Origin: Alphaproteobacteria bacterium
GTDB taxonomy: Bacteria; Pseudomonadota; Alphaproteobacteria; Micropepsales; Micropepsaceae
Direction: 5' to 3'
Length of the DNA stretch: 64,000 nucleotides
Assembly (NCBI GenBank): GCA_028865545.1
Contig: JAGWJY010000008.1
Location: forward strand, 1-64,000
The notes beneath the pieces were generated by a model. That model was not told the origin of the DNA, made no database searches, and worked only from the letters and a program-made list of their open reading frames with translations. This document shows positions 1 through 64,000 of the stretch, one piece after another. Positions within the stretch are counted from its first letter, which is position 1. Every line of letters starts with the position of its first letter. The translations under genes and the position numbers were made by a program.

Positions 1-1200
1 ATCGGACTTTCGGGCGCAACGCATGTGGCCGAAGGCTACGGCGAAGTGAGCATCCCGATCGCCCAGAACCAGCCGCTCATTCAGTCCGCGTCGATGGATC
101 TGGCATATCGCTATTCGGCCTATGACAAGATCACGACCAACACCTACAAAGTCAGCGGCGATTGGTCTCCGACGGGCGATATCCGCTTCCGTGGCGGTTA
201 CGACCGGGCCGTCCGTGCTCCAAACGTCATCGATCTGTACACGGCGCAGGGCAACAACCTGTCGTCCGACTTCACAATCGACCCGTGCGGCGCAGGCGGT
301 TATGCGACACAGGCCGAATGTCAGAGGACGCCTGGTGCGGGTGCCGCAACCTGGTTTGGTTCTGCCAACCTCAACAACCCGGCAGGGCAATACAACTTCC
401 TGGCCGGCGGCAACCCCAACCTGAACGCCGAAAAGGCCGACACGATCACGCTCGGCTTCGTGGCGACGCCGGAAGCAATTCCGGGCCTGAACTTCTCGGT
501 CGATTACTTCGACATCGACGTGCATGGCGACATCGGGACGGAAGGCACGGCGAACATCCTCAGCTCCTGCTACGTCAGCAACGTGGCGGCGGATTGCGCG
601 AAGATCCATCGTACTGCCAACGGTTCGTTGTGGCTGGCCGGCGGCTTCGTTTCGAACCTGAACACCAACATCGGTGGTGTCAGGACGGGCGGCGTCGACT
701 TCAGCGGCAGCTACCAGGTGGACCTCGACGATTGGGGCCTGAATGGCGGCGGAGCGGTGTCCTTCACCCTCAACGGCACGTGGCTCGACAAGCTGAAGAC
801 CAACACCGGCGTCGGTCTGATTTACGACTGCACCGGCTACTACGGCAGCATCTGCGGCACGCCGAACCCGGCATGGCGTCATGTGTTCCGCGTGAACTGG
901 GAAACGCCGTGGAACGATCTGGTCGTGACCGGAACCTGGCGCTTCTACGGCGCGGTCAAGCAGTATGGCGCCACGGCGGCGAAGCTTGATTACCAGTGGC
1001 CGTCTGAGAGCTACTTCGACCTGTCGGCCGCAATGCCGGTGATGACGGGTGCGACGTTGCGCTTGGGCGTCAACAACCTCTTCGACCAGGATCCGCCGCT
1101 GTCGCCGTCGGTCGGTACAAACGGCAACGGCAACACCTATCCTCAGGTCTACGATTCGATGGGCCGGTACATCTTCACCTCCATCACTCTCAATCTCTGA
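1..1200 (+). CDS. TonB-dependent receptor, C-terminal part (5' end outside window)
   Basis: The reading frame is open from the first base of the window to the TGA at 1198-1200, so only the C-terminal 399 residues are present. The product is the end of an outer-membrane TonB-dependent receptor beta-barrel. Amphipathic strands alternate with Asn/Gly-rich loops, the late region contains the LRLGVNNLFDQDPP segment typical of the last strands, and the protein ends in an aromatic/hydrophobic strand (YIFTSITLNL). The plug domain and substrate clues lie upstream and cannot be seen. The neighbouring TPR sulfotransferase and TPR hydroxylase do not identify the ligand. The family assignment is secure; the substrate is unknown. 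Confidence 0.9.
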   Translation: MGLSGATHVAEGYGEVSIPIAQNQPLIQSASMDLAYRYSAYDKITTNTYKVSGDWSPTGDIRFRGGYDRAVRAPNVIDLYTAQGNNLSSDFTIDPCGAGGYATQAECQRTPGAGAATWFGSANLNNPAGQYNFLAGGNPNLNAEKADTITLGFVATPEAIPGLNFSVDYFDIDVHGDIGTEGTANILSSCYVSNVAADCAKIHRTANGSLWLAGGFVSNLNTNIGGVRTGGVDFSGSYQVDLDDWGLNGGGAVSFTLNGTWLDKLKTNTGVGLIYDCTGYYGSICGTPNPAWRHVFRVNWETPWNDLVVTGTWRFYGAVKQYGATAAKLDYQWPSESYFDLSAAMPVMTGATLRLGVNNLFDQDPPLSPSVGTNGNGNTYPQVYDSMGRYIFTSITLNL

Positions 1201-1223
1201 GAAACCCAGCAATCGGGTATCTG

Positions 1224-1253
1224 GCGGCGGGCTTCGGCCCGCCGCTTTTTTTT
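1224..1253 (+). terminator. Rho-independent terminator after the TonB receptor
   Basis: A perfect 9-bp GC-rich stem (GCGGCGGGC, loop TTCG, GCCCGCCGC) is followed directly by eight T residues. It starts 24 bases after the receptor stop codon and separates that gene from the sulfotransferase gene. Confidence 0.92.
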
Positions 1254-1295
1254 GTCCGCCAGCAAGACTATGGAGATGTCCGAAGCCAGCCAGAG

Positions 1296-2774
1296 ATGAC
1301 GTCCGTGACCGGTCCGGGAACTCCACACGCCCTGCTGCAACAGGCGATGCTGTTGCAGCAGACCGGCCGGTTTGGCGAAGCCGAAGCGGCCTATAAACGT
1401 CTGCTCGCGCAATGGCCTGATTTGCCCGATTGTTGGTACAATCTGGGGTTCCTGCAGCGCCAAGCCGGCCGTTTCGATGCCGCGCTACTCTCCTACGAGC
1501 AGGCACTGGCACGCGGCGCATCCCAGCCCGAGGAAATCCATCTTAACCGGAGCGTGATCTACGCCGATCATCTGCGCCAGGACGACGCGGCAGAGAGGGA
1601 GTTGAACGCCGCGCTCAGGCTGAACCCCAATTATGTCCCCGCGCTACTCAATCTCGCCAATCTCAACGAGGATCGTGGCAGGAAAAACGAAGCGCTGACC
1701 CTTTACGAAAAGGCATTGGCGCGCGACCCCAACTGCCATATCGCGTTGGCACGAGCCGCGAGCCTTACCAAGCTCTCCGGACCGGACGACCCCATGATCG
1801 GCCGGCTGCGGCGGACGCTGTCGCTCCCGACCGTCACCGCGGCCGACAAAGCCAATCTTGCCTTCGCGCTCGGCGCAGCGCTGGATAGTTGTGGTTCCTA
1901 CGACCAGGCATTCGACGCCTATACCGCTGCGAATCGGTACAGCCGTGAAAGCGCCACGCCTCAGAGGCCGCTCTACGATCGCCAGCGGCACGAGCAATTC
2001 ATCGAGCAACTGATCGGGACCTTCACGCCGGGCCTATTAAAGAGCGCCGCATCCACATCCTCTGCCCCGCCCATTTTCATCTGCGGCATGTTCCGTTCGG
2101 GCTCGACACTGGCCGAACAGGTGCTGGCGGCTCATCCGCGCGTAACGGCGGGCGGCGAACTCGGTCTTCTGCCAGCCTTGGTAAGATCCGATCTAACGCC
2201 GTTTCCATCCGTGATGACAAATGTCTCCGCCGCCGCACTTGAACGGCTCGCGGAGCGTTACCTCAACAGCCTCTCAGCGCTGTTTCCGGGCGGCGACCGC
2301 ATCACCGACAAGCGCCCTGACAATTTTCTTTATATTGGCCTTATCAAGCGCATGTTTCCGGACGCCAAGATCATACACACCACGCGCAACGCTCTGGACA
2401 ATTGCCTGTCGATCTTCTTTCTCCACCTTGACCACAGCATGGGCTATGCCCTGGACCTCATGGATACGGGGCACTATTACGCGCAGTACCGGCGCCTGAT
2501 GGCGCATTGGCGGTCACTGTACGGCGCCGACATCCTTGATTTCGACTATGACGCCTTTGTCCACGAACCGCGTCCCGCCGTCGAACGGCTGCTCGACTTT
2601 TGCGGCCTCGCGTGGGACGAAAACTGTCTGCAGTTCCACCGCGCCAGCAACACCGTCAAAACGGCAAGCGTCTGGCAGGTGCGGGAACCTCTGTATCAGC
2701 GGTCATCGGGCCGCTGGCGAGACTATGAAAGACATCTCACGCCGCTCCGGACATATCTCGACGACGTGTCGTGA
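1296..2774 (+). CDS. Tetratricopeptide-repeat sulfotransferase family protein
   Basis: A 492-residue two-part protein. Roughly residues 5-230 form tetratricopeptide repeats (repeating A..L..N/P spacing, such as AALLNLANLNEDRG and ALTLYEKALARDP). Residues about 250-490 form a PAPS-dependent sulfotransferase domain. The 5'-phosphosulfate-binding loop is visible as ICGMFRSGSTLAEQ, and the 3'-phosphate-binding region as KIIHTTRNALDNCLSIFF. No signal peptide is apparent, so action is probably cytoplasmic. The family transfers sulfate from PAPS to protein or small-molecule acceptors; the acceptor here is unknown. It is convergent, with 11 bp between, to a TPR-fused Asp/Asn hydroxylase, suggesting two modifying enzymes with related targets (inference). 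ATG at 1296 is the first plausible start after the upstream terminator. Confidence 0.88.
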   Translation: MTSVTGPGTPHALLQQAMLLQQTGRFGEAEAAYKRLLAQWPDLPDCWYNLGFLQRQAGRFDAALLSYEQALARGASQPEEIHLNRSVIYADHLRQDDAAERELNAALRLNPNYVPALLNLANLNEDRGRKNEALTLYEKALARDPNCHIALARAASLTKLSGPDDPMIGRLRRTLSLPTVTAADKANLAFALGAALDSCGSYDQAFDAYTAANRYSRESATPQRPLYDRQRHEQFIEQLIGTFTPGLLKSAASTSSAPPIFICGMFRSGSTLAEQVLAAHPRVTAGGELGLLPALVRSDLTPFPSVMTNVSAAALERLAERYLNSLSALFPGGDRITDKRPDNFLYIGLIKRMFPDAKIIHTTRNALDNCLSIFFLHLDHSMGYALDLMDTGHYYAQYRRLMAHWRSLYGADILDFDYDAFVHEPRPAVERLLDFCGLAWDENCLQFHRASNTVKTASVWQVREPLYQRSSGRWRDYERHLTPLRTYLDDVS

Positions 2775-2785
2775 CACCGTCGCCG

Positions 2786-4066
2786 CTAACTTTCACCGTA
2801 AAATTCGTAAAAGCCGGAAATAAGAGTGGCTGCCTGGGTCTGCTCTGCTTCCGTCAAAAACGGATTCCAAACGTTGAAGATCATGATGACACGGAGACGG
2901 TCGCTATCGTTCCAGGCTTCATGCTCGATCGTATCGTCGAAGACCCAGGCCTCGCCTTCCTTCCATTCGCGCACCTCGTTACCAACCCGGAAGCGGCAGT
3001 TTCCCGGAATGATGAGAGGGAGATGTACGACAGCACGCGCATTCGTTATGCCAGCATGCGCGGGAATCCGCGTGTGCGGCTCGAGAGCGGAAAACATCAC
3101 CACCGGCTCGGCGTCCGGTATGCTGGCCAAGGGCACGGATTGCAGCGCTTCCACCGTCCGCGGACAGAGGGCGCAATGTTCCTGGATTTGCCGGCCCTGC
3201 TGCCACAGAAACAACGTGCTCCAGCGCAGCGAGTTGTTCAATTCCACCCACTGGTTCAGCGGCGCTCCCGCTTCGTAATGCACGTAGGGCTTGAAGTCCT
3301 CCTTCTTGGAGGCAAGAAGGCTTAGAAGTTCCTCACGGATTACATCCGTTGCCGCTTCTATGGAGGCGAGCCAAGGAAAGTGGCTGCGATCGAAATACGG
3401 GACAGCCGGCAACTGGGGAATCTGCAGCAGACTCGCCTCTGACTTGTAGATCTTGCCCGTTCCAAGCATCGCGGCCCGGGCTTCAGCCATGCGATCCGGC
3501 CGGTTCGGAGGGGCCTGGCCGCCCTGTTGCCCCAGCTTCTCCAGCAGAATCCCATCGAGCGCACGGGATGTCTCCTCAACGACTTGGCGCGCGCGCGCCA
3601 TCGCGGTGCGCACGTCCGGTAGAAGGCGTTCGGCAGGCGGCGCAATCTTCAAAACGTTTGCGTAAACCCGCGCCGCCTTTCGAAGATTTCCGGCGCGTTC
3701 AAGCAGGTTCCCTTGAGCCAGCAAGGCAAGGTAGCAATACGGATCGGCGGCCAGTGCCCGATTGAGCGCGGCCATCTCGGCGGCCGAATCTCCCAGCGCA
3801 CGATGGGCGAAAGCCAGATTTAGCCAGATAATCGGATCACCTGGCGCACTCGCACCCGCACGCTCCAGAAGTTCGCGTGCGCCACGGACGTCGCGCCGAT
3901 GCAGCTTGCGCTGGCCAAGAAAAAGCAGGGCTTTCGGATGACTGGGCGCTAGGCTCCGCACCTGGCCCCATAGGTGTTCCGCGGAATCAAGCGCCCCTCG
4001 CGCGACTGCATCGTTGGCAGCGCGCGACAGCTCCTCGACCCGCGGGTTGCTCCCTGCTTCCGCCAT
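2786..4066 (-). CDS. TPR-containing aspartyl/asparaginyl beta-hydroxylase family protein
   Basis: About 426 residues. The N-terminal half carries TPR-like repeats (for example HPKALLFLGQRKL). The C-terminal ~180 residues match the aspartyl/asparaginyl beta-hydroxylase fold, a 2-oxoglutarate/Fe(II) dioxygenase. The two iron-ligand histidines lie in ARAVVHLPL and TIEHEAWND, and the 2-oxoglutarate-binding Arg in DRLRVIM. As usual for AspH, no Asp iron ligand is seen. I chose ATG at 4066, which has GGGGA just upstream, over a TTG at 4090. The likely role is hydroxylation of Asp/Asn side chains in a protein partner chosen by the TPRs; the target is unknown. The 108 bases between this gene and sppA show nothing recognisable. 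Confidence 0.85.
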   Translation of the reverse strand: MAEAGSNPRVEELSRAANDAVARGALDSAEHLWGQVRSLAPSHPKALLFLGQRKLHRRDVRGARELLERAGASAPGDPIIWLNLAFAHRALGDSAAEMAALNRALAADPYCYLALLAQGNLLERAGNLRKAARVYANVLKIAPPAERLLPDVRTAMARARQVVEETSRALDGILLEKLGQQGGQAPPNRPDRMAEARAAMLGTGKIYKSEASLLQIPQLPAVPYFDRSHFPWLASIEAATDVIREELLSLLASKKEDFKPYVHYEAGAPLNQWVELNNSLRWSTLFLWQQGRQIQEHCALCPRTVEALQSVPLASIPDAEPVVMFSALEPHTRIPAHAGITNARAVVHLPLIIPGNCRFRVGNEVREWKEGEAWVFDDTIEHEAWNDSDRLRVIMIFNVWNPFLTEAEQTQAATLISGFYEFYGES

Positions 4067-4174
4067 GACGGTCCCCAAAGCAACGCGCAAACTATTGGTT
4101 TCGGTGCAAGTTATGCCTTAACGCCCGCAACAACGCGAGAGGGTAGCGCGCAGCACGGATATGAAGCGAGGCGC

Positions 4175-5950
4175 TTACTGCGGCAGGTTTGTCGCCCTGA
4201 GTTCAATGGCGGCCTGCGGAGCCGACCTTACGGCCGTCACCGCCTCGCGGACGATTGGAGCATCCATCAACAGCGTGAAACTCTGTACCGCGCGCGCAAT
4301 TTCCGACGACCCGCCGAAGAATTCATCCATAGCCTCGAAGAAACCCTTGCGCTTGGGATAGAGCTCGAAGGCGACACGGTCGCCGGCCGGGATCCCGGCC
4401 AGTTTCTTGGCAATCTCGGCGGCAGTCCAGAAGCCGCCGAGCTTATCCACCAAACCCTGTGCCTGCGCATCCGCTCCGGACCACACGCGACCGCGCGCGA
4501 TCTGCTGCACTTTGTTGAGCGGCAGCCTGCGTCCAGCGGCCACCTTGTTCATGAAGTCCGCGTAGATTGCATCCGCCTCGCTGTTGACCAAAGCCCATTG
4601 CTCCGGCGTGTAGGGTGTAACGTCGGAATTCATCAACGCGTTCTTTCCGACACCGACCTGATCGGTCGCGACGCCGATCATGCCGAGTGATTTTCCGATA
4701 GCCACTTTTCCGGTCAAAACACCGATCGAGCCGGTGATTGTACCCGGTTCGGCGACGATCTTGTCCGCCGACAGCGAAATGTAATAGCCGCCCGAGGCCG
4801 CCACGCGGCCCATGCTGACAACCACGGGTTTGCCGGCCTTCTGTGCCTTCTTAACGGCATCGAGAATCTGATCCGATGCGGTCACGGAGCCACCGGGAGA
4901 ATCGACGCGCAAAATGATCGCCTTGATGTCCTTGTCATCGGTGGCCTGACGAATGGCGCGCGCCATGTCGTCCCCGGCGATCACGGAATTGCCGCCGAAC
5001 ATGCCACCGCCAGCGCTGCCCTCGACGATGTCGCCAGAGGCTTCGATCAATGCGATATGCGGCCCGGCGACGTCATGAGATGCCGTCTGCTTGACGCGCA
5101 TATATTGCGCCAAGGGGATGCTTTTTGCCCCTGCACCGGCTTGTGCGATCGCCGCGTCGTAGGCGTCGTCGTCATAACCGATCTTGTCGATCAGACCCGC
5201 CTTCTTCGCATTTTCCGCGAATTGAGGACTGGCCTCGAACGCCGCGGCCAACGCCTTGGGTGTGAGCTTGCGGTCGGCGGCCGCACCATCAACAGCCGTA
5301 TTGTACCAAGACTGCATCAGCGCGGTGACCTGCTCGCGATCGGGCCCAGTCATACCGGATTCCATGAACATGTCGGCGGCGCTCTTGTATTCTGCGCGCT
5401 TGGCGATCTGCGGTACGGCCTGAATTTTGTCGAGGAAACCGCGCAGGAAAAGCTCGCCACCGCCCTCGCCGGCAGCGCCGAACGTGCTCTTCGGCTGCAT
5501 CCAGATCTGGTTCGCGGCCGTCGCGGCCAGGTAGTCGCCCAGACCGCTTGCCTCAAAGCCTTGCGAATGTGCGATCACGAACTTTCCGGCAGCACGGAAA
5601 CGCTTGAGCGCCGAGCCAATTTCTTCCGCCTGCGCGATCGGCAGATCGGCGTTGCCCAGCCGCAGGAACACGCCTTTGACGCGGTTATCGCGTTCGGCGG
5701 CGTCCAAGGCGAGCACCAGCCCCATCACGGTGACGGGCCGCGCTCCCAATGTGAAATCCGATGGAGCGGAATCCGCAAGCGGTTTGCGCAAATCCAGCGA
5801 CAGCACCATGTTGCCTGGCAGGCCATCGCCACGTGTCATGCCGATCAGGGCGAAGATGCCGAAAACGACAACCACAGCCAAAGCGAACTTGACGAGTCCG
5901 TTAAACGTGCCCGCCACTATCGACCCGGCCCAACGCAGAAACGCGATCAT
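4175..5950 (-). CDS. sppA: Signal peptide peptidase SppA, 67K type
   Basis: A 591-residue inner-membrane serine protease that degrades cleaved signal peptides. An N-terminal membrane segment (about residues 10-40) is followed by tandem ClpP-like domains. The catalytic Lys lies in AEYKSAAD (about K189) and the nucleophile Ser in AASGGYYIS (about S386), the expected Ser/Lys dyad placement for the long form. The length agrees with the approximately 600-residue enterobacterial SppA rather than the short Bacillus type. I start it at the ATG encoding MIAFLRWAG rather than ten codons upstream, because it places the hydrophobic anchor at the N-terminus. Confidence 0.93.
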   Translation of the reverse strand: MIAFLRWAGSIVAGTFNGLVKFALAVVVVFGIFALIGMTRGDGLPGNMVLSLDLRKPLADSAPSDFTLGARPVTVMGLVLALDAAERDNRVKGVFLRLGNADLPIAQAEEIGSALKRFRAAGKFVIAHSQGFEASGLGDYLAATAANQIWMQPKSTFGAAGEGGGELFLRGFLDKIQAVPQIAKRAEYKSAADMFMESGMTGPDREQVTALMQSWYNTAVDGAAADRKLTPKALAAAFEASPQFAENAKKAGLIDKIGYDDDAYDAAIAQAGAGAKSIPLAQYMRVKQTASHDVAGPHIALIEASGDIVEGSAGGGMFGGNSVIAGDDMARAIRQATDDKDIKAIILRVDSPGGSVTASDQILDAVKKAQKAGKPVVVSMGRVAASGGYYISLSADKIVAEPGTITGSIGVLTGKVAIGKSLGMIGVATDQVGVGKNALMNSDVTPYTPEQWALVNSEADAIYADFMNKVAAGRRLPLNKVQQIARGRVWSGADAQAQGLVDKLGGFWTAAEIAKKLAGIPAGDRVAFELYPKRKGFFEAMDEFFGGSSEIARAVQSFTLLMDAPIVREAVTAVRSAPQAAIELRATNLPQ

Positions 5951-6091
5951 GCGATCAATCCCTCGCCTTGGCGGCGCCACGCGCCCACGATGCCCCTATA
6001 TATGGGGATCATATTAAGGAAGATGCATGATCAAGCTGTGGCTAGGCAGCCACAACCGTACTAAATGTTAAGTTATTGTTTTAGAACGATT

Positions 6092-6946
6092 TTATTCTTC
6101 GTCTTGGCAAACGGCCTCCAGATGCCCCAGCTGATCGACCTCGATACGCACCCGGTCGCCTGCATTGAGGTAGGTTGGCGGCTTCATGCCCATGCCTACG
6201 CCACCTGGCGTACCCGTGTAGATGATGTCACCCGGCTCCAGCGTCATCACCTTTGAGACGTGTGCGATCTGATCCCAGACGTTGAACACGAAATGGCGTG
6301 TGTTCGAATCCTGCCGTTTTTCGCCGTTCACGAAGCTGCGCACGCCCAGCACGTGCGGGTCCGCCACTTCATCTGCCGTAGTGATCCACGGACCAAATGG
6401 CGCATGGGTGTCGAAGGACTTGCCAAGCAGCCATTGCGAGGTCGCCATCTGCCAATCACGCGCGCTGACGTCATTCCCGGCGCAATAACCGAATACGACC
6501 TCAGACGCCCGATCTTTCGGGATATGGCGTCCGCCTTTCCCCATAACGGCTACCAATTCAGCCTCGTAGTCCACCTGTTTCGAGACTTTCGGCAGCACAA
6601 TCGGATCGTATGGGCCATGCGCTGCCGTCGGCTGCTTGCAGAACCAAACCTGGGCCGATGGCATCTCGTGCCCGGTCTCCAGGATGTGGTCGGCATAGTT
6701 GAGGCCGATGGCAAGAATCTTTCCGGGCCGAGGAATCGGCGGCAGAAGCCGGACGTCTTTCAGCGGCAATTTTGGGCCGGACCCCGCTGTGCGCCGGACC
6801 TCGCCTTCGACCACGCTCCAACGGGCGATCAGATCAATCATACCAGCCGCCAGTCGCGGTGCGGCTCGTGACAGAGATGTCACCATTCCGCCGTCCACGA
6901 CCCCGATTTCCGCGTCTCCGCCGGTGGTAAAAGTCACAAGTTTCAT
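6092..6946 (-). CDS. Fumarylacetoacetate hydrolase family protein
   Basis: A 284-residue cytoplasmic FAH-fold enzyme. The N-terminal part contains ILAIGLNYADHILETG. The metal-binding core follows, with acidic ligands in VDYEAELVAVMG and GYCAGNDVSARDWQ, and the C-terminus carries PGDIIYTGTPGGVG. Members cleave or hydrate 2-keto-3-deoxy sugar acids, acylpyruvates or catechol-derived ketoacids in a Mg-dependent way; sequence alone does not choose. An SD-like AAAGG precedes the ATG at 6946. A 12-bp palindrome directly upstream (6960-6971) shares a 10-bp core with one in front of araA, a hint of a link to sugar catabolism. The 141-bp stretch to sppA holds only a short hairpin near 6037-6054. Confidence 0.85.
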   Translation of the reverse strand: MKLVTFTTGGDAEIGVVDGGMVTSLSRAAPRLAAGMIDLIARWSVVEGEVRRTAGSGPKLPLKDVRLLPPIPRPGKILAIGLNYADHILETGHEMPSAQVWFCKQPTAAHGPYDPIVLPKVSKQVDYEAELVAVMGKGGRHIPKDRASEVVFGYCAGNDVSARDWQMATSQWLLGKSFDTHAPFGPWITTADEVADPHVLGVRSFVNGEKRQDSNTRHFVFNVWDQIAHVSKVMTLEPGDIIYTGTPGGVGMGMKPPTYLNAGDRVRIEVDQLGHLEAVCQDEE

Positions 6947-6959
6947 GATCGATCGCCTT

Positions 6960-6971
6960 TCACTCGAGTGA
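6960..6971. promoter_or_regulatory. 12-bp palindrome before the FAH-family gene
   Basis: TCACTCGAGTGA is a perfect palindrome 13 bases upstream of the FAH-family start codon. Its core CACTCGAGTG recurs exactly at 51084-51093, just before araA. It may be an operator or chance; no regulator is assigned. The rest of 6972-7160 shows no further feature. Confidence 0.35.
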
Positions 6972-7160
6972 TGTAATGTCCATATAACAGCAGAAGCGCC
7001 GCGGAAACCGGCACTGCCAGGAAACCGCGACGGACGGGCGCGTCTTATTCCTGTTCCGTTCCGTTGTCCCGGTGTTTACATTGTAGCAGGCGCTGCGATA
7101 GCCAGACCATGCCGATGCCGGCATCATTCGATGCCCTGAAAACATAGGACCACGACCTCA

Positions 7161-9974
7161 ATGAACCCGCTGAAAGACCTTGAACGATTCGGACAAGCAC
7201 CTTGGCTCGACTATGTAAGCCGCGGGTTGCTTCGGAGCGGCGGGCTGAAGAAGCTGGTGGAGCAGGACGGCATCAAAGGTGTCACGTCCAACCCCTCCAT
7301 TTTCGAAAAAGCTATCGGCCACTCAGACGATTATGACGAGGAGATCGGTAAACTGCTGCAGCGCGGTTGCGCCGACGCCGGCGCGATTTTCCGTCAACTG
7401 GCTGTGGCCGATATCCGGGCGGCGGCGGATGTTCTAGCCCCGGTCTACGAGGCTACGAAAGCTGCAGACGGCTATGTCAGCATGGAGGTGTCTCCCTATA
7501 TTGCACACGACACCGCTGCGACGATCACCGAGGCACGCGAAATCTGGAATGAGGTCGCCCGCGACAATTTGATGGTGAAAGTGCCGGGCACGCCGGAAGG
7601 CCTGCCGGCTATCCGTCAGCTCACGTCGGAAGGTTTAAACATCAACGTCACACTGCTGTTCTCGCAGGCCGTCTACGTCCAAGTGGCGGAAGCCTATATC
7701 GCAGGGTTGGAAGCGCTGCCGAAGACGCACGACCTCAGCAAGATGGCGAGTGTGGCAAGCTTCTTTGTCAGCCGCATCGACGCCAAGATTGACGGAAAAC
7801 TCGACGAGATGGTGAAGACCGCATCCGCCGACCAGCGTGCGCGACTGGAAGGACTGCGCGGCAAAATCGCGATCGCCAACGCCAAGTTCGCTTACCGCGA
7901 CTACGAGAAAATTTTCTCCGGGCCGCGCTGGGAAGCACTGGCCAAGCGCGGCGCGCGTCCTCAGCGCCTCCTCTGGGCGTCGACCGGAACCAAAAGCAAG
8001 GCCTATTCGGATGTGCTGTACGTCGACACCCTGATCGGACCTGATACCGTCAACACCATGCCGCCTGAAACCATGGACGCCTTCCGCGATCATGGCCGCC
8101 CACAGGCGTCGGTGCAGTCCGGCATCGCCGATGCGGAACAGATGCTGGCCGATCTCAAGGCTGTCGGCATTTCACTCGATGACGTGACGGCCTGGCTCGT
8201 GGCCGACGGTGTCGACAAATTCGCCGACGCTGCCGATCAGCTCTACGGCGCCATCGCGGAAAAAATCGATACGCTTTCCGGCAACCCGGTGAAGATCAGC
8301 TACGAACTCGCGGACACAGCGAATGTCGATGCCGAACTGAAGACATGGACGAAGAAGGGCAACGTCCGCCGCCTTTGGGCGAAGGACAAGACGCTGTGGA
8401 CCAGTGCCGACGAGCACAAATGGCTCGGCTGGCTCGACATCGCCAAGCGTGAGAAGGTAGGCCTCGCGGCGCTCAAGGATTTCGCTGAGCGTACACAAGC
8501 GGGGTCATGGAGCGATGTCGTCCTTCTCGGCATGGGCGGATCTAGTCTGGGCGCGGAAGTCCTGCGCGAAACCTTCGGCCGGCAGGCCGGCTGGCCGCGT
8601 TTCCATATCCTCGATTCGACCGATCCCGACGAAATCCATGCACTTGACGAGGCGATCACGCTCGCAACGACGCTGTTCCTCGTCGCCTCCAAATCCGGAA
8701 GCACGCTCGAGCCCAACATCTTCAAAGATTATTATTTCGACCGCGTGACGAATGCGATTGGCCGTGATCGCGCCGGCGGGCATTTCGTCGCCATCACGGA
8801 TCCGGGTTCGGCGCTCGAGAAAACGGCGGCGCATGACGGATTCGCCGACGTTTTCAAGGGCGATCCGGCGATCGGCGGGCGCTATTCCGTGCTCTCCAAT
8901 TTCGGCCTGGTTCCCGCCGCGGCCATGGGAATCGACCTGCAGCGCTTCACCGACGAGGCCTGCAGGATGCAATCCGTCTGCGGGGCATTGAACCCGCCGA
9001 AGACCAACCCCGGCGTCCGGCTCGGCGTCACGCTCGGTACATTGGCGACCAAGCTGGGCCGCGACAAGGTCACCGTCCTGACCTCCAAAGGATTGTCGAG
9101 CTTCGGCGCCTGGATGGAGCAATTAATTGCGGAGTCCACGGGCAAACAAGGCAAGGGCCTGATTCCGATCGACGGCGAACCAATCGGCAAACCGGACAAT
9201 TATGGCGCCGACCGCGTGTTCGTCGCCCTTCGCCTGAAGGGCGAAGACGGTCGCGACTCGCTGCTCTCCGCACTGGCCGCGAAAGGCCATCCCGTCATTC
9301 GGATCGATGTCGACGAGCCTTATCGTCTTGCGCGGCTCTTTTTCCTTTGGGAAATCGCCACGGCAACTGCTGGTGCAATTCTGGGTATCAACCCGTTCGA
9401 CCAACCTGATGTCGAAGCGGCGAAGGTGAAGGCACGCGCCTTGATGGAAGCCGGCGGCGCCAAACAGGGCGAAAAGCCGATTGTGTCGAGCGGCGGCGTT
9501 TCTCTTTATGCAGACGTCGCGAATGCAAAGGCGCTGGTCGGTGCAAATACCTTGGAAGCCTGTCTCAAGGCCCATTTTTCGCGTGTAAAAAAAGGTGATT
9601 ACGCGGCGTTGCTGGCGTTTATCGAACGTAACACCGAAAACGCCAAAGAACTGGATGCCATTCGCGCCATGATCCGCGACGTCACGGGTGCGGCGGCGTG
9701 CCTAGGTTTCGGGCCGCGTTTTCTGCATTCGACCGGACAGGACTACAAGGGAGGGCCAGACACTGGTGTCTTCCTCCAGATCACCTGCGATCACGCGCAC
9801 GATATTGCCGTGCCTGGACGCGGTTACAGCTTCGGCGAGGTAATCGACGCACAAGCTGCGGGGGATCTTGCGGTTCTCGCCGAGCGCGGACGACGTGTTA
9901 TTCGCATTCATCTCAGCAGCGTCACGGAAGGACTGCGCGTCCTGCGCCGTGCCGTGGAAACAGCTTTACACTGA
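7161..9974 (+). CDS. tal-pgi: Bifunctional transaldolase / glucose-6-phosphate isomerase
   Basis: A 937-residue cytoplasmic fusion. Residues 1 to about 365 are a bacterial transaldolase, which transfers dihydroxyacetone units between sedoheptulose 7-phosphate and glyceraldehyde 3-phosphate. The Schiff-base Lys is K140 in NLMVKVPGTPEG, and TSNPSIFEKAI marks the N-terminus. From about 380 on it is a phosphoglucose isomerase, with sugar-phosphate-binding GMGGSSLGAEV and SKSGSTLEPN and a C-terminal GPRFLHSTGQDYKGGP. The fusion is known in Alphaproteobacteria and some other groups. It leads an operon with gnd (12-bp gap), pgl and glucokinase, so it links the pentose phosphate pathway to hexose phosphates and receives xylulose 5-phosphate from arabinose. 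Confidence 0.96.
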   Translation: MNPLKDLERFGQAPWLDYVSRGLLRSGGLKKLVEQDGIKGVTSNPSIFEKAIGHSDDYDEEIGKLLQRGCADAGAIFRQLAVADIRAAADVLAPVYEATKAADGYVSMEVSPYIAHDTAATITEAREIWNEVARDNLMVKVPGTPEGLPAIRQLTSEGLNINVTLLFSQAVYVQVAEAYIAGLEALPKTHDLSKMASVASFFVSRIDAKIDGKLDEMVKTASADQRARLEGLRGKIAIANAKFAYRDYEKIFSGPRWEALAKRGARPQRLLWASTGTKSKAYSDVLYVDTLIGPDTVNTMPPETMDAFRDHGRPQASVQSGIADAEQMLADLKAVGISLDDVTAWLVADGVDKFADAADQLYGAIAEKIDTLSGNPVKISYELADTANVDAELKTWTKKGNVRRLWAKDKTLWTSADEHKWLGWLDIAKREKVGLAALKDFAERTQAGSWSDVVLLGMGGSSLGAEVLRETFGRQAGWPRFHILDSTDPDEIHALDEAITLATTLFLVASKSGSTLEPNIFKDYYFDRVTNAIGRDRAGGHFVAITDPGSALEKTAAHDGFADVFKGDPAIGGRYSVLSNFGLVPAAAMGIDLQRFTDEACRMQSVCGALNPPKTNPGVRLGVTLGTLATKLGRDKVTVLTSKGLSSFGAWMEQLIAESTGKQGKGLIPIDGEPIGKPDNYGADRVFVALRLKGEDGRDSLLSALAAKGHPVIRIDVDEPYRLARLFFLWEIATATAGAILGINPFDQPDVEAAKVKARALMEAGGAKQGEKPIVSSGGVSLYADVANAKALVGANTLEACLKAHFSRVKKGDYAALLAFIERNTENAKELDAIRAMIRDVTGAAACLGFGPRFLHSTGQDYKGGPDTGVFLQITCDHAHDIAVPGRGYSFGEVIDAQAAGDLAVLAERGRRVIRIHLSSVTEGLRVLRRAVETALH

Positions 9975-9986
9975 AAGGATGGCATA

Positions 9987-10982
9987 ATGGAGATCGGCAT
10001 TGTCGGCCTGGGACGCATGGGCGGCAACATCGCACGGCGGCTTATGAGGGGCGGACATGAGGTCTCAGTATTCGACAAAAATCCGGACGCGGTGAAGACG
10101 CTGGCGGGCGAAGGCGCCAAACCAGTGGCTTCGCTTCAAAAACTGGTTGCAGCGCTGAAAGCTCCTCGTGCCCTTTGGGTCATGCTGCCGTCCGGCGCGA
10201 TCACCGAAAATACGATCAAGGAACTCTCAGGTTACCTCGGTGCCGACGATACTGTGATCGATGGCGGCAATACGTTCTACAAGGATGATGTGCGACGCGC
10301 GGGCGAATTGAAGGCCAAGGACATCCATTATGTCGACGTCGGTACGTCGGGCGGGATCTGGGGACTGGAGCGCGGCTATTGCATGATGATCGGTGGCGAA
10401 AAATTCGTTGTCGATCGTCTCGATCCGATTTTTTCCACTTTGGCACCGGGCCCCGGCACGATTCCCAAGACAAAAGAACGGCAAGACCGCGATCCACGCG
10501 TCGAGAACGGCTATATGCACGCCGGACCGGTCGGCGCTGGCCATTTTGTGAAGATGGTACATAACGGCATCGAGTACGGTTTGATGCAGGCCTATGCCGA
10601 AGGCTTCCATATCCTGCGCAGCCGTTCGGACGATGGTTTGCCGGAGGGACATCGTTACGATCTCGATCTGGCGGACGTAGCAGAAGTCTGGCGGCGCGGC
10701 AGCGTTATTACATCGTGGCTGCTCGATCTGACATCGATGGCGCTGGCAGAGCATGGCGACCTCGACAATTTCTCGGGCTATGTCGAGGATTCCGGCGAAG
10801 GCCGCTGGACCGTCGAAGCAGCCATCGAAGAAGCCGTTCCGGCCAACGTGCTATCCGCGGCACTCTACGAACGCTTCCATTCGCGCCTTGAACGCAGTTT
10901 CGCCGACCGTCTCCTGTCAGCGATGCGCAGCAAATTCGGTGGCCATGTGGAAGGTCGGCCGCCGGCCGGCAACAAATCGTGA
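9987..10982 (+). CDS. gnd: 6-phosphogluconate dehydrogenase, decarboxylating, short form
   Basis: A 331-residue cytoplasmic enzyme oxidising 6-phosphogluconate to ribulose 5-phosphate and CO2. The N-terminal Rossmann motif is [24 protein letters not shown] and [14 protein letters not shown] line the substrate site, and the catalytic Lys/Asn are in [13 protein letters not shown]. The length matches the short GndA/YqeC-type enzymes (about 300-330 residues) rather than the 470-residue enterobacterial form. The short class is often NAD-preferring, but that was not tested here. AAAGGA precedes the start, and the TGA overlaps the pgl GTG by four bases, implying translational coupling. Confidence 0.93.
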
Positions 10983-11689
10983 CGGCGCCGCAGACGCAGA
11001 TATTCGACGATGCGAACCAGTTGGCGCGGCATGGCGCCGACTGGATAGCTCGCTTCATCGCTGCGAAGATCGGATCGTTCCGTCTTGCCCTGACGGGCGG
11101 ATCGACGCCACGCGCACTTTACCACGAATTGGGTGCGCGGTCCGATATCGACTGGGCGCGGGTTGAGTTCTTCTGGATCGATGAACGCTTCGTGCCGCCG
11201 GACGACCAGGACAGCAACTACCACATGGCGTACGAATCGCTGCTTTCCCGGATTCCGGCGCCAGCAACAAACATCCACCCAATCCCCACAGCGGGCGATC
11301 CAGACGATGCCGCAAGAGCCTATGAAGACACGCTGAAGAAGGCCTACGGCGCGGGCATACTTGAGCCGGCGCAACCGCTTTTTGACCTCGTTCTTCTGGG
11401 ACTCGGCAGCGACGGCCATATCTGCTCGTTGCTGCCAGGCTCGCCTGTGCTCGAGGAACGGCGCCTCTGGGTTGCCGCCGTCAAACAAGGCAGGCCGGAA
11501 ATCCGCATCACACTCACCTACCCGTCTGTGCAATCGAGTCGGGCGACGGCGTTCATCATCACCGGGCAAGAAAAGGCAGAGGCCGTTCGTGCTGTCCGTG
11601 CCGGCGACATGACACTGCCAGGTGGACGCCTGAGGCCGGAGGGCGAGCTCTTTTGGCTGTTGGATCACGCAGCGGCATCGTCCATATGA
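10979..11689 (+). CDS. pgl: 6-phosphogluconolactonase
   Basis: A 236-residue cytoplasmic DevB-type lactonase that hydrolyses 6-phosphogluconolactone, the step before gnd. Family motifs are visible: [16 protein letters not shown] near the N-terminus, [15 protein letters not shown] in the middle and [18 protein letters not shown] carrying the active-site region. It starts with GTG inside the gnd stop (GTGA overlap). Glucose-6-phosphate dehydrogenase (zwf), the usual partner, is not in this window. Confidence 0.93.
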
Positions 11690-11717
11690 TAAAAGCAGAT
11701 ACGGGGAAGGAACTCGC

Positions 11718-12437
11718 GTGAAACATCCCAAACGCATCCTCGCCATCGACATCGGCGGCACCGGTCTTAAGGCGGCCATTATCGATCCCAAAGGCAAGCT
11801 GCTGAGCGAGCACCTGCGTGTGCTTACGCCGCATCCGTGCCCGCCAGCGCTCATGGTCAAGACGCTGGTTACGTTGGCGAAGCCTCTCAAATCGTTCGAT
11901 TGTATTTCAATCGGGTTTCCAGGCGTCGTGCGCGGTACACATATATTGACCGCGCCGCATCTGGGCACGGATATCTGGGCCGGCTACGATCTCGCTGGAC
12001 ATCTTTCGAGAAAGCTCGGCGGCAAGCCTACGCGGTTGGTCAACGACGCCGATATGCAGGGGCTGGCCGTCGTCAAAGGCAGGGGCTTGGAATTGGTCGT
12101 CACGCTCGGAACGGGCTTCGGCTCCGCGCTGTTCCGCGATGGCGAACTGATGCCGCATATGGAAATCGCCCATATGCCGGCGCATAACGGCAAAACCTTC
12201 GACGACTATCTTGGCGACAAGGTACTCAAGAAGATCGGCGTCAGGAAATGGAGCAAGCGCGTCTCGAAGATGCTGCCGTTCCTGTATACGATGCTGCATT
12301 ACGACCATCTCTATCTTGGCGGCGGCAATGCCAAAAAGCTGGTTACCGCCCTGCCGCCAAAAACTACCGTTGTTTCGAATATCGCCGGCCTCAAAGGCGG
12401 CGCTGGGTTGTGGCGCAATCATCATCATTCACGGTGA
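11718..12437 (+). CDS. ppgK: ROK-family glucokinase (polyphosphate glucokinase-like)
   Basis: A 239-residue cytoplasmic sugar kinase making glucose 6-phosphate. The ATPase phosphate-1 motif AIDIGGTGLKAAI is at the N-terminus, and the central region has RLVNDADMQGL and VVTLGTGFGSALF. The size and these motifs resemble polyphosphate/ATP glucokinases (PpgK); polyphosphate use is inferred from family resemblance only. A GTG start preceded by GGGGAAGGAA is used. It closes the tal-pgi/gnd/pgl operon. Its last nine bases overlap the end of the convergent receptor gene. Confidence 0.88.
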   Translation: MKHPKRILAIDIGGTGLKAAIIDPKGKLLSEHLRVLTPHPCPPALMVKTLVTLAKPLKSFDCISIGFPGVVRGTHILTAPHLGTDIWAGYDLAGHLSRKLGGKPTRLVNDADMQGLAVVKGRGLELVVTLGTGFGSALFRDGELMPHMEIAHMPAHNGKTFDDYLGDKVLKKIGVRKWSKRVSKMLPFLYTMLHYDHLYLGGGNAKKLVTALPPKTTVVSNIAGLKGGAGLWRNHHHSR

Positions 12438-14489
12438 CGTCTTGATGGACAGTCCGGCGGTAATCGTGCGCGGCGCGTCGTAATTGACGACGCCATCGGC
12501 GCTCTCTGTTGTGGCGACGCGTGTATTGAGCAGATTATCCCCGGCGACATAGAGAACAACGTTATCGCTCACGGCCCAGTAAAGCTTGGCACCCACGATG
12601 ACAGCGGCCCCGAGGCGCAGCATGTTGTTGTCGTCTGCGTAGCGCGCGCTTTCGTAGCGCACATCCGTCGAGACCGACCATCCCCCGCCCAGCGGCGCAT
12701 CAAAACCACCGGTGACTGTGGTGCGCGGAGCCTGTGCCGGCCGCTTGCCCGTCAATTGCGGCGCCATCACTCCGCCGTGCACACGCTGATCCAAAACATC
12801 AAACGCGGCGCGAAGTGCTATGCCGTCCATCGTGTAGCGCATGTCTCCTTCGAGACCGGGCGCATCGATATCACCGACATTCTGTCTTTGGATAAGCAGC
12901 CCACCCGCAGGGACGAAACCGGCGTCGGGAAAGTTACCGGGCCCGTGACTGATTGTGACGTTGGTGATCGCGCCGTGCAGCTGGTTCCAAAACGCCGTCA
13001 AGTCCCACGTCAGCGCGCCGCTGGAGTTTCCGATTCCGATTTCCACGCCGTAAAGCTGTTCCGGCACGAGCGCTGCATTGGCTTCCGTGACGTTGTTTCC
13101 CAACCGGAAGGGCCGGTACAACTCGTTCAAGGAGGGAACCCGAAACCCTTCGTAAGCGGCCGTGCGCAAATAAAGCCCGCTTGAAAAATCGCGGCGGATG
13201 CCGCCGCGCGCCGTCGGCAGAATACCGGACCGCGACGGCCATCTCTGATCAAGCGTTACGGCGCCCGACGACAGCGCGTTCTGTACCAAATGCCCGTTCG
13301 TAGCTGACCAGGTGTCGGCCCGCAGCCCCAGTGTCAGAAGCCAAGGACCGGCGTGACGCGCAGCTTCGGCGTATAGCCCGCCAACGAAACTACCGCCTCC
13401 GGAAACGCGGTTCTGGGTGAAGGCTCCTGAGATATAGGCATAATGCTCGTGCGAATTTCCGCGCGCGGCGCGTGCGTCTAATCCGACTTCCCAGTCAAGT
13501 GCAGCGAACGTGCCACGCAGCGCCGCATTTCCGCCCCAACCAAGCGCTGGTGTGGCGTATTGATCGTCCGAGAGCGTGGTGAAAGCACGTCCCGCCGCGA
13601 TCGCCGCGGAGGTCTGCATAAACCCGCTTTGGCGCATCCATGCCTGCAAGCGCCAGCCCAAGGCATCGCCTTTTACGGCATGGGCGACGGTGAGACTCGC
13701 CGTCAGACCGTCCGCCTTGGAGTGCGTACCGACCAAGCCGGACTGTCGCATCTCCTCATAGGCCCCGACATGCGCGGCGATCAGCGTACCGGCCGACGGC
13801 TCGTATTCCGCACGTAGAGAGGCATTGCGGGCGTCGAGCGTTACGGCGTCATCCGTCGCGCCACGTTGGGTAGGCGACACCGGAATCCAGCCGTCGGAGG
13901 ACTCTGCACTCGCCGAGCCGAACAGTGAAACCCTACCCCATTGCCACCCGCCGGCCGCGGCCAGGCGCCTGAACCCCAGGGCCCCACCCGACACGTCACC
14001 GTTCAGTCCGTCCCCAGAGGCCTCTTCCAACGTGATAACGCCGGTAAGGGCGCCAGACCCGTAGGGCCCTGCCCCAGCCCCACGTACGATCTCGGCCCCG
14101 GACAAGGCCTCGGACGGCAGGGAACTCCAGATCACCCAGCCGCCGAACGGATCGTTTTGGGGTACGCCATCGAGTGTCACCAAAGCCCGTCCGGCGGCCG
14201 AGGGGGCGATCGAGCGCAATGAGACGCCCTGGGTGGACGGGTTGGCGGAAAGGCTGCTGTTCCGGCGGAACAGCGACAGACCAGGCACCTGCTCAAGTGC
14301 CACGTCGAGCTGCGCCGAGGTATTGAGCTCACCTGCCCTCAATCTGACCACGGAAAAGGCCGCGTTCCCCAACGGATCTGGCGGACGGGAGGTTACAACG
14401 ACGGTTTCGATTGTTTGAGCGATCATGGGCCCAACAAACGCCGCTGGCACGACGCAACAGCAGATTCTACCGGCGAATTTGGCAAACAT
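12429..14489 (-). CDS. TonB-dependent receptor, BtuB/siderophore-type
   Basis: A 686-residue outer-membrane receptor. A short signal segment (about residues 1-24) precedes a TonB-box-like region (IETVVVTSRP). The plug follows (GRALVTLDGVPQNDPFGG, AEIVRGAGAGPYGSGA), then a 22-strand barrel ending in TITAGLSIKTSP. The length fits the BtuB/siderophore class rather than the longer carbohydrate receptors. No cobalamin riboswitch or Fur-like box was recognised in the 141-bp divergent region shared with the Rrf2 regulator (14490-14630), so metal, vitamin or another ligand is open. Its divergence from an Rrf2 gene could mean iron- or sulfur-linked control (inference). Confidence 0.9.
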   Translation of the reverse strand: MFAKFAGRICCCVVPAAFVGPMIAQTIETVVVTSRPPDPLGNAAFSVVRLRAGELNTSAQLDVALEQVPGLSLFRRNSSLSANPSTQGVSLRSIAPSAAGRALVTLDGVPQNDPFGGWVIWSSLPSEALSGAEIVRGAGAGPYGSGALTGVITLEEASGDGLNGDVSGGALGFRRLAAAGGWQWGRVSLFGSASAESSDGWIPVSPTQRGATDDAVTLDARNASLRAEYEPSAGTLIAAHVGAYEEMRQSGLVGTHSKADGLTASLTVAHAVKGDALGWRLQAWMRQSGFMQTSAAIAAGRAFTTLSDDQYATPALGWGGNAALRGTFAALDWEVGLDARAARGNSHEHYAYISGAFTQNRVSGGGSFVGGLYAEAARHAGPWLLTLGLRADTWSATNGHLVQNALSSGAVTLDQRWPSRSGILPTARGGIRRDFSSGLYLRTAAYEGFRVPSLNELYRPFRLGNNVTEANAALVPEQLYGVEIGIGNSSGALTWDLTAFWNQLHGAITNVTISHGPGNFPDAGFVPAGGLLIQRQNVGDIDAPGLEGDMRYTMDGIALRAAFDVLDQRVHGGVMAPQLTGKRPAQAPRTTVTGGFDAPLGGGWSVSTDVRYESARYADDNNMLRLGAAVIVGAKLYWAVSDNVVLYVAGDNLLNTRVATTESADGVVNYDAPRTITAGLSIKTSP

Positions 14490-14630
14490 CCCACTTATCT
14501 ATCGCCCACACGGCGTGGTCCAACAAGCATGCGGGGCCAACGGTCGCCGCCGCGGGACGGATAGCTGCGGTGCTGTTGATATCTCAGCCTGTATTCCCGA
14601 TAATGTCGATGGATTTAATCGGTCACTAAT

Positions 14631-15080
14631 ATGCTTTCTCAAAAAGCTCGTTACGCACTGCGCGCGCTCTTCGTTCTTGGCGCTCATACGGGTGACGAAC
14701 CGGTCATGATCGCGGACATTGCCGAGCAAGCCAACGTGCCACGTAAATTCCTTGAACAAATCCTCCTCGAGATGAAACGGCGCGGCATCGTGCATAGCCA
14801 TCGTGGAAAATTCGGCGGTTATACGCTGGGCCGAGCACCGGACGACATCGCCTTCGCCGAAGTGCTGCGCGTGATCGACGGCCCGCTGGCTTTGAGCCCG
14901 TGCGCCAGCCGCACTGCCTATCGAAAATGTGACGACTGCAAAGACGAGACCACTTGTGCGATCCGCAAGGTACTACTCGCCGTACGCGACGCAACCGCTG
15001 ACATCCTCGAGCATCACACTTTGGCGCACGCGCTCGCAGACGAAAAACCAGCGCAGAAGCGTCGTCACCGCACAAACTGA
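14631..15080 (+). CDS. Rrf2-family transcriptional regulator with four-cysteine cluster
   Basis: A 149-residue winged-helix DNA-binding protein. The N-terminal MLSQKARYALRAL and the recognition helix region VPRKFLEQILLEM are classic Rrf2. The C-terminal half has cysteines in CASRTAYRKCDDCKDETTC, spaced C-X8-C-X2-C-X5-C. This differs from the three-cysteine spacing of IscR, NsrR and RirA. Rrf2 proteins sense iron-sulfur clusters, nitric oxide or cysteine-synthase status. The porin and sulfate transporter genes immediately downstream suggest a CymR-like role in sulfur assimilation (inference). A palindrome overlapping the downstream promoter (15141-15154) is a candidate site. Confidence 0.9.
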   Translation: MLSQKARYALRALFVLGAHTGDEPVMIADIAEQANVPRKFLEQILLEMKRRGIVHSHRGKFGGYTLGRAPDDIAFAEVLRVIDGPLALSPCASRTAYRKCDDCKDETTCAIRKVLLAVRDATADILEHHTLAHALADEKPAQKRRHRTN

Positions 15081-15134
15081 TTTTAAGAATTAATCCTGAG
15101 ACGGATTTTGCAGTCCGCCACTGCCACAATGAAC

Positions 15135-15178
15135 TTGATATCAATCTATATTGACTAGGTCGTGTTAATAGACATAAT
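15135..15178 (+). promoter_or_regulatory. Candidate promoter and overlapping operator before the porin/sulfate operon
   Basis: TTGACT (15151-15156) and CATAAT (15173-15178), 16 bases apart, form a sigma70-like promoter. Overlapping its -35 box is the inverted repeat TCAAT-CTAT-ATTGA (15141-15154), itself overlapping TTGATATCAA (15135-15144). A protein bound here would block the promoter. The neighbouring Rrf2 regulator is the obvious candidate, by position only. Confidence 0.5.
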
Positions 15179-15191
15179 TGGTAACCGAGAC

Positions 15192-16835
15192 ATGGGTAGT
15201 GGGATCAAATCCATGCAGTCGGTATCAAGAGCGTTGGTGGTTGCCTTACTCACCGGTGCGTCGGCCTTGGCGACGGCGCAGACCGCATATGCCGCCCAGA
15301 GTGCACCAAATACCGCCGATGCAAAAATTGAAGCGCTTGAAGGCCAAGTCAAGGATTTGTCCGCCCAGGTACAGGACCTAAAGCGAAGCACGGGCAACGA
15401 ATACACCGACCTGCAGAAGCAGCAGACATCGGCAACCAAAGTGACAATCACCAATGGTCGCCCGACAATTGCATCGGCCGACGGCGACTTCACCGCATCC
15501 GTCCGCGCATTGGTGCAATTGGATTTGGCTTATTATGGCCAAACTGCTGCGGCCACGTCTCTGCCGGCCTCTTATGGGCCTGATTTGTCGAGCGGCGCCA
15601 ATTTCCGTCGCGCACAACTTGGGCTTCAGGGCAAAGTGTTCGGAGACTGGTCGTATCTCTTTAATTACGAATTCGGCGGCAGCGGCGGCAGCAAATCAAC
15701 AAACCACATCCAGTCCGTCTATCTGCAATATGACGGCCTAGCGCCGCTCGTGCTTCGTGTCGGCGCTTTCGCCACGCCAGCAAATGTCGAGGACGGCACC
15801 TCGTCCGGCGATACGATTTTCCTGGAGCGCAACTCGCCCTCCAATCTACAACGCGGACTTGCGGGCGGCGATGGCCGCTACTCTGCGACACTTCTTTATG
15901 CCGGCGATCGCCTTTTCGGCGCCCTGTCCTACACGGGTGCCAAATTGTCGGATAACAGCGACTTCGATGCCCAACAGGCGGTCGTGGGGCGGGTATCCGA
16001 TCTCGTCTATGTCAGTAGCAACGCGCGCCTGCTCTTGGGCCTGAATGGCACGTATATTGTCAAGTTGGCGGATGCAGTCGCCAGCGGCGGCCCCACATTG
16101 GCCACGACACCCGGTGCGACAGCTCTGAACAGCGTCACACTCTCCGACACGCCTGAGCTGACGGTCGATTCAAACGGCATCAAGCTGGCGAACACCGGAT
16201 CGATGCCCGCGAACCATATCTCGCAATGGGGTGTCGAGACCGCCGGTAACTGGAAGAATTTCTATGTCCAGTCCGGCTATTTTGATTTCGAAGTCGACCG
16301 CGCATCTACCGCCTACAAAAGCTATTCAAGCGCGAGCACAACGGCGACGACGATCATCCGCCCGAACAACGATCAATTCAGCGGCTGGTATGTGCAAACA
16401 AGCTGGGTTCTGACCGGTGAGAGCAAAAGTTACAGCGCCGCCAACGGGGCGTTCACGCCGCCACGCCCCGCTACACCGTTCACTATGCTGCAGCGCGGAT
16501 GGGGCGCCTGGGAACTGGCGGCACGTTATAGCGATTTGAATCTAAACGACCACGTGCTTGATCCTGCATATGTAATCACCAACTGGACCGGCGCATCGAC
16601 CAAGACATATACTTTCTACAACACGGTGCGCGGTGGTGACCAACGGATCGCCACAGTGGGTTTGAATTGGTACCCGAATAATGGCGTCCGCTTTACGCTT
16701 GATTACCAGTGGACCGATGTCAACCGTCTACAGATTCCTGTGGCAGTAACAACCACTGGAATGCCCACGCTGCCAACCCTGAACGGCGGCCAGAATATCC
16801 AGACGATCGCGATGCGTTTCCAAATCGGATTTTAA
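15192..16835 (+). CDS. OprP/OprO-type outer-membrane porin with coiled-coil N-terminus
   Basis: About 547 residues. A signal peptide ends near TAQTAYA. A coiled-coil stretch follows (KIEALEGQVKDLSAQVQDLK, heptad-like, useful for trimer assembly), then a beta-barrel of the phosphate-selective porin family with ASVRALVQLDLAYYG and a final strand ending QTIAMRFQIGF. The start could be ATG 15192 or ATG 15213 (MQSVSRAL). If the promoter at 15151-15178 is right, the later one gives a more normal leader. A GTG at 15162 is unlikely. The porin stands 18 bp before a sulfate-binding protein gene, so passage of sulfate or other oxyanions is a reasonable inference. Confidence 0.85.
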   Translation: MGSGIKSMQSVSRALVVALLTGASALATAQTAYAAQSAPNTADAKIEALEGQVKDLSAQVQDLKRSTGNEYTDLQKQQTSATKVTITNGRPTIASADGDFTASVRALVQLDLAYYGQTAAATSLPASYGPDLSSGANFRRAQLGLQGKVFGDWSYLFNYEFGGSGGSKSTNHIQSVYLQYDGLAPLVLRVGAFATPANVEDGTSSGDTIFLERNSPSNLQRGLAGGDGRYSATLLYAGDRLFGALSYTGAKLSDNSDFDAQQAVVGRVSDLVYVSSNARLLLGLNGTYIVKLADAVASGGPTLATTPGATALNSVTLSDTPELTVDSNGIKLANTGSMPANHISQWGVETAGNWKNFYVQSGYFDFEVDRASTAYKSYSSASTTATTIIRPNNDQFSGWYVQTSWVLTGESKSYSAANGAFTPPRPATPFTMLQRGWGAWELAARYSDLNLNDHVLDPAYVITNWTGASTKTYTFYNTVRGGDQRIATVGLNWYPNNGVRFTLDYQWTDVNRLQIPVAVTTTGMPTLPTLNGGQNIQTIAMRFQIGF

Positions 16836-16853
16836 ACGAAGGGAGCGTATACC

Positions 16854-17855
16854 ATGAAGCGTCTTGCAGTCTTTGTCACCACATCGATGCTGTTCTTTGC
16901 CAGCGCGCAGGCCGCCGACGTCAAACTGTTGAACGTCAGCTACGATCCGACGCGCGAGCTCTACAAGGATATCAATACGGCCTTCGCGGCGCAGTGGAAG
17001 GCCAAGACCGGAGAAGCTGTGACGATCAACATGTCGCATGGCGGCTCCGGTGCGCAGTCCCGCGCCGTGATCGACGGGTTAGACGCTGATGTAGTAACGT
17101 TGGCACTCGCCTATGATATCGATGCAATCTCGCAGAGAGCGGGATTACTTCCTGCAGCCTGGCAAAAGCGCCTGCTCGACAACAGCGCGCCCTATACGTC
17201 GACCATCGTGTTTTTGGTGCGCAAGGGCAACCCGTGGCACATCAAGGACTGGCCCGACCTGATGAGACCCGGCATCCAGGTGATCACGCCAAATCCGAAG
17301 ACCTCCGGTGGCGCGCGCTGGGCGTATCTGGCGGCCTGGGCATACGCTCTGAATGTTCCGGGAGGCAACGCCGATGAGGCAAAAGCCTTCGTTACGGCAC
17401 TCTACAAGAATGTTCCGGTGCTCGACACCGGCGCACGCGGGGCGACGACAACTTTTGTGCAGCGCGGCATCGGCGATGTCTTGCTGTCGTGGGAGAACGA
17501 GGCGCATCTCGTCCTGAAGGAGCGCGGAGGGGACAAGTTCGAGATCGTGTATCCATCGATGTCGATCCTAGCCGAGCCTTCGGTGGCGCTGATTGACAAG
17601 AACGTTGACCGCCACGGCACGCGTAAGGTCGCGGAGGCCTACCTGCACTTCCTCTACACAAAGGAAGCACAGGAGATCGAAGCGCGCAATTTCTATCGCC
17701 CGCGCAATCCGGAAATACTCGCAGCACACACGTCCGATTTCCCCAAGATTCCATTGGTCACCATCGATAAAGTCTTTGGCGGTTGGCAAAAGGCACAAGC
17801 AACCCATTTTGCCGATGGTGGCGTCTTCGACCAGATCTACAAGCCTGGCCAATGA
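16854..17855 (+). CDS. sbp: Sulfate ABC transporter, periplasmic substrate-binding protein
   Basis: A 333-residue secreted binding protein with a signal peptide cleaved near ASAQA-AD. The mature start [17 protein letters not shown] and the segment [18 protein letters not shown], which builds the sulfate-binding site, are diagnostic for Sbp/CysP. Late motifs such as [20 protein letters not shown] also match. GGGAG precedes the ATG. The stop overlaps the next start (ATGA). It delivers sulfate or thiosulfate to the CysTWA permease encoded next. Confidence 0.95.
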
Positions 17856-18700
17856 GCGCGTCATCTGGCTCTCTCGCTTCACGTTGGCGGAACGCGAATG
17901 TTCTGCCGGGCTTTGGGCTATCGCTCGGGTTCACACTCTTTTACTTCTCCGCGGTCGTATTGATCCCATTGGCGGCATTGGTGATCAGACCATGGTCTTT
18001 GGGTTTCGAAGGCTTCTGGCACATCCTGACAGACCATCGCGTTGTCGCGGCGCTGCGTCTTTCCTTCGGTGCTGCCGCCATCGCGGCGGCAATCAATGCC
18101 GTCTTTGGCCTGATCGTCGCCTGGGTGTTGGTGCGCTATCGCTTTCCAGGAAAGCGCATTCTGGACGCAGTCGTCGACCTGCCGTTTGCCTTGCCTACCG
18201 CCGTGGCCGGTATTGCATTGTCGACTTTGTACGCACCGCAAGGCTGGCTTGGCGAGCCCTTGAGTCATCTGGGGCTCAAGATCTCCTATACGCCGTTCGG
18301 CGTCATTGTGGCACTAACTTTCATCGGTCTACCCTTCGTGGTTCGCACGCTGCAGCCGGTATTGGCGGACCTTTCACTGGATTCTGAAGAGGCCGCGGCG
18401 ACGCTAGGTGCGACGCGTGCGCAGACCATGATCCGTGTGATCCTTCCGATGCTGCTCCCATCGCTGCTGACCGGTGCCACCCTCGCTTTCGCGCGTGCCG
18501 TCGGCGAGTATGGCTCGGTGATCTTCATCGCCGGCAATTTGCCGGCGGTTTCCGAGATCGCCCCCCTGCTGATCGTCATCAAACTTGAGCAATTCGACTA
18601 CGCCGGCGCTGCAGCGATCGGCGTCATCATGCTCGCCGCGTCATTCGTATTTATCCTTGCGCTAAATCTGCTTCAGCAATGGGCGGGGGCGCGTCGATGA
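17852..18700 (+). CDS. cysT: Sulfate ABC transporter permease CysT
   Basis: A 282-residue inner-membrane permease with about six membrane segments. The cytoplasmic coupling helix motif is [21 protein letters not shown] (about residues 178-198). The ATG at 17852 overlaps the sbp TGA, giving a length close to E. coli CysT (277). An in-frame upstream extension is ignored because it would run inside sbp. It pairs with CysW. Confidence 0.95.
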
Positions 18701-19548
18701 GCAGAGGCCCACGGCGATCAACCGAAGATCACCCGCTGCTGCGGGTGACGCTCGGTGTCGTGGCCGTGGGCTTTATCGGACTGTTTCTTGTCTTGCCTTT
18801 GACTATGGTGTTTTCAGAGGCCTTGTCGCGCGGTCTTGCGGCAGCGCTGGCCGCGATTGAAGACCCAGATGCACTTGCTGCCGTCCGCCTAACGGGGATC
18901 GTGGCAGCCGTCGCGGTGCCACTCAACGCAGTGTTCGGTATTGCCGCGTCCTGGGCGATCACGAAATTCGATTTTTGCGGCAAGGGTCTTCTCACGACCC
19001 TTATTGACTTGCCTTTCTCGGTATCACCGGTGGTCTCTGGCTTGATCTACGTCTTGATTTTCGGGCTCCAAGGGTGGCTTGGAGCAACTCTGCGGGACTG
19101 GGACTTCAAGGTGATCTTTGCTCTGCCGGGTATCGTGCTCGCAACGATGTTCGTAACCTTTCCCTTCGTAGCCCGCGAGCTCATCCCATTGATGGCCGAC
19201 CAGGGCCGCGAAGAGGAGGAAGCCGCCGCCTCGCTCGGCGCCTCCGGCTTGCAAACGCTCCTGCGTGTGACGTTACCCAATATCAAATGGGGACTGCTCT
19301 ACGGCGTGCTACTCTGCAATGCACGCGCGATGGGTGAGTTCGGCGCGGTGTCGGTCGTCAGCGGTCACATCCGTGGTCTCACCAACACTATGCCGCTCCA
19401 TGTCGAAGTCCTCTATAACGATTACCAGTTCGTCGGCGCCTTCGCGGTAGCCTCTCTGCTGGCACTGCTCGCGATCGTCACGCTGTTCCTCAAATCCTTT
19501 CTCGAATGGCGCTACGCGGACGAAATCGCCGCTACCCATCGCCATTGA
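18697..19548 (+). CDS. cysW: Sulfate ABC transporter permease CysW
   Basis: A 283-residue inner-membrane permease with about six hydrophobic segments. It has the EAA-type coupling motif [21 protein letters not shown] and the conserved [18 protein letters not shown] near the last helices. ATG 18697 overlaps the cysT stop (ATGA), indicating coupled translation. With CysT it forms the sulfate channel. Confidence 0.95.
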
Positions 19549-19559
19549 CGGAGCAACAT

Positions 19560-20288
19560 ATGTCTCTTGTCGTCGAGTCCATCGCCAAGCGCTTCGAACG
19601 CTTCCCCGCACTGAACGGCGTGAGCTTCACGGCACCGCAAGGTGCATTCGTGGCACTGCTCGGTCCCTCAGGTTCGGGTAAGACGACGCTGTTGCGCATA
19701 CTAGGTGGACTGGAATTCTCCGACGAAGGAAGCGTGCATTTCGACGATCTGAACTGGCTCAGCCTGCCAGCGCGCGAGCGCCGGGCCGGCTTCGTGTTCC
19801 AGAACTACGCGTTGTTCCGCCACATGACGGTGGCCCAGAACATCGCCTTCGGGCTCAGCGTCCGCCCGCGCCGCAATAGACCCACGAGACATGCCATCGC
19901 CAAACGGGTCGAGGAACTACTTGCACTGGTGCAACTTGACGGGTTAGGCAAGCGCTATCCAAGCCAACTTTCCGGCGGCCAACGCCAGCGTGTTGCTCTC
20001 GCTCGCGCGTTGGCCATAGAACCACGAATGCTGCTGCTGGACGAACCGTTTGGCGCGCTGGACGCCAAGGTGCGCAAGGAATTGCGCGGCTGGCTTCGGG
20101 CTCTGCACGAACGACTTGGGCTAACCACGATCTTCGTAACGCACGACCAAGAGGAAGCCTTCGCACTCGCTGATTTGGTCGCAATCATGAACAAAGGAAA
20201 AATTGAACAGTACGGGACACCCGAAGACGTGCGAAGCGCGCCAAAAACGAGATTTGTGGCCGAGTTTCTTGACAGCGCTGCGGTTTGA
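19560..20288 (+). CDS. cysA: Sulfate ABC transporter ATP-binding protein CysA (short form)
   Basis: A 242-residue ATPase of the sulfate importer. Walker A is GPSGSGKT (residues 35-42), the signature [14 protein letters not shown] is near residue 140, Walker B is [12 protein letters not shown], and the switch His is in FVTHDQEEA. Typical CysA proteins have about 340-365 residues with a C-terminal TOBE-like regulatory domain; here the protein stops right after the nucleotide-binding domain. ATG 19560 with GGAG upstream is preferred over an in-frame start inside cysW. It is the last gene of the operon. Confidence 0.92.
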
Positions 20289-21841
<1,553 letters not shown>

Positions 21842-21843
21842 TC

Positions 21844-22857
21844 ATGCCCGCGATGACTATGATTCAAGCCCTGAATTCGGCACTGGATGCTATGCTCGAA
21901 CGTGATCCGGACGTTCTCATCTTCGGCGAGGATGTCGGCTATTTTGGCGGTGTATTCCGCGTCACGGACGGGTTGCAGAAGAAGCACGGTGTAACTCGTT
22001 GCTTCGATGCTCCCATTGGCGAGGCCGGCATCATCGCGGCGGCGATCGGTATGAGCGTATATGGGCTCAGACCGGTCGTCGAAATCCAATTTGCCGACTA
22101 CATCTACCCTGGTTACGACCAAATCGTCTCGGAGATGGCGCGTATCCGATATCGGTCTGCCGGCGACTTCTTCGTACCAATGACAATCCGTACGCCCTAT
22201 GGCGGCGGTATATTCGGCGGACAGACGCATAGCCAAAGTCCGGAAGCGCTGTTCACCCACGTCGCCGGCCTGACCACGGTCATCCCGTCGAACCCGCACG
22301 ATGCCAAGGGGTTATTGATCAGCGCCATCGAAAGCGACGACCCAGTGATCTTCCTGGAGCCCAAGCGCATCTACAACGGCCCCTTTGATGGTCACCACGA
22401 AAAACCCGTGGAACCATGGTCCAAGCACCCCATGAGCGAAGTGCCGGAGGGGCATTACACGGTACCGCTCGGCAAGGCCGCCATTGTGCGTGAAGGCGCG
22501 GACGTCACCGTGTTAGTCTATGGGACGATGGTTCATGTGGCGCTTGCGGCTGCCAAGGAAGCCAATGTGGATGCCGAGATAATAGACCTGCGTACGCTGG
22601 TTCCTGTGGATATAGAGACTATCGTGACGTCCGTAGAAAAAACCGGGCGTTGTGTCATCGCACATGAGGCGACGTTGACGAGCGGCTTCGGGGCCGAACT
22701 TTGCGCGTTGGTGCAGGAGCATTGCTTCTATCACCTTGAGGCACCCATCGAGCGTGTCGCCGGCTGGGATACACCTTATCCGCATGTCTTTGAATGGAAT
22801 TACTTTCCGGGGCCAAAGCGAGTCTCGGATGCGATGCGCCGCGCCGTGGAGGCTTGA
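21844..22857 (+). CDS. bkdA2: Branched-chain 2-oxoacid dehydrogenase E1 component, beta subunit
   Basis: A 337-residue partner of E1alpha. Family landmarks are IFGEDVGYFGGVFRVTDGL, DAPIGEAGIIAAAIGM, PYGGGIFGGQTHSQSPEA with the E1beta active-site His region, and the C-terminal VAGWDTPYPHVFEW. The strong ribosome site AGGAGG at the end of the alpha gene positions ATG 21844, 2 bp after the alpha stop; an in-frame earlier start lies within the alpha gene. It forms an alpha2beta2 heterotetramer. Confidence 0.94.
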   Translation: MPAMTMIQALNSALDAMLERDPDVLIFGEDVGYFGGVFRVTDGLQKKHGVTRCFDAPIGEAGIIAAAIGMSVYGLRPVVEIQFADYIYPGYDQIVSEMARIRYRSAGDFFVPMTIRTPYGGGIFGGQTHSQSPEALFTHVAGLTTVIPSNPHDAKGLLISAIESDDPVIFLEPKRIYNGPFDGHHEKPVEPWSKHPMSEVPEGHYTVPLGKAAIVREGADVTVLVYGTMVHVALAAAKEANVDAEIIDLRTLVPVDIETIVTSVEKTGRCVIAHEATLTSGFGAELCALVQEHCFYHLEAPIERVAGWDTPYPHVFEWNYFPGPKRVSDAMRRAVEA

Positions 22858-24057
22858 ATGGCACGTTACGTCTTCAAATTGCCCGATGTCGGCGAAGGTA
22901 TGGCGGAGGCCGAGATTGTAGCCTGGCATGTCGCCGTTGGTGACAAGATTCAGGAGGACCAGAATCTAGTCGACGTGATGACGGACAAAGCCACTGTGGA
23001 GATAACTTCGCCGGTCACGGGCATCGTGGTCTCGCTTGGCCACCAGCCGGGAGAGATGGCGGCCATCGGAGCGCCGCTGGTCGAGTTTGAATTGGATGGC
23101 GCGGCACAGATCGCAATCACCTCACAAAAGAGTGAGCCCGCGCCATCAGAAGCGATAGCCGTACCAGCGGATAAAAATCCAATCGTTGCGGGAGCAAAGA
23201 CCCTCGCCTCGCCAGCCGTACGCAAACGGGCTCAGGATATGGGTGTCGACCTCCGATCCGTGACCGGTACCAGTCCGGACGGACGTATCAGCCATGCAGA
23301 TCTGGATAAACATCTCGCATCAAGCGGCGGGCGCACCTCCGCCCGCGCGCAGCAAGTGCCACGCAACGATGTCGAAGAAGTGAAACTTATAGGCCTGCGA
23401 CGGCGTATTGCGGACAAGATGCAGGAATCAAAGCGCCGCATCCCGCATTTCGCCTATGTCGAAGAAATCGACATGACGGAATTGGAGAAGTTGCGCGCCA
23501 AACTGAATGCATCAAAACGGCCAGAACAGCCTAAGTTGAACGTCTTGCCGTTCCTCATGCGCGTGCTCGTGCACGTATTACCTGAGTACCCGCAGATCAA
23601 CGCACAATTCGATGATGAAGCCGGAATCATTCATCGCTTCTTGGCTGTCCACATCGGCATCGCAACGCAAACTGCAAACGGACTGCTTGTACCGGTCGTC
23701 AAACACGCCGAGAGGCGTAACTTATGGGAAGCCGCCGCAGAGGTAGCACGCGTCGCGGCACTTGCGCGCGAGAACAAGGCCTCGAAAGACGATCTCACCG
23801 GTTCAACTATCACGATCACCAGTCTTGGTGCGATGGGCGGCGTGGTCACCACGCCGATCATCAATCACCCCGAGGTGGCGATCATCGGGCCGAACGCCAT
23901 AATGGAACGGCCGGTCGTGCGCGATGGTGAAATAGTCGTGCGGAAGATGATGAATTTGTCATCCTGCTTCGATCACCGCGTCGTCGACGGCGCCGATGCT
24001 GCCGCGTTCGTTCAGCGCCTCAAGGGGCTGCTTGAGCATCCGGATACGCTGCTGTAA
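22858..24057 (+). CDS. bkdB: Branched-chain 2-oxoacid dehydrogenase E2 component (dihydrolipoyl acyltransferase)
   Basis: A 399-residue core subunit. The N-terminal lipoyl domain (residues 1-80) carries the lipoylation Lys in VMTDKATVEI. A peripheral subunit-binding domain is near residues 120-155 (ASPAVRKRAQDMGVD, TGTSPDGRISHADL). The C-terminal acyltransferase domain has the catalytic DHRVVDGADAA. The ATG directly abuts the E1beta TGA. It transfers branched acyl groups to CoA. Confidence 0.94.
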   Translation: MARYVFKLPDVGEGMAEAEIVAWHVAVGDKIQEDQNLVDVMTDKATVEITSPVTGIVVSLGHQPGEMAAIGAPLVEFELDGAAQIAITSQKSEPAPSEAIAVPADKNPIVAGAKTLASPAVRKRAQDMGVDLRSVTGTSPDGRISHADLDKHLASSGGRTSARAQQVPRNDVEEVKLIGLRRRIADKMQESKRRIPHFAYVEEIDMTELEKLRAKLNASKRPEQPKLNVLPFLMRVLVHVLPEYPQINAQFDDEAGIIHRFLAVHIGIATQTANGLLVPVVKHAERRNLWEAAAEVARVAALARENKASKDDLTGSTITITSLGAMGGVVTTPIINHPEVAIIGPNAIMERPVVRDGEIVVRKMMNLSSCFDHRVVDGADAAAFVQRLKGLLEHPDTLL

Positions 24058-24181
24058 ATCGCTCGCGAGCATTTGACGCCATTTAGGGCGGTCGGGGCTG
24101 TACTATTCAGCAACAATCCCTCTACAGTCGCGCCCGGTGGGCCGCCTTTCCTCAATGGGGAAACGTTACGGATACGTAGTT

Positions 24182-26767
24182 ATGATTGTTGAAACCGGCC
24201 TTTTCGCGCTAATCCTCGCGCTCTTTATATCTGCCATCCAGGCCGTCGTTCCATTGATCGGCGCCTCGCGCAACGAACCGGCATGGATGAACGTCGACCG
24301 CCCGGCAGCTGCGGTGCTGTTTGCGCTTGTCACACTATCCTTTGGTGCCCTGATGTGGGCTCACGTGACCAGCGACTTTTCCGTTCTGAACGTGGTCCAG
24401 AACAGCCACACGGACAAGCCGCTGCTATACAAGATTACGGGCGTGTGGGGCAGCCACGAAGGTTCCATGATGCTCTGGACCTTCATCCTCACGCTGTATG
24501 GCATGGCCGTGGCGGTATTCGGCGGCAATCTGCCGCCCGGGTTGCGTGCGCGCGTTCTCTCTGTGCAGGCAATGATCGCCTTTGGTTTCATTCTGTTCAT
24601 CCTTCTGACATCCAATCCCTTCACGCGCGTCTATCCGCCGCCACTGAACGGTGAAGGCCTGAACCCGTTGTTGCAGGACCCCGGCCTCGCGTTTCATCCC
24701 CCGTTCCTCTATCTTGGCTATGTCGGCTTCTCGATGGCGTTCTCGTTCGCCATCGCCGCGTTGATCGAAGGACGTGTCGACGCAGCATGGGCACGCTGGG
24801 TGCGGCCATGGACGTTAGTGGCTTGGTGCGCTTTGACGCTCGGCGTCGCCATGGGATCATGGTGGTCGTATTATACGCTGGGCTGGGGCGGATATTGGGC
24901 TTGGGACCCCGTGGAAAACGCCTCGCTCATGCCCTGGCTTGCAGGAACTGCACTTCTGCACTCGGCCATTGTCGCAGAGAAGCGCGATACCTTGAAAGCC
25001 TGGACAATCTTCCTGGCGATCATCACCTTCTCCCTGTCGCTGCTCGGAACCTTCCTGGTTCGATCCGGCGTATTGACGTCCGTTCATAGCTTTGCCGTCG
25101 ATCCCCAGCGCGGTGTGTTCATCTTGCTTCTTCTGCTGTTGTTCACCGGCGCATCGCTTTTCCTGTTCGCATTGCGCGCGCCAGCTCTAAAAAGCGGCGG
25201 GCTTTTTGCGCCAATTTCCCGCGAGAGCGGCCTGCTGTTCAATAACCTTCTCCTGAGTATCGCCGCTGCCACAGTTCTGCTTGGAACGCTTTACCCGTTG
25301 TTTGTCGACGCTCTAGGCCTTGGCAAGATTTCGGTTGGTCCGCCATATTTTGACAGCGTTTTTGTTCCGTTGATGGCGCCGATGATCCTGGTCATGGCAA
25401 TCGGGCCTTTTCTGTCCTGGCGGCGCGGCAATCTCAAAGACGCCTTGGCACGGCTGAAGCTCGCATTTGTCGTCACAGTTGTGACAATTGCCGCAACCCT
25501 AATGATCGCTGGTACCTCTTCGCGCACGCTCTGGGCATCGCTGGGATTTGGACTGGCGGCGTGGCTATTCTTCGGCAGTCTTATCGAGTGGACCGGACGG
25601 ATCGGGTTGTTCCGGCGCTCGCTGACCGAAGCAGTACATCGCGCCCGCCATTTGCCGCGGTCCGCCTATGGCATGACCATCGCACATATGGGGCTCGCGA
25701 TTGTTCTGGCAGGCATCACCGGTTCTTTGGCCTGGAAGACCGAAATGCTCCAGGTCATGCGCCCCGGTGACAGCGTGATGGTATCTGGCTATCAGCTCAC
25801 ATTCACCGGTGTCGACAATGATGTTAAAGGTCCAAATTACACCGCCTCACGCGCCACTTTCGTCGCCAGCAAAGACGGCCAGTTCGTCGCCAAGATGCAG
25901 CCAGAGCGGCGCGTGTATGCGAACCCGCCACAAGACAAGTCGACTGTCGCCATTCATACCAACTTCGTTGACGACCTCTACGCGGTCTTCGGGGAGCCGG
26001 ACGGGAAAGGAGGCTTCGTCACACATTTCTTCCTAAACCCGCTAGTGCCGTGGATTTTCTTCGGTGCCGTAGTGATGGTTTTCGGCGGCATTGTTTCGTT
26101 AAGCGACCGACGCCACCGTGTCGGCGCACCAATTAGGAAAGCTCGCGCTTCTCCGCATGACTCTTCAGCCGAGATGGCGCATCTTAAAACAACCGCTGTG
26201 AAAAGGATGGAAAATAAAATTCTTCTGCGTGGTTGGGTCTACCTTGTGCCGCTGCTGGCGTTCATCGTCATGGCTGGCTTCTTCATTCACCGCCTGCAAT
26301 TGGTATCGGAAGGGGATGCGCCGAATTTTATTCCGTCGGCCATGATCAACAAGCCAGCGCCGGCGTTTAACCTGCCGCCTCTCTTGGTGGACAGACCAGG
26401 TCTCAAGACCGCCGACTTAAAAGGCAAAGTCACGCTAGTGGACTTCTTTGCATCATGGTGCGTGCCGTGCCGCCAGGAACACCCGGTCCTAAGACTCGTG
26501 ACCCAGGCGGGCATCCGCCTCGTCGGCATCAACTACAAGGACAAACCGGCAGACGCCAAAGCTTGGCTCGCCGAGCTGGGTGATCCCTACCAGGCAGTAG
26601 CCGTCGACGCGCACGGACAGACAGGAATCAATTTCGGGGTCTACGGCGTACCGGAATCCTATCTCGTCGACAAGAATGGCGTAATCCGCTTCAAGCAGAC
26701 TGGCCCATTGACGCCAGAAGTCCTGCGGGAAAAATTGATTCCAATGGTAGAGAAGCTAAAGCAGTGA
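24182..26767 (+). CDS. ccmF: CcmF-CcmG fusion, cytochrome c heme lyase with thioredoxin-like domain (copy 1)
   Basis: About 861 residues. Residues 1 to about 650 form CcmF, a polytopic heme-handling membrane protein of System I cytochrome c maturation. The WWD heme motif is GGYWAWDPVENASL. After a cytoplasmic linker, a membrane segment (GWVYLVPLLAFIVMAGFF) leads into a periplasmic thioredoxin fold with WCVPCRQEH, which is CcmG/DsbE. These are normally two adjacent genes; here they share one continuous frame, and copy 2 does too, arguing against a sequencing error. The topology fits, since CcmF ends in the cytoplasm where the CcmG anchor begins. ATG 24182 (MIVETGLFALIL) is chosen over an upstream GTG. 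Genes ccmABCDE are not in this window. Confidence 0.93.
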   Translation: MIVETGLFALILALFISAIQAVVPLIGASRNEPAWMNVDRPAAAVLFALVTLSFGALMWAHVTSDFSVLNVVQNSHTDKPLLYKITGVWGSHEGSMMLWTFILTLYGMAVAVFGGNLPPGLRARVLSVQAMIAFGFILFILLTSNPFTRVYPPPLNGEGLNPLLQDPGLAFHPPFLYLGYVGFSMAFSFAIAALIEGRVDAAWARWVRPWTLVAWCALTLGVAMGSWWSYYTLGWGGYWAWDPVENASLMPWLAGTALLHSAIVAEKRDTLKAWTIFLAIITFSLSLLGTFLVRSGVLTSVHSFAVDPQRGVFILLLLLLFTGASLFLFALRAPALKSGGLFAPISRESGLLFNNLLLSIAAATVLLGTLYPLFVDALGLGKISVGPPYFDSVFVPLMAPMILVMAIGPFLSWRRGNLKDALARLKLAFVVTVVTIAATLMIAGTSSRTLWASLGFGLAAWLFFGSLIEWTGRIGLFRRSLTEAVHRARHLPRSAYGMTIAHMGLAIVLAGITGSLAWKTEMLQVMRPGDSVMVSGYQLTFTGVDNDVKGPNYTASRATFVASKDGQFVAKMQPERRVYANPPQDKSTVAIHTNFVDDLYAVFGEPDGKGGFVTHFFLNPLVPWIFFGAVVMVFGGIVSLSDRRHRVGAPIRKARASPHDSSAEMAHLKTTAVKRMENKILLRGWVYLVPLLAFIVMAGFFIHRLQLVSEGDAPNFIPSAMINKPAPAFNLPPLLVDRPGLKTADLKGKVTLVDFFASWCVPCRQEHPVLRLVTQAGIRLVGINYKDKPADAKAWLAELGDPYQAVAVDAHGQTGINFGVYGVPESYLVDKNGVIRFKQTGPLTPEVLREKLIPMVEKLKQ

Positions 26768-27267
26768 AACCTCGTTTCGGAATCCTTTCGGCCGCTGCCG
26801 TGTTTCTGCTGTTTGCCACAGATATGCACTACGCGGCTTTCGCCGTCGAACCCAGCGAGGTGCTTGCCAATCCGGTGCTCGAGGCCCGCGCCCGGGCCAT
26901 TAGCAGCGAGTTGCGCTGCCTTGTCTGCCAGAATGAATCCATCGACGAATCGAACGCATCCTTGGCACATGATCTGCGCGTTTTGGTGCGCAAACGCCTT
27001 CTCGCGGGCGATAGTAATGAGCAGGTCAAGGAATACATCGTCGCCAGGTATGGCAATTACGTTCTGTTGAAGCCGCCCTTCATTGAAGAAACCTATGTAC
27101 TATGGTTCGGGCCGCTGATCCTGCTACTGGGCGCGACGGCGGCGATCATTCTGTTTTATCGACGCCGCACCGGCCAGTCGTCGGAACCCACCCCTCTCAC
27201 GGACGAAGAACGGCGCAGCCTGTCCCTCCTGCTCAGCAAATCTGATGAAAAAGAGGAAGCCCGCTGA
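26764..27267 (+). CDS. ccmH: CcmH, cytochrome c maturation thiol oxidoreductase (copy 1)
   Basis: A 167-residue periplasmic, membrane-anchored protein. A signal segment is followed by the apocytochrome-thiol-reducing motif LRCLVCQNESI. A C-terminal membrane helix (LWFGPLILLLGATAAIILF) precedes a short cytoplasmic tail. It reduces apocytochrome c cysteines and works with CcmF. The GTG start overlaps the ccmFG stop by four bases (GTGA). Confidence 0.95.
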   Translation: MKPRFGILSAAAVFLLFATDMHYAAFAVEPSEVLANPVLEARARAISSELRCLVCQNESIDESNASLAHDLRVLVRKRLLAGDSNEQVKEYIVARYGNYVLLKPPFIEETYVLWFGPLILLLGATAAIILFYRRRTGQSSEPTPLTDEERRSLSLLLSKSDEKEEAR

Positions 27268-28145
27268 TGTATTGGATTGCGTTTGCTTTCCTCACAGTCC
27301 TTTGTGTTTCGGCTCTGCTCTACCCGCTTTTGCGCCGAAACCAATCGACTGCGCCAGCGCGTGCCGAATACGACAATCTCGTCTATAGCAGTCAGTTGTC
27401 CGAGATCGCGCAAGAGGTCGATCGCGGTGTATTGAGCCAGGAGCAGGCCGATGCGGCGCGTACTGAAATCCATCGCCGCATGCTATCGGCAGCTGCCGGA
27501 AACAAAAGGACGACTCATTCGGAGGGTAATCGTCGTGCACGCATAGCCGCTGCTGCAGTGATCGCCCTCCTCGTACCAGTAGGATCAGGCCTGTTATACA
27601 GCGCCCTAGGTTCTCCCGGTATGCCGGATCAACCTTATGCCGAACGGCTTAGACATGATCCCAACGTCATAATCGCGTCCACTGCGCACAAGCTTGCAGT
27701 TCAGCTTGAAAATAAGCCATATGCAGGCGGCTATCAGCGCTTGGCGGAAATATATTTATATTTGAATGAATATGACCGTTCCGCGGCGGCCTATCAACGT
27801 GCCATAGACCTTGGCGACAACAACGCGGATATGTGGTCGCATTTGGGCGAGGCAATCGTTGCCGCAAACAGCGGAACAGTGGTGCCGGACGCGTTAAGCG
27901 CTTTCACACATGCACTTGGCATCGATGCGAAGGAGCCACGGGCGCGTTATTATCTTGGCTTGGCCGCAGCTCAGGCTCACGAGCTGAAAACGGCGATCGC
28001 CATATGGCGCGATCTGGAAATGGACAGCACCGCCGACGCGCCCTGGCTCCCGCTCCTGCGCCAACGCATCACCGCTTACGCCAAGGCTGGCGGCTTTGAC
28101 CCTGCAACAGTCCCTCCAGAGCCACCGCTTCTCAGCAAACCATGA
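27267..28145 (+). CDS. ccmI: CcmI, short form lacking the C-terminal domain (copy 1)
   Basis: A 292-residue inner-membrane protein with two N-terminal membrane helices (about residues 2-22 and 90-112) and a TPR-containing periplasmic part that binds apocytochromes. It aligns with the first ~290 residues of copy 2 (482 residues) and stops after FDPATVPPEPP, where copy 2 continues for another ~190 residues. Downstream bases show no leftover homology in the frames I checked, so the tail was deleted rather than cut by one stop codon. It may still function in heme-lyase assembly. The ATG shares one base with the ccmH stop (TGATG). Confidence 0.9.
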   Translation: MYWIAFAFLTVLCVSALLYPLLRRNQSTAPARAEYDNLVYSSQLSEIAQEVDRGVLSQEQADAARTEIHRRMLSAAAGNKRTTHSEGNRRARIAAAAVIALLVPVGSGLLYSALGSPGMPDQPYAERLRHDPNVIIASTAHKLAVQLENKPYAGGYQRLAEIYLYLNEYDRSAAAYQRAIDLGDNNADMWSHLGEAIVAANSGTVVPDALSAFTHALGIDAKEPRARYYLGLAAAQAHELKTAIAIWRDLEMDSTADAPWLPLLRQRITAYAKAGGFDPATVPPEPPLLSKP

Positions 28146-28275
28146 CCATCAAAACGAACTCTCCAAACACAGTCTGGATGATCACGAGCACGCTCCACTC
28201 TCAGGTCGTAACGCGCCCGGCGAATCCGCTTCCTGAGCCGGCGCCGCCGCCGACCTGAGCGATGTCCGGCCGCCG

Positions 28276-29724
28276 TCAATGCCCTTTGATTTTTCCCGAA
28301 AGGATGTCCAAACGGTTGTGGATGCTGATGGCCAGCGGATCTGTCGGATCCGCCACAGATAGAGCCCTGTTCCAGAACAGGCGTGCGCGCTCCATGTGGC
28401 CTGCCTTCTGCTCCGCCAGTCCGACATAATAGAGGGCCTGCAGATTGGTAGGGTCGAGTTTCAGAACACCGCGCATGGTCCTGACATAATCCGCCGGCGT
28501 GTCGTCGCCCGGTACGGCAGCAGACTTCTGGATTTCCGCAAGAGACAGCTGCACGCCAATATCGCCAGGCTTGAGCTTGACGGCGTGGTCGATCGCCGCG
28601 CGCGCTTTGTCGTGCTCGCCAAGTACGTTGTAGGCATGCGCCAGACGTTGCCAACCAGCCACATCACCGGGGTTCTTCGCCATGCGATCCGCAAGCTTCG
28701 ATACCATGGCGTGGATCATGGTGTCCTGATCATCCGTCGTCGACGTCGGCGCGGCGTCAGCACGCGCTTGGCTGTCCTTGACCGCAAGCGGGGTGGTGTT
28801 CAGGTGCATGGCATTGGTCATTGCAGTGACCGCCACATTCAGCGTCTTCGGTGACGGCGGGCTCGGGGGGACTGATGCCGGATCGAAACCACCTTCCTTT
28901 GAGAAAGACGAAATATTCTCGCGTACCATCGGCAACCATGGCGCATCCGGAGGAGCGTCTTTTTCGAGATCGCGCCAGATCGCGACCGCCTGCTTCAGAT
29001 TCCCGATCTGCGATTCAGCCAGACCGATGTAAAACCGCGCGCGGTTGTCGTGTGGATCGAGCGCCAGCGCATTGCTGAACGCCATCAAGGCCTCCGGCAC
29101 AATTGCGCCGCCATTTGCCATAGCGACGGATTCCCCGAACTCGGACCAAGTGGCTGAGTCATTGGCACCGAGAGCAACCGCCTGACGGTCAGCGTCGGCG
29201 GCCTGATCGTAGTCGCGGGAATTGAAATACATCTCCGCTAGGCGCTTGTAACCAGACGCGCTTGGACTGTCCTTCAACAGGTCGGCCAGCTTTTCCGCCG
29301 TCGCGGCGACGACAAATTCTGGGTCATGTTTAAGACGCCAAGCATAGGGCTTTCCTGGTAGATTCGGAGAACCTAGCGCGCCATACACTGCGACTGAACC
29401 GAGGGGCAAAATAAGAGCGATTGCCATAATTGCTGCGATGCGGGCGTGGCGGCTGTCCAATCGCACAGGTTTGACCGGCGCTTTGAGCTCAGCGTCTTCG
29501 GCTGCCAGCATGCGCCGGTGCACTTCTGCCCGCGCAGCAACAGCCTCGGTTTCGGTCAATAGACCGCGTTCGATCTCCTGCTCGATCTCTGCCAACTGAT
29601 TGCGGTAAACAACGATGTCATAATCAACGCGCGGTGGCGCCTCCTCCGACTGCCTTTTCAAGAGCGGCAGAAGGAGTATCATTAGGACGGCAAGCATCAA
29701 CACCGCGAAAATCAGCCACAACAT
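28276..29724 (-). CDS. ccmI: CcmI, full length (copy 2)
   Basis: A 482-residue cytochrome c maturation chaperone. The first helix is MLWLIFAVLMLAVLMILLLP, and a second is near residue 100 (ARIAAIMAIALILPLG). TPR units follow (ASGYKRLAEMYFNSRDYDQAA and, further on, AGWQRLAHAYNVLGEHDKAR). The C-terminal ~190 residues, absent in copy 1, contain a further TPR block that in this family holds the C-terminal helix of apocytochrome. The ATG follows the ccmH copy 2 stop with a one-base gap. It is the last gene of the minus-strand set. Confidence 0.93.
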   Translation of the reverse strand: MLWLIFAVLMLAVLMILLLPLLKRQSEEAPPRVDYDIVVYRNQLAEIEQEIERGLLTETEAVAARAEVHRRMLAAEDAELKAPVKPVRLDSRHARIAAIMAIALILPLGSVAVYGALGSPNLPGKPYAWRLKHDPEFVVAATAEKLADLLKDSPSASGYKRLAEMYFNSRDYDQAADADRQAVALGANDSATWSEFGESVAMANGGAIVPEALMAFSNALALDPHDNRARFYIGLAESQIGNLKQAVAIWRDLEKDAPPDAPWLPMVRENISSFSKEGGFDPASVPPSPPSPKTLNVAVTAMTNAMHLNTTPLAVKDSQARADAAPTSTTDDQDTMIHAMVSKLADRMAKNPGDVAGWQRLAHAYNVLGEHDKARAAIDHAVKLKPGDIGVQLSLAEIQKSAAVPGDDTPADYVRTMRGVLKLDPTNLQALYYVGLAEQKAGHMERARLFWNRALSVADPTDPLAISIHNRLDILSGKIKGH

Positions 29725-29725
29725 C

Positions 29726-30232
29726 TTACGTCCCTTTAGTTTCGCCGTCGGTGTTGCCGATCAAAGCGGCAAGACGCCGGGTTTCTTCGTCCGAAAGTTC
29801 TGCCGGCCCTACCGATTGCGTGGAGCGTCTATAATAAACCGCGGCAATGCCTGCCCCGCTCAGCAACAAGACCAGGGGGCCAAACCACAGAAGATACGTT
29901 TCCGCATCGAATGGCGGCTTCAGCAGGACATAGTTGCCATAGCGGGCCACGATGTACTGCTTGACCTGCTGGTCCGTGTCGCCTGCAACGATTCGCTTGC
30001 GCACGAGCAGTCGCAGGTCATGCGCCAAATCCGCATCGGAATCATCTATGGATTCGTTCTGGCAGACGAGACAGCGCAGTTGCTTATCGATGACACGGGC
30101 ACGAGCTTCGAGCTTGGGATTGGTCAGCATCTCGTCTGGCCGTATCGCCCAAGCTGCACCGGCCGTACCCCACAGGGTTGCCAACAAAGCCATGTTCGCC
30201 AGAATTGCCGAGATTCGTTTGCGGTATCTCAC
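29726..30232 (-). CDS. ccmH: CcmH, cytochrome c maturation thiol oxidoreductase (copy 2)
   Basis: A 168-residue paralogue of the protein at 26764-27267. It keeps the LRCLVCQNESI motif and the C-terminal membrane anchor. GTG at 30232 overlaps the ccmFG copy 2 stop by four bases, exactly as in copy 1. Substitutions are spread over the protein, so both copies appear to be under selection. It is a candidate for handling the multiheme cytochromes encoded upstream on this strand. Confidence 0.94.
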   Translation of the reverse strand: MRYRKRISAILANMALLATLWGTAGAAWAIRPDEMLTNPKLEARARVIDKQLRCLVCQNESIDDSDADLAHDLRLLVRKRIVAGDTDQQVKQYIVARYGNYVLLKPPFDAETYLLWFGPLVLLLSGAGIAAVYYRRSTQSVGPAELSDEETRRLAALIGNTDGETKGT

Positions 30233-32829
30233 TTGCCCAATTTCTCCGCCAAGGGAATCAACTGGTTCTTGATGATGTCCGGCGTCAACGGCCCCGTCTG
30301 CTTGAAGCGGATTACCCCGTTCTTGTCGATCAGATAGGACTCCGGCACACCATAGACCCCAAAATTGAGTCCGGTCTGGCCGTGTGCATCTACGGCAACC
30401 GTCTTATAGGGGTCGCCCTGCTCCGCCAGCCAAGCTTTGGCGTCTTCCGCTCGGTCTTTGTAATTGATGCCAACCAGCACAATACCGGCCTTGGCGACCT
30501 CCGACAGATAGGGATGCTCCTCGCGGCACGGCACACACCATGAAGCAAAGAAATTGACCAACGTGACCTTGCCGCGCAGATCAGCGGTCTTGAAGCCGGG
30601 TTGCCCCGCCAGCAGCGGCGGCAAGTTGAATTGCGGCGCCGACTTGTTGACCATGACCGACGGGATCAGGTTCGGCGTATCACCTTCGGCGATCAGATGT
30701 ATCCGCCAGATGAAGAAGCCGGCCAAAACGGCGAAGGCCAGAAGCGGCACGAGATAGGTCCAACCGCGCGAAGCCGCCCGCCGATCAGGTACTGCGGTGC
30801 GGGGTACTTCCGATTTCATTGCGGTCGCGGCGGCGAGTTTCATCGCGGGCGCAGAGATCTTCGCGCCAAGTCTGCGCAACGGCGCACCAACGCGGTGATG
30901 GCGATCCGTCAGGGAAACAAGGCCACCTAACACCAGCATGATTGCACCAAGGAATAGCCAAGGCACCAACGGATTGTGAAAAATGTGAACGACGTACCCG
31001 CCACTGCCGTTGGGATCACCGAGAACCAGGTAAAGATCGCTGACGAAGTTCGTGTGGATTGCGACAGTCGACAGAGGCTGTTGCGGGTTCTCATACATCC
31101 GCCGCTCCGGCGTCAGATCGGTCACATAGCGGCCGTCCCTGGTGACGACAAAGCTCGCGCGCGTCGCCACGTAATTCGGCCCCTTGAGATTGTCTTCCAC
31201 GTCGATGAACCTGACGGTGTAGCCGGCGATCGCGGCAGTGTCTCCGGGGCGCATAACGTTGAGATATTCAGTCTTCCAAGCTTGCGACCCGGTAATCCCA
31301 AGTAGCATGATCGCCAATCCCATATGGCTGATGGTCATGCCATAGGTGGACCGTGGCAGATGGCGAGCCCGGTGCAGCGCATCGCCGAGCGAGCGCTTGA
31401 ACAGGCCTATCCTGCCTGCCCATTCCGAGAGGCTACCAAAGAATAACCACGCCGCCAATCCAAACCCGAGCGACGCCCACAGAGATCGCGAGGATACACC
31501 CGCGCCGATCCATACTCCGATGACGGCAACGACGGTCACGACAAACGTGAACTTCATTCGTGACAAGGCCGTCTTCAGATCACCGCGTTTCCACGATAGG
31601 AAGGGGCCGACAGCCATGAGCACGATCAACGGCACCATGAGCGGCACCATCACGATGTTGAAGTATGGCGGGCCGACAGAAACTTTGCCCAAGTTTAGGG
31701 CATCCGCGAACAGCGGGTACAGTGTGCCGAGCAGAACCGTGCCGGCGGCGGTGCTCAGAACGACATTATTAAACAGAAGCCCGCCTTCACGCGAGACCGG
31801 CGTAAATAATCCGCCCCCCTTGAGCGACGGGGCACGAAAAGCGAATAGCGCCAGCGAACTGCCAGTGACTACGGCCAGAAGGGTTAGGATGAAGATGCCG
31901 CGGGCTGGATCGCTGGCGAAACTGTGCACCGAGGTGAGAACACCAGAACGCACCAAAAACGTCCCTAGCAACGACAGCGAAAAGGTAATGATCGCCAGGA
32001 AGATCGTCCACGACTTCATGGTGTCGCGCTTTTCCGCAACGATGGACGAATGCAGCAATGCCGTGCCGGCGAGCCACGGCATCAACGAAGCATTCTCGAC
32101 AGGATCCCAGGCCCAATAACCGCCCCAACCGAGCGTGTAGTACGACCACCACATTCCCATGGCGACGCCAAGCGTCAGCGCGCACCAAGCAACCAGCGTC
32201 CAAGGCCGCACCCAGCGCGCCCAGGCCGCGTCGACCCGGCCTTCGATCAACGCCGCGATGGCAAAGGAGAACGCCATCGAGAAGCCGACATAACCGAGAT
32301 AGAGAAACGGCGGATGAAATGCGAGGCCTGGGTCCTGCAGCAGCGGGTTGAGACCGTTACCGTTCAGCGGTGCCGGATCTACACGTACGAAAGGATTGGA
32401 CGTAAGCAGGATGTACAGCAGGAAGCCGACAGCAATCATCCCCTGAACCGCCAGCGCGCGCGCGCGCAGCCCCGGCGGCAGGTCGCGCCCGAACACAGAC
32501 ACGGCTAAACCATAAAGTACCAAGATCAAGGTCCACAGCATCATGGACCCTTCATGGCTCCCCCACACCCCGGTGATCTTGTAGAGCAGCGGCTTGTCGG
32601 TGTGACTGTTCAGAACGACGTTCAGGACGGAGAAATCGCTCGTGATGTGAGCCCACATCAGCGCGCCGAAGGCGACAGCGACCAGGCAGAAGCTCGCGAA
32701 TGCCGACGGCCGGTCCAGACTCATCCATGTCGAGTCACCGCGCGCCGCTCCCAGGAGCGGGACAGTCGCCTGAACGACCGACACAAAGAGTGCAAGAATC
32801 AGGGCAAAAAGACCGACTTCGGCAATCAT
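30229..32829 (-). CDS. ccmF: CcmF-CcmG fusion (copy 2)
   Basis: 866 residues with the same architecture as copy 1: a polytopic CcmF part with WWD motif GGYWAWDPVENASL, a ~45-residue cytoplasmic linker that is longer than in copy 1, a membrane anchor (GWTYLVPLLAFAVLAGFFI) and a thioredoxin domain with WCVPCREEH. It starts at ATG 32829 (MIAEVGLFALIL). It lies 267 bp downstream of the mtrB-type gene on the same strand, behind a hairpin at 33019-33060. The CcmF/G set may be transcribed partly from the electron-conduit operon and could specialise in its cytochromes (inference). Confidence 0.93.
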   Translation of the reverse strand: MIAEVGLFALILALFVSVVQATVPLLGAARGDSTWMSLDRPSAFASFCLVAVAFGALMWAHITSDFSVLNVVLNSHTDKPLLYKITGVWGSHEGSMMLWTLILVLYGLAVSVFGRDLPPGLRARALAVQGMIAVGFLLYILLTSNPFVRVDPAPLNGNGLNPLLQDPGLAFHPPFLYLGYVGFSMAFSFAIAALIEGRVDAAWARWVRPWTLVAWCALTLGVAMGMWWSYYTLGWGGYWAWDPVENASLMPWLAGTALLHSSIVAEKRDTMKSWTIFLAIITFSLSLLGTFLVRSGVLTSVHSFASDPARGIFILTLLAVVTGSSLALFAFRAPSLKGGGLFTPVSREGGLLFNNVVLSTAAGTVLLGTLYPLFADALNLGKVSVGPPYFNIVMVPLMVPLIVLMAVGPFLSWKRGDLKTALSRMKFTFVVTVVAVIGVWIGAGVSSRSLWASLGFGLAAWLFFGSLSEWAGRIGLFKRSLGDALHRARHLPRSTYGMTISHMGLAIMLLGITGSQAWKTEYLNVMRPGDTAAIAGYTVRFIDVEDNLKGPNYVATRASFVVTRDGRYVTDLTPERRMYENPQQPLSTVAIHTNFVSDLYLVLGDPNGSGGYVVHIFHNPLVPWLFLGAIMLVLGGLVSLTDRHHRVGAPLRRLGAKISAPAMKLAAATAMKSEVPRTAVPDRRAASRGWTYLVPLLAFAVLAGFFIWRIHLIAEGDTPNLIPSVMVNKSAPQFNLPPLLAGQPGFKTADLRGKVTLVNFFASWCVPCREEHPYLSEVAKAGIVLVGINYKDRAEDAKAWLAEQGDPYKTVAVDAHGQTGLNFGVYGVPESYLIDKNGVIRFKQTGPLTPDIIKNQLIPLAEKLGK

Positions 32830-33018
32830 CCGTTCATATCCACGATAGTCCCATCAGGCATGGGAGATCCTACGGCGCTGATCTTTTGCCTAAGCCAGTC
32901 GGCCACGAAATGCGTAATAGTGCGTACGCTGCATCGCCCGACGCCCGGAGCGTATCACCTTGTTCAGACAAGAATTTTTGTCAGCTGCCGAACTGATAAA
33001 AGTGCAGGCAAAACGACC

Positions 33019-33060
33019 GACACCGACGATCGCGCTTTGTGTTGCGCAATCGCCGGTGCC
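33019..33060 (-). terminator. Terminator-like hairpin between the electron-conduit operon and ccm copy 2
   Basis: On the minus strand two 17-base arms pair with only three G-T wobbles around an 8-base loop, 37 bases after the MtrB stop. The following T-tract is short (CGTTTTGCC), so it may attenuate rather than fully stop transcription into ccmFG. The rest of 32830-33018 contains no gene and may hold a ccm promoter. Confidence 0.6.
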
Positions 33061-33096
33061 GAATTACCCCCAGAGCAAACGCCCCCGGGTGGAAGG

Positions 33097-35463
33097 TCAC
33101 AACTTCAAGGTCATGGCGGCCATGAAGGTGCTGACATCGTACTTGGCCGGCACATCGCCCGTCAGCACCTGGCCCACGGAAGCTCCAACCAATGCCCAGT
33201 CGTTCATGTCCAAGCTGGTGAACTGGTAGCTGAAATAGAAGGAGGTGTTAGCCGAGTAGTCGTAGGTGGCGTGCACCTTAACCTGATGATTTCCTGACGC
33301 CGTGGTGAGCAGCGGGTCGCCGCCATAGGTCTGCCCCGCTTCGCCGCTGGTCCATGAGCCGCTCTGAGCGAAGGCCTGGTCACCATAGGAGTAGATGTAA
33401 TCCGCACCGAACTTCAGCTTGTCGTTCGCCCGCCACGTGCCACCGATGCCGGCGGTGTTGATGTCGTAGGTGGACGCCTCGCTGTAATAGGTGCCGGGCG
33501 CCGTTGTACTGGTACCGTCGTTCAGCGCCCGCATGGCACGATAGGTTCGTAAGAAAGTGTAGTAAGCGTGCACTTCCTCATCCGGGCTAACTTGATACGA
33601 CATGTCCGGTCCGGCCTGCACGCTGTAGTCGTGATTGATCCCAAGGCTAGGGTTCACCACGCCACTATAGGTAGCCTGTGGGCTGTGATACTGATCATTG
33701 CTGTATTTGCCGAAGAAGCTAACAGACGTCTTCTGGCCGATCATACCGGACACCATGCCGGTGACAGCATCCTCGGTACGCGCGGCCTCATAGAAGGGAA
33801 TCTGCTGGCACCCGAGGCTGTCGAGCGTGCTACCGCAGTCGGATGCGATCTGAACGAGCCATAGACTGTAGTCCGGGGTCGACGCTGTGCGATCGGAATG
33901 GACATAACCCAGCGAGCCGGTGATGCCGTTCGGCAGGGTTGAGTTGACCTTCACCGACTCCGCGTTTTCCTGCGTGTCGTGCGTGATCGCATTGCCGCGA
34001 TGCTCATTACGATAGGTGTAACCGACGGTTACCCTTGTGGACTCAAGGACGTGATAGCCTGCGGTGAGTTCTACTTCCTGCTTAGTCCAGGATTCCGGCA
34101 CAGCTTCACGATATTTGAACGATGTCGTGTCGGTCGGATCTCCGTATATCCACATTGCCTTCGTCTGCGGATCGCGCACATCGATCTTGTAGCTCGCTCG
34201 CACGTCCAATTTTGGGAGTGGTCTTGAACTCACAGCGACATTGCTGAAGAAGGTCTGCACCATGCCGTCCAGCGACCCAGGGTTCGAGGCAAGTTGCACA
34301 GCCAGCGCAGGGTTGCTGACGGCGTAGCCCATTTGCGTCGCCGCCGGGAATGGATCGTTCTGCAACTGGACACCGTATACCATGGTCCCGTACAGCCTGG
34401 TTGTCGGGCTTAGATTGTATCCGATTTCGCCAGTGACCGTGTGAGCCTGATTGCTCGGTGGCAATGCGTAGACGCCGGACTGCTGATAGCTTGTATAGTT
34501 ATGCGTAACGGGGTCCTGAATCGCCGTGAAGTTCCAGCCCTCAAAGGCGTAGCCGCCTTTGTTATGGTCAATGAAATTGGAGTATTCGTAGGAGATCGAA
34601 GCTTGTAAGTCCGGCGTGGAATAGGCTGCCGACACGACATAGTTATCGGTGTCGTAGTCGATCGGCATCGGAAAGGTGACCATTCCGGTATTGCTGCCGC
34701 CAGTCGTCATTGACTGTTCGAGCGAACCTTCCTTATGTTCGCGGCTGGCCGAGGCGCTGAGCTTCCAGAAACCGAGATCATAGCTGCCGCTCACGGTGCC
34801 TTTGTCCCGACGAGTGCCGATCTGATAGGTCAGTTCAGTGGCCGGGCCATAGTCACCGACATGTGTGCCGGAGGATGACGTGATCCCACTCCGCGTCCTG
34901 TAGCTGCCATAAAAGCTCGTCGAGGTTGGCGAGTTGTTGAGATAGGCGCCGTTGGCAGCGAGTGCCGCCGAATAGCCTGGCGCGAGGTTGCCTTCCTTGT
35001 CGAGGATTGTCGTGAAGTTGTCCGTCGCTGCGTACGTCATGGCATCATAAGACGCGGAGACGCTCCACTTGCCCTGTTCGCCGGTCTTTATATCGATCGA
35101 CGCTTCGGGCGCAAATTTGCCGAAGCCGATATTCACGTTGTCGCCGGTGAATGTGAAGTAGTGCGTCCCACCGCTATCCCACGCGTCACGGGTCCCAAGA
35201 TTCCAGCTGCCAAGCACCCCGATGCCCGAGTTTGGCATGCCGTTGTACCGGCCAAAGGCGGCGGAGGGGTCCGACACCCCTCCTACTCCGATAGTGACTT
35301 CACCGATAGACGACGACGGGTTCTGTACTACGGTAGCTTGAGGCGTCGCCGGCGCGTCGGAGACATCGAAAGCATTACTGTCCTGGGCTTGTGCGGTCAC
35401 CGTCAGCGGCAGCAGGCAGGCACTTGCGAGGGCCGCAGCTCTCAGCGTTTGGATCGTGTTCAT
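33097..35463 (-). CDS. mtrB: MtrB/PioB-family outer-membrane beta-barrel (decaheme-associated)
   Basis: A 788-residue outer-membrane protein with a signal peptide (cleavage near TVTAQAQ). The long series of amphipathic beta-strands has Tyr/Ser/Thr-rich turns, such as GTVSGSYDLGFWKLSASASREH and FGADYIYSYGDQAF, and it ends in VSTFMAAMTLKL. MtrB/PioB/DmsF barrels insert a decaheme MtrA-type cytochrome through the outer membrane so electrons can cross. The gene sits 12 bp after the decaheme cytochrome gene, which supports the assignment. The N-terminal CXXC motif of Shewanella MtrB is not seen. No surface cytochrome of MtrC/OmcA type is encoded next to it. Confidence 0.88.
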   Translation of the reverse strand: MNTIQTLRAAALASACLLPLTVTAQAQDSNAFDVSDAPATPQATVVQNPSSSIGEVTIGVGGVSDPSAAFGRYNGMPNSGIGVLGSWNLGTRDAWDSGGTHYFTFTGDNVNIGFGKFAPEASIDIKTGEQGKWSVSASYDAMTYAATDNFTTILDKEGNLAPGYSAALAANGAYLNNSPTSTSFYGSYRTRSGITSSSGTHVGDYGPATELTYQIGTRRDKGTVSGSYDLGFWKLSASASREHKEGSLEQSMTTGGSNTGMVTFPMPIDYDTDNYVVSAAYSTPDLQASISYEYSNFIDHNKGGYAFEGWNFTAIQDPVTHNYTSYQQSGVYALPPSNQAHTVTGEIGYNLSPTTRLYGTMVYGVQLQNDPFPAATQMGYAVSNPALAVQLASNPGSLDGMVQTFFSNVAVSSRPLPKLDVRASYKIDVRDPQTKAMWIYGDPTDTTSFKYREAVPESWTKQEVELTAGYHVLESTRVTVGYTYRNEHRGNAITHDTQENAESVKVNSTLPNGITGSLGYVHSDRTASTPDYSLWLVQIASDCGSTLDSLGCQQIPFYEAARTEDAVTGMVSGMIGQKTSVSFFGKYSNDQYHSPQATYSGVVNPSLGINHDYSVQAGPDMSYQVSPDEEVHAYYTFLRTYRAMRALNDGTSTTAPGTYYSEASTYDINTAGIGGTWRANDKLKFGADYIYSYGDQAFAQSGSWTSGEAGQTYGGDPLLTTASGNHQVKVHATYDYSANTSFYFSYQFTSLDMNDWALVGASVGQVLTGDVPAKYDVSTFMAAMTLKL

Positions 35464-35475
35464 GCGACACCTATT

Positions 35476-36486
35476 TTAGCGGAAGAAGGTTGAGCCGCTG
35501 GGGCTATCCGAACCGTGGATCTGCGAGTGGCAGTTCAAGCAGCTGCGATCGCCGTAGAGATAGAGGCTCCCGCTGTGTGCTGCGACTGACTGCTTCGACA
35601 CGCCGACACCACCCATGTCATTCGTCGCCGCATGGCAATCGAGGCAAAGGAACGGCACCTTTTCCTTCAGCAGGCGCGGATTCACCGAGCCGTGCGGATT
35701 GTGGCAGTTGGTGCAGTCCTCACGAACCGGCTGGTGTTCCCATAGCATTGGGCCGCGCTTGTCCGCATGGCAGCTATAGCAAAGGTCCGTCACGCGAGCT
35801 TTCTTCAGAAGATCGCGGTTCGGTGACCCGTGCGGATTGTGGCAATCCGAGCACGCCACTTTACCCTCGCGGATCGGATGATGAGAGAACTGCAACGTAA
35901 GCGCCCGCTGTTCCGCATGGCAGGAGAAGCATTTCTCGGGCTGTGTTGCCTTGACCAGGATTGGATCCTTTTTGACGTGGATCGTGTGGCAGCTCGTGCA
36001 CGCCAGATTGTTATCCTGATGTTGGCTCCCGGCCCAATCCATTCGTAAGCCGTTCTGATGGCAACTGAGGCAGACCTCGTTGCGCGAAGATACTGGAGAT
36101 GCATTAGGACCATTGAAGACGACGGCAGGTTCTGTCTTTTTCTGACCTGGGGCGGGAGCGCTCTCGACATGCGCCTCGCTGGGACCATGGCAGGATTCGC
36201 ATTCGTGCTGACCAAACGGTGACCGAGGGTCGCCTTTAGTGCCGTGTGGCGTTTGGAGAACATCCGTTATGGGCGATTGATCGTGACACTTCATGCAAGT
36301 TGCGGCACCACGTGCGCTGTACAACGCACCGTTGGAGTCAGTGCTGGCAGGCGCCGCCGCAGCGGTCGCCTGTGGCGCCGCTGCCTGCGTCGCATCTGCT
36401 GCCGACGCTGGCTGTGCCGTGCCAAATATCAGGGCACAAAGCAAAACCAAGACGCCAAGGCCACTTAGGTGATTTATTTTTGTCAT
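35476..36486 (-). CDS. mtrA: MtrA/DmsE-family periplasmic decaheme cytochrome c
   Basis: 336 residues, close to Shewanella MtrA (333) and far from the longer PioA. A signal peptide is present (cleavage near QPASAA). Exactly ten CXXCH heme sites start at about residues 64, 96, 139, 163, 186, 212, 236, 258, 281 and 316. Regularly spaced distal His occur, and CHNPHGS appears twice, which is typical of the family. It carries electrons along a heme wire inside the barrel encoded next. ATG 36486 with AGGGG upstream is chosen; an in-frame start 26 codons earlier would overlap the preceding gene and put the signal peptide inside the protein. Confidence 0.95.
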   Translation of the reverse strand: MTKINHLSGLGVLVLLCALIFGTAQPASAADATQAAAPQATAAAAPASTDSNGALYSARGAATCMKCHDQSPITDVLQTPHGTKGDPRSPFGQHECESCHGPSEAHVESAPAPGQKKTEPAVVFNGPNASPVSSRNEVCLSCHQNGLRMDWAGSQHQDNNLACTSCHTIHVKKDPILVKATQPEKCFSCHAEQRALTLQFSHHPIREGKVACSDCHNPHGSPNRDLLKKARVTDLCYSCHADKRGPMLWEHQPVREDCTNCHNPHGSVNPRLLKEKVPFLCLDCHAATNDMGGVGVSKQSVAAHSGSLYLYGDRSCLNCHSQIHGSDSPSGSTFFR

Positions 36487-36523
36487 CTGCTTATCCCCTG
36501 CTCTATCGGGGCCCCCTGGGCGA

Positions 36524-37462
36524 TTATTTCTTTTCCACGACGAAATCGGCGTTGCCCTGATCAAGAATCAGAGAGCGTTCGAAGGACACGTAGTGGAACC
36601 GTTTGGCGGTATGGCCCGCGTGTATCGCGAAGGCGACCGTGTACCGCTTGCCCGCCACGAGAGGCACAAAGCCAACGCCCGCGTCGAGCTTGCGCGACAG
36701 AGTCACCGACCATACGCCATCCTTGTAAGTGGCTTCAGCGGTGACGGCCGTCGGCTTTGTAGCCGCGAGCTTGTCGAAGATGACGCCGTTTTCCGCAGTT
36801 GCGGGAGAGCCCGGATTTAGGCGGGCCTGCCAGTATTCAAGCGAGTAGCCGTCAGCCTTAAGCTTCGCCAATGCATCTGCCGGCACCAACGCATCACCAC
36901 CGCCTTGACGCGTCAGATGGGCGCGAGTTTTTGGAAGATACATTGTGCGGTCGGAATTCCCGGCGCTTGGCATTCCAGCGGAATCATCATGGCATGCGCC
37001 CCAGCAACCGGCCCGGTTGGCCTCGGGAACCCCACCGCCATCCAACATCATGGTGACCTTGGTGTCGTAGGCGCTATCCATCTTCGAATTGGGCTGGCTC
37101 CCTTCGGAGAATTCGAGGTGGACATACATGTTTTGTGCATCGTGCTCGAACTGCACCTTTGCGTCGATCGAACCAGGTTTGCCAGGGATCGGGGCCGCTT
37201 CGTTCTTCTTGCCCGAGACCAGCAGCGCACCCATGTTCTTTTCGTCGCCGATATGACAGGCCGCGCAGTCCTTGCCGGCGCGGAATTTCTCCGCGCCGGG
37301 ATGGTCCGTCAGCACCCATTCCCAAGACGACTGTCCAGGATAAAAGAGCTGAACGTCCTTTGCCGGAACGCCCGACCAATTCGGTGCGGCCATCGCGGCC
37401 GAAAAGCTCATGGCACCTGCGATACCCAGCGCCGCGGTCATCGTTTTTGTAGAGAGTTTCAT
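36524..37462 (-). CDS. Periplasmic heme protein with ethylbenzene-dehydrogenase/cytochrome c-552-type domain
   Basis: 312 residues with a signal peptide (cleavage near SAAMA-APN). A c-type heme site CAACH is at residue 66. A second, CX3CH-type site, C153-W-G-A-C157-H158, is followed by DD. The remainder resembles the beta-sandwich heme-binding domain of ethylbenzene dehydrogenase gamma and related DMSO-reductase-family subunits, as in YVHLEFSEG and KRYTVAFAIHAGHTAKRFHYVSFERSL. It probably relays electrons in the periplasm between the NapC-type protein (10 bp upstream) and the decaheme cytochrome. Its exact heme count, two c-type with or without b-type, is not settled. GAGGACAAG precedes the ATG. 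Confidence 0.8.
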   Translation of the reverse strand: MKLSTKTMTAALGIAGAMSFSAAMAAPNWSGVPAKDVQLFYPGQSSWEWVLTDHPGAEKFRAGKDCAACHIGDEKNMGALLVSGKKNEAAPIPGKPGSIDAKVQFEHDAQNMYVHLEFSEGSQPNSKMDSAYDTKVTMMLDGGGVPEANRAGCWGACHDDSAGMPSAGNSDRTMYLPKTRAHLTRQGGGDALVPADALAKLKADGYSLEYWQARLNPGSPATAENGVIFDKLAATKPTAVTAEATYKDGVWSVTLSRKLDAGVGFVPLVAGKRYTVAFAIHAGHTAKRFHYVSFERSLILDQGNADFVVEKK

Positions 37463-37472
37463 CGTCTTGTCC

Positions 37473-38111
37473 TCACTGAATATCGAAGCTGCTGCTGGAA
37501 GCCGGCTTTGCCGATGGATCCGCAGGTACGTGATGAGTGATGCCCTTGTGGCAATCGAGGCAATTTTCGTCGGTCTTCATCGCATCCGTGTGTTGGGCGC
37601 GAATACTCGGACGTTGGTCCTCAAGAACCATGTTTGCGTATTTGTGGCAGGCCTTACATTCTGCTGCGTTGTCCGCCTTGAAGCCGGCCCACACTCGCTT
37701 TGCCAATTCGAACCGACGCGCTTGAAATGCTTTCTTGACGCCATCGGGACCCTCACCCGCGAAGACCACGAAGTGTGTCCACAATTCCAAGCTCGCCATG
37801 GCCTTGCGACCTAGGACCGCCGGCCAGTTGTCGTGCGGAACGTGGCATTGGGCACAGACGACGACGACACCTTGCTCGTTCTTGTAATGCTTGCTGTGCA
37901 TGTACTCTTGGTAGACCGTGCTCTCCATCTCGTGACAAGTATGCGCGCAGAAGTTCAGCGAGCTCGTGTAGTCAAGAACGGTCGCGTAGCTGGCAGCCAA
38001 GCCAATCCCAACGAGCACCGACACGCCGGCAACGATGATGAACTTCGATCTGTTGCGTACGAACCCGCCGATACGCTGCGAGGCTGCACGTAATTTTTCA
38101 ACGACTGGCAC
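37473..38111 (-). CDS. NapC/NirT-family tetraheme quinol dehydrogenase (CymA-like)
   Basis: 212 residues. One N-terminal membrane anchor (about residues 23-46) is followed by a periplasmic tetraheme domain. Canonical CXXCH sites are at residues 86, 152 and 184. The first site is unusual: C55-A-H-T-C59-H60-E-M, a CX3CH motif followed by the Met that ligates the first heme in this family. Such proteins oxidise menaquinol or ubiquinol and pass electrons to periplasmic cytochromes, as CymA does for Mtr. It leads the four-gene operon. The GTG start is supported by AAAGGGG upstream. Confidence 0.92.
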   Translation of the reverse strand: MPVVEKLRAASQRIGGFVRNRSKFIIVAGVSVLVGIGLAASYATVLDYTSSLNFCAHTCHEMESTVYQEYMHSKHYKNEQGVVVVCAQCHVPHDNWPAVLGRKAMASLELWTHFVVFAGEGPDGVKKAFQARRFELAKRVWAGFKADNAAECKACHKYANMVLEDQRPSIRAQHTDAMKTDENCLDCHKGITHHVPADPSAKPASSSSFDIQ

Positions 38112-38219
38112 CTGCGTCCCCTTTCTTATTTGCGCGAAATGAATCTCTTCGCGATTAGGACGCGTGATATGTGGCAGCGCTCAATGGCAAGACGTAGTGC
38201 CAAGAGGGGCAAACTTGAT

Positions 38220-38235
38220 GATACCAGGGGGTATC
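38220..38235. promoter_or_regulatory. Candidate operator upstream of the electron-conduit operon
   Basis: GATACC-AGGG-GGTATC, with 6-bp perfect arms and a 4-bp spacer, lies 109 bases before the NapC-type start codon in the only long gap of this strand (38112-38296). The ATAC/G-tract/GTAT pattern loosely recalls CsoR/RcnR-family operators, but no such regulator is in the window. No FNR box (TTGAT-N4-ATCAA) was found here. Confidence 0.4.
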
Positions 38236-38296
38236 GCGCGAAAATGCCGCAATAATACGTAGTTACACGCATATAGCGTTCGCTAGGCCTTTAAAT

Positions 38297-39760
38297 TCAG
38301 GCGTTTAGAGTGTCAGCGAGCCGGGCGACACCCTGACGTAGCTGATCTGTCGTCAATGCCGCATAGCCAAGGATCAGCGCTCGATCATGGAAGCGGCAGG
38401 TTTCCAAAGCGGCTAGATTCTCACACGTCACGCTTTCGACACTTGTGCCTTGTGCTCTAGCTGCATCGGATAGTGCGCGCGCCGACGGATAGCGATCAGG
38501 AAGCAACCATGTCAGCTGTGTCCCGATTTCCGTACCTATCAACTCTATTTCGCCGAAGTGTTCCCGCAGTGCCTGAATAAGGCAGTCGCGACGATCCAAA
38601 TAAATTTTGCGTACCCGGCGCAAGTGATGATCGTACTCTCCGCTCGTCAGGAGATCGGCTACGACCATCTGCTCCAACCATGGGCAGCAATCTTCCGCCA
38701 TGGACTTTATTGCCGTGACGGCGTCAACAAATTCAGACGGTACCACGAGGTAGCCGATGCCAAGTCCGGCGCCAAGCGTCTTGGCAAAGGAGCCCGTATA
38801 GAAAACCAGCCCATATGGGTCGAGAGCAGCAAGCGGCTGGGGCGTCGTCCCGTGATAGCGATATTCGCTGTCGCTGTCGTCCTCTACAAGATAGGCACCC
38901 ACATCACGAGCCCATTTAAGCAACGCGTTGCGCCGCGGCTGAGGCATCGTTCCGCCGAGCGGATTTTGCCGTGCGGGCGTGACATAGGCGATGGAGAAAG
39001 CCCCACGCGGTAATTTGTCGATATCCAAGCCATGCTCATCGACAGGAGCGTGAACTATGTCTGCGCCTCTGGCTTCAAAGAAGCTGGCCATATCGCGATC
39101 GCCAGGAGATTCCATAACGACACGATCGCCCCGACGCTGGAACAAATGCGCCACCAGGCTGCACGCCTGTCTCCGGCCGACCACGATTATGACCTGCTCG
39201 GGCGACGCCATAATACCGCGCGTAGCTGCGAGGTAATCCACGATGACCTGCCTCAGAGACGCAACGCCGGCAGCGGGTTGGGATTTTGCGAGCCCGTCCG
39301 GTTCGCGCTCAAAGACGTTCCGCATGCCCTGAAGCCAAACCTTTGGAGGTAGCAAGTGACTGGCGTCAAATCGCAGAGGGCTGAAATCTATGATGCCGTC
39401 AGGAATGTCCGGATGTGGCACCACGGAACCGTGGAACAAGGCGGGATGTAGGGATGCCTGCCGGGGGACATCTGAAATCGAATTGTTCGTGAAAGCAGGC
39501 TTTGGCTGCTGAGGCGGCGTCGAACAGACAAAGGTGCCGATCGCCGGCCGCGTGTCGAGATACCCTTCACTGATGAGTCGCTCATATGCGAGGAGAACAG
39601 TCGTTCGCGACACGCCAACCTGCTCCGCCAGGAACCTTGTGGCGATGATGCGGGAGTTCGGCTTGAGCTTTCCGGTCAGAATCAGCTGCCGCAATTGCTC
39701 AAAGAGCTGATCCTGCAATGGGATCGACGCTCTGCGATCGAGCTGCAGCGGCAAATTCAT
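38297..39760 (-). CDS. MocR-type (GntR-HTH plus aminotransferase fold) transcriptional regulator
   Basis: 487 residues. A GntR winged helix spans residues 1-78 (RFLAEQVGVSRTTVLLAYERL, GYLDTRPAIGTFV), joined to a fold-type I aminotransferase-like domain. The PLP Lys is about K327 in GSFAKTLGAG, and the cofactor Asp region is LVEDDSDSEY. MocR proteins such as PdxR and GabR use PLP or PLP adducts as effectors; the targets here are unknown. It lies upstream of, and on the same strand as, the cytochrome operon with 185 bp between, so a regulatory link is possible but unproven. A 14-bp palindrome 53 bases upstream may be its own operator. Confidence 0.9.
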   Translation of the reverse strand: MNLPLQLDRRASIPLQDQLFEQLRQLILTGKLKPNSRIIATRFLAEQVGVSRTTVLLAYERLISEGYLDTRPAIGTFVCSTPPQQPKPAFTNNSISDVPRQASLHPALFHGSVVPHPDIPDGIIDFSPLRFDASHLLPPKVWLQGMRNVFEREPDGLAKSQPAAGVASLRQVIVDYLAATRGIMASPEQVIIVVGRRQACSLVAHLFQRRGDRVVMESPGDRDMASFFEARGADIVHAPVDEHGLDIDKLPRGAFSIAYVTPARQNPLGGTMPQPRRNALLKWARDVGAYLVEDDSDSEYRYHGTTPQPLAALDPYGLVFYTGSFAKTLGAGLGIGYLVVPSEFVDAVTAIKSMAEDCCPWLEQMVVADLLTSGEYDHHLRRVRKIYLDRRDCLIQALREHFGEIELIGTEIGTQLTWLLPDRYPSARALSDAARAQGTSVESVTCENLAALETCRFHDRALILGYAALTTDQLRQGVARLADTLNA

Positions 39761-40565
39761 GGCTCTCCTCTATGCCACACGTTGCTATGCAGGGAGGATG
39801 ACAGACCATCTGGGGTGCGATCGCACCAGATCGTTGGCCGGTTGCCCCCTCATAAGTCCTTCAATTACAATCCCTTGAGGCCGACCGATATACGTACAAA
39901 TCCTATCGTGCTGCAGTGCCCACAGGCCGCTTGGATCGCGCCAGGTTCGGTACGGTACGAAGTCCCGAAGAGATTAGACTGACCGTACGAGGGGTTAGCA
40001 TTTGCGAGGGGCCTGGGCACCGGCAGCACTACCTGTCCCGTCCGCCGGACTGCAGGAGTACGGCAAAGCGGAATTCAAGCGGATTGTTTAATGGCAGATT
40101 TGCAGACGCGCACAACCGGCATTGTTAACGAGAGCGATTTTCGCTTGAGCCAAAGTGATCCGAAAGCTGCAAATTGTCGTGCGGATAGCGGAACATAATT
40201 CTGCGCGCCAGCCTTCGCTCGCGGAGTTTGTCACCTTAGCCATTGCGATCGCAGCACTTGCCGGTGGCTATAGGTCACTTCCGTGACAAGGGCGACGTCC
40301 AATTGTTGTGCCTAAATGCCAAATTGAGATGCGGTATCCATTCTAAGAGCACAACCAGCGCAGCATTCGTCTTGGTCTCGAGTTCGACAACGCGTGTACC
40401 TGGACGTGTCCACAATGCAGTTACGCTAATTGAACGCAAAACTCTGGCATATGGCGATTTCGTCCCAACCCAGACATATGAGATCGACCTGTGCCATAAG
40501 GCTATGAACGTCTTGGGGGGCCGGCGATAAACATATATCATAATGGAGCTACGTCGGGGGTTTTC
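39761..40565. other. Gene-poor region with a 14-bp palindrome
   Basis: 805 bases without a supported gene. GGTGCGATCGCACC (39814-39827) is a perfect palindrome upstream of the MocR gene and a candidate autoregulatory site. Open frames within 40243-40530 have no recognisable family and no good ribosome site. The region could contain decayed coding sequence, but no homology was recognised. Confidence 0.45.
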
Positions 40566-41507
40566 GTGAAACGGCTTCGCATCGGGATTGTCGGCGTCGG
40601 CAAGATCGCACGGGACGAGCATATTCCTGCGATTTCCGCGAGCCCGTATTTTGAACTGGCGGCTTGCGCCAGCACACACGGCGAAGCCGAGAGCGTCCCG
40701 AATTTTCCGACCCTTAACGCAATGCTGACCGGGTGTCCGGATTTGGACGCCGTAGCGGTCTGCACACCGCCACAAGAGCATTACGAAGAAGCACGATTGG
40801 CTTTGCTGCATGGCAAACACGTGCTTCTTGAGAAACCACCTTGCATGACCACCGTGCAATTGGATCAGTTGGTCCTTCAAGCGCGCCGGTCAGATCGCAC
40901 GCTTTTCCAGACTTGGCACGCGCAGCACGGAACGGCAGTTGACGCTGCACAACGCTGGCTCAGATCCCGTGAAGTTCGCCGAGCCCAGGCGACATGGAAG
41001 GAGGACGTTCGTCAATGCCACTCCGGACAAGACTGGATTTGGCAGCTGGGTGGTTTCGGCGTATTCGATGCCGGCATCAATGCCATTTCGATTTTAACAA
41101 AAATCATACCTGAGGCGATCTACGTCAAGACAGCCGATTTGTTCTTTCCCGGAAATTGTGATTCTCCGATTGCTGCGGACGTGACCTTTGCGACTGACTA
41201 CGGTGCGGAGGTCAAAGCAGCTTTCGACTTCCGGTATACTGGTGTTCCAACCTGGGAGATCGAGGTGGAGACCGATGACGGAATGTTAAACCTCACCGCG
41301 CACAGGAACTCTCTAACAATTAATGGCAAGCCTGAAGCAGTCGGCACAGTAGTGCCTGAATATGCATCTCTTTATCGACGTTTCGCCGAATTAATCGAGC
41401 GTCATATGTCCGACGTGGACAAACGTCCATTTCAACTTGTGGCGGATTTGTTTCTCGTCGGCCGGCGATTTTTGGTCGAGCCGGTTCTAGCTACAAAAAA
41501 GAGCTAA
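40566..41507 (+). CDS. Gfo/Idh/MocA-family aldose 1-dehydrogenase (L-arabinose/D-galactose type)
   Basis: A 313-residue cytoplasmic NAD(P)-dependent oxidoreductase. The N-terminal Rossmann motif is IGIVGVGKIARDEHIPAI and the conserved Lys is in HVLLEKPPC. The central stretch has WKEDVRQCHSGQDWIWQLGG and VFDAGINAISIL. These features closely match my recollection of the L-arabinose 1-dehydrogenase of Azospirillum and the D-galactose dehydrogenase of Pseudomonas. It oxidises the sugar at C1 to the lactone. Its place beside a mutarotase and araBAD suggests L-arabinose as substrate. The GTG start has a GGGGG upstream. Confidence 0.85.
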   Translation: MKRLRIGIVGVGKIARDEHIPAISASPYFELAACASTHGEAESVPNFPTLNAMLTGCPDLDAVAVCTPPQEHYEEARLALLHGKHVLLEKPPCMTTVQLDQLVLQARRSDRTLFQTWHAQHGTAVDAAQRWLRSREVRRAQATWKEDVRQCHSGQDWIWQLGGFGVFDAGINAISILTKIIPEAIYVKTADLFFPGNCDSPIAADVTFATDYGAEVKAAFDFRYTGVPTWEIEVETDDGMLNLTAHRNSLTINGKPEAVGTVVPEYASLYRRFAELIERHMSDVDKRPFQLVADLFLVGRRFLVEPVLATKKS

Positions 41508-41667
41508 TACCTCACGCCCCTACGCCGGTGTTCGGGTGAACAGGCCGTTTGGCATCACGCTCGCAACTGCAGCAATTTGACGGCGTGTCACCCCTGACCA
41601 ATTTGTGGTTATGCGCAAAAAACATCCCTTTTCTTCTTAAAGTCATCTCGTTGTGATTTTCATCTTG

Positions 41668-41685
41668 AATTGTCTGATTTAATAT
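41668..41685 (+). promoter_or_regulatory. Candidate FadR-type regulator site upstream of galM
   Basis: The stretch contains TTGTCTGA followed by an AT-rich tail (TTTAATAT), 58 bases before the mutarotase start. The same octamer occurs upstream of araA and of the arabino-oligosaccharide receptor. The left half fits the TNGTNNNACNA pattern of FadR-subfamily operators; the right half is degenerate. Confidence 0.4.
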
Positions 41686-41743
41686 CCGCTTCTGCAGCGA
41701 CGCCACGGGATGCAGCGCTGACCACAAGGAGGAAGTTGACACC

Positions 41744-42901
41744 ATGCTAGGGATCGGTATTTCGCGAGCCAGCTTTACAGGGGTCGCGCTCGCAATGCTG
41801 GCGACGACAGGTTTCGCATACGCGAAGGACGCAACAATGTCTCATATCCAAAAAGCACAGTTTGGACACACACCAGACGGCAAGGCCGTTGAAATCTACA
41901 CGCTGACAAACAAAGGCGGCCTGGAAGCACGCGTCATGACCTATGGCGCCACGCTGGTGTCGCTGAAGGCTCCGGACCGCAGCGGACATCTGGCTGACAT
42001 CGTCCTCGGCTTCGACTCGCTTGAACCCTATGTGACTGGGGTGCCGTATTACGGCGCCACGATCGGTCGCTACGCCAACCGCATCGCCAATGGCCGCTTT
42101 ACCCTAGACGGTGTCAGCTACCAGCTACCGAAGAATGACGGACCCAATAGTCTGCACGGCGGCGACAAAGGGTTCGACAAACGTGTCTGGACTGCACAAT
42201 CCGTCGAAGCCAAGAACGGTCCAGAGCTCAAACTCACCTACGTCAGCGCGGACGGTGAAGAAGGCTATCCCGGCCAACTTACGATCCACGTCACCTACCA
42301 ATTGCGGAACGACAACGCGCTCAGTATCGAATATCAGGCGACCACCACCAAGCCAACGCCCGTCAACTTCACCAACCACTCTTATTTCAACCTATCGGGT
42401 GACTTCAATCGTGACATCCTGCACGACGTGCTGATGATCAATGCAGACAAGTTCACGCCGGTCAACGCGACGCTGATCCCCACTGGTGAGTTGCGCCCGG
42501 TGGCTGGCACGCCATTCGATTTCCGCAAGCCAACGGTTATCGGGGCGCGCATCAATGACGATAATGAGCAGCTTCACTATGCGCATGGTTATGATGATAA
42601 CTGGGTTCTGGTGAAGACACATCCGAATGCGATGTCGACGGCGGCCGTGCTGTCTGATCCGGAGACAGGCCGCGTGGTGGAAGTCCGCACGACGGAACCT
42701 GGAATCCAGTTCTACACGGGCAACTTCCAGGATGGTAAACCGGCCGGCAAAGGCTCGGTCTACAAATACAGAACCGGACTGACGCTGGAGACACAGCACT
42801 TCCCGGATTCACCCAATCAACCGTCGTTTCCCTCAACGATCCTCCGATCGGGCCATCCCTTCGTTTCGCATACGGAGTTCATCTTCCGCACGGAGAAATA
42901 A
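41744..42901 (+). CDS. galM: Secreted aldose 1-epimerase (mutarotase)
   Basis: 385 residues with an N-terminal signal peptide (cleavage near GFAYA-KD), so it is probably periplasmic. The mutarotase core includes GATIGRYANRIANGRF, NSLHGGDKGFDKRVW, and the catalytic-His region VNFTNHSYFNLSG. It interconverts alpha and beta anomers of aldoses released by the glycosidases before uptake. A strong ribosome site AAGGAGGA (41726-41733) fixes the ATG. It converges with the GH51 gene across a strong terminator. Confidence 0.94.
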   Translation: MLGIGISRASFTGVALAMLATTGFAYAKDATMSHIQKAQFGHTPDGKAVEIYTLTNKGGLEARVMTYGATLVSLKAPDRSGHLADIVLGFDSLEPYVTGVPYYGATIGRYANRIANGRFTLDGVSYQLPKNDGPNSLHGGDKGFDKRVWTAQSVEAKNGPELKLTYVSADGEEGYPGQLTIHVTYQLRNDNALSIEYQATTTKPTPVNFTNHSYFNLSGDFNRDILHDVLMINADKFTPVNATLIPTGELRPVAGTPFDFRKPTVIGARINDDNEQLHYAHGYDDNWVLVKTHPNAMSTAAVLSDPETGRVVEVRTTEPGIQFYTGNFQDGKPAGKGSVYKYRTGLTLETQHFPDSPNQPSFPSTILRSGHPFVSHTEFIFRTEK

Positions 42902-42923
42902 GCCGATCAATTCTACGAAAACG

Positions 42924-42954
42924 ACAGGAGCGGCTTTCGCCGCTCCTGTTTTTT
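42924..42954 (+). terminator. Rho-independent terminator after galM
   Basis: A perfect 11-bp stem (ACAGGAGCGGC, loop TTTC, GCCGCTCCTGT) runs into six T residues. It begins 23 bases after the galM stop and lies between convergent genes. Confidence 0.95.
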
Positions 42955-42993
42955 CCGTGCAGCAGCCAGAACAGTCCCGCTTGATCGTTTGCT

Positions 42994-44574
42994 CTACTGC
43001 AAACTCAACACCACGACCGACTTCGGCGGTAGCGTTACCTCGAGGTGATGGCCACGGAGCTTGGCCCCCGTGAACGCAACGGGATGCACGGCGTCGGGAT
43101 CGTCAAAGGTGTTGTGGGAGTCCATCGCAGGGCCCGTAAGAATGCTGCCGCCGACCTGCGACGGGTTCGCGCCTTCGATCGTCGTCAAAATCTTGACCGG
43201 CTTGTCCGGGTCGAGATTGACCAGCGAATACTCCAAAACGCCGTTCCTACCCTGCGCGGCCGAAACGCTGATCGCCGGAATCGACTGTTTGCCATAGGTG
43301 TACTGCGCCGTCTTCACGTCACTCGGCAAAAGCGTCGCGCCCTGGAACGGAATGTACATATGGAAGACATGATAGGTCGGCGTCAGGATCATTTTCGAAC
43401 CATCGGTCAGAATCATTGCCTGCAGCACATTGACCATCTGCGCGATATTGGCCATCCGCACGCGATCGGCATGCGACTCGAAGATATTGAGCGTGGCCGC
43501 CGCGACAACGGCGTCGCGGATGGAGTTCTGCTGCCATAGGAAACCAGGATTGTGGCCCGGTGCCGAGTCATACCATGTGCCCCATTCGTCAACGAAGAAG
43601 CCAACCTTTTTCTGCGGGTCGTATTTGTTCATGATCGCAATGTTCTGCTTGATGTAGTCATTGATCTTCAAAGCGTTGACCAGTGTGGACATCCACTCGT
43701 TTTCACCGAACCCGATGGTCGGCCCCTTGTGTTGCCAGTCATGGGTCGGCGACGGAATGGTGTAGTAGTGGTAGGAGATTGCACCCATGTTCTGGTGAAC
43801 GGTGGACATCAGCACCTTGGTCCAGCTGGTGTCGTCATCGTGCCCACCGCTGGCGATGATGAGAGGACGCTCGCCCGGCGGCGTCTTCAGGAAGCTAGCG
43901 TAACGACGGAAGAGGTCGGCGTAGTACTCCGGCCGCATATCGCCACCACAGCCCCATGTTTCGTTGCCGACGGCAAAGAACGGAATTTTCCAAGGACGAT
44001 CACGCCCGCCGTCACGGCGGAGCTTGGTCAGTGTCGTGTCCTGGTCGGACGTCATATACTTGAGCCAGTCGGCCATTTCTCCCGCGGTGCCGGTTCCAAC
44101 ATTGCCGTTGATGTAGGCCTTTGCGCCAATCATCTCGGCAAAGTCGAGGAATTCGTTGGTACCGAAGGCATTGGTTTCCGGCACACCACCCCAATTCGTG
44201 TTGACCGTTACCGGCCGCTGCGCCACCGGACCGACGCCGTCACGCCAGTGATATTCATCCGCAAAGCAGCCGCCGGGCCAACGGATCACAGGCACGTGCA
44301 GGTCTTTGAGCGCCGCCACGACATCGTTCCGATAGCCGTCAGTGTTCGGAATTGGAGAATCCTTGCCCACCCAGATGCCGCCATAAATGCCATGGCCCAA
44401 GTGCTCTGCGAACTGGCCGAAGATATCCGGATTGATCTCTGCACCAGGCTTGTCCGCGTGGATGACTACGGTTGCGGAAAGCGGCTGTGAGGATTGAGCT
44501 GCAGCGGCACACGGCACCGATAGCAACACTGCAAAAACCGGTGCAATGAAACGAAAAGACCTTGTATCCGGCAT
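42994..44574 (-). CDS. abfA: GH51 alpha-L-arabinofuranosidase
   Basis: 526 residues with a signal peptide (cleavage near AAAAQ), hence periplasmic or secreted. A (beta/alpha)8 barrel plus C-terminal beta domain is expected. The acid/base Glu is in GNETWGCGG and the nucleophile Glu in VDEWGTWYD. VIRWPGGCFADEYHW is a further GH51 hallmark. It removes terminal alpha-L-arabinofuranosyl units from arabinan or arabinoxylan fragments. GGAGAAG precedes the ATG. It is the last gene of a minus-strand set: receptor, GH43, GH43, GH51. Confidence 0.95.
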   Translation of the reverse strand: MPDTRSFRFIAPVFAVLLSVPCAAAAQSSQPLSATVVIHADKPGAEINPDIFGQFAEHLGHGIYGGIWVGKDSPIPNTDGYRNDVVAALKDLHVPVIRWPGGCFADEYHWRDGVGPVAQRPVTVNTNWGGVPETNAFGTNEFLDFAEMIGAKAYINGNVGTGTAGEMADWLKYMTSDQDTTLTKLRRDGGRDRPWKIPFFAVGNETWGCGGDMRPEYYADLFRRYASFLKTPPGERPLIIASGGHDDDTSWTKVLMSTVHQNMGAISYHYYTIPSPTHDWQHKGPTIGFGENEWMSTLVNALKINDYIKQNIAIMNKYDPQKKVGFFVDEWGTWYDSAPGHNPGFLWQQNSIRDAVVAAATLNIFESHADRVRMANIAQMVNVLQAMILTDGSKMILTPTYHVFHMYIPFQGATLLPSDVKTAQYTYGKQSIPAISVSAAQGRNGVLEYSLVNLDPDKPVKILTTIEGANPSQVGGSILTGPAMDSHNTFDDPDAVHPVAFTGAKLRGHHLEVTLPPKSVVVLSLQ

Positions 44575-44651
44575 GACGTCTTCTCCGAAGTGAACTTTCT
44601 CAGGGATTGCTATCTTGCGTTCCTAGACAAGCGCTTCGACCTGAAGCGCTC

Positions 44652-45686
44652 TCACACGATTGCCGTTGGCCAACCATCTTTCGACCACACGAGTGGTGCG
44701 ATCCGTAGGGTCGGCGCACCACCGCGGCGCGCATCATAAGCGTGATAGACGATGTAGTCTTGCCCCGGATCGTGCAGAATCGAGCATCCTCCTGGCCCGC
44801 GCCAACGGCCGTAACCGTCGGCTTTGAGGACAACCATGCCGTTGCCGTCGATCATATCGTAATTGTTGTTGTCACCGTATGGCCCCGAGACGTTTCGCGA
44901 GCGTCCGACCACTGTGTAGTAGTTGCTGCCAGCACCACGACAACAGAAATCGAACGAGACGAAGAGATAGTAGTAGCCGGCGCGCTCGAAGACGAACGGC
45001 CCTTCGATCGCGTCCAAAAGCGGATTTTGCTCCGGACGCCGCGCGAGAGAATAAAGTTTCAGATTACCGGGTGGCGGTTTGCCCGTCTGCGGATCCAACT
45101 GAACCGTTTTTATTCCGCTCCAGAAGCTACCAAACGTCAACCAGTGCAGCCCGTGGTCATCGACAATGTGATTTGGGTCTATAGCATTGAAATTGTCACT
45201 GCTTGCCGATTTCAAAACCAGGCCACGATCTACCCACTTATAGTTGGATGAACTGGGGTCCAATGTGCTGTTGGTCGCCAAACCGATAACTGAGTGGTTT
45301 TTCCCAAATGTTGAGCAGGCGTAATAAAGAAGGTACTGGCCGTTCGCATAGGAAATATCGGGCGCCCAAATTCCACCGGTTTCTGGAATCTCCTTGACCG
45401 CCCAATCGGGCAGATCGGAAAAGACATATCCGCCCTTTTCCCAGTTGCGTAAGTCTTTCGAATAGCGCCACGGGATTTGGGCCCCCGCACCGCCACCCAA
45501 ATTTGTGCTGAACACGTAGTAAGTGTCGCCTTCACGGATGATGCTGGGATCGTGGACGGGAGAGATGTCTCCGTCCAATTGAGGATTTAATGGGCTTGGC
45601 GTCTGCGCCTGCGATGCAGAAACCGGCAGCACACCAGCGACCCCAGCAAGCAATGAGCCTTGCAGCGCTCTGCGACGGCTGAGCAT
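44652..45686 (-). CDS. GH43 arabinan endo-1,5-alpha-L-arabinosidase (copy A)
   Basis: 344 residues with a Tat-like signal (SRRRALQGSLLAG). The five-bladed propeller has the GH43 catalytic acids: Asp in PVHDPSIIR, Asp in WAPDISYANGQYLLYY and Glu in AIEGPFVFERAGYYYLF. The close arrangement matches arabinanases that cut alpha-1,5-arabinan. It is a paralogue of the next gene upstream on this strand (32-bp gap), with the same signal and motif order. GGAGG precedes the ATG. Confidence 0.92.
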   Translation of the reverse strand: MLSRRRALQGSLLAGVAGVLPVSASQAQTPSPLNPQLDGDISPVHDPSIIREGDTYYVFSTNLGGGAGAQIPWRYSKDLRNWEKGGYVFSDLPDWAVKEIPETGGIWAPDISYANGQYLLYYACSTFGKNHSVIGLATNSTLDPSSSNYKWVDRGLVLKSASSDNFNAIDPNHIVDDHGLHWLTFGSFWSGIKTVQLDPQTGKPPPGNLKLYSLARRPEQNPLLDAIEGPFVFERAGYYYLFVSFDFCCRGAGSNYYTVVGRSRNVSGPYGDNNNYDMIDGNGMVVLKADGYGRWRGPGGCSILHDPGQDYIVYHAYDARRGGAPTLRIAPLVWSKDGWPTAIV

Positions 45687-45718
45687 ATGAAGCCTCCGCT
45701 CTTTCGGAAATCACGACG

Positions 45719-46816
45719 TCACATAATCGCCGTCGGCCATCCCTCTTTCGACCAGACCAGCGGCGCTATGCGTAAATTTGGCGCGCCGTGATTCAGTTTG
45801 TCGTAAGCGTGATAGACGATGTAATCCTGACCGCCGTGGTCGCGTAGGATCGCGCAGTGGCCGGGACCGCGCCAACGCTGCTTCTCTTCTTGGTCTGCCT
45901 TGAGAATGACCGAGCCGTAGCCGTTCATCATCGAACGGCCCTCTTCGTCGAGATAGGGCCCTGTGACACTCTTCGAGCGTCCCATCGCGGTGTAGTAGGT
46001 GCTGTTTACGCCCTTGCAGCAATAGTCGTAGGAGGCAAAGAGGTAGTAGTAACCGTCCCGCTCCATGATGTAGTTGGCCTCGATCGTGTCCAGACCGCCT
46101 TCCGGCGTCGGACGTTCGGCGATCGAAAACAAATGTGGATTTTCGGACTCCGGCTTTCCGGTCTTGGGATCGAGCTTAAAGATCTTGAGCCCGCTCCAGA
46201 AACTGCCGAACGCCAACCACTGGTTACCCTGCAAATCTACGACATGTGTAGGATCGATGCAGTTGTAATCGTCCTTCGGGAAGGACTCGAAGACGACGCC
46301 TCGATCATCCCAGTGATAATTGGGCGATTTTGGATCTAACGTCGTGTTGGTCGCCAACCCGATCGCCGAGCGGTTGGAGCCAAAGCTCGAAACGGCGTAG
46401 TACAAATAAAACGTGCCGTTCAGATAGCTGATATCAGGTGCCCAGACACCGATCGTGTCCGGTATCCTCTGCAAGGCCCAAGCCGGTATCGCCGGAAACG
46501 CATAGCCTTCCAGCTCCCACTTGAGGAGGTCTTTCGACGTGCGGATCGGCACCTGCGCCTGCTTCTTACTGTTCATCGTCGTGCTGAATACATAATAGGT
46601 ATCACCTGCACGGATAATGCTCGGATCATGAACCGGCGTGATGTCGCCCGACATCCGGTCGTTGATGGGCTTTGGCGTTTGCGCCCAAGCGGCGGTCAGC
46701 GTAGGAACCGCGGCGGCAGAAAGGCCCACTGCTACAGAGCCCTGCAAAGCCCTGCGGCGGCTGATCATCTGTAGGAATTTTTGATTTAGCAGGACGGGCG
46801 TGTCGTGTGACGACAT
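45719..46816 (-). CDS. GH43 arabinan endo-1,5-alpha-L-arabinosidase (copy B)
   Basis: About 365 residues. A twin-arginine-type segment (ISRRRALQGSVAVG) follows a 16-residue lead. Catalytic acids are visible in PVHDPSIIR, WAPDISYLNGTFYLYY and TIEANYIMERDGYYYLF. I start it at ATG 46816 because GAGGAGG stands just upstream; the open frame extends further but would cross the 46939-46970 hairpin. It is a tandem duplicate of the gene at 44652-45686, perhaps with different chain-length preference. Confidence 0.92.
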   Translation of the reverse strand: MSSHDTPVLLNQKFLQMISRRRALQGSVAVGLSAAAVPTLTAAWAQTPKPINDRMSGDITPVHDPSIIRAGDTYYVFSTTMNSKKQAQVPIRTSKDLLKWELEGYAFPAIPAWALQRIPDTIGVWAPDISYLNGTFYLYYAVSSFGSNRSAIGLATNTTLDPKSPNYHWDDRGVVFESFPKDDYNCIDPTHVVDLQGNQWLAFGSFWSGLKIFKLDPKTGKPESENPHLFSIAERPTPEGGLDTIEANYIMERDGYYYLFASYDYCCKGVNSTYYTAMGRSKSVTGPYLDEEGRSMMNGYGSVILKADQEEKQRWRGPGHCAILRDHGGQDYIVYHAYDKLNHGAPNLRIAPLVWSKEGWPTAIM

Positions 46817-46938
46817 CGAAACCTCCTCGTTGCTTGCTTCGTAAAAATTTGGACGGCGGAGAATGATGCGGTGTCCGCAGAACCTCGCCGCCGTCCATTG
46901 GGGAGAGGAACCCCTGTCAATATAGGCCCCCGAAGTCC

Positions 46939-46970
46939 CTGGGCCAAATTCGCTTTTGAATTTGGCCCAG
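46939..46970. repeat. Perfect 13-bp inverted repeat between receptor and GH43 genes
   Basis: CTGGGCCAAATTC, loop GCTTTT, GAATTTGGCCCAG, a perfect stem located 25 bases after the receptor stop and before the GH43 copy B start on the same strand. No T-tract follows on the minus strand, so it looks like an mRNA-stabilising or partially terminating hairpin rather than a full terminator. Confidence 0.75.
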
Positions 46971-46995
46971 ATCACTTCCCGCGGAAGCTTGTCCG

Positions 46996-49671
46996 TTACA
47001 ACTTGTACCGCAGGCCAAGCGAGATGGTCTGGTCGAAGCGGCGCGTATCACGCGGATAGACAGCGCCAAGAGCTCCATTGCCAAAACTGTCCTGGAAATC
47101 GCTGTTCAGCAGATTTGTGGCATCGAGGGTGAACGTCAAATTGTCGGTGTACTCATAGCTTGCCGACAAATCGAGCCACGGCTGCGACTTCGCGTAGATA
47201 GTCCCGGGATTCTGGCCACCGCCTGGGGCCGGGCCTTCATTGAAGCCGGACCGCCAGTTATACGCGACACGGAACGACACAGGGCCCTTCTCGTAAATGC
47301 CGACGAGGTTATAGGACCAATGCGAGATGTTCTGGAAGGCTCCGCCGACATAGGTACCGTTTGCCTGAAGGCCAAGCCCGCTCCAAAGTCCCGGCAGAAA
47401 GTCGAAGAACTGCGTGTAACCCACTTCAGCGCCGTCAATATGGCCGGACGGAGAATTCGCGGGCCGACTGACCTGATAGACGATACCCCCGATCGTGTCG
47501 GGGACGACTGAGTTCCCGATATAGCCTGCAACCTGCCGGTAGAAGACTGCGCCGGTCAGCATGTTCGATGCGCCGAAGTAATACTCCAACGACAAATCCG
47601 CGTTATCCGACTTCTCCGGCGCAAGATTGGGATTGCCGCTTGAGCCAGAACCGAGGAGCGTCGCGGTAGAAGCCGACAGGGAAAGACCTGGATTAAGTTG
47701 TGCAAACGTCGGCCGCGTGACCGTCCGACTCAGAGCTGCACGCAGGAACAGGTCATCCTTAAGCTGGAAGCGCATATTCATGCTCGGCAACCAGTCCAAT
47801 GTGCTTTTGCTGCTGTTCGTGGACGTGTACGTGAACGTGTAATGGACGTTGTCGGGCGTCGTAACCACCAGCGAATTGCCCATCATGTCAGCCTGGGTAT
47901 CAACAACCCGCAGGCCGATATTGCCGTCAACGGGGACCGTGCCGAGGTTGAAACCGAAGTTTGCCTTGACGTAACCGGCGTAACTCTGTTCTCGGTCATC
48001 GAATGACTGGGTCGGGTCGGCAGGCGGAGCTGTAGTCGCTTGGCCGAACAACGCTCTCATTTGCGCTACGTGCGACACGAGGTAATTCGGATCCGCATCC
48101 ACCCATTTCTTGATGCCAAACTGACCGTCGAACTGCGTTCCACTCGTCACGTGGGACGAGCCGGTAAGAGACGCTAAACTCGGAAATGTCGTACACGCCG
48201 TTGAGGCCAGCGCCGCAGTCATGATCGCAAACGTTGGGCTCGATGCAGACGCCGCGCCGCGGCAATCGAGGCCGCCGGCATTGTCCGCACGATTTCGAGC
48301 GAAACGGTTGGCATAACGCACGCCCGCGTCGAACGACTTGACCAGACTTCCAGGGCCCATGTCGTACGACAGATCGCCCCGCCAATCGATCTCGTTACCT
48401 GTCTGCTTCGTCCATTGATCGTACCACTGGCGAGTATGGAAGTTCGCAGGGTCAGTCAGGCTCACGCCCGTGACGTTCATATAAGGTGTGCCAGTGCCCT
48501 TATAGTTGAAATCCGCGGTATATCCGTTGTTTGGTGGATAGTACTCTGTGTCTAGAATGTAACCTGTCTGGTAGAAGCGGCTGTCGGTATAATCAAGTTC
48601 TGTCGACAGCGTCGTTCTGTCTCCAGTCCAAGTCGCACCCGTCGCCATCTGGTACGTGTCGGTTTTCGGCCGGAAGGACTGATTGCTGGTCAAATCATAA
48701 CAACCACCTGTTACCGTTTTCACTTCACTGGTGCCAGGGAACACCGTAGCCGTGGCCGGGTTTGCGCAAATCCAGGGAAGCCCGACGAAGAAGTCGTTCG
48801 AGTTCGGATTACGGTAACGCGTGTAGAACAGTTCGGCGTAGACTTCGGTGTTCGCATTCGGCCGCCACTGGGTCGAGAAGTCGACCGCGCCACGTTCGCG
48901 GCTACCCGGGATAGATTGGGCCCCTTCGGTCAGCGGTATGTATGCGGTGCCGCCGGCCCCGGTCGAACCTGCAACCGGCCCGATTGACTGGGTTGAAATA
49001 TAATTGTCGAGAATCTCTTCCTTGTAGTGATCCTTCGAATAAGAAACATCGAGCAAAACGCCGATCTCGCCGATTGACGTGTTCCATCTGTTGCTCAACA
49101 GGATGCTGGCGTTGGGATCGATGTGGCCGGAAAGCGAACTTTCAGTAGCACGGACCGTGCCGGCGACTTCCAATCCATCGAAGTCGAACGGCCGATGAAG
49201 GCGGACGTCAATCAATCCGGCGATGCCACCTTCCAGATCATTCGCCTCGGACGATTTTTGCACGTCGACCCGAGCTAGAAGCTCGGCAGGGATATCTTGC
49301 AGCGTGATGAACCGCCCCGTCGACGTAAAGATTTCACGCCCATTGAGCAACGTGGCGATGTCAGGCAGACCGCGTATCAGCAACTGGTCGGATTCCGCTG
49401 CGTTGCGACTTATCTGAACGCCAGTGACATGCTGCAAAGCATCGATGACATTGTTATCCGGCAACTTGCCAATGTCTTCGGCCACGACCGAGTCGACCAT
49501 TTGACTGGAGTTTTTCTTAACGTCCTCTGCCGACTGCAAGCTTGCGCGCACGCCTGTGACGACGACTGTCTCAACCTGCTGACCCGATGTATCTTGCCCG
49601 TAAGCCACGCCTGTGGCCAACGTCATCGCAATCACAGACGCGGACCCGGCCAATACTTTCTTCCACTGCAT
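46996..49671 (-). CDS. TonB-dependent receptor, large carbohydrate type (probable arabino-oligosaccharide importer)
   Basis: 891 residues with a signal peptide (cleavage near GVAYG-QDT). A TonB-box/plug start is VETVVVTGVRASLQSAEDVK, the plug contains IRGLPDIATLLNGREIF, and the protein ends in the barrel strand TISLGLRYKL. The ASLQSAEDVKKNSSQMVDSV segment is typical of the Caulobacter/Xanthomonas-type sugar receptors. It stands first in the strand set leading to GH43, GH43 and GH51, so arabinan fragments are the likely cargo. GGGAGGGA precedes the ATG. Confidence 0.93.
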   Translation of the reverse strand: MQWKKVLAGSASVIAMTLATGVAYGQDTSGQQVETVVVTGVRASLQSAEDVKKNSSQMVDSVVAEDIGKLPDNNVIDALQHVTGVQISRNAAESDQLLIRGLPDIATLLNGREIFTSTGRFITLQDIPAELLARVDVQKSSEANDLEGGIAGLIDVRLHRPFDFDGLEVAGTVRATESSLSGHIDPNASILLSNRWNTSIGEIGVLLDVSYSKDHYKEEILDNYISTQSIGPVAGSTGAGGTAYIPLTEGAQSIPGSRERGAVDFSTQWRPNANTEVYAELFYTRYRNPNSNDFFVGLPWICANPATATVFPGTSEVKTVTGGCYDLTSNQSFRPKTDTYQMATGATWTGDRTTLSTELDYTDSRFYQTGYILDTEYYPPNNGYTADFNYKGTGTPYMNVTGVSLTDPANFHTRQWYDQWTKQTGNEIDWRGDLSYDMGPGSLVKSFDAGVRYANRFARNRADNAGGLDCRGAASASSPTFAIMTAALASTACTTFPSLASLTGSSHVTSGTQFDGQFGIKKWVDADPNYLVSHVAQMRALFGQATTAPPADPTQSFDDREQSYAGYVKANFGFNLGTVPVDGNIGLRVVDTQADMMGNSLVVTTPDNVHYTFTYTSTNSSKSTLDWLPSMNMRFQLKDDLFLRAALSRTVTRPTFAQLNPGLSLSASTATLLGSGSSGNPNLAPEKSDNADLSLEYYFGASNMLTGAVFYRQVAGYIGNSVVPDTIGGIVYQVSRPANSPSGHIDGAEVGYTQFFDFLPGLWSGLGLQANGTYVGGAFQNISHWSYNLVGIYEKGPVSFRVAYNWRSGFNEGPAPGGGQNPGTIYAKSQPWLDLSASYEYTDNLTFTLDATNLLNSDFQDSFGNGALGAVYPRDTRRFDQTISLGLRYKL

Positions 49672-50021
49672 AGTTCCCTCCCTGGCATCGTCTTTCTAAA
49701 GCGCTGATTCGCTCGTCGACGACATCGATCATTACTCAGACAAGTAGGTTATTTAATTTCGCAGACAAATGCAAGGTCATGGCGACGAAGGCATATTCAA
49801 TGCCTCGCTCATGTGGCCGATCGGCATCACCACAGAGCTCGGCCGCCAAAAATTGCCTCAATGCGATGCGCTCCACGTTGAAACGCAGCAGCCCTCATGT
49901 CGCGTCCAGGCTTTTAAATTTTGCAGCTCGACCGTGCGCCTTGCGCCCATCAACCCGATTGGACTTACATTCCAATGGGCTATACTAGGAATTATTGAGA
50001 TACCGGAGCGGTTCAGTTCCC
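49672..50021. promoter_or_regulatory. Divergent control region with two TTGTCTG sites
   Basis: 350 bases between the receptor and the FadR-type regulator. Reading the minus strand, TTGTCTGA (49743-49736) and TTGTCTGC (49768-49761) lie 65-97 bases upstream of the receptor start. They repeat the motif found before galM and araA and are candidate operators for the divergently encoded regulator. No gene was recognised in the remainder. Confidence 0.45.
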
Positions 50022-50783
50022 ATGACAAAACTGATGCCACTTGGACGGAAGCATCCGATCAGCAAGGTGCTGCGGTTACACGGCACTATCGCTCGCGATC
50101 TTGGTACCGCTATCATGTCTGGAGTGTATCAACCTGGCGACCTATTGACGGGCGAGGTTGCTTCCAGCGAGCGGTTGGCAGTTTCCCGTACCGCTTATCG
50201 TGAAGCGGTGCGCATTTTGGCCGCAAAAGGCCTCGTAGAATCCAAACCGAAAGTCGGCACCAAAGTCAGCAGCAAGGACAAATGGCACTTGCTCGATCCC
50301 GATGTACTCGCCTGGGCTTTCGAGAACGAGCCGGACTTAGATTTGTTGAACAGCTTATTTGAATTGCGCAATATTGTTGAATCGGCAGCCGCCGCGCTCG
50401 CCGCGACTCGTCGCTCGGAGATGCATTTGAAGACGATGCAACGCGCGATTGACGGCATGGCACGCTTCACCTTGGCAACAGAGGCAGGTCGTCAAGCCGA
50501 TCAAGACTTTCACACGGCCCTGCTCCAGGCGACGGAAAATCCTTTCATCATGTCCCTGACGACCGGCGTCAACGCTGCAGTCAACACCACGACCATGTTC
50601 AAACAGCGAAATCGTCCGCTGCCGCGCGACCCCGTGCCGGACCACGTTCGTGTCTTCGAAGCAATTGCGGACAAAAATGCCGTTGGAGCGCAGAAGGCGA
50701 TGACTGAGCTCATTCAATTGGCGCGCTTGGATACCCCGACGCCAAAGCGGTCTGCGGCACGACGAACTAGGCGTAAGACGTGA
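50022..50783 (+). CDS. GntR-family (FadR subfamily) transcriptional regulator
   Basis: 253 residues. The winged helix has LGTAIMSGVYQPGDLLTG and VSRTAYREAVRILAAKGLV, and GTKVSSKDKWHLLDPDVLAW links to an all-helical FCD effector domain (LFELRNIVESAAAALAA). FadR-type proteins with the WHLLDPDVLAW segment commonly control sugar and sugar-acid catabolism. Its position, divergent from the receptor and upstream of araBAD, makes it the likely local arabinose regulator. ATG 50022 is chosen over an upstream TTG. Confidence 0.9.
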   Translation: MTKLMPLGRKHPISKVLRLHGTIARDLGTAIMSGVYQPGDLLTGEVASSERLAVSRTAYREAVRILAAKGLVESKPKVGTKVSSKDKWHLLDPDVLAWAFENEPDLDLLNSLFELRNIVESAAAALAATRRSEMHLKTMQRAIDGMARFTLATEAGRQADQDFHTALLQATENPFIMSLTTGVNAAVNTTTMFKQRNRPLPRDPVPDHVRVFEAIADKNAVGAQKAMTELIQLARLDTPTPKRSAARRTRRKT

Positions 50784-51095
50784 ATCGAAGCCGCGTCGCG
50801 CCGCACGCTGTACGACAGCACTTACATCTCCGGCTTGCATGGGCGGTATAACTTATACCGACCAAGGCAGAATCAATGACTTCGACGGCGCCCTTGCCGC
50901 AACGACGGTTCAGGCCGCGCTCTTATACGGCGCACCAGCAAGTACAAAGGGTGCCGCAATCTACATCCGCAGCCTTGCTAAATTGCCCGCTTAGCCGATT
51001 TTGCGACCGATTTTCTGTATTTGTCTGATTTTTGAGATGCGGCCGCTTTGGGACTGTGGTATCAAGGTCGCGGAAACGCACAACACTCGAGTGTC
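50784..51095. promoter_or_regulatory. araA upstream region with palindromes and a small open frame
   Basis: 312 bases. CGGTATA-ACT-TATACCG (50844-50860) is a 7-bp-arm inverted repeat resembling GGTAT/ATACC operators of FadR-type regulators. TTGTCTGA is at 51021-51028. ACACTCGAGTGT (51083-51094) directly precedes the araA start and shares its core with 6961-6970. A 51-codon frame at 50839-50994 has no known relatives and no ribosome site; I do not call it a gene. Confidence 0.5.
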
Positions 51096-52607
51096 ATGAC
51101 GTTTATGAAGAAGTTTGAAGTCTGGTTCGTCACCGGTAGTCAGCATCTGTACGGTCCGGAAACGCTCGATCAGGTCGCCAAAGATTCGCAGAAGATCGCC
51201 AAGGCGCTAGATGCCGCGCCAGCCGTTCCTGTCAGCATCGTGTTCAAACCGGTTCTGGTAACACCAGAGGCGGTGACTGAACTTGTTTTGGCAGCGAACA
51301 GCTCTTGCGAATGCATCGGCATCATCACTTGGTGTCACACGTTTTCGCCGTCGAAGATGTGGATCAACGGCCTCAAACAGCTGCGCAAGCCCGCCCTTCA
51401 TTTGCATACACAATACAATCGCGACATTCCTTGGTCGACGATCGACATGGATTTCATGAATCTAAACCAAGCGGCGCATGGCGACCGTGAGCACGGGTTC
51501 ATCTGGACTCGCTTGCGTTTGAATCGCAAGGTCGTCGTCGGTCATTGGCAGGAAAAGCAGGTACAGCAAAAGATCGGCGCGTGGACACGCGCTGCCGCGG
51601 CATGGAACGACTGGCAGGGCGCGAAGTTTGCCCGCTTCGGCGACAACATGCGTGAGGTGGCAGTCACTGAAGGTGACAAGGTCGCAGCGCAATTCAAGTT
51701 CGGCTACTCCGTCAACGGCTACGGCGTGGGTGATCTGGTGGCCGTCATCAACTCCGTCCCCGACAATGAGGTCGATCGGCTCGTCGAGGAATATGAGAGC
51801 ACTTATGAGGTGACCTCAGACCTGCGCAAGAACGGTAATCGGCATAAATTCATCCGCGAAGCGGCGCGCATCGAACAAGGAATGCGGACGTTCCTAAAGG
51901 ACGGGGATTTCAAGGGCTTCACTACAACGTTTGAGGACCTTCACGGCCTCGAGCAGCTGCCAGGATTGGCTGTACAACGGCTAATGGCTGACGGCTATGG
52001 TTTTGGCGCGGAAGGTGATTGGAAAACGTCTGCGCTCCTACGAGCCGTCAAGGTCATGGGAACTGGTCTGACGGGCGGCGCGTCTTTTATGGAAGACTAC
52101 ACCTACCATCTCGATCCAGCCGGCAAGCTTGTTCTTGGGGCGCATATGCTGGAGGTCTGCCCGTCCATCGCAAGCCGCAAACCATCTCTGGAAGTGCACG
52201 CGTTGGGCATCGGTGGAAAAATGGACCCTGCCCGATTGGTCTTCAATACGCCAGCCGGTCCCGCCACGAACGCGTCGTTGATCGACATGGGCAACCGTTT
52301 CCGGCTGCTGGTGAACGAAGTCGACGTCGTTTCGCCTGAACATCCGATGCCAAAGCTCCCCGTCGCGCAAGCGGTCTGGAAGCCGCGGCCGAATCTCGAA
52401 GATGCCTGTGCCTCCTGGATATATGCCGGCGGCGCGCATCATGTGGCTTTCAGCCAAGCCGTTACTAGCGAGATGCTGGAAGACTTCGCCGAGATTGCCG
52501 ATATCGAGTTCCTGCTGATCGGCGAAAAGACATCGGTTTCCGAGTTCAAGAAAGAGTTGCGTATAAACGAGGTTTATTACGCATTGAACCGGGGCTGGGC
52601 GATCTAA
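51096..52607 (+). CDS. araA: L-arabinose isomerase
   Basis: About 503 residues, the normal size. It converts L-arabinose to L-ribulose in the cytoplasm using Mn. Diagnostic segments are [18 protein letters not shown] at the start, [27 protein letters not shown], and the metal-binding Glu/His regions in [13 protein letters not shown] and GGAHHVAFS. Start codons at 51096 and 51105 are both possible; neither has a clear ribosome site, and a palindrome sits just upstream. It begins the araA-araB-araD operon. Confidence 0.95.
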
Positions 52608-52623
52608 AACAGGTTCATCTTCG

Positions 52624-54291
52624 ATGGGTGCTCAATATACGATCGGTCTCGATTATGGGACAAACTCGGTCCGCGCGCTGTTGGTGGACACGGCTGACGG
52701 ACGGGAAATCGCGACCGCCATCTGGGGATACGAGCACGGGCACTCTGGTGTCATTTTGAGTCATGACCCGAACCTCGCCCGACAGCACCCTGCCGACTAC
52801 TTGAAAGGCGCCGAGATCACCATCGGGCAGGTACTTGCTGAAGCGAGCAGAGCCGTGCAGGGCCTGAAGCCCGAACATGTGGTGGGCATCGGCGTGGACA
52901 CGACAGGCAGCACGCCGTTGCCGGTGGATGCAGACGGTCAGCCGCTCGCGTTCCATAGGGAATTTTCCGATAACCCGGCGGCACTTGCCTGGCTCTGGAA
53001 AGATCACACGTCTTTCGCAGAAGCCGCGGAGATCACCGCGTTGGGCCTGGAAATGCGCCCGCAGATCATGGCCAAAATCGGCGGCATCTACTCCAGCGAA
53101 TGGTTCTATAGCAAGATCCTCCACTGCCTGCGCACCGCGCCGAATGTTTTCGATGCCGCCTATTCATGGATCGAACTTGCCGATTTTGTCCCGGCGGCAC
53201 TGACCGACACGCTGGCACCGGGCAAATTCACGGCCGGCATCTGCGCATCCGGCCACAAGGCGATGTTCAACAGCGCGTGGGGTGGTTATCCGGACAAGGA
53301 ATTTCTGTCGCGCCTGGACCCAAAGCTCGGCGCTTTGCGCGACCGTCTGCCCAAGCGCGTTTGTGCCGTGGATTCCAGCGTTGGCGGCCTCTCGGTCGCT
53401 TGGGCGAAGAAGACTGGGTTACCGGCGGGAATTCCCGTAGCTGTGGGCGCATTCGATGCGCATCTCGGCGCCATCGGTGCCGGCATACAACCCGGCACGC
53501 TGGTCAAGATCATGGGTACCAGTACCTGTGACATCACGGTGAAGCGCAATAGTGAGAACCTCGCCGATGTGCCCGGCTTGTGCGGCGTCGTCGACGGCAG
53601 CGTGCTACCGGGCTATTTCGGGCTCGAAGCCGGCCAATCCGCGGTCGGTGACATTTTCGAGTGGTTCGTCGGCTATGTGAAACCAGAAGGTGGATCGCAC
53701 GAGGCGCTGACCGCAGGGGCTGCAAGACTTCGACCCGGCGAGTCCGGTCTGATGGCATTGGACTGGAACAACGGCAATCGCACCATTCTGGTGGATCAAC
53801 GCCTCACCGGCTTGTTGGTCGGTCAGACGCTTTACACCACGCCAGCAGAAATCTACCGCGCCCTGATCGAGGCCACAGCATACGGCGCGTTGACGATCAT
53901 CAACCGCTTCGAGGAATACGGCGTGTCAATTGATCAGGTCGTCAATTGTGGTGGCATCGCGGAAAAGAGTCCGCTTACCATGCAGATTTACGCTGACATC
54001 ACCGGCAGGCCGATGAAGGTCTCACGATCAGCGCAAACCCCTGCCCTCGGTGCGGCCATTGCCGCTGCCGTCGTGGCACGAGCTCATCCGGACTTCGCGT
54101 CCGCACAAAGGGCAATGACAGGTTTGAAGCCGGACGTCTTCACACCAGACCCGCAAGCACACACTGTGTACCGTCAACTTTACGCGATCTACCACACGCT
54201 GCACGATGCGTTCGGCACCAAAGCGTGGCATGGTAGCCTGTATGACGTGATGAAGACGCTGATTGACATCCGCAACCGCGTTCGCAGATGA
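52624..54291 (+). CDS. araB: L-ribulokinase
   Basis: 555 residues of the FGGY carbohydrate kinase family. It phosphorylates L-ribulose to L-ribulose 5-phosphate. Visible are the N-terminal phosphate motif TIGLDYGTNSVRALLVDT, the substrate region GIGVDTTGSTPLPVD, and the C-terminal VNCGGIAEKSPLTMQIYADI nucleotide-binding region. Length and AIWGYEHGHSGVI are typical of AraB rather than xylulokinase. It starts 16 bp after araA. Confidence 0.95.
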   Translation: MGAQYTIGLDYGTNSVRALLVDTADGREIATAIWGYEHGHSGVILSHDPNLARQHPADYLKGAEITIGQVLAEASRAVQGLKPEHVVGIGVDTTGSTPLPVDADGQPLAFHREFSDNPAALAWLWKDHTSFAEAAEITALGLEMRPQIMAKIGGIYSSEWFYSKILHCLRTAPNVFDAAYSWIELADFVPAALTDTLAPGKFTAGICASGHKAMFNSAWGGYPDKEFLSRLDPKLGALRDRLPKRVCAVDSSVGGLSVAWAKKTGLPAGIPVAVGAFDAHLGAIGAGIQPGTLVKIMGTSTCDITVKRNSENLADVPGLCGVVDGSVLPGYFGLEAGQSAVGDIFEWFVGYVKPEGGSHEALTAGAARLRPGESGLMALDWNNGNRTILVDQRLTGLLVGQTLYTTPAEIYRALIEATAYGALTIINRFEEYGVSIDQVVNCGGIAEKSPLTMQIYADITGRPMKVSRSAQTPALGAAIAAAVVARAHPDFASAQRAMTGLKPDVFTPDPQAHTVYRQLYAIYHTLHDAFGTKAWHGSLYDVMKTLIDIRNRVRR

Positions 54292-54295
54292 GCCT

Positions 54296-54988
54296 ATGCT
54301 TGAAGAGTTAAAACGGCAGGTATGCCAAGCCAACCTGGATCTGGTTCGGGATGGATTGGTGATTCAGACATGGGGTAATGCCAGCGGCATCGATCGCACT
54401 CAGGGCCTAGTGGTCATCAAGCCATCCGGTGTCTCTTACGACGGGATGAAACCGGAGCACATGGTTGTGGTTTCACTAGACAACGGCAAACCAGTGGAAG
54501 GAAACCTCAAGCCCAGTTCCGACACGCCAACGCATCTTGTTCTGTACCGTGCATTCAAAGACATCGGCGGTGTCGTTCACACGCACAGTCTCTACGCGAC
54601 AGCTTGGGCCCAGGCCAAGCGTGGCATTCCATCTTACGGCACGACCCAGGCTGACTATTGGTATGGCGATGTGCCGTGCACGCGGCTGATGACGCCGGAT
54701 GAAATCAAAGCGGACTATGAGGCAAACACCGGACGGGTGATCGTGGATACCTTCAAGGATTTGGACCCACTGCACCACCCTGCAGTGCTGGTAGCGAGCC
54801 ATGGGCCGTTCACTTGGGGCACAGATGTCAATGATGCCGTGCACAACGCAGTGGTGCTCGAATTCATCGCGAAACTGGCAGGCGAAACGCTGCGCATCAA
54901 TCCAGACGTCGACCCGATGCAATCTGTCCTGCTTGACAAGCACTTCCTGAGGAAGCACGGACCGAAAGCGTATTACGGACAAAAATAA
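54296..54988 (+). CDS. araD: L-ribulose-5-phosphate 4-epimerase
   Basis: 230 residues, matching E. coli AraD (231). A zinc enzyme of the class II aldolase fold that makes D-xylulose 5-phosphate. Zinc His ligands lie in GGVVHTHSLYATAWAQ, and the downstream His in DAVHNAVVLEFIA. WGNASGIDR and KPSGVSYDGM are phosphate-binding features. ATG 54296, 4 bp after the araB stop, is preferred over an in-frame codon inside araB. The product enters the pentose phosphate route. Confidence 0.95.
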   Translation: MLEELKRQVCQANLDLVRDGLVIQTWGNASGIDRTQGLVVIKPSGVSYDGMKPEHMVVVSLDNGKPVEGNLKPSSDTPTHLVLYRAFKDIGGVVHTHSLYATAWAQAKRGIPSYGTTQADYWYGDVPCTRLMTPDEIKADYEANTGRVIVDTFKDLDPLHHPAVLVASHGPFTWGTDVNDAVHNAVVLEFIAKLAGETLRINPDVDPMQSVLLDKHFLRKHGPKAYYGQK

Positions 54989-55012
54989 CCAAGAGAGCAG
55001 GGAACCCAGCCT

Positions 55013-56755
55013 ATGAGTCACAATGCCGTAGCCGCCGGGATGATCAAACCGATCGTCTCAGCGACCCCGATCGACTTGACCATTGTTGCGATTTACTTTG
55101 TTTTCGTCATCGGTATCGGCATTTATCTCAAAAAATACACCAAGACCGGCGAAGACTTCTTCATGGCCGGTCGCGAGATGACGGCGTGGATTGCCGGCCT
55201 GAGTTTTCTGTCGGCCAATCTCGGCGCATTGGAGCTTCTTGGCTGGGCGGGCTCCGCTTATGAGTACGGCATCCTTGCCGTCCACTGGTATTGGATCGGC
55301 GCGATCCCGGCCATGCTGCTGCTCGGCCTGGTAATGATGCCGTTCTACTACGCCTCCAAGACACACTCTGTGCCGGGCTATTTGCAGCTGCGTTACGGCG
55401 GCGCGACTCGCGGCCTCTCGGCGATCAGTTTCGCAGTGATGACCATCCTGATGAGCGGCGTAAATATCTTTGCCATGGCCGCCGTCATGCAGGTAGTTCT
55501 TGGCTGGGACATGAATTTCAGTATCTGGGCCTCGTCCATCACTATGGGTGTCTATGTCGTATTGGCTGGCCTGCTGTCAGCTATCTTCAATGAAGTACTG
55601 CAGTTCGTGCTCATCTGGCTCGGCTCTTTGCTGATCCCCATCTTAGGTATGGTGCAGGCCGGGGGATGGAGTGGCCTCAAGCAGCATATCTTGACGAACT
55701 TGGCCCACTTTGGCGTGCAGAACCCCGGAAGTTACGTACATGTGTGGAGCACGCTTGGGCACTTCACCGACAATCCCATGGGCATCAACTGGATTGGGAT
55801 CGTCTTCGGCCTAGGGGCCGTGATCTCCATGGGTTACTGGACGACCGACTTCCTTGTCGTCCAGCGCGTCATGTCCGCCCGTGACCTGCGTTCCGCCAAA
55901 ATGGCGCCGATCATCGGCGCGGCCTTCAAAATGTTTGTGCCGATCATAGTGATCTTGCCCGGTTTGCTTGGCCTGGGATTGCTGAGCGAGCACTTGGTTT
56001 CGCAAACCGAAGTGACTGCGGCTGCAGCACATGGGCAGGTCCTCTACAGCTATAACGATGTGCTGCCGTTGATGTTGGCCAAGTATTGCGGCCCTGGCCT
56101 GCTCGGCTTGGGTATCACGGCGCTGATCGCCGGATTTATGTCAGGCATGGCAGGAAACGTCACAGCATTCGCGACTGTTTGGACCCATGACATTTACAAA
56201 CCGATGATGAACCCAAAGGCCTCGGACGCGCACTATCTTGCCATGGGCCGGTGGAGCACAGTCCTGGGTATCCTCGTCAGTATCGGCACGGCTTACTTCG
56301 TCATGCAGTTTGCGAGCATCATGGACTACGTCCAAGCGCTGTTCAGCTTCTTCATCGCGCCACTGTTCGGCACTGTCATCCTTGGCATGCTGTGGAAGCG
56401 CACCACTGCTGCGGGCGGCTTTTGGGGCCTGCTGGCCGGCACCGCGAGTTCGATCGCGATGTACTTCTGGGTGGACCTACAGCCGCAAGCCCTGCAGTAC
56501 ATCGCGCTATCGCCGGACGCCAAGCCTATGGCAGCGGACATGTTTCGCGCACTTTGGAGCTTCGTCATTGTTGTCGTTGTGACGGTCACGGTGAGTCTAC
56601 TCACGCGCCCCAAAGCGGTCAGTGAGCTCAAAGGGTTGGTGATGGGTTGCACGGACATGCCCGACGAAGGAAGCTACCCGCTACTACATCGCCCGATGTT
56701 TTGGGCGGTTGTAATTTCGATCGTCTTTGTCGCGTTGAACCTTTATTTCTGGTGA
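55013..56755 (+). CDS. Sodium/solute symporter (SSS family), probable L-arabinose transporter
   Basis: A 580-residue inner-membrane protein with about 14 hydrophobic segments. SSS landmarks are GEDFFMAGREMTAWIAGLS near the first helices, LSANLGALELLGWAGSAYEYG and the glycine-rich ITALIAGFMSGMAGNVTAF. Na-driven sugar uptake is inferred from its place 24 bp after araD and its resemblance to SGLT-like sugar symporters. It is followed by a small membrane protein gene. Confidence 0.92.
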   Translation: MSHNAVAAGMIKPIVSATPIDLTIVAIYFVFVIGIGIYLKKYTKTGEDFFMAGREMTAWIAGLSFLSANLGALELLGWAGSAYEYGILAVHWYWIGAIPAMLLLGLVMMPFYYASKTHSVPGYLQLRYGGATRGLSAISFAVMTILMSGVNIFAMAAVMQVVLGWDMNFSIWASSITMGVYVVLAGLLSAIFNEVLQFVLIWLGSLLIPILGMVQAGGWSGLKQHILTNLAHFGVQNPGSYVHVWSTLGHFTDNPMGINWIGIVFGLGAVISMGYWTTDFLVVQRVMSARDLRSAKMAPIIGAAFKMFVPIIVILPGLLGLGLLSEHLVSQTEVTAAAAHGQVLYSYNDVLPLMLAKYCGPGLLGLGITALIAGFMSGMAGNVTAFATVWTHDIYKPMMNPKASDAHYLAMGRWSTVLGILVSIGTAYFVMQFASIMDYVQALFSFFIAPLFGTVILGMLWKRTTAAGGFWGLLAGTASSIAMYFWVDLQPQALQYIALSPDAKPMAADMFRALWSFVIVVVVTVTVSLLTRPKAVSELKGLVMGCTDMPDEGSYPLLHRPMFWAVVISIVFVALNLYFW

Positions 56756-56769
56756 GGAAACGATCAGTC

Positions 56770-56991
56770 ATGTCGAAACACGTAAACTCCATTTGGTTTC
56801 TCATCGGGTTGCAGGTGCTTATCTACGGCGTGCTGATCACCGGGACCGGCATCTGGGAAATCCTCCATCCGCCTTCACATATGGCCGATCTGGGCTGGAC
56901 GCACCCCGCCATCTGGTGGGGGGGCGTCCTGCTCGCGTTAGGCCTCTTCTATGTAATCCGTTTCCGTCCGGCCAAATCTTTCAGGGATTAA
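56770..56991 (+). CDS. Small two-helix membrane protein downstream of the symporter
   Basis: 73 residues. Two membrane helices are visible, one about residues 8-30 (SIWFLIGLQVLIYGVLITGTG) and one about 47-65 (AIWWGGVLLALGLFYVI), with a short basic C-terminus (RFRPAKSFRD). GAGGAAA lies upstream, and the gene begins 14 bp after the symporter stop, so co-expression is likely. I know no defined function. A subunit or stabiliser of the symporter is a guess from position alone. The next 240 bases (56992-57231) show no gene. Confidence 0.75.
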   Translation: MSKHVNSIWFLIGLQVLIYGVLITGTGIWEILHPPSHMADLGWTHPAIWWGGVLLALGLFYVIRFRPAKSFRD

Positions 56992-57231
56992 AGCCACGCC
57001 GAGGATGCGACTGACAACCGCGGCGCCGGCGAGACACCGCCCCGGCGGAGGTAAAGACGTCGGCGACGTCGTGCAGCGCGCTGTCACACCCGAACGCATC
57101 GCACGCGCGAAATTGCCGCGCATCATACCGAACGTCGACTGCATACAATCATGAGCGCGCCGCAAGCGTGTTCTAAGGAAGGACGCATCGAGAGCATTTA
57201 AGAAACAGGCAGCTGAGAAGGGGCACCAGCT

Positions 57232-59052
57232 ATGAACAACGAGGTTGTGAAATCTACCGTCAACAAGATCGTCGGTTTCTTTAACGCGCCGCCTCCTACC
57301 CAGGGACCCGTATTCAACTATCTGGACTGGTTGATCGTCGCGCTCTTCGTCATCGCGATGGTGGCGATCGTTGTGTACTCCATGAAAGAGAAAGCCAAGT
57401 CCGGGACGGACTACTTCCTCTCCGGCAGGGACAGCGGCTGGATACAGATCGGCTCTTCTATTTTTTCGTCGAATATCGGTTCCGAACACCTCGTCGGCCT
57501 AGCCGGCGCGGGGTTCGTTTCCGGCATGGCCATGGCCCATTGGGAAATGCAGGGATGGCTCATTCTGATCCTCGGCTGGGTATTCGTGCCGCTCTATGAC
57601 CGCATGAAGGTCTTCACCATGCCGGAGTTTCTGGAACTGCGCTTCAGCCGCGGTTCACGGAATGTCCTGAGCCTGCTTACCATGGCCAGCCTGGTGCTGA
57701 CCAAGATGGCGGTCACCATCTATGCCGGCGACGTCGTGATCCGCACGCTGCTTGGCATCAATAGCGTGGACATTTTTGGCTTCCATATGGACGTGTTCTG
57801 GGCGATTGCCCTGGGCCTCGCCTTCACCACCGGTCTCTACACCGTTCTCGGCGGTCTGCGCGTGATCATGTACACCTCCGTGCTACAAGCGCCGGTGCTG
57901 ATCTTCGGTTCACTCTGCATCCTGTATGCGGGATTACATGTCCTCGGACATGGCGATCTCGTGGCGGGCTGGCGCGCGACGGTTGCGGCCGCGGGTCAGA
58001 ACATCCACCTCATCCGCGCCATCAACGATCCGCAATGGTCATGGGCTGCCGTTTTGCCCGGTTCGGCGATTATCGGCTTTTGGTATTGGTGCACCGATCA
58101 ATACATCGTCCAGCGCGTGCTGGCCGGCAAAAACCAGGCTCATTCGCGGCGTGGCGCCATCCTGGCCGCATTCTTCAAGCTGACGCCCGTTTTCATCTTC
58201 CTGGTGCCCGGCATGGTGGCATACGCCCTGACCAAGGACCCCGCGCTCAGCTTCAAGACCAGCGGCGACGCCGCCTACACCTCGCTGGTGGCGCAGATTC
58301 TGCCGCATGGCCTCAGGGGGTTGGTGGCTTGCGCCATGATCGTCGCACTGATGGCGTCGCTGGGTTCGAAGTTCAACGCTTCCGCCACGCTGTTCACGAT
58401 GGACTTCTTCCGCGAATGGTACCCGAATGCCTCCGGCAAGACCGAAGTGGTCGTCGGCCGCATCGCCACCACCGCGATCGTCATCATGGGCATCTGCTGG
58501 GTGCTGGTGATCAAGAGCCTGCACTCGAATCTCTATGTCTATCTGCAGAGCGTGCAGGGATATCTCTCGCCCGCCATCGCCGTGCTGTTCATCCTGGGTG
58601 TGTTCTGGAAGCGGGCAAACTCGACCGGGGCGCTGTGGGCGTTCCTGGTGGGCGTCGTCGGTGGCTTCGCCCGTCTCGCCGCCGACATCTATATGCGCAA
58701 CGACGATACCTTCGTGAATGGCCTGAAGCAGAGGCTCTTCGAGCACACCATCACGCAGGACCAGTACAACGCCGCGATCGCGCCGATCCAGGCCAAGTTC
58801 GGCTGGATATTCGACATCTGGAACATCCATTGGCTCTATTATTGTCAGATCCTGCTGGTGGTCACGGCGGTTCTGATGGTCACGATCAGTCTGCTGACCA
58901 AGGCGCCGGACCCGAAGACCGTGAAATTCACGTTCTACGGGGCCACAGCCGAAGAGAAGGCCGCGACGCGCGCCAGCTGGAACGCCATGGACGTGGTGTT
59001 GAGCGCATTGGTCGTCATCGCCTGTGTCGTGTTCTATTACGAGTTCTGGTGA
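57232..59052 (+). CDS. Sodium/solute symporter (SSS family), second copy
   Basis: 606 residues with about 14 hydrophobic segments. The family core is SGTDYFLSGRDSGWIQIGSS, SSNIGSEHLVGLAGAGF and GFWYWCTDQYIVQRVLAGKN, resembling SGLT-type sugar transporters more than the first symporter does. AAGGGG precedes the ATG. Codon choice looks more GC-biased than in the upstream symporter. The sugar is unknown; L-arabinose or an arabino-oligosaccharide is suggested by the neighbours. Confidence 0.92.
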   Translation: MNNEVVKSTVNKIVGFFNAPPPTQGPVFNYLDWLIVALFVIAMVAIVVYSMKEKAKSGTDYFLSGRDSGWIQIGSSIFSSNIGSEHLVGLAGAGFVSGMAMAHWEMQGWLILILGWVFVPLYDRMKVFTMPEFLELRFSRGSRNVLSLLTMASLVLTKMAVTIYAGDVVIRTLLGINSVDIFGFHMDVFWAIALGLAFTTGLYTVLGGLRVIMYTSVLQAPVLIFGSLCILYAGLHVLGHGDLVAGWRATVAAAGQNIHLIRAINDPQWSWAAVLPGSAIIGFWYWCTDQYIVQRVLAGKNQAHSRRGAILAAFFKLTPVFIFLVPGMVAYALTKDPALSFKTSGDAAYTSLVAQILPHGLRGLVACAMIVALMASLGSKFNASATLFTMDFFREWYPNASGKTEVVVGRIATTAIVIMGICWVLVIKSLHSNLYVYLQSVQGYLSPAIAVLFILGVFWKRANSTGALWAFLVGVVGGFARLAADIYMRNDDTFVNGLKQRLFEHTITQDQYNAAIAPIQAKFGWIFDIWNIHWLYYCQILLVVTAVLMVTISLLTKAPDPKTVKFTFYGATAEEKAATRASWNAMDVVLSALVVIACVVFYYEFW

Positions 59053-59082
59053 CCATCCCGGGCGTCATGGCCCGTTTGTGCG

Positions 59083-59121
59083 GCAGGCGGCGGGAACCCA
59101 CTTCCCGCCGCCTGCTTTTTT
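59083..59121 (+). terminator. Rho-independent terminator after the second symporter
   Basis: A 14-bp perfect GC-rich stem (GCAGGCGGCGGGAA, loop CCCAC, complementary arm) is followed by six T residues. It separates the symporter from the convergent GH127-type gene. Confidence 0.95.
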
Positions 59122-59125
59122 GCAC

Positions 59126-60952
59126 CTACGCGACGACGTTCTGGTAGAGCCGCGTTGCTTCCTGCCCGACGGCGAAGAACGGCTTGAAGACCTGCGTGCC
59201 TTCGGGCGTAACGGCGCGCCATTCGGCGCCCGCGCCCACCTGCTTCACACCCGTCAGATCTTGACGATGGAACGGCAGGAATCTGGGACCGACAGCGAAC
59301 AGCGCCAGCGGGCCCTGCATCACGGCAAGCTGACCCGGATGCTTGTCGTCCACCGCCTCGAAGCGCAGCGGCATGTCGAGAGCCAGATTGATGCGGTCGC
59401 CGTTGCGCCAAGTGCGTTGGATATCGAAGAAGCGCCCCGGTTCGATCGCATCGGCCAAGCTCCGGCCGTTGACCGCCACGCGCGTGCCCTTCCCCGCCCA
59501 GGCCGGAATGCGCAGCGACAGGGAGAAGGTCTCCTCCGTCGGAGTGGCAACGGCGATCTCGACGTCGGGCGACAGTGGGTAATGCGTCGTCTGGCGCAAG
59601 GTGACGATCCCCCCGGCGCGCCGCCAGCGCAGCTGCGACGGCGTATAGAGATTGACGGCGACGCCGTTGGCTTTCGTCAGATAGGCGCTGATGCCGTAGT
59701 CCGCCACCACCTGCCCGATCGTCCCGGAGCAGCAGGTGCAGTGGTAATCGTGGTAGAACTTGGCGCCGATGGCATTGTAGTCGGAGTAGTAGAATGCCGT
59801 GCCGTCGGGCTTCATCGGCAGGGCGCCGAGGATCGCGTTGTAGAGCACGCGCTCCATGCTGTCGCCGTAGCGGCTGTCGCCCGTCACCGACATCAGATAG
59901 CGCACCGCCTTGAAGTGGCCATAGGAGCCGCACGGCGTCTCGAAGCTGGCATGGGTGGTGTTGAGGGAGTCGCCGAGCGTGCCGGAACCCGGCGTGATGA
60001 ACCCTTCATTAGGCCCCCAACCGCCTGTGGCAAAGCTCTGCGCCAGAATGAAATCGAAGCCGTTCTTCGCGGCGCGCAGATGTTTGGTGCTGCCATCCAC
60101 GAAATACGCCTGCATGGCAGAACTGAGCGCGTTCATGTGACTGTAGGCATGCTTGCCCGGCAGGACGTTGTCCCCCGCGGCAAGCGGATCGAAATATTCG
60201 CGGTCGAGCAGGAAGCGCTGTGCGAGCTTGTGGAAACGTTCGCCGGCGCCGCGCCGGTAGGCGAGATAGAGGTTCTCCGGCAGCGTGTAGGATTCGTCCC
60301 AGCCGAAGGCGATATTTGGATGGGGCAGCACCGCCATTTCGGCGCGCGTCAGCGCCTTCTCAGGCAGATGGGGAAGCGCCGCATCGGTCGCGCGGTTCAG
60401 GACGTCGAGCGCGTCGCGGCATCCGGCAAACGCATAAGCGTCGAGCAGGCCGATATTGGTCTTGTCGAAGGTGTAAGCCGGCAAGGCGTAGCCGTCGTAG
60501 AAGTGCGGCGTGATCGTCGGTGCAAAGCCGGCAACCAGGCGAGAGACCTTCTCGGCCGTGGCACGGTCGCCGGTGATCGCATGGGCACGCGCCAGACCGG
60601 AAATATACTGCCCGAAGCAGTGGCCCGGGATGAAGCCGCGGAAATCGGCGGGCACATTGTAATGCGCGACCGCGTTGTACCAGCCCCCGAGATCGGGACC
60701 CGGCGCCGGCTGTCCGGCCGCTTCCCGGAACGGCTTGAGCAACGCGTCGTCGTCCATCGCCAGCAGCGTCTGGTGCTGCGCGCGGAACTGCTCGAGCATG
60801 GGACCGTCGAGCAATGTCACATCGGCGTAACCGGCCGGGCTCAACATCGGCGCGGTCGGCGACGTCGCCGCGGTTCCCTGACCTGCAAAAGCACCTGTAG
60901 CCAACACCGCACTGCCGGCCTTCATCACGGATCGACGAGAGTACTGCCCCAT
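59126..60952 (-). CDS. GH127-type (DUF1680) beta-L-arabinofuranosidase family protein
   Basis: 608 residues with a Tat-like signal (YSRRSVMKAGSAVLATGAF). The (alpha/alpha)6 catalytic domain is recognisable by GGWYNAVAHY, the Glu/Cys region FETPCGSYGHFK (about residue 335) and the double-Cys region HCTCCSGTIGQVV (about residue 405). In characterised GH127 enzymes Zn is held by E-T-C and C-C motifs and one Cys is the nucleophile. Here the first is spaced E-T-P-C, one residue longer. The role is probably hydrolysis of beta-L-arabinofuranosides, such as those on hydroxyproline-rich glycoproteins. GGAGGAACAGG precedes the ATG. Confidence 0.85.
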   Translation of the reverse strand: MGQYSRRSVMKAGSAVLATGAFAGQGTAATSPTAPMLSPAGYADVTLLDGPMLEQFRAQHQTLLAMDDDALLKPFREAAGQPAPGPDLGGWYNAVAHYNVPADFRGFIPGHCFGQYISGLARAHAITGDRATAEKVSRLVAGFAPTITPHFYDGYALPAYTFDKTNIGLLDAYAFAGCRDALDVLNRATDAALPHLPEKALTRAEMAVLPHPNIAFGWDESYTLPENLYLAYRRGAGERFHKLAQRFLLDREYFDPLAAGDNVLPGKHAYSHMNALSSAMQAYFVDGSTKHLRAAKNGFDFILAQSFATGGWGPNEGFITPGSGTLGDSLNTTHASFETPCGSYGHFKAVRYLMSVTGDSRYGDSMERVLYNAILGALPMKPDGTAFYYSDYNAIGAKFYHDYHCTCCSGTIGQVVADYGISAYLTKANGVAVNLYTPSQLRWRRAGGIVTLRQTTHYPLSPDVEIAVATPTEETFSLSLRIPAWAGKGTRVAVNGRSLADAIEPGRFFDIQRTWRNGDRINLALDMPLRFEAVDDKHPGQLAVMQGPLALFAVGPRFLPFHRQDLTGVKQVGAGAEWRAVTPEGTQVFKPFFAVGQEATRLYQNVVA

Positions 60953-61666
60953 TTCCTGTTCCTCCGATGTATTTCTCGTACAATAGCCTATTACGCCATC
61001 GGCCAGGAAATTCCACCTTTTCGGCGATAGGGGGATCCCGCCCGCTCAGGTCAAACGGCCAGCACATACGAAAAAACGGGTGCCGCGTCGGCACCCGTTA
61101 TCCATCAAGATGTGTGGTGCGCGCGGAAAGCCCGTCTTTTCGCTGAAAGCTACGGCAAGCCCTAGGAATCCGCACGTCAGGCGGCAAACCAATAAGCACC
61201 TTTGCTTCCCATCGGGTTTTGCGAAGCCGTATCACCACTCACCATGGCATCGTTCGTCGGCTTCGCGTGGTGGTGCGCGCGACGTGCACCCAGCCCGCTC
61301 TATGACGTGGTCTGCGCCGTTCTTCGTTCAGCTCGGACCGTTCGGATAGTCCCGTGTCATTGCCGTCTTCCTCCAACACTCAATACTGATGTGGGAACGG
61401 CAAAACCCGCTTTCAACCCCAGACAGTATTGACAAATTGACGCATACCTGTGCGAGCATTCATAAGGAGCAATTGCAGCACCGCGGCGCGGCATGACGCC
61501 AACGCGGAAAGCGCCTTCCGGCCGAATACGTATGCATCGCGGTGTTGGCGGCTCACGGCCGCCGCTATGATGCCGCAACAAAAATAAGACCACGTTCAGG
61601 GACGGAAATGAGACAACTTACATTGCAGCCAGCGGCGCCCCATCGCGGTGCCGCGAGGCCGACCAT
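60953..61666. other. Intergenic region with an orphan minus-strand transcript candidate
   Basis: 714 bases between the GH127-type gene and the MFS gene. A minus-strand terminator is at 61071-61098. Upstream of it on that strand are a ribosome-site-like GGAGGAA (61374-61368) and a ten-residue frame (61360-61328, MTRDYPNGPS). Arms GCGAAGCCG (61221-61229) and CGGCTTCGC (61258-61266), with CACCAC (61233-61238) and GTGGTG (61267-61272), could fold as a pseudoknot. I recognise no known RNA family. Confidence 0.4.
61071..61098 (-). terminator. Minus-strand rho-independent terminator with no assigned gene
   Basis: On the minus strand a perfect 10-bp stem (ACGGGTGCCG, 3-base loop, CGGCACCCGT) is followed by TTTTTT. 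No protein gene lies upstream of it on that strand, so a small RNA or short leader is the natural candidate. Confidence 0.75.
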
Positions 61667-63184
61667 ATGCCGGATATGAGCGTGCCGCAGGACGGTGCCC
61701 CGGCGCGCGCCAAGCCGCGGCTTTCATACTGGCATATCTGGAACATGTGCTTCGGCTTCCTCGGTCTGCAATTCGGACTGGGACTGCAGAACGCCAATGT
61801 CAGCCGCATCTTTCAGACCCTGGGCGCGGGGCTGGATCAGATTCCGGCGTTGTGGATCGCCGCTCCGCTGACCGGCCTTCTGGTCCAGCCGCTGGTCGGT
61901 TATCTCTCCGACCGTACCTGGAGCAGGCTTGGAAGACGCAGGCCTTATCTGCTTGTCGGCGCCCTGCTGTCTTCGACAGCCCTGCTGATCATGCCGATGT
62001 CGCCGTTCCTCTGGATCGCAGCCGTGATGCTGTGGATGCTGGACGCGTCGATCAACACGTCGATGCAGCCCTTCCGCGCCTTCGTCGGCGACCAGCTGCC
62101 GGTCGAGCAGAGGGCGGCCGGCTATGCCATGCAAAGTTTCTTCATCGGGATCGGCGCGGTCGTCGCCAGCATGCTTCCCTGGCTGTTCGCTCATGCCGGC
62201 GTCAGCAACGTGTCGCCGGCGCCGAACGTCGTTCCGGACACGGTGCGTTATTCCTTCTTCTGCGGCGCCGCGGTCCTGTTCCTGACCGTCTTATGGACCG
62301 TCGTCTCCACACGCGAATATCCGCCCGAGGTGCTGAACGCCTTTGAAGACGCGGCGCCGCCGCTGCCCGAAGCGGCCATCGGTTCCGGGCGCAATCGCCG
62401 CAAAGGGCTGCTGTGGAGCGTCGTCGGCGCCGCCGCGATCTTCACCGTCTATCACTTCGGTCTGGACCAGCAGCTTTATCTCGTCTGCGCCGGGGCGCTG
62501 CTCTGGGGCATCGCGCTGCTGGTACAGGGAGCCGGAAAGCCTCACGGGCTGTTCGGTTCGATCATGTACAATATCGAGACCATGCCGGACACGATGCGCC
62601 TGCTGGCGCCGGTGCAGTTTTTCTCCTGGCTGGCGCTGTTTTCGATGTGGATCTACACGACGTCGGCGGTGGCCCAGGTGTATTTCGGTTCGAGCGATCC
62701 GAGTTCGGCCGCTTACAACGACGGCGCCAACTGGGTGGGCGTGCTGTTTGCCGCCTATAACGGATTTGCCGCGCTTGCCGCGATCGTGATCCCGCTGTTC
62801 GTGCGGCGCTTCGGCATGCGCTGGACCCATCTCGTCAATGTCTGGCTGGGCGGTGCGGGATTTCTGTCGTTCCTTTTCATCCGCAACCCCGATTGGCTGC
62901 TGCTTTCGATGGTGGGCGTCGGCATCGCCTGGGCCTCCATCCTGTCGCTGCCCTATGCGCTGCTGTCCGACAGCCTGCCGGCCGAGCGCATGGGCGTCTA
63001 TATGGGCATCTTCAATTTCTTCATCGTCATCCCGCAGCTGGTGGCGGCAAGCGTGCTCGGCTTCTTTCTCAAGGTTCTGTTCGGCGGCGCGCCGATCTAT
63101 GCGCTGGCGCTGGGCGGCGTGTGCTTTTTCCTGTCGGGCATATTGGTGCTGCGCCTGCCGAAGGTCGAAAAGCAATCTGCCTAG
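61667..63184 (+). CDS. MFS sugar transporter (SLC45/GPH-like)
   Basis: 505 residues with about 12 membrane segments. The N-terminal LSYWHIWNMCFGFLGLQFG and the loop motif SDRTWSRLGRRRPYLLVGAL are typical of MFS sugar transporters related to maltose/sucrose carriers of Alphaproteobacteria and Bacteroidetes. The inner-membrane uptake of a di- or oligosaccharide is inferred. It is convergent with the LacI-type regulator (4 bp between stops). ATG 61667 or 61676 may be the start. Confidence 0.9.
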   Translation: MPDMSVPQDGAPARAKPRLSYWHIWNMCFGFLGLQFGLGLQNANVSRIFQTLGAGLDQIPALWIAAPLTGLLVQPLVGYLSDRTWSRLGRRRPYLLVGALLSSTALLIMPMSPFLWIAAVMLWMLDASINTSMQPFRAFVGDQLPVEQRAAGYAMQSFFIGIGAVVASMLPWLFAHAGVSNVSPAPNVVPDTVRYSFFCGAAVLFLTVLWTVVSTREYPPEVLNAFEDAAPPLPEAAIGSGRNRRKGLLWSVVGAAAIFTVYHFGLDQQLYLVCAGALLWGIALLVQGAGKPHGLFGSIMYNIETMPDTMRLLAPVQFFSWLALFSMWIYTTSAVAQVYFGSSDPSSAAYNDGANWVGVLFAAYNGFAALAAIVIPLFVRRFGMRWTHLVNVWLGGAGFLSFLFIRNPDWLLLSMVGVGIAWASILSLPYALLSDSLPAERMGVYMGIFNFFIVIPQLVAASVLGFFLKVLFGGAPIYALALGGVCFFLSGILVLRLPKVEKQSA

Positions 63185-63188
63185 AAAA

Positions 63189-64000
63189 TCAGGAAATGGC
63201 CGCGCCGCCGCAAGAGCCGCGCACCATGAGTTTCGCAGGCAGCACGATGCTTTCCGCCGCTTCACCCTCGACCAATTGCAGCAGGGTTTTCACCAGGATC
63301 TCACCGGCGAGCCAGGTATCCTGCATCACCGTGGTCAGCGGCGGATTGACGAGGCTGGCCGCGGGAATGTCGTCGAAACCGACGACGGAAACTTTGCCCG
63401 GCACGTTGAGACCGGCCTCCTGCAGCGCGCGCATCGCACCGATGGCGATCAGATCGCTGGCGGCAAGCACCGCATCGAAGGGTTTGCCGCGATTGATGAG
63501 TTCGCGCGCCGCCTGATAGCCGGACGATTCCGTGGTGATGGCGTCCACCTGCAATTCGGGTGAGACCGAAAGCCCCGCGGCCGCGAGCGCACCGGCATAG
63601 CCGCGATAACGATCGGAGAATTCCGGAGAATGGCTTGAGGCATCGCCCAGGAAGGTGATGTTTTTCCGCCCGAGCGACAGCAGATGGCGCGTCGCATCAA
63701 AACCGCCCTGGAAATTGTCGCAGCCGATCGACAGTCCCGGCTGTCCTTGCTGCACCGCGCCCCAGCAGACGAAGTGCGTCCCCTGCTCCACCAGCTGCTC
63801 CAGCCGTTCGCGGTAGGTCAGATAATCGCCATAACCCAAGAGGATCAATCCGTCGGCCTTGCCGCTGTCCTCGTAATCGACGTGCCAGTTGTGAGAGAAC
63901 TGCTGGAAGGAAATGAGCAGGTCGTAGCCATGCCGCGCGCAGGCGCGCGTGATCGAGCCCAGCATGGAGAGGAAGAAGGGATTGATCAGCGAGTCGTCGG
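63189..64000 (-). CDS. LacI-family transcriptional regulator, ligand-binding part (5' end outside window)
   Basis: The frame stays open to the window edge, so the N-terminal DNA-binding domain is missing and about 270 residues of the periplasmic-binding-protein-like effector domain remain. Landmarks are KADGLILLGYG, GGFDATRHLLSLGRKNITFLGD, DAVLAASDLIAIGAMRALQEAG, VSVVGFDDIPAASLVNPPLTTV and the C-terminal VLPAKLMVRGSCG. It probably controls the adjacent MFS and glycosidase genes; the effector sugar is unknown. Confidence 0.92.
   Translation of the reverse strand, partial: DDSLINPFFLSMLGSITRACARHGYDLLISFQQFSHNWHVDYEDSGKADGLILLGYGDYLTYRERLEQLVEQGTHFVCWGAVQQGQPGLSIGCDNFQGGFDATRHLLSLGRKNITFLGDASSHSPEFSDRYRGYAGALAAAGLSVSPELQVDAITTESSGYQAARELINRGKPFDAVLAASDLIAIGAMRALQEAGLNVPGKVSVVGFDDIPAASLVNPPLTTVMQDTWLAGEILVKTLLQLVEGEAAESIVLPAKLMVRGSCGGAAIS

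Follow-up and report, generated by a model that had tools for sequence, protein, structure and literature searches.

The window, that is the whole stretch of 64,000 nucleotides analysed here, carries on its minus strand, from position 38111 to 33097, a complete set of four co-directional genes in the order NapC, EB_dh, MtrA and MtrB, with intergenic gaps of 10 bp (napC/EB_dh), 37 bp (EB_dh/mtrA) and 12 bp (mtrA/mtrB). The first gene (37473..38111) has a GTG start and encodes a NapC/NirT-type inner-membrane tetraheme cytochrome of 212 aa (PF03264, 3e-47); the second (36524..37462) encodes an EB_dh-fold diheme c-type cytochrome of 312 aa (PF09459, 4e-31), a putative periplasmic relay of the NirB/c-552 type. 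They are followed by the gene of a decaheme MtrA/DmsE-family cytochrome (35476..36486), whose mechanical open reading frame begins at a TTG at 36564 and which has 336 aa when read from its ATG, and by that of an MtrB/PioB outer-membrane beta barrel of 788 aa (33097..35463). The original prediction had described these four tightly spaced genes, including the length of MtrA, and both the positions of the reading frames and the domain models agree with it. Over NapC, EB_dh and MtrA, the heme motifs add up to 16 candidate c-hemes. The synteny search that had been proposed found the same NapC-EB_dh-MtrA-MtrB order in several close relatives, with proteins 53-93% identical, so that the four-gene arrangement is not due to chance, and the nearest named relatives are Alphaproteobacteria, the host class that had been presumed.

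Upstream, the same strand encodes a MocR-type regulator with GntR (PF00392) and aminotransferase (PF00155) domains (38297..39760), which scores 367.7 with the PdxR model NF052282 (cut-off 320), and 82 bp before napC lies a 33-bp direct-repeat element, TGGTATCATCAAGTTTGCCCCTCTTGGCACTAC (38194..38226, minus strand), a candidate MocR operator. On the other side, mtrB is followed by a terminator-like hairpin (33017..33062, minus strand; 19 pairs, 12 of them G-C, and a T-rich tail) proposed by a consensus scan alone, which returned 11 terminator-like sites against 7.0 expected in shuffles, and then by ccm genes, again on the minus strand: CcmF fused to DsbE, for cytochrome c maturation (30229..32829, from domain models), a CcmH/NrfF-type protein (29726..30232; PF03918) and CcmI with a TPR domain (28276..29724; TIGR03142). 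The MocR regulator and the ccmF/H/I genes are newly found as conserved neighbours of the cluster. Genes for an arabinofuranosidase, an aldose epimerase and a TonB receptor are also found nearby; arabinan and sugar pathways had been associated with the cluster, and their genes are indeed present, but no conserved feature ties them to it.

MtrA and MtrB form an MtrAB-type porin-cytochrome core, as had been predicted: both exceed curated cut-offs and match chains of the solved Mtr complex. MtrA contains 10 CXXCH motifs, scores 312 bits with the DmsE/decaheme model TIGR03508 (cut-off 192) and aligns over residues 38-333 with the MtrA chain 6r2q_A (269 bits), and MtrB scores above the cut-off with PF11854 (275 bits) and with TIGR03509 (250.5 bits, cut-off 240). 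Searched by phmmer against PDB sequences, MtrB and NapC gave no match; for MtrB the fold search did, its AlphaFold model (mean pLDDT 78.5) having 6r2q_B as top PDB match (E 4.6e-37, TM 0.71/0.85). Across the whole genome, the OmcA/MtrC family (TIGR03507) gave no match, in agreement with the expected lack of these cytochromes. A phylogeny had been suggested for MtrA, and a quick maximum-likelihood tree was built from 84 MtrA-type proteins, none of them a labelled Mto or Pio sequence. The window protein falls there within a starred set of 10 rows linked to EB_dh, itself part of a larger starred set of 37 in which near kin join the EB_dh-linked rows, while a separate starred set of 15 holds the Shewanella-type MtrC-linked and the DmsA-linked MtrA proteins. 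The window MtrA thus does not group with Shewanella MtrA in this quick tree, and the EB_dh-linked clade stands apart from both Shewanella MtrA and DmsE. One genome, from the same family (f226) as the carriers of Shewanella-like mtrCAB, has an EB_dh-MtrA-MtrB set and, elsewhere, an mtrCAB set (L203, L202), on long branches whose placement in the tree is unsure.

The tetraheme anchor of quinol-dehydrogenase type was correctly predicted as well. NapC, the single member of its family found in the whole genome, has three CXXCH motifs and one CX3CH (CAHTCH), the latter being heme 1 and followed by the usual EM; this CX3CH occurs only in the host lineage and in a small number of others, and the majority of relatives have FCISCHEM or similar. 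The EB_dh protein has a CXXCH at aa 66 and a CX3CH (CWGACH) at aa 153, and since both motifs are invariant across 44 homologs, whether linked to Mtr, to NirS or to the dehydrogenase, its sequence is best read as that of a diheme c-type cytochrome; H289 and S292, numbered as in the first sequence of the alignment, are invariant too. Counting CXXCH motifs only would label this protein monoheme; a "monoheme" periplasmic protein adjoins MtrAB in a bioanode cluster from Methylobacter (PMC13322032). It had been described as an ethylbenzene-dehydrogenase-type heme protein, a description that fits its fold, given PF09459 and a predicted structure whose best match is the gamma subunit of ethylbenzene dehydrogenase (2ivf_C, E 1.7e-9), but not its nature: an ethylbenzene-dehydrogenase enzyme subunit was rejected (NCBIfam ebdC, 29.6 bits for a cut-off of 400), as was a type II DMSO reductase gamma (heme b) subunit (26.1 for 169.85). 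While 2ivf_C binds heme b inside a Mo enzyme, the window protein presents two covalent c-heme motifs and has no adjoining Mo partner.

The relatives of this protein, collected by searching the whole class and scanning named genomes, amount to 86 EB_dh rows besides the window, with MtrA as neighbour in 42, NirS in 28, a molybdopterin-binding dehydrogenase (MoCoBD domains) in 4 and none of these in 12. Many genomes of alpha- and gammaproteobacteria share the EB_dh-MtrA-MtrB order, and the gene set, which had been called unfamiliar, is thus partly known: widespread, the order is already published for a Telmatospirillum MAG from a goethite-reducing culture, in which a "cytochrome c-552 (2 hemes)", MtrA (10 hemes) and MtrB follow each other (PMC6933298). 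That contig, of Telmatospirillum sp. SA7853_bin3, is locus L060 of our genome scan; it belongs to an alphaproteobacterium, presents the same order without MtrC and shares 59%, 58% and 32% identity with the window EB_dh, MtrA and MtrB, but differs by having no NapC, MocR or ccm gene beside them within the fetched stretch, its NapC/NirT being reported elsewhere, in a nitrate operon (PMC6933298).

What the inner half of this recurring, unexplained arrangement may be is suggested by the NirS-linked loci. There, EB_dh lies 3' of NirS and is often next to NapC (in Bordetella and others) or fused with it into one polypeptide, and the Azospirillum and Ruegeria plasmid matches have EB_dh within a gene annotated NapC/NirT. 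The nirS-nirT-nirB clusters are described with NirT as a tetraheme and NirB as a diheme c-552 cytochrome, adjacent or fused into NirTB (PMC13086519, PMC8954225), NirT being taken as the donor to NirB and NirB as the donor to NirS (PMC8954225, PMC13086519). Because NapC and EB_dh are adjacent in the window and in relatives, and fused after NirS in others, their sequences identify them as one NirT-NirB electron-donor module known from nitrite respiration, EB_dh being assigned as a NirB/c-552-type relay by synteny and domain make-up rather than by direct comparison with a labelled NirB. The window differs from nirSTB in that the partner is MtrAB instead of NirS: no nirS lies near the cluster, the sole Cytochrom_D1 match of the genome being a marginal one of 82 residues at the cut-off. 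In the EB_dh tree, the window protein belongs to a starred clade of 35, of which 28 are MtrAB-linked and which includes the three copies that adjoin the dehydrogenase in the host genus, and the NirS-linked copies group apart from it.

Together, these elements lead us to propose, with a probability of roughly two in three, a trans-envelope electron conduit devoid of a surface decaheme, in which electrons would pass from quinol to NapC, EB_dh and MtrA inside MtrB, and then to an extracellular acceptor. Quinol would be oxidised at the inner membrane by the NirT-like NapC, the NirB-like diheme cytochrome would ferry the electrons through the periplasm to MtrA, which inside its barrel would bring them across the outer membrane to, for instance, Fe(III) oxide or humics; a NirTB donor module serving NirS elsewhere would thus be coupled to MtrAB, beside MocR and the ccmF/H/I genes. 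The identities of the parts, the heme-motif counts, the gene order, the predicted folds of EB_dh and MtrB, the module swapping and the upstream element are read from the DNA, and we infer the periplasmic site, the order of electron flow, its outward direction and the acceptor. The host, a soil-type alphaproteobacterium, would probably have in these four genes a 16-heme wire leading from the cell membrane outward. It counts against this reading that an MtrAB pair lacking a surface cytochrome may work poorly with solid minerals.

Electron transfer is likely outward, given the NirTB precedent and the origin of the Telmatospirillum relative from a culture that reduces iron. MtrAB homologs also run inward, in Pio and Mto, and sequence cannot tell the direction. 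MtrAB might take up electrons outside the cell, from Fe(II) or some other donor, with EB_dh and NapC reducing quinone, since MtrAB cores are reversible and common to Pio and Mto (PMC8805035). The Mto system of Sideroxydans lithotrophicus, whose reported direction is inward, resembles the window by its MtrAB-type core, by ImoA, likewise an inner-membrane partner of the NapC/NirT family, and by a periplasmic cytochrome; its carriers PmcA and MtoD are monoheme (PMC13390432), whereas the carrier in the window has the EB_dh fold with two heme motifs. We consider such an inward conduit unlikely, because the NirTB module, where it serves NirS, is taken to pass electrons outward and because the related Telmatospirillum MAG comes from an iron-reducing culture, a link between genes and iron reduction that is itself genomic and drawn from an enrichment (PMC6933298). 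The genome points weakly the same way. Canonical RuBisCO has the residue pattern KDDE, and the only RuBisCO-family protein found in the genome (L223) has KDDH, so no canonical RuBisCO was found, which makes autotrophic Fe(II) oxidation slightly less likely.

The Telmatospirillum authors proposed that c-552 acts outside the cell as a stand-in for MtrC, on the grounds that c-552-mtrA-mtrB is ordered like mtrCAB and that a predictor placed the protein extracellularly (PMC6933298). Several observations make a terminal reductase of this kind improbable for the window protein: homologs serving NirS loci form one polypeptide with NapC, an inner-membrane anchor, the N-terminus resembles a standard Sec signal that ends in AMA|AP and has no lipobox cysteine, and three Pseudomonadales loci (L107, L110, L115) have EB_dh, itself joined there to a 9-heme stretch, together with MtrC-like decahemes, so that EB_dh does not replace MtrC. 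From these fusions, these mixed loci, the signal sequence and the gene order, we argue that EB_dh would be a periplasmic relay. The NirTB identification therefore speaks against the published surface-reductase proposal and offers in its place a periplasmic relay that can be tested. Shewanella MtrCAB and CymA share with the window homologous MtrA and MtrB (6r2q) and a NapC-family anchor and differ from it by the presence of MtrC, by the clade of MtrA and by the periplasmic carrier, STC or FccA instead of a diheme EB_dh. Finally, the conduit could serve a dedicated extracellular or soluble reductase encoded elsewhere, for DMSO or another compound, and not minerals or shuttles. DmsE and MtrA share a decaheme family, whose cut-off the window MtrA exceeds, but MtrA sequences linked to DmsA lie in another clade and no reductase gene lies next to the cluster, which has no DmsA/DmsB-type genes among its neighbours, unlike Dms systems where they adjoin DmsE/DmsF; this reading has very little chance of being right.

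The window extends MtrAB without MtrC to a set of alphaproteobacteria. These were outside the reach of a survey of how MtrCAB is distributed, which made mtrC a requirement and recovered just one alphaproteobacterium (PMC8805035). Of 69 genomes of the host genus, 10 are strong MtrA carriers (at least 60% identity), and EB_dh is beside MtrA in five of them; in three further genomes EB_dh, with or without NapC, adjoins a molybdopterin dehydrogenase instead. Other MtrAB loci of the genus (L152, L154, L155 and the second copy of L050) have, in place of NapC-EB_dh, a 9-heme protein and a cytochrome b561-type partner, encoded by separate genes or as one polypeptide, which makes NapC-EB_dh appear as an interchangeable input. 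The sequences fit a fixed outer conduit with exchangeable inner inputs, and the apparent swapping of the NapC-EB_dh module among MtrAB, NirS and the molybdopterin dehydrogenase is a new finding. In one genome (G056), where neither NapC nor EB_dh was found, MtrA has an extra N-terminal monoheme stretch.

Also newly found is the 33-bp upstream repeat, restricted within the genus to MtrAB carriers. Exposed by aligning upstream regions and conserved upstream of homologous clusters, it reads roughly CTGGTATNAT-N12/13-CTGGNNCTAC, and a search allowing up to 3 mismatches returned a single site in its own genome. Of the 10 strong MtrA carriers, 6 have it, against none of the 59 other genomes of the genus (one-sided Fisher 1.8e-6, shared ancestry being ignored), and a reversed-pattern control gave no sites in the genus genomes. 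Its position varies: before napC, before EB_dh in Telmatospirillum, or before mtrA for second copies; two sister genomes also have it before a gene for a UbiE-family methyltransferase. MocR is a frequent neighbour of MtrAB loci in the genus, and we infer that the neighbouring MocR binds the element, which would make the latter its operator. One may go further and see in NapC-EB_dh-MtrAB a distinct, widespread export system without a surface cytochrome, built by recruitment of NirTB and switched on by a PLP-type MocR through the CTGGTAT...CTGGNNCTAC operator, the site at the UbiE-family quinone methyltransferase hinting at a dedicated quinone; taken as a whole, this reading is tentative and somewhat short of even odds.

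The regulator, the candidate operator and the ccm genes provide handles for finding and inducing such systems. All 10 genomes of the genus that are strong MtrA carriers have ccmF next to an MtrAB pair. A second, dedicated ccm set as a strict companion of MtrAB was considered but is not supported: several carriers have one CcmF only, and some genomes lacking MtrA have two.

The window holds a ccmF-dsbE fusion, ccmH and ccmI twice, in two sets arranged tail-to-tail (24137-28145 on the plus strand and 32829-28276 on the minus strand), of which only the minus-strand one adjoins the conduit; their two CcmF copies share 76% identity. Within the conduit, the heme-1 motif of NapC (37473-38111) is of the CX3CH type and reads CAHTCHEM in the host lineage, with CANTCHEM or CTTSCHEM in a few other lineages.

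The diheme cytochrome EB_dh also occurs in other settings. In Pseudomonadales and related genomes (loci L107, L109, L110, L115, L123 and L124), a 9-heme MtrA-like stretch is joined to an EB_dh domain, and NapC, MtrA and MtrC-like decahemes are encoded nearby. A Shewanella-like genome presents EB_dh-MtrA-MtrB (L203, 5872-9857, minus strand) and additionally carries an mtrCAB-type set (L202). At L037, L038, L039 and L041, NapC and/or EB_dh adjoin a dehydrogenase of the molybdopterin-binding type. This dehydrogenase begins with a twin-arginine-like sequence and may be a quinone-linked periplasmic enzyme using the same NapC/EB_dh relay. Another locus, without NapC and EB_dh, encodes an MtrA with an additional N-terminal monoheme cytochrome c stretch and 11 CXXCH motifs (L151, 8667-9875, minus strand). 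The PDB sequence table names the MtrA chain of the solved Mtr complex (6r2q_A) "Cystathionine beta-synthase", apparently a label error.

The 33-bp element found before napC also lies 5' of a methyltransferase gene in two sister genomes (L234, 5310-6083, plus strand; L235, 2653-3498, minus strand), whose products are of the UbiE/COQ5 family, scoring below the NCBI cut-offs. These element-preceded genes possibly provide a link to quinones; that a rhodoquinone-type quinone is concerned is only a thought. Finally, the catalytic motif of a RuBisCO-like protein (L223, 616-1740, minus strand) reads KDDH; this protein probably belongs to a sugar pathway.
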